Made by a program: the position numbers and the translations under genes. Below the pieces are notes generated by a model, which saw nothing but the letters and a program-made list of their open reading frames with translations, did no database searches and had not been told where the DNA came from. 40,832 nucleotides of DNA from Frankiales bacterium. Lineage in GTDB: Bacteria; Actinomycetota; Actinomycetes; S36-B12; CAIYMF01. This document shows positions 1-40,832 of the stretch, in pieces (position 1 is the stretch's first letter; the number at the start of each line of letters is the position of its first letter). The DNA is taken from assembly GCA_016125335.1 (NCBI GenBank), contig WGLY01000037.1, positions 1-40,832 of the forward strand. The letters run 5' to 3'.

Positions 1-318
1 GGCTGCACCACCCGCGCGACCTCGCGCCTGGAGATGGACCACGCCGTCCCGTTCCCCGACGGCCCGTCCTCGGCCGCCAACTGCGGCGGCCTGTGCCGGC
101 GCCACCACCAGCTCAAGACCGCCCACCTGGCCGACCTCACCAACTCCACCGCCGACGGCTCCGCCACCTGGACCACCGCCTGGGGCCAGACCGTCACCCT
201 CACCCCCCGCCCCTACCTCCCCGACCCCGCCGACATCCACCCGCCCCCGCGCCCGAACCCGGCGCGCGAGCTCGAACCCGAGGACCCCGACCCGCCCGAC
301 GAGGCGCCTCCCTTCTGA
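1..318 (+). CDS. DUF222/HNH endonuclease, C-terminal fragment (5' end outside window)
   Basis: The frame is open from base 1 and ends at TGA 316-318, so only the last 105 residues are present. They contain the end of an HNH nuclease domain: Asp-His at residues 13-14, Asn27, a C-x3-C pair (Cys28, Cys32) and His35/His36, in the order expected for the zinc-supported HNH fold. A Pro/Asp/Glu-rich tail of about 35 residues follows. The layout matches the C-terminus of the DUF222 (13E12-type) proteins that are multicopy in actinomycetes, whose role is not established. The protein encoded at the other end of the window on the opposite strand shares the DHA-PFP and NCGGLC signatures, so the two are paralogues in inverted orientation. 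Nuclease activity is inferred from the family. Confidence 0.85.
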   Translation, partial: GCTTRATSRLEMDHAVPFPDGPSSAANCGGLCRRHHQLKTAHLADLTNSTADGSATWTTAWGQTVTLTPRPYLPDPADIHPPPRPNPARELEPEDPDPPDEAPPF

Positions 319-347
319 TTCCCGGCTCGGCCTGCCGCGTGTCGAAC

Positions 348-366
348 GGCTCATCGATCCTGAGCC
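348..366. terminator. Small hairpin between convergent genes
   Basis: GGCTCA (348-353) and TGAGCC (361-366) pair across a 7-nt loop, in the 75-bp gap between the DUF222/HNH fragment and the MFS gene, which converge here. The stem is only 6 bp and there is no clear T-run, so this is a weak terminator candidate. Confidence 0.3.
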
Positions 367-393
367 TTGATCAGGAACAGGGAGGGCGCGCCC

Positions 394-1662
394 CTACGGC
401 GTGGCGCGCAGGTTCCGGATCTGCGGGTCGAGCAGGCCGAGGCATGCCGCCGCCCCGAGCCCGGCGCACAGCCACAGGGCCCCCTGCAGCCCCAGCCAGG
501 TCGCGAGCGGTCCGGCGAGAGCGAGGGCGACCGGGGTGAGCGCCAGCGAGCCGAACCAGTCGTAGGAGGACACGCGCGACAGGGACTCGTGCGGCACGTG
601 CTGCTGCAGCGACGTGGTCCACATGATCTCGAAGACGTCGACGCCGACCCCGCACACGAACGACACCGCCACCAGGACCGGGAGCGAGGTCGGCACCGCC
701 ATGGCGACCAGCGGTGCCGCGATCACCACCTGGGCGAGCATCCCCACCAGCAGCGGGTGCTGGGGCTTGAGGCGCATGGCCACGACGACACCGACGAGCG
801 TGCCGAGCGAGAACGAGACCAGCACCGCCGCCCAGCTCGACGCGCCCTCGAACGCCTCCAAGGACAGCACGGGACCGAGGACCCCGATGGCTGCGGTGAA
901 GCCGAAGTTCGACAGGGCGAACAGCAGAACGATGAGCCACACCCAGCGCCGCGAGGTGAACTCGCGCCAGCCGTGGAGCAGGTCGCCGAGCATCGAGGTG
1001 CGGGCCTGTGCGGGCTCGCCGGTGCGCACCCCGGCGCGCACCAGGCTCAGCAGCACCGCCGACACGGCGTAGGTGGCCGCATCGACGACGAGGCCCCAGC
1101 CGGGTCCCACGACGGCGACGAGGACGCCCCCCGTGGCCGTGCCGAGGATGCCGGCGATGCTGGTCGACAGGCGCATCAGCGCGTTGGCCGACTGCAGGTC
1201 CTCGCCGGTGGCGAGGTGGGGGACCAGACCGGTGCTGGTCGGGTAGTAGACCGACGCCGCCGATCCGCCGACGAACGCGAGCACGGCGAGCGCGGGCACC
1301 GTCGCGTGCCCGCTGATGAACAGCAGGCCGGCGACGAGGTGGGCCGCCCCCGCTGTGGCCTCGGCGCCCGCCATCAGGCGTGCCCTGCTGCGGACGCGGT
1401 CCGCGATCACCCCGCCGAGCAGCAGGAACACGACTCGCGGCAGGGCGGCGCACAGCAGCACCACCCCGAGCGAGCCGGCGTCGCCACCGGACAGCGCGAG
1501 GACGCCGAACGCGAGCGCGATCGGCGCGATGCCGGTGCCGAAGTCCGAGACCAGGCGCGAGACCAGCACCAGGCCGAGGTCGCGACGGCGCAGCAGCCGG
1601 AGGTCGTCGCGCCACGCCCGTCTGGCCGGCCGGGACGCAGCCTCCCCGTCCGCCCCGGTCAC
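394..1662 (-). CDS. MFS transporter (EntS/MFS_3-like exporter)
   Basis: A 422-residue major facilitator protein with about a dozen hydrophobic segments and a basic cytoplasmic N-terminus rich in Arg. A loop with the pattern G-x3-D-R-V-R-S-R-x-R-L follows the second helix and corresponds to the A-like motif of the family. Overall pattern and length resemble the EntS/MFS_3 branch, which exports siderophores, macrolides or other small molecules by proton antiport in the cytoplasmic membrane. The substrate cannot be told. The GTG start at 1662 is preceded by CAGGGT (1674-1669) with six bases between, which fits a leaderless transcript. It is divergent from the GNAT gene at 1831 and converges with the DUF222 fragment; no biosynthetic partner genes lie nearby. 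Confidence 0.85.
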   Translation of the reverse strand: MTGADGEAASRPARRAWRDDLRLLRRRDLGLVLVSRLVSDFGTGIAPIALAFGVLALSGGDAGSLGVVLLCAALPRVVFLLLGGVIADRVRSRARLMAGAEATAGAAHLVAGLLFISGHATVPALAVLAFVGGSAASVYYPTSTGLVPHLATGEDLQSANALMRLSTSIAGILGTATGGVLVAVVGPGWGLVVDAATYAVSAVLLSLVRAGVRTGEPAQARTSMLGDLLHGWREFTSRRWVWLIVLLFALSNFGFTAAIGVLGPVLSLEAFEGASSWAAVLVSFSLGTLVGVVVAMRLKPQHPLLVGMLAQVVIAAPLVAMAVPTSLPVLVAVSFVCGVGVDVFEIMWTTSLQQHVPHESLSRVSSYDWFGSLALTPVALALAGPLATWLGLQGALWLCAGLGAAACLGLLDPQIRNLRATP

Positions 1663-1674
1663 GTCGTCACCCTG
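1663..1674 (-). promoter_or_regulatory. Putative leaderless -10 for the MFS gene
   Basis: Read on the minus strand, CAGGGT lies six bases before the GTG start, the spacing expected when transcription begins at the start codon. No convincing -35 is visible. The rest of the 168-bp divergent gap (1663-1830) shows no other clear element apart from the ribosome binding site of the next gene. Confidence 0.4.
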
Positions 1675-1830
1675 CCACGCCGTGGTCCCGAGCCGCCGCA
1701 GGGATTCGCCGCGGCCGGACGGACCCTCGGCGTGCAGGACCTGCGTGCGGCATCATCGCGACGAGTCGGACAGGCACGGGCCGCGCCGCGCACCGGCCCG
1801 GCGGCGGGTGCGGGCGACGTGGGAGGAACC

Positions 1831-2409
1831 GTGGGCGAGTACTCGGTGCGGGCGCTGGAGCCGGGGACGTGGGACGCGTTCGCGCGGATGGTGGAGCGGC
1901 ACAACGGCGTGTTCGGCGGGTGCTGGTGCACGTGGTTCCACACCATGAGCTCGGAGAAGGAGCGCAGCTACGACGCCAACCGCGCGCTCAAGTGCCGCCT
2001 GGTCGACGAGGGCCGCGCCCACGCGGCGCTGGTGATGCACGAGGGCGAGGTGGTCGCCTGGTGCCAGTTCGGGTCGCCCGAGGAGCTGCCGAACATCTAC
2101 CACCGCAAGCAGTACGAGCAGGAGCTCGACGTCCTCCCGGACTACCGGATCACCTGCATCTTCGTCGACAAGGCCCACCGGCGGCGGGGGCTGTCGATCC
2201 TCGCCCTGCGGGGCGCGCTCGACCTGATCGCCGACGCCGGCGGCGGCCTGGTCGAGGGGTATCCGCACGACGCGGGCGGGAAGCGGAAGTCGGTGCTCTA
2301 CGACGGGACCCGGGAGCTGTTCGAGCGGGCCGGCTTCGAGTACGTCCGCAGCAAGGGCAGCGGCAACTGCGTGATGCGCCGCTCCGTGGAGCCGGTCGCG
2401 GCGCCCTGA
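1831..2409 (+). CDS. GNAT family N-acetyltransferase
   Basis: 192 residues. The acetyl-CoA binding motif A is at about residues 113-125: a beta strand (ITCIFVD) runs into HRRRGLSILAL, the expected R/Q-x2-G-x-G/A-type loop. A Cys-rich N-terminal stretch (C31, C33, with nearby Trp and His) and a C-terminal YPHDAGGK segment recall a common actinobacterial GNAT subfamily of unknown substrate. The GTG start is preferred because GGAGG (1822-1826) lies 4 nt upstream; the longer open frame upstream overlaps the divergent MFS promoter and is not credible. It stands alone, divergent from the MFS gene and convergent with the GntR gene. The substrate is not inferable. Confidence 0.8.
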   Translation: MGEYSVRALEPGTWDAFARMVERHNGVFGGCWCTWFHTMSSEKERSYDANRALKCRLVDEGRAHAALVMHEGEVVAWCQFGSPEELPNIYHRKQYEQELDVLPDYRITCIFVDKAHRRRGLSILALRGALDLIADAGGGLVEGYPHDAGGKRKSVLYDGTRELFERAGFEYVRSKGSGNCVMRRSVEPVAAP

Positions 2410-2448
2410 CCGCCGGGGGAGCCGGGACAGCCGCGGGACGCGGCCGGG

Positions 2449-3108
2449 TCAGCGGCGGCCCAGTGCAGCAGTCACGGCGGTCACCGAGTTGGCCCGGTGC
2501 GCGTGCTGCGCCGCGACGGCGGCCTCGGCGTCGCCGGAGCGCAGCGCGGCGAGCAGCGCGCGGTGCTCGTGCCGCACCCGCCGGCGGTTGGTGACGCCGG
2601 CGAAGTAGACGCTGCGGTAGACGTCGGTGGCGTCCCACAGCTGGCGCAGCGTGCGCGAGAGCCGCGGCATCGCCGCCGCGTCGAACAGCAGGAAGTGGAA
2701 CTGGCGGTTGGCGACCGTCATGGCCCCGAGGTCGCCGGCGCTGCCCGCGGCGTCGACGTCGGCGGCCGCGGCGGCCAGCGCCGCGAGGTCGGTCGAGGTC
2801 AGGCGCGGCACCGCGACGCGGATGGCCTCGGCCTCGAGCAGCTCGCGCAGGCGGTAGACCTCCACGAGGTCGTCCACCGACAGCTCGCTCGCGACGTAGC
2901 CGCGGCGTGGGAGGTAGCGCACCGAGCCCTCGCCCTCGAGCACCTTGAGCGCCTCGCGCAGCGGCACCCGGGAGACGCCGAGCTGCTCGGCGAGCGCCTC
3001 CTGCCGCACGGGGGACCCGGGCGCGATCTCCCCGGTGACCAGCATGCGGCGCACGGCGTCGAGCACCGCCTCGGTCGTGGTGGGCGGGCGCACGGAGGCG
3101 GTGCTCAC
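2449..3108 (-). CDS. GntR family regulator, FadR/FCD type
   Basis: 219 residues. An N-terminal winged HTH (about 8-72) contains the typical GntR signature around QEALAEQLGVSRVPLREAL, and a helical FCD ligand-binding domain occupies about 80-205, including the D-L-x-E-x-Y-R-L-R-x-L-L-E segment and metal-site histidines in Q-F-H and H-E-H. The GTG start at 3108 overlaps the stop of the CoA-transferase gene (GTGA), so it is the last gene of a three-gene operon with that gene and glutaryl-CoA dehydrogenase. FCD regulators commonly bind an acid or acyl-CoA of the pathway they control. The likely target is the palindrome in the operon promoter at 5442-5457, making this a self-controlling repressor for glutarate or glutaryl-CoA. 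The function in catabolism is inferred from context. Confidence 0.88.
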   Translation of the reverse strand: MSTASVRPPTTTEAVLDAVRRMLVTGEIAPGSPVRQEALAEQLGVSRVPLREALKVLEGEGSVRYLPRRGYVASELSVDDLVEVYRLRELLEAEAIRVAVPRLTSTDLAALAAAAADVDAAGSAGDLGAMTVANRQFHFLLFDAAAMPRLSRTLRQLWDATDVYRSVYFAGVTNRRRVRHEHRALLAALRSGDAEAAVAAQHAHRANSVTAVTAALGRR

Positions 3109-4229
3109 CCGTGCTCCCCGAGCGCGGGGGGCGGCAGCCGGTAGGCCGCCGGCGTCCCGGACAGGCGCAGCGGGTTGGCCACCTGGGCCACCTCGCTGCC
3201 GGGCACCCGCACCACGGGGTCGAGGCCGAGCGACTCCGCGAGCGCGAACGCCTCGCGCAGGTCGTTCACCGGCCCGCACGGCACGCCGGCCGCCGTGAGA
3301 CGCGCCTGCCAGTGGTCGGCGCCACGGGTGCGCAGCACCTCCTCGAGGGCGGCGCGCACCTCGTCGCGGTGGGCGACGCGCTCGGGGTTCGTCGCGTAGC
3401 GCGGGTCGTCGGCCAGCGGCGCCACGCCCAGCACCTCGGCCAGGGCGCGGAACTGGCGGTCGTTGCCCACTGCCAGCACGAGCGGCCGGTCGGCCGTGGC
3501 GTAGACGGCGTAGGGCGTGATCGAGGGGTGGTCGTTGCCGAGGATCCCCGGCACCACGCCGCCCGCGGCGTAGGCCGAGGACTGGTTGACCATGGCGGAG
3601 AGCAGCGACGAGAGCAGGTTGACCTCGACGTGCTGCCCGCGACCCGTGCCGACGCGGTGGTGCAGCGCGGCGAGGATGCCGTAGACCGCGTGCAGCCCGG
3701 TGACGACGTCGACGAGTGCCACGCCCACCTTCGTCGGCTCGCCCGGCGCCGGCCCGGTCACCGACATGAGGCCGCCCATCGCCTGCACGAGCAGGTCGTA
3801 GCCGGGCAGGTCGCGACCGGCCCCGGAGCCGAAGCCGCTGACCGAGCACAGCACGAGGCCGGGGTTGTCCCGGGCGAGGTCGTCGTAGCCGAGGCCGAGG
3901 CGCTCGAGGGTGCCGGGCTTGAAGTTCTCGACCATCACGTCGGCCCGCAGGGCGAGGTCGCGCGCCCGCGCCAGTCCCTCGGCGGTGCCGAGGTCGATCG
4001 CCACCGAGCGCTTGTTGCGGTTGACGCCGGTGAAGTACGTCGCCGTGCCGTCCGCGGCGTACGGCGGCCCCCAGTGACGGGTGTCGTCGCCCGCGCCGGG
4101 GCGCTCGACCTTCACGACGTCGGCGCCGAGGTCGCCGAGCAGCATCGTGGCGTACGGACCGGCGAGCACCCGGGAGAAGTCGGCGACGAGCAGGTCGGAC
4201 AGCGCGCCCGCGCCGGCGGTGCCCGTCAT
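3105..4229 (-). CDS. CaiB/BaiF family CoA-transferase (probable glutarate CoA-transferase)
   Basis: 374 residues, usual length for class III CoA-transferases. Family marks are the N-terminal SDLLVADFSRVLAGPYAT segment, VVKVERPGAGDDTR, a NRNKRS turn and the P-G-Y-D-L-L-V-Q-A segment with the presumed catalytic Asp145, which forms the acyl anhydride with the CoA donor. The start ATG overlaps the stop of the acyl-CoA dehydrogenase by one base (TGATG), and its own stop overlaps the GntR start. Pairing with a glutaryl-CoA dehydrogenase suggests that it activates glutarate, probably with succinyl-CoA as donor, in the way mammalian SUGCT does. That substrate is inferred from the neighbour; other dicarboxylates are possible. 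Confidence 0.85.
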   Translation of the reverse strand: MTGTAGAGALSDLLVADFSRVLAGPYATMLLGDLGADVVKVERPGAGDDTRHWGPPYAADGTATYFTGVNRNKRSVAIDLGTAEGLARARDLALRADVMVENFKPGTLERLGLGYDDLARDNPGLVLCSVSGFGSGAGRDLPGYDLLVQAMGGLMSVTGPAPGEPTKVGVALVDVVTGLHAVYGILAALHHRVGTGRGQHVEVNLLSSLLSAMVNQSSAYAAGGVVPGILGNDHPSITPYAVYATADRPLVLAVGNDRQFRALAEVLGVAPLADDPRYATNPERVAHRDEVRAALEEVLRTRGADHWQARLTAAGVPCGPVNDLREAFALAESLGLDPVVRVPGSEVAQVANPLRLSGTPAAYRLPPPALGEHG

Positions 4230-5404
4230 CAGCGGTAGGCGGCGATGCCCGTGAGCGCCTCGCCCACCACGAGCGTGTGCATCTCGTTGGTGCCCTCGTA
4301 GGTGAACACCGACTCGAGGTTGTTCATGTGCCGGATCACCGGGTACTCGAGCGTGATCCCGTTGCCGCCGAGGATCGACCGGCACTCACGCGCGATGGCC
4401 AGCGACTCGCGCGCGTTGTTGAGCTTCCCCACGCTCACCTGCTCAGGGCGGAGGGTGTGCGCGTCCTTGAGCCGGCCGAGGTGCAGGGCGAGCAGGAACC
4501 CCTTGTCGAGCTCGAGCGCCATGTCGGCCAGCTTCTTCTGGGTCAGCTGGAACCCGGCGATCGGCTTGTCGAACTGCTCGCGGTCGATCGCGTAGGAGAT
4601 CGCCGTCTCGAGGCAGTCGCGGGCGGCGCCGAGCGTGCCGAACACGATCCCGAACCGCGCCTCGGACAGGCACGAGAGCGGGCCGCGCAGGCCGCGGACG
4701 CCGGGGAGCACGGCGTCGGCGGGCAGGCGCACGCCCTCGAGCACGAGCTCGGCCGTCACCGACGCCCGCAGCGAGAGCTTCTTGTGGATCTCCCGGGCGC
4801 TGAACCCCGGCGTCGACGTGGGCACCACGAACCCGCGGATCCCGTCGTCGGTGCGGGCCCACACCACCGCGACGTCGGCGACGGTGCCGTTGGTGATCCA
4901 CATCTTGGTGCCGTCGAGCACCCAGTCGTCGCCGTCGCGCTTGGCGTAGGTGCGCATGCCGCCGGGGTTCGAGCCGAAGTCGGGCTCGGTGAGCCCGAAG
5001 CAGCCGATCGCCTCGCCGGTGGCCATGCGGGGCAGCCACTCCTGGCGCTGCTCCTCGGAGCCGAACGCGTGGATCGCGTACATGGCCAGCGACCCCTGCA
5101 CGCTCACCAGCGAGCGGATGCCGGAGTCGCCCGCCTCGAGCTCGAGGCAGGCCAGGCCGTAGGACACCGCGTTCGTGCCGGCGCAGCCGTAGCCCTCGAG
5201 GTGCATCCCGAGCAGCCCCATGCCGCCCATCTCGCGGGCCAGCTCGCGCGCGGGGATCGACCCCGCCTCGAACCAGTCGCCCACCTCGGGGCGGATGCGG
5301 TCCTCGACGTACTGGCGCACCACGTCGCGGATCGCGCGCTCCTCGTCGTCGAGCAGGCCGTCGAGGTCGAGCAGGGCGAAGGGGGACTGCGGTGCGGGCG
5401 TCAT
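4229..5404 (-). CDS. gcdH: Glutaryl-CoA dehydrogenase
   Basis: 391 residues, flavin-dependent acyl-CoA dehydrogenase fold: helical N-domain, middle beta-domain with C-F-G-L-T-E-P-D-F-G-S-N and W-I-T-N-G-T motifs, and C-terminal helical domain. The segment YPVIRHMNNLESVFTYEGTN near residue 355-373 matches the glutaryl-CoA dehydrogenase branch rather than fatty-acid dehydrogenases; Glu370 in TYEGT is at the catalytic base position. The expected reaction is oxidative decarboxylation of glutaryl-CoA to crotonyl-CoA, the end of lysine, cadaverine and 5-aminovalerate breakdown. It is the first gene of the operon, with GAGGAG as ribosome binding site about 6 bp before the ATG. The promoter and operator are described at 5433-5461. 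Confidence 0.92.
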   Translation of the reverse strand: MTPAPQSPFALLDLDGLLDDEERAIRDVVRQYVEDRIRPEVGDWFEAGSIPARELAREMGGMGLLGMHLEGYGCAGTNAVSYGLACLELEAGDSGIRSLVSVQGSLAMYAIHAFGSEEQRQEWLPRMATGEAIGCFGLTEPDFGSNPGGMRTYAKRDGDDWVLDGTKMWITNGTVADVAVVWARTDDGIRGFVVPTSTPGFSAREIHKKLSLRASVTAELVLEGVRLPADAVLPGVRGLRGPLSCLSEARFGIVFGTLGAARDCLETAISYAIDREQFDKPIAGFQLTQKKLADMALELDKGFLLALHLGRLKDAHTLRPEQVSVGKLNNARESLAIARECRSILGGNGITLEYPVIRHMNNLESVFTYEGTNEMHTLVVGEALTGIAAYR

Positions 5405-5432
5405 GGCGGCTCCTCGGCTGGGTGTGCGCCCG

Positions 5433-5461
5433 AGGCTAGGCATATTGGATCCAATATTCAA
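5433..5461 (-). promoter_or_regulatory. Promoter of the gcdH operon with a perfect 16-bp palindromic operator
   Basis: On the minus strand TTGAAT (5461-5456), a 17-bp spacer and TAGCCT (5438-5433) form a good vegetative promoter. The palindrome ATATTGGATCCAATAT (5442-5457) fills nearly all of the spacer and touches the -35. A protein bound there would block RNA polymerase. The site has the TTGG/CCAA half-site look seen for several FCD-type GntR regulators, and the operon's own last gene encodes such a regulator. Confidence 0.85.
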
Positions 5462-5483
5462 GCCTCGGGCGCGCGCCCGTGGC

Positions 5484-6248
5484 TCAGCTGCCGACGCACA
5501 CGTAGGTGAACGACACCGGGGCCTCGCCGCTGAGCGCCGTGACGCGGAACTCCGCACCGCTGGTGTAGCTGACCTGCACGGGGTTGAGCGCGTCCGAGGA
5601 CGACACGGCGCAGAAGTACGACGACGCGCCGGTGAACGCCGCCGCGCCGGACAGCGGGACGTACGAGATGCCGGAGGGGACGCCCGTGCCCCCGGAGCCC
5701 GTGACGACGTGCTGGTCGGTGCGCAGCGTGCCCGCCGGGGCGTAGACCGGCCCCGCGGCGCCCGCCGGACCGGCCGGCCCCGCCTCGCCCGTCGCGCCGG
5801 TGGGCCCGGCCGGTCCCGACGGCCCGGTCGGCCCGGTGGCTCCGGTCTCGCCCGGCGCTCCCTGCGGACCCGCGGGTCCGGTGGGCCCGGTCGCGCCCGC
5901 CGGCCCGGCCGGTCCGGTCGGTCCGGTCGCACCTTCGGGCCCGGCGGCGCGGGTGACGGCGTACTTCGTCGCCCCGGCCGGGCAGGCGGTGAACGACCAC
6001 GCGAGCGAGAGCGCGCGGCTGCCCGGGGCGGCGCACACGAACAGGGTGCCGAGCGGGTGGGCGGTGCTCGCGGCGGTGGCCGCCTCGCCGCGGGAGGCCG
6101 CGAGCGCGGGCGCGGCGAGCGCGCCGGCGGCGAGCAGCACCAGGACGCCGGCCGCGAGGCCGCGGGAGCGGGGGAGGGCGGGGCGGCGGGGGCCCGCGCC
6201 GGGGTCGGCGGGCTCGGTCCCGGGCTGCCGCAGGGGGTGGACGTGCAT
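5484..6248 (-). CDS. Secreted collagen-like protein
   Basis: 254 residues. A basic N-terminus and a hydrophobic stretch at about 31-50 (ending ALAA) look like a signal peptide, though the 30 residues before it are long and a downstream start is possible. Residues 103-168 are 22 uninterrupted Gly-X-Y triplets, mostly GPT, GPA and GAT, able to form a collagen triple helix. A non-repetitive C-terminal domain (about 169-254) follows with Cys213 and Cys251, and an N-terminal globular part has Cys72 and Cys89. Bacterial proteins of this kind are usually surface or spore-coat structural proteins; no cell-wall sorting motif is visible, so it may be released. The start is supported by an AGAGAGGG ribosome binding site. 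Its neighbours suggest no pathway. Confidence 0.82.
5745..5942 (-). repeat. 9-bp-period coding repeat of Gly-X-Y triplets
   Basis: 22 codon triplets of Gly-X-Y give a degenerate tandem repeat with a 9-bp period on the minus strand. Pro- and Thr/Ala-rich units recur with synonymous variation. Length changes by slippage or recombination between strains are plausible. Confidence 0.85.
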
Positions 6249-6398
6249 GACGGATCCCTCTCTGCGCCCCGCCGACGACGGTAGGGGCCGCGTCCGAGCC
6301 CGTGCGCGGCGAGTGACCGGAGGACGACGGGAAGTGACCGAACGGCCGACCCCGACGGCGCGACGGCGCGCGTCGCACGGTCCGCGCGGCACCGGCGG

Positions 6399-6411
6399 TA
6401 GCGTGCGCCGC
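6399..6411 (+). promoter_or_regulatory. Putative leaderless promoter of the 6412 gene
   Basis: TAGCGT (6399-6404) is followed by seven bases and then the ATG at 6412, the spacing of a leaderless transcript. The remainder of the 163-bp divergent gap shows the ribosome binding site of the collagen-like gene and a TACCGT that could be its -10, but no palindrome was seen. Confidence 0.5.
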
Positions 6412-7053
6412 ATGGGCGGCGCGGACTCCGTGACGAGCGGTGCCGGCCTCGCCTCCGCCCGGCCCGGCCCGTCCGCCACGGACCCCGACCGGGACCCGGA
6501 CACGCCCGGCGACCGGCGCCGGCCGGGGCGGCGCGCCGCCGCGCTCGTGCTGGCCGTGGTGCTGCTCGCGGTGGTCGGCGTCCTGGGCTGGACCTGGGCG
6601 TCCTCGCGCGGCGACGGCCCGGCGGCGCCGTCGTCGTCCGGGCCGGTGCTGCTCACCCACGACGGGCTCGCCGGCGTCGTCGCCTCCTCCGGCCACGCGG
6701 TCTACTGGGCCGGGCCGCGCGGCCTCGCGCGGTGGGAGGTCACCGTCGACGGCACCGACGTCTACGTGCGCTACCTGCCCGAGGGCGAGCGGCCCGGGTC
6801 GCGCACGCCCTACCTCACGATCGGCACGTACGAGAACGCCGACGCCTACGCCGTGGTGCAGGCGGCCGCCAAGGCCGCGGGGGCGCAGTCGCAGAGGCTC
6901 GCCGGCGGCGCGCTCGTGGTGGCCCCGGCGGCCACCCCGGACTCGGTGTTCTTCGCCTTCCCCGGCACGCCCCTGCTGATGGAGGTGTTCGACCCCACGC
7001 CGGGGCGGGCGCTCGCGCTCGTGCGCTCCGGCGACGTGCAGCCGCTGGCCTAG
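6412..7053 (+). CDS. Small membrane-anchored protein of unknown function
   Basis: 213 residues: a disordered cytoplasmic N-terminus rich in Asp, Pro and Arg (1-43), one membrane helix at about 44-64 ([20 protein letters not shown]), then an extracytoplasmic domain of about 145 residues with an alternating beta pattern. Within the domain are HAVYWAG, a YVRYLP strand and a segment [20 protein letters not shown] that could be a helix. I do not recognise the family. The type II anchored topology suggests a role at the outer face of the membrane. The start is chosen from the leaderless -10 and the beginning of sensible composition. It is divergent from the collagen-like gene and converges with the oxidase gene at 7076. 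Confidence 0.75.
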
Positions 7054-7070
7054 CCGGCCTGGTGGCCGGC
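7053..7070. terminator. GC hairpin between convergent genes
   Basis: GCCGGCC (7053-7059) and GGCCGGC (7064-7070) pair across TGGT. It begins at the last base of the stop codon of the 6412 gene and lies just beyond the stop of the oxidase gene at 7076, so it could end transcription from both sides. There is no T-run. Confidence 0.5.
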
Positions 7071-7075
7071 GTCGG

Positions 7076-8473
7076 TCAGTGCCCGCCGAGGAACGGCGCG
7101 AACAGCTCGGCCCGCCGCGACGGCTTGCCCGTGCGCTCCTCGGCGCCGTCGGCCGAGCCCATGACCCGCAGGCCCAGGTTGACGCCGAGCCAGCGCAGCG
7201 GCTCGGGCTCCCACGCGGGCGAGCGGTGGTTGACCCACGGCAGCCGCGTGATGTCGCTGCGCTCGCCGCGCACGAGGTCGGCGAGGGTGCGCCCGGCGAG
7301 GTTGCTCGAGGCCACGCCGTCGCCGACGTAGCCGCCGGCCCAGCCGATCCCCGTGGTCTCGTCGAGGCCCACGGACGGGAACCAGTCGCGCGGGATGCCC
7401 AGCGGGCCGCCCCACGTGTGGGTCACGGCGTGGCCCTCGACGGCGGGGAACAGGTCGCGCAGCACGCGCCAGAGCTCGGCGAACACCGCCGGCTCGCGGT
7501 CGAACTCGGGCCGGATGCGCGAGCGCAGGTGGTAGGGCGCGCCGCGGCCGCCGAACACCAGGCGGTCGTCGGCGGTGCGCTGCCCGTAGATGATGAGGTG
7601 GCGGTGGTCGGCGAAGGTCTCCCCGTGGCGCAGCCCCACCTCGTCCCAGAACGACGCGGGCAGCGGCTCGGTGGCCAGCACGAGGGAGTACACCGGCGCG
7701 ACGTCGCGGCGCGATCCCGGCAGCTGCGACGACCACGCCTCGGTGGCCCGCACGACGCGCGCGGCCACGACGTCCCCGCGCGTGGTGCGCACCACCCCGG
7801 GCTCGATCGACGTCACCCGGGTGCCCTCGTGGACGACGACGCCGAGCCGCTCCACCGCGAGGGCCAAGCCACGGACGAGCCGGGCCGGGTGGATCGAGGC
7901 GCAGTCGGGCGTGTAGGTGGCGCCCAGGACGTCGGTCGCGCCCAGCCGCGCCCGGGCCGCGTCGGCGTCGAGCAGGTCGAGCCGCTCGGGCCCGAACCCC
8001 CACGAGCGCTGCTCGGCCACCTCGGTGCGGGCCCGCTCGAGCTGCACGGGGGTGCGGGCCAGCACGACGGTGCCGCCCTTGCGGAAGTGGCAGTCGATGC
8101 CCTCGGCCGCGGTCGCGCGGCCCACCTCGTCGACGGTGTCCACCATGGCCCGGTCCAGCGCCACGGCCGCCTCGCGGGACGACGCGGCGGCCACCTTGGC
8201 CAGGCTCGTCGGGAACAGGGCCGAGGCCCAGCCCCCGTTGCGCCCGCTCGCGCCGAACCCCGCGGTCTCCGCCTCGAGCACGACGACCTTCAGCGACGGG
8301 TCGGCCTTCGCCAGGTAGTACGCCGTCCACAGGCCGGTGAACCCCGCGCCCACGATCGCGACGTCGGCGACCATGGGGCCCGGCAATGCCGGCCGCGGCG
8401 GCCCGGCGAGCTCGTCGGGCAGCGAGTCCCACCAGAACGACAGGCCGCGGTAGCCCGCTGCGCGCGCGCTCAC
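7076..8473 (-). CDS. FAD-dependent amine oxidase, DAO family (PuuB-like)
   Basis: 465 residues. A Rossmann FAD-binding motif VGAGFTGLWT lies at 41-50, followed by VVVLEAETAGFGASGRNGG, the second flavin-contact segment typical of the gamma-glutamylputrescine oxidase and glycine oxidase group. The C-terminus carries the usual G-W-A-G-G-Y-V-G-D-G-V FAD-closing motif. The likely reaction is oxidative deamination of a primary or secondary amine, such as putrescine, gamma-glutamylputrescine or an N-methyl amino acid, to an aldehyde and H2O2. The GTG start at 8473 overlaps the stop of the upstream pyridoxamine-oxidase-like gene (GTGA), so translation is probably coupled. Its place next to an omega-aminotransferase and a semialdehyde dehydrogenase supports polyamine breakdown; the exact substrate is open. 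Confidence 0.8.
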   Translation of the reverse strand: MSARAAGYRGLSFWWDSLPDELAGPPRPALPGPMVADVAIVGAGFTGLWTAYYLAKADPSLKVVVLEAETAGFGASGRNGGWASALFPTSLAKVAAASSREAAVALDRAMVDTVDEVGRATAAEGIDCHFRKGGTVVLARTPVQLERARTEVAEQRSWGFGPERLDLLDADAARARLGATDVLGATYTPDCASIHPARLVRGLALAVERLGVVVHEGTRVTSIEPGVVRTTRGDVVAARVVRATEAWSSQLPGSRRDVAPVYSLVLATEPLPASFWDEVGLRHGETFADHRHLIIYGQRTADDRLVFGGRGAPYHLRSRIRPEFDREPAVFAELWRVLRDLFPAVEGHAVTHTWGGPLGIPRDWFPSVGLDETTGIGWAGGYVGDGVASSNLAGRTLADLVRGERSDITRLPWVNHRSPAWEPEPLRWLGVNLGLRVMGSADGAEERTGKPSRRAELFAPFLGGH

Positions 8474-9129
8474 CGCCGCCACTCCCGCACGTAGGCGGGC
8501 ACCGGGAACGCCGCGCCGCGCTCGTCGGGCTCGGGCTCCCCGAACACCTCGCGCAGCGGGACGACGCCGGCCCACACCGGCCGGTCGACGTCCTCCTCGG
8601 CGTCGTCCGGCGGCCCGGCGCTCACCTTCACGCTGGCCTCGTCGAGCGGAAGGGCGAGCACCAGCGTGGCCACCCGCTCCTTGCGCGACGGCGGCCGGAT
8701 GTCGTCCCAGCGGCCCGGCAGGAGGTGGTCGGAGATGAGGCGCAGTGCCGCGTCCTTCTCGGCGTCCTCCAGCACCGTGGCGGTGCCGAGCACCATGGCG
8801 CCGCGGTAGTGCATGGAGCTCTCGAACGCCGACCTCGCGAGCACCAGGCCGTCGAGCAGCGTGACCGTGAGGCACGTGGGCGCGCCCTCGGCCAGGGAGC
8901 GGAACAGCCGGGATCCCGTGCTGCCGTGGAAGAGCACGCGCTCGCCGTCGCGGGCGTAGGCCACCGGCACCACGAACGGCTGGCCGTCGTCGACGACGGC
9001 GACGTGCGCGACCAGGCCGGCGTCGAGCACGTCGTGCAGCGCCTGCCGGTCGGTGCGGGCCTTCTCCGGCAGCCGGCGTACGCGCGTGCGCTCGCTCGAC
9101 CCGAGCGGCGGCGGCGTGGGGGTGCTCAT
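8470..9129 (-). CDS. Pyridoxamine 5'-phosphate oxidase family protein (NimA-like flavin split barrel)
   Basis: 219 residues. The order of conserved parts fits the flavin-binding split barrel: DAGLVAHVAVVDDGQPFVVPVAY near 36-58, FHGSTGSRLFR near 67-77 and a central H-Y-R-G-A-M-V-L-G strand. This matches the group annotated as pyridoxamine oxidase-related or nitroimidazole-resistance-like rather than true PdxH. It probably binds FMN or a deazaflavin/heme-type cofactor and may supply or recycle flavin redox equivalents. A 4-bp overlap with the FAD oxidase gene shows they are made together. A hairpin at 9181-9217 separates it from the aminotransferase upstream, so this pair may be read through at lower level or from its own promoter. 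Confidence 0.8.
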   Translation of the reverse strand: MSTPTPPPLGSSERTRVRRLPEKARTDRQALHDVLDAGLVAHVAVVDDGQPFVVPVAYARDGERVLFHGSTGSRLFRSLAEGAPTCLTVTLLDGLVLARSAFESSMHYRGAMVLGTATVLEDAEKDAALRLISDHLLPGRWDDIRPPSRKERVATLVLALPLDEASVKVSAGPPDDAEEDVDRPVWAGVVPLREVFGEPEPDERGAAFPVPAYVREWRR

Positions 9130-9180
9130 GGCGTGGTCCCTCGGGTCGTGGCGTGGGCCTGCGGGTGGTGCGGTGTGCGA

Positions 9181-9217
9181 GAAGGGGCCCGCCGTCCTGG
9201 CGGACGCGGACCCCTTC
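9181..9217 (-). terminator. Strong hairpin after the aminotransferase gene
   Basis: GAAGGGG (9181-9187) pairs with CCCCTTC (9211-9217). Inside, CCGC pairs with GCGG, and GTCC with GGAC around a TGGC loop, with one internal mismatch and one bulge. It starts about 10 nt past the aminotransferase stop codon, and the stem begins with A/T-containing ends. This suggests termination or attenuation between the Lrp-aminotransferase pair and the oxidase pair. Confidence 0.65.
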
Positions 9218-9226
9218 CGGCGGGTG

Positions 9227-10624
9227 CTAGAGGATCCGCATGCCCTCGGTGAGCACCGAGCGCAGGATCTGCTCGATCTCGTCGAACTGCGGCTGCTCGA
9301 GGATCAGCGGCGGCGCGAGCTGGATCACCGGGTCGCCGCGGTCGTCGGCGCGGCAGTACAGCCCGGCGTCGAAGAGCGCCTTGGACAGGAACCCGCGCAG
9401 CAGCCGCTCGGACTCCTCCTCGTCGAAGGTCTCCTTGGTCGCCTTGTCCTTCACCAGCTCGATGCCGTAGAAGTACCCGGCCCCGCGGACGTCGCCGACG
9501 ATGTCGAGGTCGAGCAGGCGCTCGAGGGTGGCGCGGAAGGCGTCCTCGTTGTCGCGCACGTGCTGGTTGAGGCCGTCGCGCTCGAACAGGTCGAGGTTGG
9601 CCAGCGCCACCGCTGCGGACACCGGGTGGCCGCCGAAGGTGTAGCCGTGCGGGAAGTAGGTCGTCCCGTGCCGGAACGGCTCGAACAGCCGGTCGCTGAC
9701 GATCATCGCGCCGATGGGCGCGTAGCCGGAGGTCATGCCCTTGGCCGTCGTGATGATGTCCGGCGTGACGCCGAAGCGCGACATGGCGAACATCTCGCCG
9801 ATGCGGCCGAAGGCGCAGATGGTCTCGTCCGCCACGAGCAGCACGTCGTAGCGGTCGCAGATCTCGCGGACGCGCTCGAGGTAGCCGGGCGGCGGCGGGA
9901 AGCAGCCGCCGGAGTTCTGCACGGGCTCGAGGAAGACGGCGGCGACGGTCTCCGGGCCCTCGAACTCGATCGCCTCGGCGATGCGGTCGGCGGCCCAGCG
10001 GCCGAAGGCCTCGATGTCGTCGGCGTGCTGCTCGGCGCGGTAGAAGTTCGTGTTGGGCACGCGGAAGGCGCCGGGCACCAGGGGCTCGAAGTACTTCTTG
10101 GCGTCCGGGATGCCGGTGATCGACAGGGCGCCCTGCGGCGTGCCGTGGTAGGCCACGGAACGGCTGATCACCTTGTGCTTCATGGGCTTGCCGGTGAGCT
10201 TGAAGTACTGCTTGGCCAGCTTCCAGGCGGACTCGACCGCCTCGCCGCCGCCGGTGGTGAAGAACACGCGGTTGAGGTCGCCGGGGGTGTAGTGCGTGAG
10301 CCGCTCGGCGAGCTCGATCGCCTTCGGGTGCGCGTAGGACCACAGCGGGAAGAAGGCGAGCTCCTGCATCTGCTTGGCCGCGGCCTCGGCCAGCTCGGCG
10401 CGGCCGTGGCCGGCCTGCACGGTGAACAGGCCGGCGAGGCCGTCGAGGTAGCGGCGGCCCTGGTCGTCCCACACGTAGGCGCCCTCGCCGCGCACGATCA
10501 CGGGGACGTGGCCGCCGTTCTCGTAGACGGAGTGCCGCGTGAAGTGCATCCAGAGGTGGTCGCGCGCCCGGTCTGCCAGGGCGTCGGCGCCGGACTCGGT
10601 GACGTACTGCGGTGTGCTGGTCAT
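9227..10624 (-). CDS. Class III omega-aminotransferase (putrescine / omega-amino acid:pyruvate type)
   Basis: 465 residues, PLP fold type I, class III. Visible are the substrate-side N-terminus with Y-V-W-D-D-x-G-R-R-Y-L-D, the phosphate-cup segment TTGGGEAVESAWKLAK (about 123-138), Asp266 in VADETICAFGR contacting the pyridine nitrogen, and Lys295 in TTAKGMTSGY as the Schiff-base lysine. The pattern YHGTPQGALSITG is that of the omega-amino acid or putrescine:pyruvate group and not of acetylornithine or GABA enzymes. It would move the terminal amino group of putrescine, cadaverine, GABA or beta-alanine to pyruvate. Its ATG overlaps the stop of the upstream Lrp gene (ATGA). The divergent Sad-type dehydrogenase could oxidise the aldehyde formed. 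Confidence 0.85.
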   Translation of the reverse strand: MTSTPQYVTESGADALADRARDHLWMHFTRHSVYENGGHVPVIVRGEGAYVWDDQGRRYLDGLAGLFTVQAGHGRAELAEAAAKQMQELAFFPLWSYAHPKAIELAERLTHYTPGDLNRVFFTTGGGEAVESAWKLAKQYFKLTGKPMKHKVISRSVAYHGTPQGALSITGIPDAKKYFEPLVPGAFRVPNTNFYRAEQHADDIEAFGRWAADRIAEAIEFEGPETVAAVFLEPVQNSGGCFPPPPGYLERVREICDRYDVLLVADETICAFGRIGEMFAMSRFGVTPDIITTAKGMTSGYAPIGAMIVSDRLFEPFRHGTTYFPHGYTFGGHPVSAAVALANLDLFERDGLNQHVRDNEDAFRATLERLLDLDIVGDVRGAGYFYGIELVKDKATKETFDEEESERLLRGFLSKALFDAGLYCRADDRGDPVIQLAPPLILEQPQFDEIEQILRSVLTEGMRIL

Positions 10625-11103
10625 CTGGTACCCCAGGTGTAGATCTGCTTGCGGAGCTTCAGGTAGACGAAGGTCTCCGTGTGGCGCACGCCGGGGATGG
10701 CCCGGATGCGGCGGTTGACCACCTCGAGGAGGTGGTCGTCGTCCTCGCACACGACTTCGGCGAGGATGTCGTGCCCGCCCGCGGTGATGACGAGGTAGTC
10801 CACCTCGGTCATCGCCGCCATGGCGTCGGCGACGGCCTCGACGTCGCCCTCGACCCGGACGCCGATCATCGCCGCGCGGGGGAACCCGACCTGCAACGGG
10901 TCGGTGACGGCCACGATCTGCATGACGCCGGACTCGATGAGCCGCTGGACGCGCTGGCGCACCGCCGCCTCGGACAGGCCCACGGCCTTGCCGATGGCGG
11001 CATAGGGTCGTCGACCGTCCTCCTGGAGCTGGTCGATGATCGCCTTGCTCACGTCGTCGAGGCCGACATGAGCCATCCGTTCGCGGGTCACCACGCCCAG
11101 CAT
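10621..11103 (-). CDS. Lrp/AsnC family transcriptional regulator
   Basis: 160 residues. The N-terminal HTH (about 15-65) includes L-D-x-V-S-K-A-I-I-D-Q-L-Q-E-D-G-R-R-P-Y-A and LSEAAVRQRVQRL. A C-terminal RAM/ligand domain (about 75-150) contains the G-x-H-D-I-L-A-E-V core. The start may be ATG 11103 or ATG 11076; the HTH is intact with either, and GATGAT lies 5 nt before 11103, which would allow a leaderless start. It is translationally coupled to the aminotransferase and divergent from the dehydrogenase at 11302, the usual layout for a local Lrp that controls its partner enzymes. The effector is probably an amino acid or the omega-amino substrate; this is inference. Confidence 0.88.
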   Translation of the reverse strand: MLGVVTRERMAHVGLDDVSKAIIDQLQEDGRRPYAAIGKAVGLSEAAVRQRVQRLIESGVMQIVAVTDPLQVGFPRAAMIGVRVEGDVEAVADAMAAMTEVDYLVITAGGHDILAEVVCEDDDHLLEVVNRRIRAIPGVRHTETFVYLKLRKQIYTWGTR

Positions 11104-11184
11104 CGTGAATCATCCGGACACCTGCTGGCAAGTGATTCCGTGGTGAACGTGTCGTTTCGTTGCGGATTCTGTCGTGCCGGGTGC

Positions 11185-11221
11185 TTCGGTCTATCGATAA
11201 CCGAACCTCGGGGGCTAAGGT
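11185..11221. promoter_or_regulatory. Divergent control region with an inverted repeat and a -10
   Basis: In the 198-bp gap between the Lrp and dehydrogenase genes, TTCGGT (11185-11190) and ACCGAA (11200-11205) form an inverted repeat around a TATCGATA-containing core. TAAGGT (11216-11221) follows and could be the -10 for the dehydrogenase gene, with an 80-nt leader. An Lrp octamer binding near here would fit, but the site is a single imperfect palindrome. Confidence 0.4.
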
Positions 11222-11301
11222 GAGGGAGCGTGCCAGCCCGCTGCGCGGACCCGCCGGGCGAGCACCACCCCGTGGCACTCGACATCGAGAGGAACACCCC
11301 C

Positions 11302-12669
11302 ATGGCCGACTACGCCGTCGTGAACCCCGCGACCGGCTCCGTGCTCAAGGAGTACCCGACGATCGGCGACGCCGATCTCGACAGCGCCGTGGCCCGGGCG
11401 CACGCCGCCCGTGGCCCGTGGGGCCGCGACACCACCGTCGCCGAGCGCGCCGCCCTGATCCGGCGGGTGGGCCAGCTGCACGAGGAGCGCAAGCAGGAGC
11501 TCGGCGAGATCATCTCCCGCGAGATGGGCAAGCCCGTCGCGCAGGGCGTGGGCGAGGTCGAGTTCAGCGCGGCGATCTACGAGTACTACGCCGACAACGC
11601 CGAGAAGTTCCTGGCCGACGAGCCGATCGAGCTGCTCGCGGGCGAGGGCACCGCGGTCATCCGCCGCAGCCCCGTGGGCGTCCTGCTCGGGATCATGCCG
11701 TGGAACTTCCCCTACTACCAGGTCGCCCGCTTCGCCGGCCCGAACCTGATCATCGGCAACACCGTGCTGCTCAAGCACGCGCCGCAGTGCCCGGAGTCGG
11801 CGGCGGCGATCGAGCAGATCTTCCGCGACGCCGGCGTGCACGCCGACGCCTACATCAACATCTACGCGACCAACGACCAGGTCTCGAACCTCATCGCCGA
11901 CCCGCGCGTCCAGGGCATCTCGCTCACGGGCTCCGGCCGTGCCGGCGCCGCCGTCGCCGAGCAGGCCGGCCGCCACCTCAAGAAGGTCGTGCTCGAGCTC
12001 GGCGGCAGCGACCCGTTCCTCGTGCTGGCCACCGACGACATGGACTCCGTCGTCGAGGCCGCGGTCACCGCGCGCATGGACAACGCCGGGCAGGCCTGCA
12101 ACGCCGGCAAGCGCTTCATCGTGGTCGACGGCCTCTACGACGAGTTCGTCGCCAAGTTCACCGCCGCGGTGACGGGCATGCAGTACGGCGACCCGTCCGC
12201 CGAGGACACGGCCTACGGCCCGCTGTCCTCCGCCCTCGCGGCCGACCGGCTCGAGCAGCAGGTCGCGCAGGCGGTCGCCGACGGCGCCGAGCTCGTGGGC
12301 GGCGAGCGCGAGGGCAACTTCGTGCGCGGCGGCGTCCTCACCCAGGTGCAGCCCGGCAACTCCGCCTACGGGCAGGAGCTGTTCGGCCCGATCGCGCAGG
12401 TCTACAAGGCCGCCGACGAGGCGGACGCCATCCGCATCGCGAACGACACCGAGTACGGCCTGGGCAGCTACGTGTTCACCAACGACGCCGAGCAGGCGAC
12501 CCGCGTGGCCGACCAGATCGAGGCCGGCATGGTGTTCGTCAACTGCGTCGCGGCCGACGGCGTCGAGCTGCCCTTCGGCGGCGTGAAGGCCTCCGGCTTC
12601 GGCCGCGAGCTCGGCCGCTACGGCATGGAGGAGTTCGTCAACAAGAAGCTCATCCGGATCAACGCCTGA
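11302..12669 (+). CDS. NAD-dependent succinate-semialdehyde dehydrogenase, Sad/GabD2 type
   Basis: 455 residues, shorter than the 480-500 of most aldehyde dehydrogenases and matching the E. coli Sad (YneI) branch. The diagnostic segment VLELGGSDPF holds the general base Glu232, and NAGQACNAGKRF holds the catalytic Cys266. IMPWNFPYYQ and LLKHAPQCPES are also typical of that branch. It should oxidise succinate semialdehyde, and perhaps glutarate semialdehyde or aminobutyraldehyde, with NAD. GAGAGGA (11286-11292) is the ribosome binding site, 9 nt before the ATG. It is divergent from the Lrp-aminotransferase genes and is followed by a strong terminator, so it forms its own unit. Confidence 0.87.
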   Translation: MADYAVVNPATGSVLKEYPTIGDADLDSAVARAHAARGPWGRDTTVAERAALIRRVGQLHEERKQELGEIISREMGKPVAQGVGEVEFSAAIYEYYADNAEKFLADEPIELLAGEGTAVIRRSPVGVLLGIMPWNFPYYQVARFAGPNLIIGNTVLLKHAPQCPESAAAIEQIFRDAGVHADAYINIYATNDQVSNLIADPRVQGISLTGSGRAGAAVAEQAGRHLKKVVLELGGSDPFLVLATDDMDSVVEAAVTARMDNAGQACNAGKRFIVVDGLYDEFVAKFTAAVTGMQYGDPSAEDTAYGPLSSALAADRLEQQVAQAVADGAELVGGEREGNFVRGGVLTQVQPGNSAYGQELFGPIAQVYKAADEADAIRIANDTEYGLGSYVFTNDAEQATRVADQIEAGMVFVNCVAADGVELPFGGVKASGFGRELGRYGMEEFVNKKLIRINA

Positions 12670-12710
12670 GCGACCCGGCCGGCACGGCTGCCGGCCCCGA
12701 CCCGACGCGA

Positions 12711-12744
12711 CGCGGGCCAGCACCCTTCCCGGTGCCGGCCCGCG
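12711..12744. terminator. Bidirectional intrinsic terminator
   Basis: A 14-bp stem (12711-12724 with 12731-12744) closes on the loop CTTCCC with a single mismatch. The mismatch is A/C in the plus-strand transcript and a tolerated U/G pair in the minus-strand one. It lies between the convergent dehydrogenase and rskA genes. Confidence 0.75.
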
Positions 12745-12759
12745 TGCGTGTGCAGGGGG

Positions 12760-13581
12760 TCAGACGCTCACGGAGTAGACCGGCTGCGTCGTCGGCTGCG
12801 GCGAGCCGCCGTCCGGCTCGACCGTGACCCCCACGGCGCCGGCCGACCCGAGGTCGCCCGCGAGCAGGGTCGCGGTGTGCTCGCCCGCGGGCACGAAGCC
12901 GGCGGGCGACGCGGCACCGGAGTCGGTGATGAACCAGATCTGGTAGGTGCGCCCCGCGGGTGCCGGCGGCAGGCCGTCGGTGACCAGCACGGCGCGGCCC
13001 TGCGAGGCCGAGGACACCACTGCGGCTCGGCCGCCCGTGGCCACCGGTGCGCTCACGGTCGTGGCGTCCGGGGCGGTGAGCACCGCGGTCACGTCGGCGG
13101 CGGCCGCCGTCACCGAGCCCAGCTGGCGGTCGAGGCTCACCGCGCGCCAGGTGGCGCCCACGGACAGGACCGCGAGCAGCGCGGCCGCGACCTGGAGCCA
13201 CCGGCCGGGGCGCCGCTGCGCGCGGCGCAGGGGGACGGGCGCGTCGCCCGGCCCGGCGTCGTCGGCCGGCTCGGCCGGGCTGCCGGCCTCGCGAGGACCC
13301 TCGACGGCGGTCGTGTCCTCGGGAGCACCGGCCTCCACCACGGGCGGCAGCGGCCGCACGTCGCGGATCCCGCTGAGCACCGCGGCCCGCAGGCTGTCGG
13401 GCGGCGCGGTGGCCGCGTCCTGGGCGAGCGCCGCGGTGGCGGCGCGGAACGAGGAGACCTCGTCGCGGCAGGACGCGCACGAGCGCAGGTGGTCCTCGAA
13501 CGCGGCGCGCTCGTCAGGGTCGAGCGCGTCGAGCGCGTAGGCGCCGGACAGCGCGTGGATGTCCGGGGAGTCGCCGGTCAT
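12760..13581 (-). CDS. rskA: RskA-like anti-sigma-K factor
   Basis: 273 residues. The N-terminal zinc-type anti-sigma domain begins with ALSGAYALDALDPDERAAFEDHL and has His31, Cys35 and Cys38 (H-x3-C-x2-C). An acidic and Pro-rich linker (about 78-115), one membrane helix at about 128-146 and a C-terminal extracytoplasmic RskA domain (about 150-273) follow, with the Y-Q-I-W-F-I and P-A-G-E-H-T strands usual for that domain. It should hold SigK at the membrane until regulated proteolysis frees it. The ATG overlaps the sigK stop by 4 bp (ATGA). The signal sensed is unknown; in mycobacteria RskA is linked to redox and secreted FAS1 antigens. Confidence 0.9.
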   Translation of the reverse strand: MTGDSPDIHALSGAYALDALDPDERAAFEDHLRSCASCRDEVSSFRAATAALAQDAATAPPDSLRAAVLSGIRDVRPLPPVVEAGAPEDTTAVEGPREAGSPAEPADDAGPGDAPVPLRRAQRRPGRWLQVAAALLAVLSVGATWRAVSLDRQLGSVTAAAADVTAVLTAPDATTVSAPVATGGRAAVVSSASQGRAVLVTDGLPPAPAGRTYQIWFITDSGAASPAGFVPAGEHTATLLAGDLGSAGAVGVTVEPDGGSPQPTTQPVYSVSV

Positions 13582-14183
13582 GCCTCCACCCCCAGGGTGT
13601 CGCGCAGGCGGATCAAGCCGTCGCGCATGCGGGTCTTGACGGTCCCGAGCGGCACGTCGAGCAGCTCGGAGACCTCGCGGTGCGTGTAGCCCCCGTAGTA
13701 GGCGAGGGTCAGCGCCTCGCGCTGCACCTCGGTCAGGGTGGTCAGGGCGCGGCGCACCCGCGCCGCCTCCAGTGTCGTCTCCGCGACGCTCGCGACCACG
13801 TCGTACTCCGGTCCCTCGCCCAGGGCGGCGAACCGGGTGTCGCGCTCGCGCGCCGACTGGGCGGACCGCACCCGGTCGACGGCCCGACGGTGCACGATCG
13901 TGAGCATCCAGGCGAGCGGGCCGCCGCGGGCCGGCTGGTAGCGGGCGGCCTGGCGCCAGATCTCGAGGTAGGCCTCCTGGGCCACCTCCTCGGCCTGCGC
14001 CGGGTCGCGCACCACACGGCGTGCGACGCCGTAGACGCGGGAGCTCGTGCGGTCGTACAGCTCGGCGAAGGCCGCCTCGTCGCCGCGGCTGGAGCGGGTG
14101 AGCAGCGAGGTGAGCAGCGCTGCCTCGTCCTCCCCCGGCGCGGGGCCGGGGGAGGACGAGGCGGGTGTGGGACGCATCGGCAT
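13578..14183 (-). CDS. sigK: ECF RNA polymerase sigma factor SigK
   Basis: 201 residues from the ATG at 14183 (a second ATG is at 14177). Region 2 covers about 35-105, with GDEAAFAELYDRTSSRVYG, the D-P-A-Q-A-E-E-V-A-Q-E-A-Y-L-E-I-W helix and W-M-L-T-I-V-H-R-R-A-V-D. Region 4 covers about 140-195, with the HTH Y-T-H-R-E-V-S-E-L-L-D-V-P-L-G-T-V-K-T-R-M. The coupled anti-sigma gene is of RskA type and the preceding gene encodes a FAS1 lipoprotein, the same association as SigK/RskA with MPT70/MPT83 in mycobacteria, so the SigK assignment is firm. It is probably transcribed from the promoter at 14936-14962, giving positive autoregulation. The gap from the FAS1 stop is only 22 bp. Confidence 0.9.
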   Translation of the reverse strand: MPMRPTPASSSPGPAPGEDEAALLTSLLTRSSRGDEAAFAELYDRTSSRVYGVARRVVRDPAQAEEVAQEAYLEIWRQAARYQPARGGPLAWMLTIVHRRAVDRVRSAQSARERDTRFAALGEGPEYDVVASVAETTLEAARVRRALTTLTEVQREALTLAYYGGYTHREVSELLDVPLGTVKTRMRDGLIRLRDTLGVEA

Positions 14184-14205
14184 CAGCGTGTCAGAGGTCG
14201 GCCGG

Positions 14206-14865
14206 TCACTTCGGCAGCAGCACGCCGTCGATGAGGTACACGGTCGCGTTCGCCGTCTGGACGTTGCCGCACACGACCTTCGCCGAGCCGTTGACGGTGA
14301 AGCTGTCACCCGAGCCCGTGACGTCGAGCGTCGCGCCCTCGAGGGTCTTGTGCATCCCGTCGAGCTGCGACGGCGAGAGGCGGCCGGGGACGACGTGGTA
14401 GGTCAGCACCGTGGTGAGCAGGCCCTTCGGGTCGCCGAGCGCCTTGTCGAGCGTGGCCTTGGGCAGCTTGCCGAAGGCGTCGTTGACCGGGGCGAACACG
14501 GTGATGCCGTCCGCGCTGTTGAGGGAGTCGACCAGGCCGGCCTTCGACACCGCCGAGACGAGCGTCGAGAGCACCGGGTTGTGCGACGCCGCGGTCGCGA
14601 CGGGGTCGACCGCCATGCCGTCGAAGCTTCCGGGGCCGGAGGCCGGCACCGCCGAGCAGGCCGACCCGAACACCGCGTCGGCGGCCGACGGCGCCGCGGA
14701 CGACGTCGCGGGCGCGGGGGAGGACGACGCCGGCATCGGCGTGCTCGCGGCCGGCGTCGAGGCCGTGGTGGTGCTGGCCGACGAGCCGCAGGCGGCGAGG
14801 GTGAGGGGGAAGGCGACGGCGGCGGTGGCGATCGCCGCCCGGCGACGCAGGACGGTGCGGGTCAT
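14206..14865 (-). CDS. FAS1 (fasciclin) domain lipoprotein
   Basis: 219 residues. Arg-rich N-terminus, hydrophobic stretch and the lipobox L-T-L-A-A-C with Cys26 mark a lipoprotein of the outer face of the membrane. A Ser/Thr/Pro/Ala linker (about 28-60) leads to a single FAS1 domain (about 85-219) with the H1 motif ITVFAPVNDAF and H2 motif TYHVVPG. It resembles mycobacterial MPT70/MPT83, whose genes are SigK targets. It is the first gene of the operon with sigK and rskA. GGGAG lies 8 nt before the ATG. FAS1 domains mediate adhesion or protein contacts; here a link to the envelope redox system is likely but not shown. Confidence 0.92.
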   Translation of the reverse strand: MTRTVLRRRAAIATAAVAFPLTLAACGSSASTTTASTPAASTPMPASSSPAPATSSAAPSAADAVFGSACSAVPASGPGSFDGMAVDPVATAASHNPVLSTLVSAVSKAGLVDSLNSADGITVFAPVNDAFGKLPKATLDKALGDPKGLLTTVLTYHVVPGRLSPSQLDGMHKTLEGATLDVTGSGDSFTVNGSAKVVCGNVQTANATVYLIDGVLLPK

Positions 14866-14935
14866 GAGCTGCTCCCTGTGGGGGTCTCGGGGACGCGCTG
14901 GGCGCCCGGTCCGCCCGGGTGGGCGGACACCCCTC

Positions 14936-14962
14936 GTTCGGAGCCGCGGCCGGTCCGGATGG
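14936..14962 (-). promoter_or_regulatory. SigK-type promoter of the FAS1-sigK-rskA operon
   Basis: On the minus strand CCATCC (14962-14957), 15 bases, then CCGAAC (14941-14936). The hexamers are those described for mycobacterial SigK (CCATCC and CCGAAT, there with a spacer of about 17 bp as I recall). The same pair with the same 15-bp spacing stands before the molybdoenzyme gene at 18911-18937. The expected leader to the FAS1 start is about 65 nt. Confidence 0.8.
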
Positions 14963-15001
14963 GTCGGATCGGGCCGGGATCGCCGTGCGGCGCGCGTCGG
15001 C

Positions 15002-15211
15002 TCAGCCGGCGAGCATCTTCTGGACCGCCTGGCGCGACACGCCGAGCTCACGGGCGAGGTCGGCCTGGCTGTGCCCGCGGGCCGTGAGGGTCTCGAGCAG
15101 GCGCCGCCGCTCGGCGTGCAGCCGCTGCGCCTCGGCGTGGTGGCGCAGCGCCTCCGCGCGCACCTCCACCAGCCTGCGCAGCAGCTCGTCGTCGGAGAGT
15201 CGAGGTGTCAT
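15002..15211 (-). CDS. Tiny helix-turn-helix protein (69 residues)
   Basis: Residues 6-45 form one long amphipathic helix rich in Leu, Arg, Glu and His, probably a coiled-coil dimeriser. Residues 47-66 are a plain HTH (SQADLARELGVSRQAVQKML). No effector domain is present, so it is a minimal DNA-binding protein; it could be a self-regulator or an antitoxin-like partner without a visible toxin. It starts at ATG 15211, six bases after a putative -10, and two near-identical palindromes cover its promoter (15218-15256), which argues for autorepression. It stands between the SigK operon and a short operon of an NAD(P)-binding protein and a SnoaL-like protein, all on the same strand. Confidence 0.8.
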   Translation of the reverse strand: MTPRLSDDELLRRLVEVRAEALRHHAEAQRLHAERRRLLETLTARGHSQADLARELGVSRQAVQKMLAG

Positions 15212-15217
15212 GCGCTC

Positions 15218-15256
15218 ACGGTGTCAACCAGGGTTGTCATCTGTCAACCCTGGTTG
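15218..15256 (-). promoter_or_regulatory. Twin palindromic operators on a leaderless promoter
   Basis: CAACCAGGGTTG (15225-15236) and CAACCCTGGTTG (15245-15256) are each CAACC-N2-GGTTG palindromes. They are also exact inverted copies of one another across 8 bp. Their centres are 20 bp apart, about two turns of the helix, so two dimers could sit on one face. On the minus strand a consensus -35 TTGACA (15247-15242), an 18-bp spacer and CACCGT (15223-15218) lead to the ATG at 15211. Binding would cover both promoter elements. Confidence 0.85.
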
Positions 15257-15269
15257 TCGATCGGCGGCG

Positions 15270-16142
15270 TCAGGGGGAGAGCGGCGCGGCCAGGACGTCG
15301 TCCAGGCTCGTGCAGGGGACGCCGGGATACCGGTCGCGCACGTCGGTGAGCCCGGCCGGGCGGTCGCCGGCGTCCATCGCCAGGGCGGTGCCCAGGACGC
15401 GGCCCAGGCTGGGCACGATCCGGCCGGCGCTGCCCGCGACCACGCGGATCACCGCGGGGGGCACGGTGCGCGGCGCGGCGCTGCGGCCGGCCGAGCGCTG
15501 CACCGCTGCGGCCAGCTCGAGCAGGGTGAGGTTCTCCGGGCCCGTCACCGGCAGGGTGCGCCCCCGCGCGTCCGGGTCCGACACCACCGCGTCGACCAGG
15601 GCCGCGACGTCGAGCACGGAGACGAAGTTCACCCGCGAGCGGCCGCGCCCGAGCACCACGGGACGGCCGCCGCGCCGGGCCGACGTGGCGAGCAGGTCGA
15701 TCCACATCTCGAGGTAGGCGGTCGGGGCCACGACCGTCGCGGGCACGCCGCTGGCGCGCAGGTGCGCCTCCGCGGCGTGCTTCATGCGGAAGAGCTCCAC
15801 CGGGCTGTCCGGCGCCGCCCCGAGCACCGAGACCAGGACGACGTCGGCGCCCACCTGCGCGGCGGCGTCGACGAGGTGGCGGTTGCCGTCACGGTCGACC
15901 GCCCGGGGGCCGCCGGGGGAGGTGAGGCCGTGGACCGCGGACACCACCACCTGGGCGCCGTCGAGGCCGCGCCTCACCGCGGTGGCGTCCCGCACGTCGG
16001 CCGCGACCAGCTCGACGCCGTCGTCGAGGCCGGAGACCCGTCGCGGGTCGCGGGTGAGCACGCGGACCCGCTCGCCGCGGGCGGCCAGCCGGCCGACGAG
16101 CAGCCGGCCCAGCCGGCCCGTGCCGCCGGCCACGACGATCAC
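15270..16142 (-). CDS. NAD(P)-binding protein, atypical SDR (NmrA/YwnB-like)
   Basis: 290 residues. The protein begins directly with the Rossmann strand and glycine motif V-I-V-V-A-G-G-T-G-R-L-G-R-L-L (1-15), followed by basic residues R-V-L-T-R-D-P-R-R that would favour NADPH. Later parts have D-V-R-D-A-T-A, the N-F-V-S-V-L-D-V-A-A-L-V segment and a C-terminal cap. It lacks a clear Y-x3-K catalytic pair, as in NmrA-like and complex I-associated atypical SDRs, so it may be a redox sensor or an epimerase/reductase-like enzyme. The GTG start overlaps the SnoaL stop (GTGA), so the two form an operon, probably controlled by the divergent TetR. Confidence 0.8.
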   Translation of the reverse strand: MIVVAGGTGRLGRLLVGRLAARGERVRVLTRDPRRVSGLDDGVELVAADVRDATAVRRGLDGAQVVVSAVHGLTSPGGPRAVDRDGNRHLVDAAAQVGADVVLVSVLGAAPDSPVELFRMKHAAEAHLRASGVPATVVAPTAYLEMWIDLLATSARRGGRPVVLGRGRSRVNFVSVLDVAALVDAVVSDPDARGRTLPVTGPENLTLLELAAAVQRSAGRSAAPRTVPPAVIRVVAGSAGRIVPSLGRVLGTALAMDAGDRPAGLTDVRDRYPGVPCTSLDDVLAAPLSP

Positions 16143-16567
16143 GGTGCGGCCCGCCCCGCGACCGTCGTGCGCACGACCTCGTCGATGCCCGGGCCGCCCG
16201 CCACCACCGGCTCGAGGTAGAAGCGGGCCCATGTCGCACGGGTGTCCGGCACGCCGAGCACCAGGACGCCGCGCATGAGGTGCGGCGAGCCGTCCGGGCG
16301 CGTGCCGCGGTGCTCCATCTCCGCCCACACGGTGTCGCCGTCGACGGCGCTGCGGATCACCTCCGCGTGCACGTCGGGCACGGCGGCGAAGATCTGGGTC
16401 CAGTTGCGCCGCACCTGGTCCGCGCCGGTGAAGCCCCGCTCCGGGTGCACCGGGGTCTCGTTGACGTAGTCGGGCGCGAAGCAGTCCACCAGCGCGTCGA
16501 GGTCGTGGGCGTTGGTCGCCGCGGTCAGCCGCTCGAGCAGCGCCGCGGGGCGCGGGTCCGTGGTCAT
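16139..16567 (-). CDS. SnoaL-like / NTF2-fold protein
   Basis: 142 residues, one NTF2-like alpha+beta cone. Helix 1 ends in A-T-N-A-H-D-L-D-A-L-V-D-C-F-A-P-D-Y, then G-A-D-Q-V-R-R-N-W-T-Q-I-F-A-A-V-P-D and a sheet with V-W-A-E-M-E-H-R-G. This is the usual actinobacterial nuclear-transport-factor-2 family pattern, found in polyketide cyclases and many small enzymes; a ligand pocket is likely but the reaction is unknown. GGAGGGG stands before the ATG at 16567. It is the first gene of an operon with the NAD(P)-binding protein and is divergent from the TetR gene across a perfect operator. Confidence 0.85.
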   Translation of the reverse strand: MTTDPRPAALLERLTAATNAHDLDALVDCFAPDYVNETPVHPERGFTGADQVRRNWTQIFAAVPDVHAEVIRSAVDGDTVWAEMEHRGTRPDGSPHLMRGVLVLGVPDTRATWARFYLEPVVAGGPGIDEVVRTTVAGRAAP

Positions 16568-16601
16568 GGTCGGGATCCCCTCCAGTCGTGTGTTACTGTT
16601 C

Positions 16602-16618
16602 GCTGTATCGGATACAGC
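16602..16618. promoter_or_regulatory. Perfect 17-bp TetR operator
   Basis: GCTGTATC (16602-16609), one central G and GATACAGC (16611-16618) form a perfect palindrome in the 54-bp gap between the SnoaL and TetR genes. GATACA (16611-16616) is also a possible -10 for a leaderless tetR start at 16622, so binding would block both directions. Confidence 0.85.
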
Positions 16619-16621
16619 ACT

Positions 16622-17299
16622 ATGGAACAGAAGGAGGACGCCGTCAACCCCCCGCAGGAGAAGGCGTCGCCGGGCCCCCGCCGCTACGACTCCCGGGGCC
16701 GGCGCGCGCAGGCCGAGCGGACTCGGGCGCGCATCGTGGAGGTGGCGCGCGAGCGCTTCCTGCGCGACGGCTACGCGACCACCACCGTGGCCGCGATCGC
16801 CGGCGACGCGCAGGTGTCGGTCGAGACCGTCTACAAGGCGTTCGGCGGCAAGCCGGGGCTGGTGCGCGCGATCGTGGCGGCCGGGCTGGAGGGCGCCGGG
16901 CCGGTGCCGGCCGAGCGGCGCTCCGACCACCTCACCGCCACCGAGGCCGACCCGCGCCGGATCATCCACGGCTGGACCAGGCTGGCGATGGAGGTGGCGC
17001 CGCGCGTGGCCCCCGTCGAGCTGCTGGTGCGCGACGCCGGCGTCGGCGACCCGCAGATGGCGGACCTGTACGAGGAGATCGAGCAGGCCCGCCTGGACCG
17101 CATGACCGACAACGCGCGGCGCTTCGCCGAGGGCGGCCACCTGCGCCCGGGCCTGACCGTGGACGACGCGGCCACCGTCATGTGGACCTACACCGCACCG
17201 GTGCTCTACGAGCTGCTGGTGCTGCGGCGCGGCCTGACCGTCGAGCAGTACGCCGACTTCACCGAGTCGGCCCTGGTGTCGGCGCTGCTGGCCCCCTGA
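16622..17299 (+). CDS. TetR family transcriptional regulator
   Basis: 225 residues. The HTH is at about 30-75: A-R-I-V-E-V-A-R-E-R-F-L-R-D-G-Y-A-T-T-T-V-A-A-I-A followed by V-S-V-E-T-V-Y-K-A-F-G-G-K. The rest is an all-helical ligand domain with little similarity that I can name. The N-terminal 20 residues are basic and Pro-rich. The ATG at 16622 lies 3 bp after the palindromic operator at 16602-16618, which fits strict self-repression. It is divergent from the SnoaL and NAD(P)-binding genes, its likely targets. The ligand is unknown and may be a substrate or product of that pair. Confidence 0.88.
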   Translation: MEQKEDAVNPPQEKASPGPRRYDSRGRRAQAERTRARIVEVARERFLRDGYATTTVAAIAGDAQVSVETVYKAFGGKPGLVRAIVAAGLEGAGPVPAERRSDHLTATEADPRRIIHGWTRLAMEVAPRVAPVELLVRDAGVGDPQMADLYEEIEQARLDRMTDNARRFAEGGHLRPGLTVDDAATVMWTYTAPVLYELLVLRRGLTVEQYADFTESALVSALLAP

Positions 17300-17310
17300 C
17301 GCGCCGGAGC

Positions 17311-18903
17311 TCAGGAGACGGTGACGACGATCTCGTGCCAGCCCTGGGCTCCGCTGGGGAAGGGCGTGAGCCGGGCCTGCGGCTGCGTCGTCCCGGTGGC
17401 GTCGGTGGCCCGGGCCCGCAGGGTGTGGCGCCCGGGGGTGGCGTCCCACGCGATCGCCCACTGCCGCCACGTGTCGTCGCTGGGCACCGCGCCGAGCCGG
17501 GCCGGCCGCCAGTCGCCGTCGTCCACCTGCACCTCGACGCCGTCGATGCCGCGGTGCTGGGCCCAGCACACGCCCGCGACGGCCACGCGCCCGGCGGGCA
17601 CCGTCGACAGCGGCCGCGGCACGTCGATCCTCGCCATCGTGCGCACCGGGGCGTCGGTGGCCCAGCCGCGCTTGGTCCAGTACGCCTGGTCCGCGGCGTA
17701 CGTGGTGGCGGTGAGCCCGGTGAGCCACTTCGTCGCCGAGACGAACCCGTAGAGGCCCGGCACGACCAGGCGGGCGGGGAACCCGTGCTCGGCGGGCAGC
17801 GGCTCGCCGTTCATACCGACGGCGACGATGGCGTCGCGTCCGTCGGTGGCGGCAGCCATGGGGGTGCTCGCGGTGAAGCCGTCCGAGGAGCGGGAGAGCA
17901 GCATGTCCGAGCCGGGGCGCACGCCGGCGCGGGAGAGCAGGTCGGTGAGCCGGACGCCGAGCCAGCGCGCGTTGCCGGCGTACGGGCCGCCCACCTCGTT
18001 GGACACGCACGTGAGCGTGAGGTCGCGCTCGATCATGGGCATCGCGAGGAGCTCGTCGAACGAGATCGTGAAGGGCCGCTCGACCATCCCGTCGACCTCG
18101 AGGCTCCAGCTGCCGGGGTCCAGCGTCGGCACCACGAGGGCCGTGTCCACCCGGTAGAAGTCCGCATTGGGCACGCGGAACGGCGTGACGCCCGGGACTC
18201 CGACGTCCACGCCCGCGGGCAGGGGCCGCTCGGGGTCGACGGGAGCGGGCAGGCGCACCGCCGCCCGCGCGGCACCGACGTCGGACCGGCGGCGGCCGAC
18301 GACCTCGCCCAGGCCGCCCACGAGGAGCGCGGCGCCGGCCAGTCCCAGCACCCCGGCGAGCACGGAGCGCCGCCCCGGGGTGGGCGCGTCGCCCACGCCG
18401 CTGGGGTCGTCGCGCAGGGGCGTGCGCCTCGGCCGGGTGAGCCAGGCCAGCGACGCAGCGGCGATCGCGGCCCCGGCCAGCGACGGCAGGGTGTCGGCCG
18501 GGCTCGCGCCGGGACGGCTCAGCGCGGCCACCGCCGGCACCGCGCCGAGCGCTGCCGCGAGGACGACGGCGGTGCGACGTCGCCATGTCGCCAGCAGGCC
18601 CACCAGCGCGGCCGCGGCCAGGAGCAGCACCGAGATGGTGGCGAGCAGCACCGTCTTGTCGGCGGTGCCGAACGTGGCGACGGCGAACTCCTTGAGCCAC
18701 GTCGGCGTCAGGTCGATGAACGCCGCCCCCACCGCCACGAGCGGCGAGCTCGCCGGACGGGTGAGGGCCGCGAGCAGGTGGGCCGCCGCGACACCCGCCC
18801 CCACGGCGGCCACCCCCGCCCCCGCGGCCGCCCACCGCGACAGCGCCGGCAGCGGTCCGGTGGGCACGACGGCACTGGGTTCGGTGCGGGTCCAGGTCCT
18901 CAT
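17311..18903 (-). CDS. Membrane-anchored sulfite-oxidase-family molybdoenzyme
   Basis: 530 residues. The N-terminal 200 residues contain several membrane helices (about 28-48, 84-106, 112-130, 138-155, 181-199). A periplasm-side molybdopterin domain (about 225-410) follows, with Cys299 in LTLTCVSNEVGG as the molybdenum ligand, and a C-terminal Mo-co dimerisation domain (about 415-528). The family includes sulfite oxidase and YedY-like protein-methionine-sulfoxide reductases; the in-frame membrane part suggests an envelope redox role. It begins with ATG 18903, seven bases after a CCGAAC element, so its mRNA is probably leaderless and SigK-driven. It converges with the TetR gene, with only 11 bp between. 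The substrate is unknown. Confidence 0.88.
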   Translation of the reverse strand: MRTWTRTEPSAVVPTGPLPALSRWAAAGAGVAAVGAGVAAAHLLAALTRPASSPLVAVGAAFIDLTPTWLKEFAVATFGTADKTVLLATISVLLLAAAALVGLLATWRRRTAVVLAAALGAVPAVAALSRPGASPADTLPSLAGAAIAAASLAWLTRPRRTPLRDDPSGVGDAPTPGRRSVLAGVLGLAGAALLVGGLGEVVGRRRSDVGAARAAVRLPAPVDPERPLPAGVDVGVPGVTPFRVPNADFYRVDTALVVPTLDPGSWSLEVDGMVERPFTISFDELLAMPMIERDLTLTCVSNEVGGPYAGNARWLGVRLTDLLSRAGVRPGSDMLLSRSSDGFTASTPMAAATDGRDAIVAVGMNGEPLPAEHGFPARLVVPGLYGFVSATKWLTGLTATTYAADQAYWTKRGWATDAPVRTMARIDVPRPLSTVPAGRVAVAGVCWAQHRGIDGVEVQVDDGDWRPARLGAVPSDDTWRQWAIAWDATPGRHTLRARATDATGTTQPQARLTPFPSGAQGWHEIVVTVS

Positions 18904-18910
18904 GACCCGG

Positions 18911-18937
18911 GTTCGGAGCCGGCGGCCCGGCGGATGG
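18911..18937 (-). promoter_or_regulatory. SigK-type promoter of the molybdoenzyme gene
   Basis: CCATCC (18937-18932), 15 bases and CCGAAC (18916-18911) on the minus strand, with a GGCT before CCGAAC as in the FAS1 promoter. Seven bases separate it from the ATG, so the start codon would be the transcript's first bases. Identical hexamers and identical spacing at two units 4 kb apart make chance unlikely. Confidence 0.82.
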
Positions 18938-18972
18938 GGAGGAGCCCGCGGGAGGTGGACGTCCCGGAGGCG

Positions 18973-20622
18973 TCAGCGCCGGAGCGAGTCGAGGCCGAGC
19001 AGGGCGACGTGCAGCGACAGGCAGGACTCCACGGAGTCGAGGTCGACCGAGAGCACCCGCTCGATGCGGTGCAGCCGCTCGTAGAACGACGGCCGGGACA
19101 GGTGCGCGGCGTCCGCGGCCGCGGACTTGTTGCGCCCCGCGGCGAGGTACACGCGCAGCACGCCCACGAGGTCGCTGCCGTGCTGCGCGTCGTGCGCGAG
19201 CAGCGGACCGAGCTCGCGCTCGACGAAGGCCTGGAGCCGGTCGTCGTCGCGCAGCAGGTGCAGCAGCCCGCGCAGCCGGACGTCGGGCAGCCGGTAGTAC
19301 GCGGGCGCCGCCCCCGGGCCGCCCGAGGGCGCGGCGTCGGCCACCTGCGCCGCCTCGAGGAACGCCCGCCGCACGTCGCGCACGTGGGCCACCACGGAGC
19401 CCACCGCCATCACGCGCCCGTCGTCGGGGACGCCGGCGCCCGCCGCGCGCTTGGTGAGCGCCGCGGAGAGCCGGCTCAGCGTGCGGTCGACGTCCTCGCG
19501 CGGGGGCAGGCTCAGCAGCACGCCCACCGTCGCGTCGTCGACGGCGCCGACCAGCGCCGGCACCCGGGTGTCGCGCACGGCCGCCGACACCGTCTCGGTG
19601 AAGTCGCGCAGCCGCTCCTGGGCGGCCAGCGCCGGCCCCTCGTGGCCTCCGGCCAGCCGCACCAGGACGCACACCAGCGCGCGCCCCTCGAGCGGCACCC
19701 CCAGCGCGGCGGAGCGCGCCGCGGTGTCGGTCAGCGCCATCGACCCGGAGATGACGCCGGTGAGCAGGGTGCGGTGGGTCTGCCGCTCGAGGCTCTCCCG
19801 GTCGCGCTCGACGAGCCGCGAGAGGGCCACGGTGGCCGCGCCGCGCTCGAGCAGCATCGAGTCGCGCACGGACGGGGCGACGTCGGTCACGAGCACCAGG
19901 CGGCCCCAGTCCTGCCCGCGCGCGCCCACCGCCGTGTGCAGCCAGTCGGTCGCCTCGTCGTAGGCCGTGCGCTCGGCGGCGCGCACCGCGCGGCTGCGGT
20001 CCTCCCAGCCGTCGAGCACGGAGGAGAGGTCCCGGCCCGCGGCGTCGACCGCGAGCACCTGGTGGGCCAGGTTCTCCAGCACCACGGGACGTCCGGCCAT
20101 CCGGGCCACCTGGCGGACCACCTCCGTGGGCGGCGCCCCCTCGACCGCGAGGCCGGTGAACGCGGCGTGCACCTCGTCCGAGGCGCGCAGCTCGGCGAGC
20201 TGCGCGTCCACGATGCGCGCGTGCACCGCCTCGGTGATCGCCGCGAACCGCGACTCGCGGGTCAGCTCCACGAGCACCAGGCCGCGACGCTCCGCGGCCC
20301 GGACCATCGAGTCGGGGAGCCGGTCGAAGCGCCGGCCGGTCTCCACCATCACGCCGGTGACGCCCGCGTTCGCCAGCCCCTCCACCCAGTCGGCGAGGCC
20401 GGCGTCGTCCTCGGGCAGCAGCACCCCGGTCGTGAGCAGCAGCTCGCCGCCGTGCAGGAGCCGGGCGACGTCGGCGACCTCCGCGGCGTGGGTCCACCGG
20501 ACCGTGCGCTCGAGGGCCGCGGCGCCCGCGCGCACCACCGGCCCGGCGTCGTGCACGACGGGGAGCAGCAGGATCTCCGACACCGAGGGGTAGATGTCGT
20601 CGCGCCGGTCGGGGGAGGCCAC
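18973..20622 (-). CDS. PucR family transcriptional regulator (polyamine operon side)
   Basis: 549 residues. The N-terminal PucR domain starts Y-P-S-V-S-E-I-L-L-L-P-V-V and has the L-x-G-G-E-L-L-L-T-T-G segment. A central GGDEF-like region and a C-terminal HTH_30 domain (about 490-545) follow, with N-K-S-A-A-A-D-A-A-H-L-S-R-P-S-F-Y-E-R-L. PucR proteins often activate genes for purine, amine or omega-amino acid use. GTG 20622 is chosen because TAGCCT (20636-20631) lies 8 nt upstream and the conserved domain begins shortly after. It is divergent from the aldehyde dehydrogenase and Pot operon and probably controls it in response to polyamines or their aldehydes. Confidence 0.85.
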   Translation of the reverse strand: MASPDRRDDIYPSVSEILLLPVVHDAGPVVRAGAAALERTVRWTHAAEVADVARLLHGGELLLTTGVLLPEDDAGLADWVEGLANAGVTGVMVETGRRFDRLPDSMVRAAERRGLVLVELTRESRFAAITEAVHARIVDAQLAELRASDEVHAAFTGLAVEGAPPTEVVRQVARMAGRPVVLENLAHQVLAVDAAGRDLSSVLDGWEDRSRAVRAAERTAYDEATDWLHTAVGARGQDWGRLVLVTDVAPSVRDSMLLERGAATVALSRLVERDRESLERQTHRTLLTGVISGSMALTDTAARSAALGVPLEGRALVCVLVRLAGGHEGPALAAQERLRDFTETVSAAVRDTRVPALVGAVDDATVGVLLSLPPREDVDRTLSRLSAALTKRAAGAGVPDDGRVMAVGSVVAHVRDVRRAFLEAAQVADAAPSGGPGAAPAYYRLPDVRLRGLLHLLRDDDRLQAFVERELGPLLAHDAQHGSDLVGVLRVYLAAGRNKSAAADAAHLSRPSFYERLHRIERVLSVDLDSVESCLSLHVALLGLDSLRR

Positions 20623-20941
20623 GGCGGAGCAGGCTAGCGCCGGGGCCGACAGGCCGTCAGGCATCGGCCCGCTCGCCTGCCAGGCTGTCGGTTGCCTGCG
20701 CCGGTGCCGCGACCGAGGGTGGGGCCACGCCGGGCGCTCCCCGGCGTCCGCGCGATACCGCGGAATCGGCCCGGCTGTGCAACGGGAAGCGCAGCCTTGC
20801 GTTACAAATCTGATGCAATTCGTCGTCAACGCTGCCGACGGCCACGGAATCCCTTGTCCTGGGCCGGGGAGCGTGCGAGGATCCCCCCGGTTTGGGCGGA
20901 CGCCGCGGTCCGGGGGCTCGCGGAAGGCAGGAGGAGAGCCG
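20623..20941. promoter_or_regulatory. 319-bp divergent control region of pucR and the polyamine operon
   Basis: No gene is seen. For the rightward operon TTGTCC (20854-20859), a 17-bp spacer and GAGGAT (20877-20882) form a promoter, leaving a leader of about 50 nt with AGGAGGAG (20929-20936). Leftward, TAGCCT (20636-20631) serves pucR. Between them TTGCGT (20797-20802) and ATGCAA (20813-20818) form a near-perfect inverted repeat, with a further GCAA nearby (20779-20782), in a notably AT-richer patch. This is a candidate PucR site. Confidence 0.55.
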
Positions 20942-22438
20942 GTGACGGAGCAGGGTCATCAGTACGTCGACGGGCGCCTGCGCACCGGGAGCTCCGGCGA
21001 GACGCACGACGTGCTGAACCCGGCGGACGGCAGCGTCGTCGCCGTCGCCGACCTCGCCGGCCCGGCCGACGTCGACCTCGCCGTCGCCGCCGCCACCCGC
21101 GCGCAGGCCGAGTGGGCCCGCGCGACCCCGGGGGAGCGCGCCACCGCGCTCAACGCCCTGGCCGCCGCGATGGCGGAGCGGGCCGAGGAGTACGCCCAGG
21201 TCGAGACCGCGCAGGCGGGCAAGCCCATCAAGCTCTCGCGCGAGTTCGACGTCCCCGGCTCGATCGACAACGTCTCGTTCTACGCCGGCGCCGCGCGCAA
21301 CCTCGAGGGCCGCGCGGCCGCGGAGTACGACGGCGCGCACACCTCGATGGTGCGGCGCGAGCCGGTCGGCGTGGTGGGCTCGATCGCGCCGTGGAACTAC
21401 CCGCTCCAGATGGCCGTGTGGAAGGCGCTTCCCGCGATCGCCGCCGGCAACGCCATCGTGCTCAAGCCCGCCGAGCTCACCCCGCTCACCTCGCTCATGC
21501 TCGCCGAGGACTGCACGCGCGCCGGGATCCCCGACGGCGTCGTCAACGTCCTCACCGGCGCCGGGCGCGTGGTCGGCGAGGCGCTGGTGAGCCACCCCGG
21601 CGTGCGGATGGTGTCCTTCACCGGGTCGACCCCGGTCGGCACCCGCGTGATGGAGCTCGCCTCGCGCACGGCCAAGCGCGTCCACCTCGAGCTCGGCGGC
21701 AAGGCCCCGTTCGTGGTGTTCGACGACGCCGACCTCCAGGCCGCCGTCGAGGGCGCCGTCGCGGGCGCCCTGATCAACACCGGCCAGGACTGCACCGCCG
21801 CCACCCGCGCCTACGTGCAGCGGCCCCTCTACGACGCGTTCGTCCAGGGCGTGGCCGACCTCATGGCCACCGTGCGCCTCGGCGACCCGACCGACCCCTC
21901 GACCGACCAGGGCCCGCTGGTGTCGACCCGCCAGCGCGACTCGGTCGCCGGCTACGTCGACCGGGCCCGCGGCTACGGCGCCAAGGTGGTCGTCGGCGGC
22001 CGCGCCCCCGGCGGTGCGCTGGCCTCGGGCGCCTACTACGAGCCCACCCTGGTCGTCGACGTCGCCCAGGACTCCGAGATCGTGCAGGAGGAGCTGTTCG
22101 GGCCGGTCCTCGTCGTGCTGCCGTTCGACGGCGACGACGAGGGGATCGCGCTGGCGAACGACACGCCCTACGGGCTGGCGGCGTCGGCGTGGTCGCGCGA
22201 CGTGGTGCGCTCGATGCGGGCGAGCCGCGAGATCCAGGCCGGCTGCGTGTGGATCAACGACCACATCCCGATCATCAGCGAGATGCCCCACGGCGGCTAC
22301 AAGGCCTCCGGGTTCGGCAAGGACATGAGCCAGTACTCCTTCGACGAGTACACCCAGGTCAAGCACGTCTCCATCGACACCACCGGCGAGGTGCGCAAGG
22401 ACTGGCACCGAACGATTTTCGGAGATCGAACGTCATAG
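20942..22438 (+). CDS. patD: Gamma-aminobutyraldehyde dehydrogenase
   Basis: 498 residues. Catalytic parts are Glu250 in H-L-E-L-G-G-K-A-P and Cys284 in N-T-G-Q-D-C-T-A-A. The end segment EMPHGGYKASGFGKDMSQYS and the N-half HTSMVRREPVGVV match the E. coli PatD (YdcW/Prr) branch closely, so 4-aminobutanal from putrescine is the best substrate, giving GABA with NAD; longer polyamine aldehydes are possible. The GTG start has AGGAGGAG 5 nt upstream. It is the first gene of the operon with the Pot transporter, 57 bp before potD, so import and oxidation are made together. The C-terminal dozen residues extend beyond the usual family end. Confidence 0.88.
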   Translation: MTEQGHQYVDGRLRTGSSGETHDVLNPADGSVVAVADLAGPADVDLAVAAATRAQAEWARATPGERATALNALAAAMAERAEEYAQVETAQAGKPIKLSREFDVPGSIDNVSFYAGAARNLEGRAAAEYDGAHTSMVRREPVGVVGSIAPWNYPLQMAVWKALPAIAAGNAIVLKPAELTPLTSLMLAEDCTRAGIPDGVVNVLTGAGRVVGEALVSHPGVRMVSFTGSTPVGTRVMELASRTAKRVHLELGGKAPFVVFDDADLQAAVEGAVAGALINTGQDCTAATRAYVQRPLYDAFVQGVADLMATVRLGDPTDPSTDQGPLVSTRQRDSVAGYVDRARGYGAKVVVGGRAPGGALASGAYYEPTLVVDVAQDSEIVQEELFGPVLVVLPFDGDDEGIALANDTPYGLAASAWSRDVVRSMRASREIQAGCVWINDHIPIISEMPHGGYKASGFGKDMSQYSFDEYTQVKHVSIDTTGEVRKDWHRTIFGDRTS

Positions 22439-22495
22439 TCAGGTAGCACGACCACCGTCCCGTCCGCAGCACCACCAGAACGAGGAGTCCGCACG

Positions 22496-23737
22496 ATGGC
22501 CCAGCGCCCCCTTGACCCGATGACCCAGGCCGTCCAGGCCGCCGCACGCGCCGGTGTCCCCCGTCGTCGACTCCTCCAGGCCGCGGCCATGGGTGGAGCC
22601 GCGGTGGCGGCCTCGCCCCTGATCGCCGCGTGCGGCACCAAGGGCACGGCCAACACCAGCGACAGCGGCAGCCCGAGCGCCGCGCCCACCACCCCGGACA
22701 AGTCCGACACCGACAAGACGCTGAACTTCAGCAACTGGCAGCTCTACATCGACGTCGCGGACAACAACGAGAACGACCACCCGACGCTCGACCAGTTCAA
22801 GGCGAAGACCGGTGTCACGGTGAAGTACACCGAGGACATCAACGACAACGACACCTTCTACGCCAAGATCCTCCCGGCGCTCCAGGCCGGCCAGGACACC
22901 GGCCGCGACCTGTTCGCCCTCACCGACTGGATGGCCGCGCGCCTCATCCGCCAGGGCTACGTCCAGAAGGTCGACAAGACCCTGCTGCCCAACGTGTCGG
23001 CCAACCTCATCGACTCGCTCAAGTCGCCCACCTGGGACCCCAACCGCGACTACTCCGCGCCGTGGCAGTCCGGCGTCACCGGCATCGCCTACAACTCGGC
23101 GAAGGTGCCCGAGGTCAAGAACATCACCGAGCTGTTCACCCGCCCCGACCTCAAGGGCAAGGTCACGGTGCTCACCGAGTGGCGCGACACCATGGGCCTG
23201 ATCCTGCTCGAGCAGGGCAAGGACCCGGCCAACTTCACCGCCGACGACTTCAACGCGGCGATCGACATGCTCCAGAAGGCCAACGACTCCGGCCAGATCC
23301 GGCAGTTCACCGGCAACGACTACTCGCAGCTGCTCACGAACGGCTCGGCGTACGCCTGCATGGCGTGGTCCGGCGACGTCGTGCAGCTGCAGGCCGACAA
23401 CGACAAGATCAAGTTCGTCCAGCCCGAGGCGGGCATGATGATCTGGGCCGACAACATGCTCATCCCGAACATGGCCCAGCACAAGAAGAACGCCGAAGAG
23501 CTCATGAACTTCTACTACGACCCGGCGATCGCGGCGGAGCTCACGGCCTACGTGCAGTACATCTGCCCGGTCAAGGGCGCGCAGGAGGCCATGGCCAAGG
23601 TCGACAAGACCCTCGTCGACAACCCGCTGATCTTCCCGGACGACGCGTTCCTGTCGAAGACCCACCTCTTCATGGGCCTCGAGGAGGCCACCGAGTCCAC
23701 GTACGCGAACGCGTTCAACAAGGTGAAGGGCGCCTGA
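22496..23737 (+). CDS. potD: Polyamine ABC transporter substrate-binding lipoprotein (PotD-like), Tat-exported
   Basis: 413 residues. The N-terminus has the twin-arginine pattern R-R-R-L-L-Q-A (23-29), then a hydrophobic stretch and lipobox P-L-I-A-A-C with Cys46, so the protein is probably exported folded and lipid-anchored. After a Ser/Thr/Pro linker comes the PotD/PotF-type periplasmic-binding fold beginning LNFSNWQLYIDV. Acidic and Trp residues in the cleft, such as W-A-D-N and T-D-W-M, are consistent with polyamine binding. The ribosome binding site is GAGGAG. It delivers substrate to PotB/PotC. The longer N-terminus (22 residues before the Arg pair) is unusual but common in actinomycete Pot proteins. 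Confidence 0.9.
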   Translation: MAQRPLDPMTQAVQAAARAGVPRRRLLQAAAMGGAAVAASPLIAACGTKGTANTSDSGSPSAAPTTPDKSDTDKTLNFSNWQLYIDVADNNENDHPTLDQFKAKTGVTVKYTEDINDNDTFYAKILPALQAGQDTGRDLFALTDWMAARLIRQGYVQKVDKTLLPNVSANLIDSLKSPTWDPNRDYSAPWQSGVTGIAYNSAKVPEVKNITELFTRPDLKGKVTVLTEWRDTMGLILLEQGKDPANFTADDFNAAIDMLQKANDSGQIRQFTGNDYSQLLTNGSAYACMAWSGDVVQLQADNDKIKFVQPEAGMMIWADNMLIPNMAQHKKNAEELMNFYYDPAIAAELTAYVQYICPVKGAQEAMAKVDKTLVDNPLIFPDDAFLSKTHLFMGLEEATESTYANAFNKVKGA

Positions 23738-23742
23738 CGCAG

Positions 23743-24905
<1,163 letters not shown>

Positions 24906-24909
<4 letters not shown>

Positions 24910-25865
24910 GCGGCGGCGCCGTCGCCGCCACCGCCGCCGAGCAGTCCGACATCCGCTCGCACAAGGGCGGAGGGGGTTCCACCGAGGCCAAGGCCGTCGG
25001 CACCTCGCGGTGGACGCCGTACGCGCTCTTGGCGCCCGGCCTGTTCTGGCTGCTGGCGTTCTTCCTGATCCCGACGATCGTCCTGCTGCTGTTCGCGCTC
25101 TACAACGGCACGCTCGAGTCGGGCTACACCTTCACCTTCCCCGGCAACTGGTCGAGCTTCTCGGCGGTGGTGGAGTACTGGCCGCAGTTCGTCCGCTCGT
25201 TCGTGTTCGCCTCGCTGGCCACGCTGTTCTGCCTCGCCCTCGCCTACCCGCTCGCGTACTTCATCGCGTTCCGGTCGGGCAAGTGGAAGGCCACGCTGCT
25301 GGTGCTGGTGATCGCGCCGTTCTTCACCAGCTTCCTCATCCGCACGCTGGCCTGGAAGACGATCCTGGCCGACGACGGCTGGGTGGTGACCTTCCTCAAC
25401 TGGTCGCACATCAACTCCGTGCTCACCTGGCTGCACCTCACCGAGACCGACCGCGTGCTCAACACGCCGCTGGCGGTCGTGCTCGGCCTCACCTACAACT
25501 TCCTGCCCTTCATGGTGCTGCCGCTCTACGCCTCGCTCGACCGCATGGACCCCCGACTGGTCGAAGCCGCCCAGGACCTCTACAGCTCTCCGTGGACGGC
25601 GCTGCGCAAGGTCACCTGGCCGCTGTCGCTGCCCGGTGTCGTCGCGGGCACCCTGCTCACCTTCATCCCGGCGGCCGGCGACTACATCAACGCCGAGCTC
25701 CTGGGCACGCCCAAGGTGGCCATGATCGGAAACGTGATCCAGGACCAGTTCTTCGTGGTCCGCGACTACCCGACCGCCTCCGCGCTGTCGTTCACCCTCA
25801 TGTTCGCGATCACGGTGCTGGTGTTCTTCTACGTACGCCGAGCCGGGACGGAGGAGCTGGTCTGA
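24906..25865 (+). CDS. potB: Polyamine ABC transporter permease
   Basis: 319 residues. After a Gly/Ser-rich cytoplasmic N-terminus of about 38 residues come six predicted membrane helices. The EAA loop at about 235-262 (EAAQDLYSSPWTALRKVTWP) contacts the ATPase. The segment F-L-P-F-M-V-L-P-L-Y-A-S-L before it is typical of PotB/PotH. The GTG start overlaps the potA stop and the stop overlaps the potC start by one base (TGATG), so the four transport genes are tightly coupled. It forms the channel with PotC. Confidence 0.92.
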
Positions 25866-26728
25866 TGGCCGCCGTCACCACCGCCGCCACCCCGGCGCCC
25901 GCGCGGGCGCCCCGCAGCAGCAAGCGGCCCGGGGGACCGGTCCGCTGGGTCCGCGAGCGCATCATCCCGATCATCGGGTCGCTGGTGCTGCTCTACATGT
26001 TCGTGCCGATCTTCGTCGTGGTCCTCTTCTCGTTCAACGACCCGGCGGGCCGCACGAACTACGTGTGGCAGGGCTTCACCACCAACGCGTGGACGAACCT
26101 CTGCGACGTCGGCGGCATGTGCGACGCGCTCAAGCTGAGCCTGGTCATCGGCGTGCTCGCGACGCTCGGCTCGGTCGCGCTCGGCACGCTCGTCGCCTTC
26201 GCGATCGGCCGCTACCGCTTCCGCGGCCGCTCGGCGACGAACCTGCTCATCTTCATGCCGATGGCGACCCCCGAGGTCGTCATGGGCTCCTCGCTGCTGA
26301 CCTGGTTCGTCACGCTGTCCTTCGCCCGCGGCACGGTCACGATCCTCATCGCGCACATCATGTTCTGCCTGAGCTTCGTCGTCGTCACGGTCAAGGCCCG
26401 CATCGCCAGCCTCGACCCGCGCCTGGAGCAGGCGGCCATGGACCTCTACGCCAACGAGCGCACGACGTTCTGGCGGGTCACCTTCCCGCTGGTGATCCCC
26501 GGCATCGTCGGCGCCTCGCTGCTGGCGTTCTCGCTGTCGTTCGACGACTTCATCGTCACGAACTTCAACTCCGGGTCCACCGTGACGTTCCCGATGTTCG
26601 TGTGGGGCGCCGCCCAGCGCGGCACCCCGCCGCAGATCAACGTCGTCGGGTCGCTGATGTTCTTCGTCTCGCTCGCCATCGTGCTCATCGGCCAGATCGT
26701 CCAGCGCCGCCGGGCCCGCAAGGCCTGA
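25865..26728 (+). CDS. potC: Polyamine ABC transporter permease
   Basis: 287 residues: a basic, Pro-rich N-terminus of about 30 residues, then six membrane helices. The first ends in V-V-V-L-F-S-F-N-D, as in PotC/PotI. The EAA-type loop (EQAAMDLYANERTTFWRVTFP) is present near 192-212, followed by the conserved F-S-L-S-F-D-D-F-I-V-T segment. It is the last gene of the import operon and is followed within 10 bp by a large inverted repeat that may end transcription. The dimer with PotB makes the channel. Confidence 0.92.
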   Translation: MAAVTTAATPAPARAPRSSKRPGGPVRWVRERIIPIIGSLVLLYMFVPIFVVVLFSFNDPAGRTNYVWQGFTTNAWTNLCDVGGMCDALKLSLVIGVLATLGSVALGTLVAFAIGRYRFRGRSATNLLIFMPMATPEVVMGSSLLTWFVTLSFARGTVTILIAHIMFCLSFVVVTVKARIASLDPRLEQAAMDLYANERTTFWRVTFPLVIPGIVGASLLAFSLSFDDFIVTNFNSGSTVTFPMFVWGAAQRGTPPQINVVGSLMFFVSLAIVLIGQIVQRRRARKA

Positions 26729-26738
26729 CCCCGACCCA

Positions 26739-26807
26739 CCCCGTCGTTACTGCCGGAACGACCGGAGATCGGCCGGTTCTCCGCGCTTTCGGGCAGTAAC
26801 GACGGGG
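26739..26807. repeat. Long nested inverted repeat after potC (terminator or mobile intergenic repeat)
   Basis: Perfect 16-bp arms CCCCGTCGTTACTGCC (26739-26754) and its inverse (26792-26807) enclose 37 bases. The loop holds an inner hairpin with ACCGG pairing CCGGT. It lies 10 bp after the potC stop. It can act as a terminator, but the long perfect arms and inner fold also recall intergenic repeat elements. No second copy was seen in this window. Confidence 0.75.
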
Positions 26808-26839
26808 GCGGGTGCTGACTGGCGGTTCAGGATCTGCGC

Positions 26840-26845
26840 TACCCT
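26840..26845 (+). promoter_or_regulatory. Putative -10 for the second FAD oxidase gene
   Basis: TACCCT lies about 100 bp before the GTG at 26946, after the inverted repeat. No good -35 is visible at 16-19 bp. The gap of 217 bp between potC and this gene holds nothing else that I can name. Confidence 0.35.
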
Positions 26846-26945
26846 GGTGCGGTCACGGGAGGACGTGGCGGATCCCTCCGCCCGACCGTGACGGCCGTAT
26901 CGTCCGGAGGACCCGGGGCGGCCGCCTCGCGGAGCACTGAGAGTC

Positions 26946-28373
26946 GTGCCGTTCGCACGCCACCCCCGCCCCTCGTCCTACGCCGCCGTCGCCGACGCCG
27001 CCCCACGCAGCTTCTGGCTCGACGACGCCCGCCGGCCCGACGCGCTCGCCCCGCACACCGGCTCGACCGAGACCGACCTGCTCGTGGTCGGGGGCGGCTT
27101 CACCGGCCTGTGGACCGCGCTGCTCGCGAAGGAGGCCGACCCCGCGCGCGACGTCGTCCTCCTCGAGGGTGCGCGGATCGGGTGGGCGGCCTCCGGGCGC
27201 AACGGCGGGTTCTGCGCCGCCTCCATCACGCACGGCCTGGCCAACGGGCTCAACCGCTGGCCCGACGAGCTCGCCACCCTGGTGCGCCTGGGCAAGGAGA
27301 ACCTCGAGGGCATCGAGCGCACGGTGGCGCGCTACGGCATCGACTGCTCGTTCGAGCGCACCGGCGAGCTGGACGTCGTCACCGAGCCCTACCAGCTCGT
27401 GGAGCTCGACGGCCTGCCCGAGCTCGCCGCGGAGCACGGCGTCGAGCTCGAGGTGCTCGACCGCGACGCGGTGCGCGAGCGGGTCGACTCGCCGCTCTTC
27501 CTCGGCGCCGCGCTCGACCGCGACGGCGTCGCGATGGTCGACCCGGCCCGCCTGGCCTGGGGCCTGCGCGACGCCTGCCTCGCCCTCGGCGTGCGCATCC
27601 ACGAGGGCACGCGCGCGACGGGCCTGGCCGACGGACCGGGCGCCGGTGTCGTCGTGACGACCGAGTCCGACGCCGGCCCGGGCCGGGTGGAGGCCCGGCG
27701 CGTGGCCCTGGCCACCAACGCGTTCCCGCCGCTGCTGCGCCGGCTCTCGCACTACGTCGTCCCCGTCTACGACTACGTCCTGGTCACCGAGCCGCTCGAC
27801 GACGACGCCTGGGGCGCGATCGGGTGGAAGGGCCGGGAGGGCATCGGCGACGCCGGCAACCAGTTCCACTACTTCCGCCGCACCGACGACGACCGGATCC
27901 TGTTCGGCGGCTACGACGCCATCCACCAGCGGCGGGTGTCCGCGCGGCACGACCAGCGCGAGGAGTCCTTCGCCCTGCTCGCAGAGCACCTCGTGGAGGT
28001 CTTCCCGGTCCTCGAGGGCGTGCGGTTCTCCCACCGGTGGGGCGGCGCGATCGACACCTGCTCGCGCTTCGCGCCGTTCTTCGGCACCGCGCGCGGCGGG
28101 CGGGTCGCCTATGCCGCCGGCTACACCGGGCTCGGGGTGGGGGCCAGCCGGTTCGGCGCCGCGGTGGTGCTCGACCTGCTCGACGGTCGCGACACCGAGC
28201 GCACCCGCACCGAGCTGGTGCGCACCATGCCGCTGCCGTTCCCGCCGGAGCCGCTCCGCTCGGCCGGCATCGCGCTGACCACCTGGTCGCTCGCGCAGGC
28301 GGACCGCAACGAGGGACGCCGCAACCTCTGGCTGCGCACCCTCGACCGGCTCGGGCTCGGCTTCGACTCCTGA
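26946..28373 (+). CDS. FAD-dependent amine oxidase, DAO family (PuuB-like), second copy
   Basis: 475 residues. FAD motif VVGGGFTGLWTA (47-58), then V-V-L-L-E-G-A-R-I-G-W-A-A-S-G-R-N-G-G, and the C-terminal G-Y-T-G-L-G-V-G motif that closes over FAD. The plan is the same as the protein at 7076-8473, with W-x-D near the N-terminus and S-x-R-W-G-G later, so the two are diverged paralogues. The likely reaction is oxidation of putrescine, a gamma-glutamyl polyamine or a related amine to an aldehyde, H2O2 and ammonia. It follows the Pot operon on the same strand but behind a terminator-like repeat, so it probably has its own promoter. The dehydrogenase at 20942 could take its product. Confidence 0.83.
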   Translation: MPFARHPRPSSYAAVADAAPRSFWLDDARRPDALAPHTGSTETDLLVVGGGFTGLWTALLAKEADPARDVVLLEGARIGWAASGRNGGFCAASITHGLANGLNRWPDELATLVRLGKENLEGIERTVARYGIDCSFERTGELDVVTEPYQLVELDGLPELAAEHGVELEVLDRDAVRERVDSPLFLGAALDRDGVAMVDPARLAWGLRDACLALGVRIHEGTRATGLADGPGAGVVVTTESDAGPGRVEARRVALATNAFPPLLRRLSHYVVPVYDYVLVTEPLDDDAWGAIGWKGREGIGDAGNQFHYFRRTDDDRILFGGYDAIHQRRVSARHDQREESFALLAEHLVEVFPVLEGVRFSHRWGGAIDTCSRFAPFFGTARGGRVAYAAGYTGLGVGASRFGAAVVLDLLDGRDTERTRTELVRTMPLPFPPEPLRSAGIALTTWSLAQADRNEGRRNLWLRTLDRLGLGFDS

Positions 28374-28450
28374 TCCGCGCCGATCGCGGCGCCGCCGGGA
28401 GACGGGCGGCCACGGCGCCTAGCCTGGTGCCGAAGGCGAGGTGAGACGCC

Positions 28451-29560
28451 ATGTCCACGACGCCCGCCCCCGAGGCACCCGCTCCCGCGCTCGCGACCGC
28501 GCTCGACCGGCTGGTCGGCCGGGGGGTGATCACCCCCGAGCAGGCCGCCGCGGTGCTGGCCGAGGTCGGTCCGCCGCCCGACGCCGGCCCCCCGGCGCCC
28601 GCCTCACCGCACGCCTCGCCGCCCGCCGTCGCCACGCAGCGGCCGGCCACGACGGCGCGGGCCCATGTCGTGGAGGCCGCCGCCTACCTGGGCGGGGTGC
28701 TCGTGGCCGCGTCGGCCGTGGCCTTCCTGGCCCAGTCGTGGGAGGACATGACCGAGTCCACCCGGCTCCTGCTGCTGGGCCTCATCGGCGTCCTCGCGTA
28801 CGCCGGCGGCCTGCTCGCGGCCCGGACCGCCGGTGGGCGGGTCGAGCTGCGCCGGCACGAGCACGCCTCCCGCCGCCGGGTGTCGGGCACGCTGATGGCG
28901 CTCGGCTCCGTGCTGCTCGCGCTGCTCACCACGGAGGTGCTGCACCTGCAGGACGAGCGCGCCGCGCTGGTCGGCGGCCTGACGGGGCTCGCCCTGCTGG
29001 CCCTGGCCGAGGTGCTCGCGCCGAGCGCGGTGACCGAGATCGGCCTGCTCGGCGCGACGCTGCTCGTCGTCGGGGTCGGCACCAGCCTGCTGATCCCGGA
29101 CCGGGCACCGCAGTTCGACCCCTACGGCACCGGGACGTACCAGCCGAGCCTGGAGGAGGTGGTGGTGCCCGTGGCGCTGGCTGTGGCCGGGGTGCTGTGG
29201 GGCGCCGTCGTCGCCCGGTGGCTCACGCTGCCGGTGCTGGCGGCCGCCCTGGGCTCGGCGGCCTCGCTCGTGGCCGGCGCCGTCCTGGTGACGAGCGCGG
29301 GTCCGCTGACGCCCGGCGTGGTGCTGCTCGGGTCGCTCGCGGCCGCGGGGACCGTGCTGTTCCTCGTCTCGCGGTCGTGGCCGTGGATCGTGCTCGCCGT
29401 GCTGGCGGTGACCGTGCTGGTGTTCAGCGTGGTCGCCGAGCAGTCCGCGCCCGCCCTGGCGTTCCTCGTGGCCGGGCTCGTGCTGCTCGCGGGCGCCGTC
29501 GTGGCGGCGCTCCTCGGCCGTCGCGCCCGTCCGCCCGGGGCCGGGACGCCGGTCGCCTGA
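28451..29560 (+). CDS. Polytopic membrane protein, DUF2157-like
   Basis: 369 residues. A short helical N-terminus (about 12-42: A-L-D-R-L-V-G-R-G-V-I-T-P-E-Q-A-A-A-V-L) reads like a two-helix hairpin, followed by a Pro/Ala linker. Roughly ten membrane helices run from about 76 to 360, beginning A-A-Y-L-G-G-V-L-V-A-A-S-A-V-A-F-L-A. That arrangement is what DUF2157 and similar proteins show; none has a firm function. TAGCCT (28420-28425) may be its -10 and GAGGTGAG its ribosome binding site. It shares a strand with the genes around it but has no obvious partner in the polyamine pathway. Confidence 0.75.
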   Translation: MSTTPAPEAPAPALATALDRLVGRGVITPEQAAAVLAEVGPPPDAGPPAPASPHASPPAVATQRPATTARAHVVEAAAYLGGVLVAASAVAFLAQSWEDMTESTRLLLLGLIGVLAYAGGLLAARTAGGRVELRRHEHASRRRVSGTLMALGSVLLALLTTEVLHLQDERAALVGGLTGLALLALAEVLAPSAVTEIGLLGATLLVVGVGTSLLIPDRAPQFDPYGTGTYQPSLEEVVVPVALAVAGVLWGAVVARWLTLPVLAAALGSAASLVAGAVLVTSAGPLTPGVVLLGSLAAAGTVLFLVSRSWPWIVLAVLAVTVLVFSVVAEQSAPALAFLVAGLVLLAGAVVAALLGRRARPPGAGTPVA

Positions 29561-29626
29561 CACAGTGCAAGGCGTCGCGCCGCTCGTCACGACAGGTTGC
29601 GGCTGGAACGTCGGCGTCCCGTGGCG

Positions 29627-29639
29627 CAGGATGGGCCCC
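29627..29639 (+). promoter_or_regulatory. Putative leaderless promoter of the mmsA-like gene
   Basis: CAGGAT (29627-29632) lies seven bases before ATG 29640. An in-frame ATG at 29631 overlaps this hexamer and is therefore less likely to be the start. Confidence 0.4.
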
Positions 29640-31139
<1,500 letters not shown>

Positions 31140-31151
31140 CCCGGACTGCAC

Positions 31152-31192
31152 CGAGATCGCCGAGGGCCCCCGTCGGGCCCTCGGCGATCTCG
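31152..31192 (+). terminator. Strong intrinsic terminator
   Basis: A perfect 18-bp stem (31152-31169 with 31175-31192) closes on the 5-base loop CCGTC, starting 12 bp after the stop of the mmsA-like gene. This is the most stable simple hairpin that I see in the window. The stem is followed by CTGTTC with only a short T content. Confidence 0.85.
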
Positions 31193-31225
31193 CTGTTCGA
31201 CGCGAAGCGAGGGGCCGCGCGCCGG

Positions 31226-31238
31226 TACCGTCGCGAGC
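31226..31238 (+). promoter_or_regulatory. Leaderless promoter of the VOC gene
   Basis: TACCGT (31226-31231) is followed by seven bases and the ATG at 31239. No ribosome binding site is visible, as expected for a leaderless mRNA. Confidence 0.55.
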
Positions 31239-31640
31239 ATGAGGCTCAACGTGGTGCTGGACTGCCACGACCCGGACTCGCTCGTCGAGTTCTGGTCGGT
31301 CGCCCTCGGGTACCGGCTCGCCGACTCCCTGGACGAGTACCGCGTGCTCGTCCCCGAACCCGGCCGCGACGCGTCGCCGGCCGAGGTCCACGCCCCCGTG
31401 TTCGTCCTCGCCGGCGTCGACGAGGTCAAGCAGGTCAAGAACCGCATGCACCTCGACACCCACCCGGCCGACCCGGAGGCGCAGATCACCCGCCTCCAAC
31501 GGCTGGGCGGCACGGTCGTGGGCGAGCGCGTCGAGCGCTTCGGCCACTGGTGGCAGGTGATGGCCGACCCGCAGGGCAACGAGTTCTGCGTCGTCGCGGG
31601 GGCCGAGGGGCCGGACGAGGGCGACGCCAGCTCCGGCTGA
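31239..31640 (+). CDS. VOC (glyoxalase/bleomycin-resistance fold) family protein
   Basis: 133 residues, one VOC unit of two beta-alpha-beta3 modules. It begins M-R-L-N-V-V-L-D-C-H-D-P-D-S-L-V-E-F-W, the usual first strand and helix, with M-H-L-D-T in the middle as a possible metal-ligand strand and the closing motif D-P-Q-G-N-E-F-C-V-V. The group is common in actinomycetes and mostly unassigned; members bind a divalent metal or simply a ligand. It converges with the MarR gene, the two stops being only about 14 bp apart, and has its own leaderless promoter. No substrate can be proposed. Confidence 0.85.
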   Translation: MRLNVVLDCHDPDSLVEFWSVALGYRLADSLDEYRVLVPEPGRDASPAEVHAPVFVLAGVDEVKQVKNRMHLDTHPADPEAQITRLQRLGGTVVGERVERFGHWWQVMADPQGNEFCVVAGAEGPDEGDASSG

Positions 31641-31654
31641 CCGGCCCCGCGCGA

Positions 31655-32299
31655 TCAGTCGCGTGCGGGGACGCCGTAGCCCGAGCCGCGCCGGTGCGGC
31701 GGGCTCGGCTCGGCGCGCTCGACCGGGCAGCGCGCGTCCGGGCAGGCCAGCTCGTCGCACATCCGGCACATGAACTCGCTCGTGAGCAGCGTGTCCGCGA
31801 GCGCCTCCAGCATGGCCCCGGCGGCGTCGGCCAGGGCGAGCACCTGGTCGTCGTCGAGGGCCGACACCGCGCGGTCGAGCACGTCGCGCCGCGCGGCGAG
31901 CACGGCGAGCGCGGCGTCCTCGCCGACGGCCGTGAGCGCGAGCAGCTTCGTGCGGCCGTCCGCGGCCGGCACGCGCTCGACGAGCCCGTCGCGCTCGAGC
32001 CGGTCGACGAGCTGCACGGCGCCCGGGTGGCTGATGCGCAGGCGCGCGGCCAGGAACGCGATCGGCCGGTCCGGGTACCAGAGCAGCGTGACGAGCGCCG
32101 CCGGGCCGTTGGCGCCGTGGCGGGTGGCCCGTGCGGCGCCGAGGGAGACGCGGTCCACCACGGTGAGGGCGAGGGTGCCGAGCACGTTGGCGGTGAACGC
32201 GCGGTCGGCCGCCGGCCCCCGGCTCGGCGGCCGCGGGGCGTCGGGCGGGACGGCGATCCAGCCCTCGCCCCAGGCGCGGCGCGGCTGCGGGGACGTCAT
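31655..32299 (-). CDS. MarR family regulator with a cysteine-rich tail
   Basis: 214 residues. The winged HTH lies at about 65-135, with F-L-A-A-R-L-R-I-S-H-P-G-A-V-Q-L-V-D-R-L as the recognition part and D-G-R-T-K-L-L-A-L-T as the wing. The C-terminus adds C-R-M-C-D-E-L-A-C-P-D-A-R-C-P-V-E, four cysteines in C-x2-C-x4-C-x4-C order, which could hold zinc, an Fe-S cluster or sense oxidants. This tail occurs in a subgroup of actinobacterial MarR proteins. The ATG at 32299 is directly preceded by a short palindrome, so it probably represses itself. It is divergent from the saccharopine-dehydrogenase-like gene, its likely target. Confidence 0.85.
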   Translation of the reverse strand: MTSPQPRRAWGEGWIAVPPDAPRPPSRGPAADRAFTANVLGTLALTVVDRVSLGAARATRHGANGPAALVTLLWYPDRPIAFLAARLRISHPGAVQLVDRLERDGLVERVPAADGRTKLLALTAVGEDAALAVLAARRDVLDRAVSALDDDQVLALADAAGAMLEALADTLLTSEFMCRMCDELACPDARCPVERAEPSPPHRRGSGYGVPARD

Positions 32300-32322
32300 A
32301 TAAGCACCTTATGCCTTAGCGT
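32300..32322. promoter_or_regulatory. Operator and divergent promoters between marR and the dehydrogenase gene
   Basis: ATAAG (32300-32304), CAC and CTTAT (32308-32312) form a 13-bp palindrome that starts one base before the marR ATG. On the minus strand TAAGGT (32310-32305) lies six bases before that ATG, so the marR mRNA would be leaderless. On the plus strand TAGCGT (32317-32322) may be the -10 of the divergent gene. One bound regulator could shut both. Confidence 0.7.
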
Positions 32323-32378
32323 GCCGTGCAGGAGGCCGGGACACCGTGTCGCGGCCGCACCAGAACAGGAACCTCCCC

Positions 32379-33617
32379 ATGCGGGTCCTCTGCGTCGGCG
32401 CCGGCGGCGTCGGCTCGTCCGCCGCCCTCATCGCCGCCCGTCGCGACTTCGTCGACACCTGGGTCGTGGCCGACTACGACCTCGGCCGGGCCGAGGCGCT
32501 CGTCGCCCGGCTCGACGACCCCCGGTTCGTGGCCGCCCAGGTCGACGCCGGCGACGCGGACGCCGTCGCCGCCCTCGTGCGCGCCCACGGCGCCACCCAC
32601 GTGCTCAACGCGGTCGACCCGCGCTTCGTGCTGCCGATCTTCGACGGCGCGTTCGCGGCCGGCGCCGACTACCTCGACACCGCGATGTCGCTGTCCTCGC
32701 CGCACCCGCAGCGGCCGCACGAGCTGCCCGGCGTGAAGCTCGGCGACGACCAGTTCGCGAAGGCCGCCGACTGGGAGGCCGCGGGGCGCCTGGCCATCGT
32801 CGGCATCGGCGTCGAGCCCGGCCTGGCCGACGTCTTCGCCCGCTACGCCAGCGACCACCTGTTCTCCGAGATCGACGAGCTCGGGGTGCGCGACGCCGGC
32901 AACCTCGTGATCGAGGGCTACGACTTCGCCCCGTCGTTCTCCATCTGGACCACGATCGAGGAGTGCCTCAACCCGCCGGTCATCTGGGAGGAGGGCCGCG
33001 AGTGGTACACCACCGCGCCGTTCTCCGAGCCCGAGGTGTTCGACTTCCCCGGCGGCATCGGTCCGGTCGAGTGCGTCAACGTGGAGCACGAGGAGGTGCT
33101 CCTCATGCCGCGCTGGCTCAAGGCCAAGCGCGTCACGTTCAAGTTCGGCCTCGGCGACGAGTTCATCGACGTGCTCAAGACCCTGCACAAGCTCGGCCTC
33201 GACCGCACCGAGCCGGTGACCGTGCGCGGGGTGCAGGTGTCCCCGCGCGACGTCGTGGCGGCCGCCCTGCCCGACCCGCTCACGCTCGGCGACAAGATGA
33301 CCGGCTCGACCTGCGCCGGCCTGTGGGTCACCGGCACGGGCACCGACGGGAAGCCGCGCGAGGTGTACCTCTACCACGTGGCCGACAACGAGTGGACCAT
33401 GCGCGAGTACGGCGCCCAGGCCGTGGTGTGGCAGACCGCCATGAACCCCGTGGTCGCGCTCGAGCTGCTGGCCACCGGCGCGTGGTCCGGCTCGGGCGTG
33501 CTGGGCCCGGAGGCCTTCGACTCGGTGCCGTTCCTCGACCTGCTCCGCGACGGCTACGGCCAGGCGTGGGGGATGCAGGAGCGCGACCCGGTCACCCACG
33601 CGGTGATCAGCGGCTGA
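32379..33617 (+). CDS. Saccharopine dehydrogenase family enzyme (carboxynorspermidine dehydrogenase-like)
   Basis: 412 residues. Rossmann motif V-L-C-V-G-A-G-G-V-G-S-S (3-14), then V-A-D-Y-D as the cofactor-choosing strand end, and the C-terminal saccharopine-reductase domain. Segments such as A-G-A-D-Y-L-D-T, K-R-V-T-F-K-F-G-L-G-D, A-L-P-D-P-L-T-L and G-S-T-C-A-G-L-W-V follow the carboxynorspermidine dehydrogenase pattern as well as the wider Lys9 family. It should join or split a secondary amine between an aldehyde and an amino acid with NAD(P)H. ATG 32379 with ACAGGA upstream is preferred over GTG 32346. Set among polyamine catabolic genes and next to a MarR; whether it makes or breaks a polyamine conjugate is not decided by sequence. 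Confidence 0.8.
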   Translation: MRVLCVGAGGVGSSAALIAARRDFVDTWVVADYDLGRAEALVARLDDPRFVAAQVDAGDADAVAALVRAHGATHVLNAVDPRFVLPIFDGAFAAGADYLDTAMSLSSPHPQRPHELPGVKLGDDQFAKAADWEAAGRLAIVGIGVEPGLADVFARYASDHLFSEIDELGVRDAGNLVIEGYDFAPSFSIWTTIEECLNPPVIWEEGREWYTTAPFSEPEVFDFPGGIGPVECVNVEHEEVLLMPRWLKAKRVTFKFGLGDEFIDVLKTLHKLGLDRTEPVTVRGVQVSPRDVVAAALPDPLTLGDKMTGSTCAGLWVTGTGTDGKPREVYLYHVADNEWTMREYGAQAVVWQTAMNPVVALELLATGAWSGSGVLGPEAFDSVPFLDLLRDGYGQAWGMQERDPVTHAVISG

Positions 33618-33622
33618 CGCCG

Positions 33623-34234
33623 TCAGGCCCCGTACGCCGAGGGGTCGTAGAGCTCGCCGGCCTCGACCGGCACCGTCAGCACGTTGCCGGGCGGGGCGAG
33701 CGGGCACGCCCACGCCGGGTCGTAGGCGCACGAGGGCTGGTAGGCGAAGTTGAGGTCCACCACCAGGTGCGTGTCGTCGCCGCCGAGGTCGGCGCCCTTG
33801 GCCGTGTCGAGCAGGTAGCGGCCACCGCCGTACGTGGTGCGCCCCGCGGTCGCGTCGCGCAGCGGCACGAACAGGCCGCCGGCGTACTGCCGCAGCCACC
33901 ACACGTCGAGCGACCCGCGCCCGTCCGGCAGCTCGAGGCGGCCGATCCGCCGGAACCCCACCACGCCGTCGGTGCCGGTGGGCACGTCGAGGTCCTCGGG
34001 GTCGGCGGGGAGCAGCGGCAGCGTCCAGCGCAGCGCGGGGTCGTACGGCGCGTACGGCAGGCCGCGCAGCGCCGGTCGCGCCGCGGGCGGGACGGGCGAG
34101 TCCGGGTGGCTGGCCATGAGCGCGTCGCGCCCGCGCCGCCACAGCGCGTGCGCGCCGCGCGGGTCCTGGCTCGCACGAACGGCGGCGTAGAGCGACGCGA
34201 CGTCGCGCCGCCAGCCGAGCAGCGTCAACGACAT
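33623..34234 (-). CDS. DUF1684 domain protein
   Basis: 203 residues. The closing segment V-V-D-L-N-F-A-Y-Q-P-S-C-A-Y-D-P-A-W-A-C-P-L-A-P-P is the DUF1684 hallmark (D-x-N-x-A-Y-x-P-x-C-A-Y), followed by N-V-L-T-V-P-V-E-A-G-E. The upstream part includes W-T-L-P-L-L-P and a beta-rich middle. There is no signal peptide. The family is widespread in actinomycetes and has no known reaction; the invariant Asn, Tyr and Cys suggest an enzyme. GATGAT is six bases before the ATG, which may be leaderless. It converges with the saccharopine-dehydrogenase-like gene (5 bp apart) and lies behind the gabT terminator on the same strand. Confidence 0.85.
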   Translation of the reverse strand: MSLTLLGWRRDVASLYAAVRASQDPRGAHALWRRGRDALMASHPDSPVPPAARPALRGLPYAPYDPALRWTLPLLPADPEDLDVPTGTDGVVGFRRIGRLELPDGRGSLDVWWLRQYAGGLFVPLRDATAGRTTYGGGRYLLDTAKGADLGGDDTHLVVDLNFAYQPSCAYDPAWACPLAPPGNVLTVPVEAGELYDPSAYGA

Positions 34235-34271
34235 GCGTCCATCATCCCGCCGGCCGGCGACGGACGCCCGG

Positions 34272-34294
34272 CCGCGGGAGGCCGCCCTCCGCGG
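34272..34294 (-). terminator. Hairpin after gabT
   Basis: CCGCGG (34272-34277) pairs with CCGCGG (34289-34294) and AGG with CCT, with one bulged G, around a four-base loop. It lies 2 bp past the gabT stop codon and separates gabT from the DUF1684 gene. Confidence 0.6.
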
Positions 34295-34296
34295 GG

Positions 34297-35649
34297 TCAG
34301 ACCCCGGCTGCGGCGAGGAACTGCTCCTCGAGCACGGTGAGCGCCTCGTCGAGCAGGTGGTCGGGCATGGTGAGCGGCGGCAGGAAGCGCAGCACGTTCC
34401 CGTAGGTGCCGGCGGTGAGGACGACGACGCCCTGGGCGTGGCAGGCCTTCGCCACGCGCCCGGTCAGGTCCGCGTCCGGCTCGTCCGTGCCGGGCTTCAC
34501 GATCTCCACCGCGATCATCGCGCCGCGGCCGCGGATGTCGCCGATGACGCCGGTCTTGTCGGCGATCGCCTGGAGGCGCGGCTTCATCGCGGCCTCGATG
34601 CGGCGGGCCGCGGCCGGGAGGTCGAGCTCCTCCATCGTGGCGATGGCGCCGAGAGCAGCCGCGCAGGCGACCGGGTTGCCGCCGTAGGTGCCGCCGAGGC
34701 CGCCCACGTGGACGGCGTCCATGATCTCGGCGCGACCCGTCACCCCGGCGAGCGGGAGGCCGCCGGCGATGCCCTTGGCGGTGGTGATGAGGTCCGGCAC
34801 GACGCCCTCGTGCTCGCAGGCGAACCAGTCGCCGGTGCGGCAGAAGCCGGTCTGGATCTCGTCGGCGACGAACACGATGCCGTTGGCCCGCGCGTACTCG
34901 GCGAGCGCCGGCAGGAAGCCCTCGGCGGGCACGATGAACCCGCCCTCGCCGGCGATGGGCTCGATGACGATGGCGGCGACGTTGGCCCCGCCGATCTCCT
35001 TGTCGATGCGGCTGATCGCGTCGGCCGCGGCCTTGGCGCCGTCCCGCCCGTCGTGGAACGGGTACGAGAGCGGCACGCGGTAGATCTCGCTGGCGAACGG
35101 CCCGAACGACTGCTTGTAGGGCATGTTCTTGGCGGTCATCGCCATCGTGAGGTTGGTGCGGCCGTGGTAGCCGTGCTCGAAGACGACGACGGCGTCGCGC
35201 TTGGTGTAGGCACGCGCGATCTTGACGGCGTTCTCCACCGCCTCGGCGCCGGAGTTGAACAGGGCCGAGCGCTTCTCGTCGTCGCCGGGCGTCAGGCGGT
35301 TGAGCGCCTCGCACACCTCCACGTAGCCGGCGTAGCTGGTGACCATGAAGCACGTGTGCGTGAAGCGGGCCACCTGCTCCTGCACCGCCTCGACCACCTT
35401 CGGCGCGGAGTTGCCCACGCTCGTGACCGCGATGCCCGAGCCCATGTCGATCAGCGAGTTGCCGTCGACGTCGAGGAGCACGCCGCCGCCCGCGGCGACG
35501 ATGTAGACGGGCAGGGTCGCGCCGACGCCGGCGCTGACCGCCGCGGTGCGCCGCGCCTGCAGCTCCTGCGAGGCGGGGCCGGGCACGGCCGTGACGAGGC
35601 GGCGCTCCTGGGGGAGGTCCGCGGCGACGGGGGAGGTGGTGGTCGTCAT
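34297..35649 (-). CDS. gabT: 4-aminobutyrate (GABA) aminotransferase
   Basis: 450 residues, PLP class III. N-S-G-A-E-A-V-E-N-A-V-K (132-143) forms the phosphate site, Asp263 in VADEIQTGFCRTG contacts the ring nitrogen, and Lys292 in T-T-A-K-G-I-A-G-G-L-P-L binds PLP. H-G-Y-H-G-R-T and G-E-G-G-F are usual for GabT. It converts GABA with 2-oxoglutarate to succinate semialdehyde; 5-aminovalerate is a known alternative for the family and would yield glutarate semialdehyde, linking to the gcdH operon. TAGCCT (35662-35657) lies seven bases before the ATG, so the mRNA is leaderless. It is divergent from pucR2. Confidence 0.92.
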   Translation of the reverse strand: MTTTTSPVAADLPQERRLVTAVPGPASQELQARRTAAVSAGVGATLPVYIVAAGGGVLLDVDGNSLIDMGSGIAVTSVGNSAPKVVEAVQEQVARFTHTCFMVTSYAGYVEVCEALNRLTPGDDEKRSALFNSGAEAVENAVKIARAYTKRDAVVVFEHGYHGRTNLTMAMTAKNMPYKQSFGPFASEIYRVPLSYPFHDGRDGAKAAADAISRIDKEIGGANVAAIVIEPIAGEGGFIVPAEGFLPALAEYARANGIVFVADEIQTGFCRTGDWFACEHEGVVPDLITTAKGIAGGLPLAGVTGRAEIMDAVHVGGLGGTYGGNPVACAAALGAIATMEELDLPAAARRIEAAMKPRLQAIADKTGVIGDIRGRGAMIAVEIVKPGTDEPDADLTGRVAKACHAQGVVVLTAGTYGNVLRFLPPLTMPDHLLDEALTVLEEQFLAAAGV

Positions 35650-35656
35650 GGCGACG

Positions 35657-35732
35657 AGGCTAGGGCGCGACGGGCCTCGCGCACCCTGGACCTGCTGTCC
35701 AAGCCAGGCGCTAGCCTTGTCCGAACCGGACA
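35657..35732. promoter_or_regulatory. gabT/pucR2 divergent promoters with paired GGAC/GTCC palindromes
   Basis: TAGCCT (35662-35657) serves gabT and TAGCCT (35712-35717) serves pucR2. Two palindromes lie among them: TGGAC-N5-GTCCA (35687-35701), just upstream of the gabT -35 region, and TGTCCG-N3-CGGACA (35718-35732), over the pucR2 start region. A single protein binding both would activate gabT and restrain pucR2. Confidence 0.6.
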
Positions 35733-35758
35733 CCTGACGCGGATCCCCTGGAGGTCCC

Positions 35759-37273
35759 GTGCCGCCCCGCCTGCGCGACGTCACCGCCATCGCCGACCTC
35801 GGGCTGGTGGTGCGCGCCGCACCGTCCGGGCTCGACGAGCCGGTGCGGTGGGTGGCGGTGAGCGAGCTCGAGGACCCGCGACCGTTCCTCGAGGGCGGCG
35901 AGCTGCTGCTCACCACCGGCATGCGCCTGCCCCAGCGCGCGGCCGGCGCGACCGCCTACGTCACCCGGCTGGTCGACGCCGGCGTCGTCGGCCTGGGCCT
36001 GGGCATCGGGCTCTCGCACGCCTCCGTGCCCGCCGCTCTCGTCAGCGCCGCCGAGAAGGCGGGCCTGCCGCTGCTCGAGGTGCCCGAGCGCACGCCGTTC
36101 ATCGCCGTCACCAAGGCGGTGTCGCGGCTGCTCAGCGCCGAGGAGTACGACGCGGCCGCCCGGAGCTTCGCCGCGCAGCGCGACCTCATCCGCGCGGCGC
36201 TCACGTCCGACGACGGCGTCGCGGCCGCGGTGGTGGCGCGCCTGGCCAAGCACGTCGGCGGGGCGGTGCTCGTGCTCGACCCCAGCGGGGCGGTCGTGCA
36301 GGCCAGCCCACCGTCGGCGGCCGCGCGCGCGCTCGACCTCGCCGACGAGATCGCCCGGCTGCGCCCCCGGGGCCTGCTGGCCTCCGCGGTGCTCTCGGCC
36401 GCGGACGACTACGTCGTCATCCAGCCCCTCGGCGTGCGCGGCCGCGCACGCGGCTTCCTCGCGGTGCGCGCCTCCGCGCCCATCCGGGCCAACGACCAGG
36501 CGGTGGTCAACCTCGCGGTGTCGCTGCTCTCGCTCGCCCTGGCCCGCAGCGAGGGACGCACCGCGGCCGAGCGCGGCGTGCGCGCCGCGGCGCTGCGCCT
36601 GCTGCTCGACGGGCACGGGCGCACGCTGCCGCTCGAGCCACTGGGCTGGACGGGCCTGGCATCGGGATCGGTGCGCGTGCTGGTCGCCCGGCCCGCGCGC
36701 GGGTCCTCGCCCGCGGCGCTCGAGGACCGGCTCACCGACGCGCTGCCCGGTGCGGCGGTCGCGTCGGGCCTGGTCGAGGACGACGCCGATCTCGTGGTGG
36801 CCGTGGCGCCCGCGGCGTCTGCGCGCGAGGGGGCACAGTCGGCGGCCGAGGACCACGACGTGGTGGCCGGCGTCGGCATCGGCGACCCGGCCGACGTGGC
36901 TGACGCCGACGGCCTGGCGCGCTCGTGGGGACGGGCGCGGCGCGCGCTGGGGCTCGGAGGCGCTCCCGTGCGCTCCTACGACGACGTGGGCGGGGGGCTC
37001 GACGCGCTGCTCGACCCGGTGGCCGCCGACGCCTGGGCCGGGGCGCTGCTGGCCCCGCTCGAGGAGCCGGGGGAGCGGGCCGACCTCGCCGCCACGCTCG
37101 CGGCCTGGCTGGCCCGGCACGGGCAGGTGGACGCCGCGGCCGCGGACCTCGGCGTGCACCGCCACACGGTGCGGCACCGCCTGCGCCGCGCAGAAGCCCT
37201 GCTCGGGCGCTCGCTCGACGACGCCGGTGTGCGCGCGGAGCTGTGGCTCGCGCTCTCGCGCCAGTCGCGCTGA
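35759..37273 (+). CDS. PucR family transcriptional regulator (GABA side)
   Basis: 504 residues. N-terminal PucR domain with V-R-W-V-A-V-S-E-L-E-D-P and F-L-E-G-G-E-L-L-L-T-T-G (about 15-60), a central helical/GGDEF-like part and a C-terminal HTH_30 (about 440-500) with A-A-A-D-L-G-V-H-R-H-T-V-R-H-R-L. GTG 35759 has GGAGG 4 nt upstream. It sits between gabT (divergent) and the gabD-like gene (same strand, 96 bp on), the usual place for the GABA activator of actinomycetes and for PucR-type GabR regulators. GABA or succinate semialdehyde is the likely signal; this is inferred from context. Confidence 0.86.
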   Translation: MPPRLRDVTAIADLGLVVRAAPSGLDEPVRWVAVSELEDPRPFLEGGELLLTTGMRLPQRAAGATAYVTRLVDAGVVGLGLGIGLSHASVPAALVSAAEKAGLPLLEVPERTPFIAVTKAVSRLLSAEEYDAAARSFAAQRDLIRAALTSDDGVAAAVVARLAKHVGGAVLVLDPSGAVVQASPPSAAARALDLADEIARLRPRGLLASAVLSAADDYVVIQPLGVRGRARGFLAVRASAPIRANDQAVVNLAVSLLSLALARSEGRTAAERGVRAAALRLLLDGHGRTLPLEPLGWTGLASGSVRVLVARPARGSSPAALEDRLTDALPGAAVASGLVEDDADLVVAVAPAASAREGAQSAAEDHDVVAGVGIGDPADVADADGLARSWGRARRALGLGGAPVRSYDDVGGGLDALLDPVAADAWAGALLAPLEEPGERADLAATLAAWLARHGQVDAAAADLGVHRHTVRHRLRRAEALLGRSLDDAGVRAELWLALSRQSR

Positions 37274-37297
37274 CCCTGCCCGGCCGGTGTACGACCT

Positions 37298-37369
37298 GGA
37301 CGGTCCGCGTCGGTGATGCCCTCCTGACCGGAGCATGGCCGGGCACGGCGTCCGCCTACCGTCGTGGCC
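37298..37369 (+). promoter_or_regulatory. Promoter of the gabD-like gene with a GGAC/GTCC element
   Basis: TACCGT (37357-37362) is followed by seven bases and ATG 37370, so the mRNA is leaderless. GGAC-G-GTCC (37298-37306) lies 51 bases upstream of the -10, a usual place for an activator site, and has the same half-sites as the palindromes before gabT and pucR2. Confidence 0.45.
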
Positions 37370-38812
37370 ATGAGCGATGTCCGTCCCGTGTGGGTCGCCG
37401 GCCGGCCCGAGTCCTCCTCCGTCACCGCCGAGGTGGTGCACCCCTACGACGGCTCCCTCGCGGGGGCACACGCGGTGCCCTCCGCCGACCAGTTCGAGCG
37501 GGCGGTCGCCGCGGCGTGGGCGGCGCGCCGCTCCTTCGCCACGACGCCGGCGCACGTGCGCGCCGACGCCCTCGCGCACGTCGCGGCCCGGCTGGCCGAG
37601 CGCCGCGACGAGGTGGCCGAGCTCATCACCGCCGAGAACGGCAAGCCGATCATGTGGGCGCGCGCGGAGGCGGGCCGTGCGGCGTCGACCTTCCGGTTCG
37701 CCGCCGAGGAGGCGCGCCGGTTCGGCGGCGAGGTGCAGCGGCTGGACACCGACCCCTCCGGCGAGGGCCGCGTCGGCCTGGTGCGCCGGTTCCCCCACGG
37801 GCCGGTCCTGGCCATCGCGCCGTTCAACTTCCCGCTCAACCTGGTGGCGCACAAGGTGGCCCCGGCCCTCGCGGTCGGTGCCCCCGTGATCGTGAAGCCG
37901 GCCCCGGCCACGCCGCTGTCCTCGCTGCTGCTCGCCGAGCTGCTGGCCGAGACCGACCTGCCCGAGGGCTCGTGGTCGGTGCTCGCCGTCGACAACGACG
38001 TGGCCCCCTCGCTGGTGGCCGACGAGCGTCTGCCGGTGGTGTCGTTCACCGGTTCGGACCGGGTGGGCTTCGCCATCGCCCGCTCCGTGCCGCACAAGCA
38101 CGTGACGCTCGAGCTCGGCGGCAACGCGGCAGCCGTGCTGGCCCCCGACTGGTCGTCGGAGGCCGACCTCGACCTCGCCGCCTCCCGGATCGCGACCTTC
38201 GCCAACTACCAGGGCGGCCAGGCCTGCGTGTCCGTGCAGCGGGTGCTGGTCGACCGCAGCCTGTGGGACCGGTTCGTCCCGCGGGTGGTCGAGCGCGTCG
38301 CGGCGCTGCCCACCGGCTCGCCCTGGGACGAGGCCACCGTCGTCGGCCCGCTCGTGAACGAGGCGGCGGCCGTGCGCGTCGAGAGCTGGGTGGACGAGGC
38401 CGTCGCGGCCGGCGCCCGGGTGCTCACCGGCGGCGTACGCGACGGTTCGTCGTACGCGCCCACGGTGCTCGTCGACGTCCCCGCGGACGCCAAGGTGGTG
38501 TGCGAGGAGGTGTTCGGCCCGGTGCTCGTGCTGGCGCCGGTCGACGGCGTCGACGAGGCGTTCGCCGCCGTGAACGACAGCCGCTTCGGCCTCCAGACGG
38601 GCGTGTTCACCCACGACGTGCAGGTGGCCTTCCGCGCCCACGCCGAGCTCGAGGTGGGCGGGGTGGTGGTGGGCGACGTCCCGTCCTACCGCGCCGACCA
38701 GATGCCCTACGGCGGGGTCAAGGCCTCCGGCGTCGGCCGCGAGGGTGTGCGGGCCGCGATGGAGGACCTCACCCACGAGAAGGTGCTCGTCCTCACCGGC
38801 CTCACCCTCTGA
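37370..38812 (+). CDS. Aldehyde dehydrogenase, succinate-semialdehyde type (GabD-like)
   Basis: 480 residues. Glu248 in T-L-E-L-G-G-N-A-A and Cys286 in Y-Q-G-G-Q-A-C-V-S are the catalytic pair; I-A-P-F-N-F-P-L-N-L is the NAD-side loop. The pattern is that of the GabD/non-phosphorylating GAPDH-like group that partners PucR and GabT in actinomycetes. It oxidises succinate semialdehyde to succinate, or glutarate semialdehyde to glutarate. An in-frame GTG at 37364 is possible but the leaderless promoter favours ATG 37370. It completes a gabT-pucR-gabD module. It is one of four aldehyde dehydrogenases in the window and diverged from the others. Confidence 0.85.
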   Translation: MSDVRPVWVAGRPESSSVTAEVVHPYDGSLAGAHAVPSADQFERAVAAAWAARRSFATTPAHVRADALAHVAARLAERRDEVAELITAENGKPIMWARAEAGRAASTFRFAAEEARRFGGEVQRLDTDPSGEGRVGLVRRFPHGPVLAIAPFNFPLNLVAHKVAPALAVGAPVIVKPAPATPLSSLLLAELLAETDLPEGSWSVLAVDNDVAPSLVADERLPVVSFTGSDRVGFAIARSVPHKHVTLELGGNAAAVLAPDWSSEADLDLAASRIATFANYQGGQACVSVQRVLVDRSLWDRFVPRVVERVAALPTGSPWDEATVVGPLVNEAAAVRVESWVDEAVAAGARVLTGGVRDGSSYAPTVLVDVPADAKVVCEEVFGPVLVLAPVDGVDEAFAAVNDSRFGLQTGVFTHDVQVAFRAHAELEVGGVVVGDVPSYRADQMPYGGVKASGVGREGVRAAMEDLTHEKVLVLTGLTL

Positions 38813-38825
38813 CCCGAGGCTGTCC

Positions 38826-38841
38826 GGGCGGTGGTCCGCCC
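38826..38841 (+). terminator. Short GC hairpin after the gabD-like gene
   Basis: GGGCGG (38826-38831) pairs with CCGCCC (38836-38841) across TGGT, 13 bp after the stop. There is no T-run; it is a plausible but modest terminator. Confidence 0.45.
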
Positions 38842-38873
38842 CGAACGTCGACGCGGTGCGACAGTCTGGGGGC

Positions 38874-38903
38874 GTGAACCGAGGGCCCGGGCCGGCGCGG
38901 TGA
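38874..38903 (+). CDS. Possible 9-codon leader ORF, leaderless and coupled to the GNAT gene
   Basis: GTG at 38874 lies six bases after CAGTCT (38862-38867), so a leaderless mRNA would begin with it. The frame reads VNRGPGPAR and stops at TGA 38901-38903, which overlaps the GTG start of the GNAT gene (38900-38902) by three bases. No ribosome binding site is seen before the GNAT start, so ribosomes finishing the short ORF could re-initiate there. The peptide is Gly/Pro/Arg-rich and may itself slow ribosomes. This is inference from layout only. Confidence 0.45.
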   Translation: MNRGPGPAR

Positions 38904-39385
38904 CACTGCTCCGGCCGATGACGCACGGGTGCCTGGACGTGCTGATGGACGTCCAGGCCGACGGAGCGCGGCGCGGCCTCGCCGAGGTGTTCCCGCAGGA
39001 CCTCTATCCCTTCCCGGTCGGCGCGGTGCGCGCGAGGTGGGAGCAGGAGCTCACGGATCCGACGATCGACTGCTTCGTGATCGTCGAGGCGGCCCGGCTC
39101 GTCGAGGGATTCGTCGCCCTCCAGGGCGACCAGCTCCTGCACTTCGGGACCGCGGTCCACACATGGGGCACCGGCTTGGCGGATCGCGCGCATGACGACG
39201 TCGTCGCCCTCTGGCGCGCTGCCGGCCTGAGCAGCGGCTGGCTGCGAGTCTTCGAGGGCAACGCCAGGGCGCGCTCGTTCTACCAGCGACACGGATGGCG
39301 TCCGACCGGGGAGCGCAGCGCGTCGACCTTCGCGCCGTTCCCGACGCTGCTCAGGTATGAGCTGGACCTCTCCCGAGGTGCCTAG
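38900..39385 (+). CDS. GNAT family N-acetyltransferase
   Basis: 161 residues. The first strand T-L-L-R-P-M-T and the last motif R-V-F-E-G-N-A-R-A-R-S-F-Y-Q-R-H-G-W-R-P-T-G-E (about 116-138, the GNAT motif B end) are clear. The acetyl-CoA loop is less plain than usual: L-H-F-G-T-A-V-H-T-W-G-T-G precedes D-R-A-H-D-D-V-V-A-L-W. GTG 38900 is chosen since the GNAT fold starts there; an open frame continues upstream to 38831 but lacks GNAT features. Slightly lower GC and more ATC/TTC-rich stretches than neighbours may mean a recent arrival. The substrate is unknown. Confidence 0.75.
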   Translation: MTLLRPMTHGCLDVLMDVQADGARRGLAEVFPQDLYPFPVGAVRARWEQELTDPTIDCFVIVEAARLVEGFVALQGDQLLHFGTAVHTWGTGLADRAHDDVVALWRAAGLSSGWLRVFEGNARARSFYQRHGWRPTGERSASTFAPFPTLLRYELDLSRGA

Positions 39386-39421
39386 GCATCCGTGACACCG
39401 GGTCCCGCCATCTCCGCCATG

Positions 39422-39437
39422 GAGGTGCACCCACCTC
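39422..39437. terminator. Short hairpin between convergent GNAT and DUF222 genes
   Basis: GAGGTG (39422-39427) pairs with CACCTC (39432-39437) across CACC, in the 119-bp gap between the two convergent genes. It is weak alone, but the position suits a bidirectional terminator. Confidence 0.4.
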
Positions 39438-39504
39438 GCAGTGCCGGACCCACGCCGCGCGGGCACCGGCATAGGAGCTCGCCTGGCCGACGGGCAGCCC
39501 GCGG

Positions 39505-40832
39505 TCAGTAGGGCGGTCGCTCCGGGTCGTCGGTGTCGGGGCGTGCCTGCACGGCACCGGGCGGCGCGGGCGGTGCGGTGGGGGCTGCGGGTCGCGGTGG
39601 TTCCGGTCGTGGCGGTGGTTCGAGGACCGGTTGGGCCGGGATCCGGATGCGTTGCCGCCATCGGGTGACCCAGGTGCCCGATCCGTCGGCGGCGGAGTCC
39701 TCGATGGTGGCGTGCCCCGCGGTCTTCACCTGGTGGCAGCGCGAGCACAGCCCGCCGCAGTTCGTGGTGTCGCTCGCGCCTTCGGGGAACGGGAGCGCGT
39801 GGTCCATCTCCTGCGCCCGCCGCGTGCACCCGGGTCGCCGGCACATGGGGTCGCGGTGCAGGACGTGCTCGCGCAGGGCTGCGGGCAGGTACTGGCGGGT
39901 GCCGTAGTCGAGCAGGTGCCCGTCGACCGGGTCGACGACCAGTCGCCGCCAGGACTCCGCGACCCCGGCGACCTCGCGCGCGATCGGCGCGGGGATCGGC
40001 GTGCCGTTCAGCAGTGCCAGGCCGTCGCGCTCGCCGCGCAGGGTGTCGAGGTCCATCACGACGTGCAGCTCGGTCTGGGTGCGGGAGGCGTCATAGACGA
40101 GGGCGCCCTCCTCGTCGCGGGTCCCGAGGACGAGGGCGGCCAGCGCATCGGCGCGGCACGCACCAGAGGCGGCGTCCTCGTTCCCGGCCCGCAACGCCTC
40201 GGCCCCACCGCGCTGGGCGCGCAGTGCCTTGCCGGCCGCTTCGATCGCGTCGAACACGGCGTCGATCACGGGAGCCTGGTGGGTGACGCCGAGGAAGGCC
40301 ATGCCGTCGCCGATCGGCTGGCGGTACACGTCCCGGGTGGCCGCGGCCTTGTGCGCGCGGACGGTCGAGTCGGGGTCGTGGCGGGCGATGAGCTTGTCGA
40401 GGTGCTTGCGCAGCTCTGAGGCGGTCAGTGTGCGGGCCTTGTCCAGCGCCTGGGTCTCGATCGTCGCGAGTACCTCGGTGTCGGTGAGGTACCGGGTGGC
40501 GTCGACGAGGGCGGCGCAGTGGCGCTCGGTGATCTCCCCGGCGGCCAGCGCGGCACGGAACCCCGCGAAGGTCTCCTTCAGCGCGAGGGCGCGTTCGATC
40601 TCCTTCGACGCCCCGTACGCGCTGGTGCGGGTGGCGTAGGCGACCTCCTGCTCGGCCGCTGCCTCCGCGTACGAGCTGCGCACCGTCGGGTCCGGGCACG
40701 CTTTCGCCGCGAACGCCGCCTCCGCGGCCAGGCGCAGGGACGCCAGCCGGGCTTCGAGCCGCCCCACCACCGACAGGTAGTCGATCAGCTCGGCCGGCTC
40801 GGTGATCGCCTCGACGTCGACCTGCTCGAGCA
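39505..40832 (-). CDS. DUF222/HNH endonuclease domain protein (5' end outside window)
   Basis: 441 residues are present and the frame stays open to the window edge, upstream of the GTG at 40770, so the true start is beyond base 40832. The DUF222 helical region covers most of the N-terminal 300 residues, rich in Ala, Arg and Glu with A-L-K-E-T-F-A-G-F-R-A-A-L-A-A-G-E-I-T and a Y-L-P-A-A-L-R-E-H-V-L segment. The HNH follows with C-x4-C (C-R-R-P-G-C), D-H in E-M-D-H-A, Asn in N-C-G-G-L-C and C-H-Q. A Pro-rich tail ends the protein. These multicopy proteins are suspected nucleases or mobile-element relics. It is a paralogue of the fragment at 1-318, in opposite orientation. Confidence 0.85.
   Translation of the reverse strand, partial: LEQVDVEAITEPAELIDYLSVVGRLEARLASLRLAAEAAFAAKACPDPTVRSSYAEAAAEQEVAYATRTSAYGASKEIERALALKETFAGFRAALAAGEITERHCAALVDATRYLTDTEVLATIETQALDKARTLTASELRKHLDKLIARHDPDSTVRAHKAAATRDVYRQPIGDGMAFLGVTHQAPVIDAVFDAIEAAGKALRAQRGGAEALRAGNEDAASGACRADALAALVLGTRDEEGALVYDASRTQTELHVVMDLDTLRGERDGLALLNGTPIPAPIAREVAGVAESWRRLVVDPVDGHLLDYGTRQYLPAALREHVLHRDPMCRRPGCTRRAQEMDHALPFPEGASDTTNCGGLCSRCHQVKTAGHATIEDSAADGSGTWVTRWRQRIRIPAQPVLEPPPRPEPPRPAAPTAPPAPPGAVQARPDTDDPERPPY

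What the first reader, a model, noticed from the sequence alone, without database searches (positions are those of the whole stretch)
14206..18937. A readable SigK regulon: FAS1-sigK-rskA and a membrane molybdoenzyme share CCATCC-N15-CCGAAC promoters
The two transcription units have the same two hexamers with the same 15-bp spacing and a shared GGCT before CCGAAC (14936-14962 and 18911-18937). Mycobacterial SigK is known to use CCATCC and CCGAAT-like elements and to control FAS1 proteins. Here the sigma factor would drive its own operon and a sulfite-oxidase-like enzyme, tying a FAS1 lipoprotein to envelope redox chemistry. The second promoter leads to a leaderless start.
Basis: partly seen in the sequence, partly recalled or inferred. 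Interest (0 to 1): 0.85.

Follow-up and report, generated by a model that had tools for sequence, protein, structure and literature searches.

The report
SigK regulon with a membrane molybdoenzyme
A bacterial stress-response switch known from mycobacteria, which turns on a surface adhesion-type protein, also appears to turn on a membrane-bound molybdenum enzyme here and in many other soil actinobacteria, which gives a concrete lead to what the switch is for.

Summary
The window holds two CCATCC-N15-CCGAAC sites, before FAS1-sigK-rskA and before a membrane molybdoenzyme (MO). They are the only exact N15 sites in the 3.93-Mb genome, which has one SigK over the curated cut-off. Comparison makes a strong case. 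In 97 loci gathered by MO alone, 34 of 39 exact N15 sites lie at the start of MO, FAS1 or sigK; other spacings (11-19) give none there. A matrix trained only on FAS1/sigK promoters finds a site before 46 of 80 MO genes (about 1 expected). At 22 of 30 MO genes with a strong site an in-frame start codon lies exactly 7 nt after the -10 element: a conserved leaderless mRNA. Forty of 80 named loci carry MO, FAS1, sigK and rskA. In six Microbacteriaceae checked, MO lies away from sigK but keeps the site. In the window four unrelated genes separate the two units. MO has five helices, an internal twin-arginine motif and a sulfite-oxidase fold; substrate unknown. The FAS1-sigK-rskA cassette and its site were known; MO as core partner was not found in my paper searches, though key papers are not held. 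Regulation is not measured.

The parts
12760..13581 (-). rskA: membrane anti-sigma factor, RskA_C domain, N-terminal HxxxCxxC (zinc-type) motif
   Evidence: PF10099 E 8.8e-27, zf-HC2 1.3e-8; HxxxCxxC in 38 of 38 RskA proteins taken from the loci
13578..14177 (-). sigK: ECF sigma factor of the SigK type, no cysteines
   Evidence: NCBIfam PRK09646 267.3 bits, cut-off 226; only match over cut-off among 16 in the genome; best solved relative SigK 4nqw E 1.5e-50; start could also be the ATG at 14183 (sequence)
14206..14865 (-). FAS1 (fasciclin) lipoprotein of the MPT70/MPT83 type
   Evidence: PF02469 E 1.8e-30; best solved relative MPT70 1nyo E 4.7e-39; lipobox-like LAAC in the signal (sequence)
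14936..14962 (-). SigK-type promoter of FAS1-sigK-rskA: CCATCC-N15-CCGAAC
15002..15211 (-). small HTH protein gene, part of the block between the two units
   Evidence: HTH_3 E 5.8e-6; no homologue in 13 loci, 12 of them from other genomes
15270..16142 (-). NmrA-like NAD(P)-binding protein gene, same block
   Evidence: PF05368 4.6e-24
16139..16567 (-). SnoaL-like protein gene, same block
   Evidence: PF12680 1.4e-20
16622..17299 (+). TetR-family regulator gene, same block, divergent from SnoaL
   Evidence: PF00440 1.4e-9
17311..18903 (-). MO: membrane molybdoenzyme, five N-terminal helices, twin-arginine motif R178-R179 before helix 5, sulfite-oxidase-fold domain plus C-terminal Ig-like domain
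   Evidence: PF00174 3.9e-44; model pLDDT 88, pTM 0.83; Z 31.7 to chicken sulfite oxidase; RRxx[LFIVM] at residues 120-260 in 81 of 81 MO proteins
18911..18937 (-). SigK-type promoter of MO: CCATCC-N15-CCGAAC, 7 nt before the ATG (leaderless)

Best explanation
This is a SigK-RskA module with two target transcripts. RskA, a membrane anti-sigma factor, holds SigK inactive; an unknown envelope signal releases it; SigK-RNA polymerase then recognises CCATCC-N15-CCGAAC before FAS1-sigK-rskA (autoregulation plus a surface lipoprotein) and before MO, a five-helix membrane protein of Sec/Tat type with an extracytoplasmic molybdopterin domain, translated from a leaderless mRNA. In close kin the order is MO-FAS1-sigK-rskA; in this genome a block of four genes lies between MO and FAS1, and the two promoters keep the units in one regulon. 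Shown by sequence: gene identities, both sites, their conservation, spacing, leaderless distance and synteny. Inferred: SigK dependence, autoregulation, RskA control, membrane topology, that the block is an insertion. Least certain: the chemistry. I think an extracytoplasmic redox or repair reaction in response to oxidative or photo-oxidative damage is most likely, with FAS1 as partner or client.
For: Two exact sites, the only ones with N15 in the genome. In 97 loci (1,363,451 bases) 39 exact N15 sites, of which 18 lie at the start of MO, 9 of FAS1 and 7 of sigK (site end within 300 nt before to 130 nt after the estimated start); spacings 11-14 and 16-19 give 0 such sites and the reversed motif 0. 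Matrix trained only on 39 FAS1/sigK promoters: 46 of 80 MO regions over the 99% null, against 2, 0, 0, 1 and 4 of 80 at spacings 12, 13, 14, 17 and 18. In-frame start exactly 7 nt downstream at 22 of 30 MO genes with a strong site, against 1 of 25 FAS1 genes. Synteny: 40 of 80 named MO loci hold all four genes, 11 more hold FAS1 and/or sigK. All 10 genomes chosen for a site before MO without sigK in the locus carry a SigK elsewhere; in the six Microbacteriaceae among them it lies within about 2.2 kb of FAS1. The genome's paralogous MO on contig 13 has no site. Three kin have PucR-MO-FAS1-sigK-rskA without other genes between (L102, L103, L104). Sites of this kind precede genes of the known SigK sort. 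Published: mpt83-sigK-rskA cassette with a conserved SigK site (PMC7509140, passages and one section).
Against: No expression data. 34 of 80 MO regions show no N15 site over the null, some with FAS1 and sigK adjacent; in 5 of these (L035, L048, L049, L052, L097) MO follows FAS1 in the same direction with a site before or ahead of FAS1. In L105 the MO site is at best 9 of 12 with N16 and the FAS1 site 10 of 12. A site of 11 of 12 or better and adjacency of FAS1/sigK are only weakly associated over 80 MO genes (20 of 27 with a site are adjacent, 27 of 53 without; Fisher p 0.057). Spacing 16 scores over the null in 13 of 80. The loose motif is common genome-wide. Near-matches also arise in coding sequence: in 4 of 6 Microbacteriaceae sigK loci one lies inside sigK itself (L151, L152, L154, L155), and in L151 and L153 FAS1 has no site of 11 of 12.
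Confidence: 0.84

Rival explanations
1. The sites belong to another ECF sigma factor with similar specificity, and the neighbouring SigK is not (or not the only) factor that reads them.
For: The genome has 16 matches to the SigK model in all, so many ECF paralogues; -10 and -35 elements of ECF groups can resemble each other (recalled).
Against: Sites occur before sigK itself or FAS1 next to sigK, and in all 10 genomes selected for an MO with a site and no sigK in the locus a SigK is present (6 of the 8 other genomes in that call also have one, so the contrast is small). Published SigK sites are conserved between actinobacteria and read by SigK orthologues (PMC7509140, passages).
Confidence: 0.08
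2. Only FAS1-sigK-rskA is SigK-dependent; MO is mainly driven by another promoter, or its site is a leftover of the ancestral operon.
For: MO sits next to a PucR-family regulator in the window and in relatives; 34 of 80 MO regions lack a clear N15 site.
Against: The window's MO site is 12 of 12 with the ATG 7 nt away; this spacing recurs in 22 of 30 MO genes with a strong site, and sites are kept in genomes where MO is far from sigK.
Confidence: 0.07
3. MO is a genuine sulfite oxidase/dehydrogenase and the regulon is a sulfite-detoxification system.
For: Fold Z 28-32 to sulfite oxidases and dehydrogenases including the C-terminal domain, 20 to MsrP; profile best hit SorA.
Against: Below the curated cut-offs of SoxC (115 of 420), SorA (108 of 600), SorT (86 of 570). 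The residues after the invariant Cys299 are V-S-N-E-V where chicken sulfite oxidase has A-G-N-R-R (alignment), so a sulfite-binding arginine (role recalled) seems absent.
Confidence: 0.2
4. MO works like MsrP: it reduces oxidised methionine or similar groups on surface proteins, FAS1 included, as in Gram-negative ECF-controlled MsrPQ systems.
For: An ECF sigma/anti-sigma pair directly controls an MsrQP-like operon induced by HOCl in Brucella (PMC8315932, passages). Five-helix Tat-dependent Mo proteins such as Sco3746 are called distant homologues of MsrP/MsrQ in PMC5449189 (passages).
Against: MsrP score 50 of 207; the MO model continues to residue 530 in alignments with sulfite oxidases but only to 452 with MsrP, so it has a C-terminal domain MsrP lacks; no conserved histidines in the helices that could carry heme (best column 21 of 81), so the electron path is unknown.
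Confidence: 0.3

Closest known systems
mpt83-sigK-rskA cassette and SigK regulon of the Mycobacterium tuberculosis complex
   Same: FAS1 lipoprotein, SigK, RskA; a SigK site before the FAS1 gene; published as conserved in actinobacteria and Yersinia (PMC7509140, passages and one section)
   Different: Here a molybdoenzyme is the second target and neighbour; SigK has no cysteines and RskA carries HxxxCxxC, whereas RskA of M. tuberculosis is said not to rely on a zinc motif (PMC7406223, passage)
Sco3746-type dual Sec/Tat polytopic molybdenum-cofactor proteins
   Same: Five N-terminal helices, twin-arginine motif directly before helix 5, C-terminal Mo-cofactor domain (PMC5449189, passages; ours)
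   Different: Sco3746 has conserved histidines in helices 2-4 proposed to bind heme b; none is conserved here
ECF-controlled MsrP/YedY systems (e.g. Brucella BcrS-AbcS/BcrXQP)
   Same: An ECF sigma/anti-sigma pair beside and controlling an MsrP-type molybdoenzyme (PMC8315932, passages; molybdoenzyme nature of MsrP from PMC5449189)
   Different: ECF16 with a six-helix NrsF-family anti-sigma factor; separate MsrP and MsrQ and a methionine-rich peptide; no FAS1 in the passages seen
Sulfite oxidase / SorA / SorT / SoxC
   Same: Fold and C-terminal domain
   Different: Below curated family cut-offs; five N-terminal helices; different residues after the Mo cysteine

Membership tests
SigK (ECF19-type) sigma factor | NCBIfam PRK09646 over its curated cut-off | tested here: met
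   267.3 bits against 226; only such match in the genome. The ECF19 label itself was not tested
SigK (ECF19-type) sigma factor | RskA-type membrane anti-sigma factor encoded next to it | tested here: met
   RskA_C E 8.8e-27, reading frames overlap by 4 nt
SigK (ECF19-type) sigma factor | two conserved cysteines (reported in 56% of ECF19, PMC7509140); common but not defining | tested here: not met
   No cysteine in the window SigK (sequence); 22 of 44 SigK proteins of the loci have none
SigK regulon | SigK-type promoter before the FAS1 gene | tested here: met
   14936-14962; same site before FAS1/sigK in other loci. The letters of the mycobacterial consensus are recalled; Veyrier 2008 is not held
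SigK regulon | transcription depends on SigK | not testable with these tools
   no expression data
MPT70/MPT83-type FAS1 protein | FAS1 domain, lipoprotein signal, MPT70 as nearest solved structure | tested here: met
   lipobox-like motif in 38 of 40 FAS1 proteins
Sulfite oxidase/dehydrogenase (SorA, SorT, SoxC) | curated equivalog cut-off | tested here: not met
   107.6 of 600, 85.9 of 570, 115.2 of 420 bits
Sulfite oxidase/dehydrogenase (SorA, SorT, SoxC) | SUOX fold with C-terminal dimerisation-type domain | tested here: met
   Z 31.7, 298 aligned, rmsd 2.4 to 2a9d
MsrP (YedY) | curated equivalog cut-off | tested here: not met
   49.8 of 207 bits
Sco3746-type dual Sec/Tat Mo proteins | five helices with twin-arginine motif before helix 5 | tested here: met
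   hydropathy segments 24-49, 75-109, 109-133, 138-156, 177-204 and RR at 178-179; helices in the model
Sco3746-type dual Sec/Tat Mo proteins | conserved histidines in helices 2-4 (proposed heme b ligands) | tested here: not met
   best His column in the N-terminal part holds 21 of 81

The most novel reading that the evidence does not exclude
The ancestral core of the actinobacterial SigK regulon is not FAS1 alone but FAS1 plus a leaderless, Tat-inserted membrane molybdoenzyme of a new SUOX subfamily. Together they form an extracytoplasmic redox-repair pair switched on by oxidative or photo-oxidative envelope damage, and the mycobacterial MPT83/DipZ arrangement is a derived version in which a DipZ-type thioredoxin protein took the redox role.
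Probability: 0.25. Interest if true: 0.8.

Novelty: new variant of a known kind. Interest (0 to 1): 0.6.

Why it matters
The signal that triggers SigK-RskA is reported as unknown or obscure (PMC7509140, PMC9861118; passages). A conserved enzyme under the same promoter in harmless soil actinomycetes gives a handle: a biochemical reaction to assay, a defined promoter to use as reporter, and non-pathogenic hosts to work in. It also adds a conserved leaderless membrane enzyme of Sec/Tat type whose electron route is unexplained.

Tried and rejected
Chance: rejected for the two window sites but kept as a warning for genome-wide use of the loose motif. A third target in this genome: the CAATCC-N15-CCGAAC site on contig 25 lies inside an ORF, with only a TTG start 95 nt downstream, and was dropped; the two N17 sites likewise. 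A homologue of the flavin amine oxidase was not found in the window's genome at 1e-20 (an empty answer that proves little), and the DipZ-like query matched only over residues 276-420, its thioredoxin part. A clean clade split of MO genes with and without sites was not found: 17 changes on the quick tree against 22.9 in shuffles, 3 of 500 shuffles as low, so the label is clustered but patchy.

Rows dropped before counts: one search left out loci L001-L004 and matches that begin after query residue 75; searches left out L024 (same contig as L007) and MO genes without a complete frame or with a match that begins after residue 60, leaving 80; one search kept 88 MO and 55 FAS1 genes.

Paper searches that gave, in what they listed, no paper linking SigK or FAS1-SigK with a molybdoenzyme: searches (1 of 1 listed; 20 of 28; 20 of 54; 7 of 7; 20 of 197; 10 of 10; 1 of 1; 6 of 6; 6 of 6), 68 (30 of 64). 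Only listings and abstract starts were seen, save for the papers opened: PMC7509140, PMC5449189, PMC8965627, PMC8315932, PMC7406223, PMC9861118, PMC3441632 (passages; of PMC7509140 also one section; PMC3441632 had none of the terms asked). Veyrier 2008 and the 2021 ECF reclassification are not held and could contain it.

Full report
What is there. On the - strand the window reads, from right to left: a promoter-like site at 18911-18937, a 530-residue molybdoenzyme (MO, 17311-18903), a block of four unrelated genes (TetR 16622-17299 on +, SnoaL, NmrA and a small HTH gene on -), a second promoter-like site at 14936-14962, then FAS1 (14206-14865), sigK (13578-14177) and rskA (12760-13581). Families: PF00174 for MO, Fasciclin, sigma-70 regions 2 and 4, RskA_C, TetR_N and HTH_3. 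SigK is confirmed by NCBIfam PRK09646 at 267 bits over a cut-off of 226 and is the only match over cut-off in the genome, among 16 matches. The FAS1 protein's nearest solved structure is MPT70 (1nyo, 4.7e-39) and the sigma factor's is SigK 4nqw (1.5e-50).

The sites against chance. CCATCC-N14-18-CCGAAY occurs twice in 40.8 kb where 0.05 are expected, and four times in the 3.93-Mb genome, of which only these two have N15. One mismatch gives 21 more at N15, 19 of them inside ORFs by a crude test. For the looser consensus with C or A at the second position, 47 of 60 genomes of the order have one or more sites, against 11 of 60 for the reversed control pattern (my count of its table). So the motif carries weight only with position and conservation.

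Conservation. A search with MO alone returned 80 named loci (the best 80 of 271 relatives); 17 places in 12 of 17 genomes of the family were added. In these 97 loci (1,363,451 bases) there are 39 exact N15 sites: 18 at the start of MO, 9 of FAS1, 7 of sigK, 5 elsewhere. Exact sites at spacings 11-14 and 16-19 number 7, none near these genes; the reversed motif gives 0. Some loci are not independent (L007 and L024 are the same contig by length and match; L027 and L042 are from the same species). Of the 5 elsewhere, L042 lies before an MO whose match began late, L052 before a DUF4383 gene that precedes FAS1, and L032 before a flavin gene. As an independent test I trained a matrix on the 39 distinct FAS1/sigK sites only and scanned 80 MO regions: 46 exceed the 99% level of 1,600 regions drawn from first-order Markov chains of the same regions; at spacings 12, 13, 14, 17 and 18 the numbers are 2, 0, 0, 1 and 4, at 16 it is 13. 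By eye, some of the latter are N16 promoters with the start codon at 7 nt (L032, L058, L064, L026).

Leaderless start. Of 88 MO genes, 30 have a site of 11 of 12 or better; in 22 of these an in-frame ATG or GTG begins exactly 7 nt after the site and in one 8 nt. Of 25 FAS1 genes with a site only 1 does. Since ECF transcripts usually start about that far from the -10 element (recalled), MO mRNA is very probably leaderless as a conserved trait. The window fits: 7 nt for MO, 70 nt for FAS1.

Gene order. Of the 80 named loci, 40 hold MO, FAS1, sigK and rskA in the stretch fetched, 11 more hold FAS1 and/or sigK, and 29 hold MO alone. The commonest arrangement of linked genes is MO-FAS1-sigK-rskA (20 loci). 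In ten genomes picked because MO had a site but no sigK in the locus, a SigK was found elsewhere in every one; in eight others, picked without such a site, in six, so presence of SigK is common anyway. In the six Microbacteriaceae among the ten the distant sigK lies within about 2.2 kb of FAS1 (L151-L156); FAS1 has a site of 11 of 12 in L152, L154 and L156 but not in L151 or L153, and four of these loci also have a near-match inside sigK, which shows that coding sequence can mimic the site. Kin of the window (L102, L103, L104) have PucR-MO-FAS1-sigK-rskA without other genes between; L105 and L106 have other genes between MO and FAS1. None of the four genes in the window's gap had a match in 13 loci, 12 of them from other genomes. 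I read the window as the same module with a later insertion, held together by two promoters.

Link to the known regulon. Sites of this kind also precede flavin amine-oxidase genes: in L032 one fused to DUF1365 and followed by CMAS, in L051 one followed by DUF1365 and, further on, DUF1295, in L070 one with CMAS downstream; further, a DipZ-like DsbD/thioredoxin gene (L156) and a DUF4383 gene (L052). That the mycobacterial Rv0449c-Rv0446c genes belong to these families is recalled; that M. tuberculosis sigK is autoregulated through the Rv0449c promoter is stated in PMC7509140, and that dipZ, mpt83 and mpt70 have SigK-dependent promoters in PMC9861118. This recurrence is the best evidence that the motif is SigK's.

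The enzyme. Hydropathy and an AlphaFold2 model (39-sequence alignment of window and locus proteins, pLDDT 88, pTM 0.83) show five helices, then a SUOX domain and an Ig-like domain. Twin arginines occur before helix 5 in the window protein and in the matching stretch of 81 of 81 MO proteins, the layout of the Tat-dependent Sco3746 family (PMC5449189, passages), but the heme histidines of that family are not conserved (21 of 81 at best). The fold is nearest sulfite oxidases (Z 31.7, rmsd 2.4, 298 aligned) and less near MsrP (Z 20.0), but no named family's cut-off is reached. The cysteine at 299 is invariant in 39 sequences and is followed by VSNEV, not the AGNRR of chicken sulfite oxidase. I therefore name the fold, not the substrate.

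Possible signal. The window SigK has no cysteine (22 of 44 in the loci have none), whereas all 38 RskA proteins examined have HxxxCxxC, so if redox is sensed it may be at RskA. Two fasciclin genes of M. kansasii rise modestly in light (6- and 3-fold), though dipZ between them does not and the authors call the reason unclear (PMC9861118, passages); RskA falls on UV exposure in a soil actinobacterium (PMC8965627, one passage). These are hints for an oxidative or photo-oxidative cue, no more.

Against the reading. No transcript was measured. 34 of 80 MO regions lack a clear N15 site, some with sigK adjacent. The association of a strong site with adjacency is weak (p 0.057) and the label is patchy on the tree (17 changes, 22.9 shuffled). 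The function of FAS1 and the electron path of MO are open.

Noticed in passing
window 15222-15258: Two 17-nt copies, 20 nt apart, of an imperfect palindrome TGTCAACC..GGTTGTC directly upstream of the small HTH gene (15002-15211): probably its own operator.
   Followed up: partly
window 16602-16618: Perfect 8-nt inverted repeat GCTGTATC-N-GATACAGC between divergent SnoaL and TetR genes, a likely TetR operator.
   Followed up: no
window 18976-20637: A PucR-family regulator stands next to MO here and in L102-L105, L024 (same contig as L105) and L025, a second conserved neighbour not explained by SigK.
   Followed up: no
L105 9880-11110 and L106 650-1840: In two kin the MO-FAS1 gap holds other reading frames on the opposite strand (one reads like a peptidase E, one like a PHP-type phosphatase, by eye): the gap seems to be a repeated insertion place.
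   Followed up: partly
L032 5834-7867 (-), L058, L051, L070, L074, L072, L157: SigK-type sites before flavin amine-oxidase-like genes (Pfam run for L032 and L051 only); in L032, L058 and L051 divergent from MO.
   Followed up: partly
L156 1937-3680: A DsbD-TM/thioredoxin (DipZ-like) gene with a near-consensus SigK site (CCATCC-N15-CCGAAG), divergent from FAS1.
   Followed up: partly
L052 6761-7169: A small DUF4383 protein gene begins 39 nt after an exact SigK-type site, ahead of FAS1-MO.
   Followed up: no
L151, L152, L154, L155 (and L077): A CAATCC-N15-CCGAAC match recurs inside the sigK coding sequence of Microbacterium (L077): coding mimicry or an internal promoter, not resolved.
   Followed up: no
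window 12760-14177: SigK without cysteines paired with an RskA that has HxxxCxxC; 22 of 44 SigK proteins in the loci lack cysteines, in line with the cysteine-less ECF19 members of PMC7509140.
   Followed up: partly
G000:C13:16199-17740 (L017): A second, 46% identical MO paralogue in the same genome without a SigK-type site; it groups with L011 and L018 apart from the rest.
   Followed up: partly
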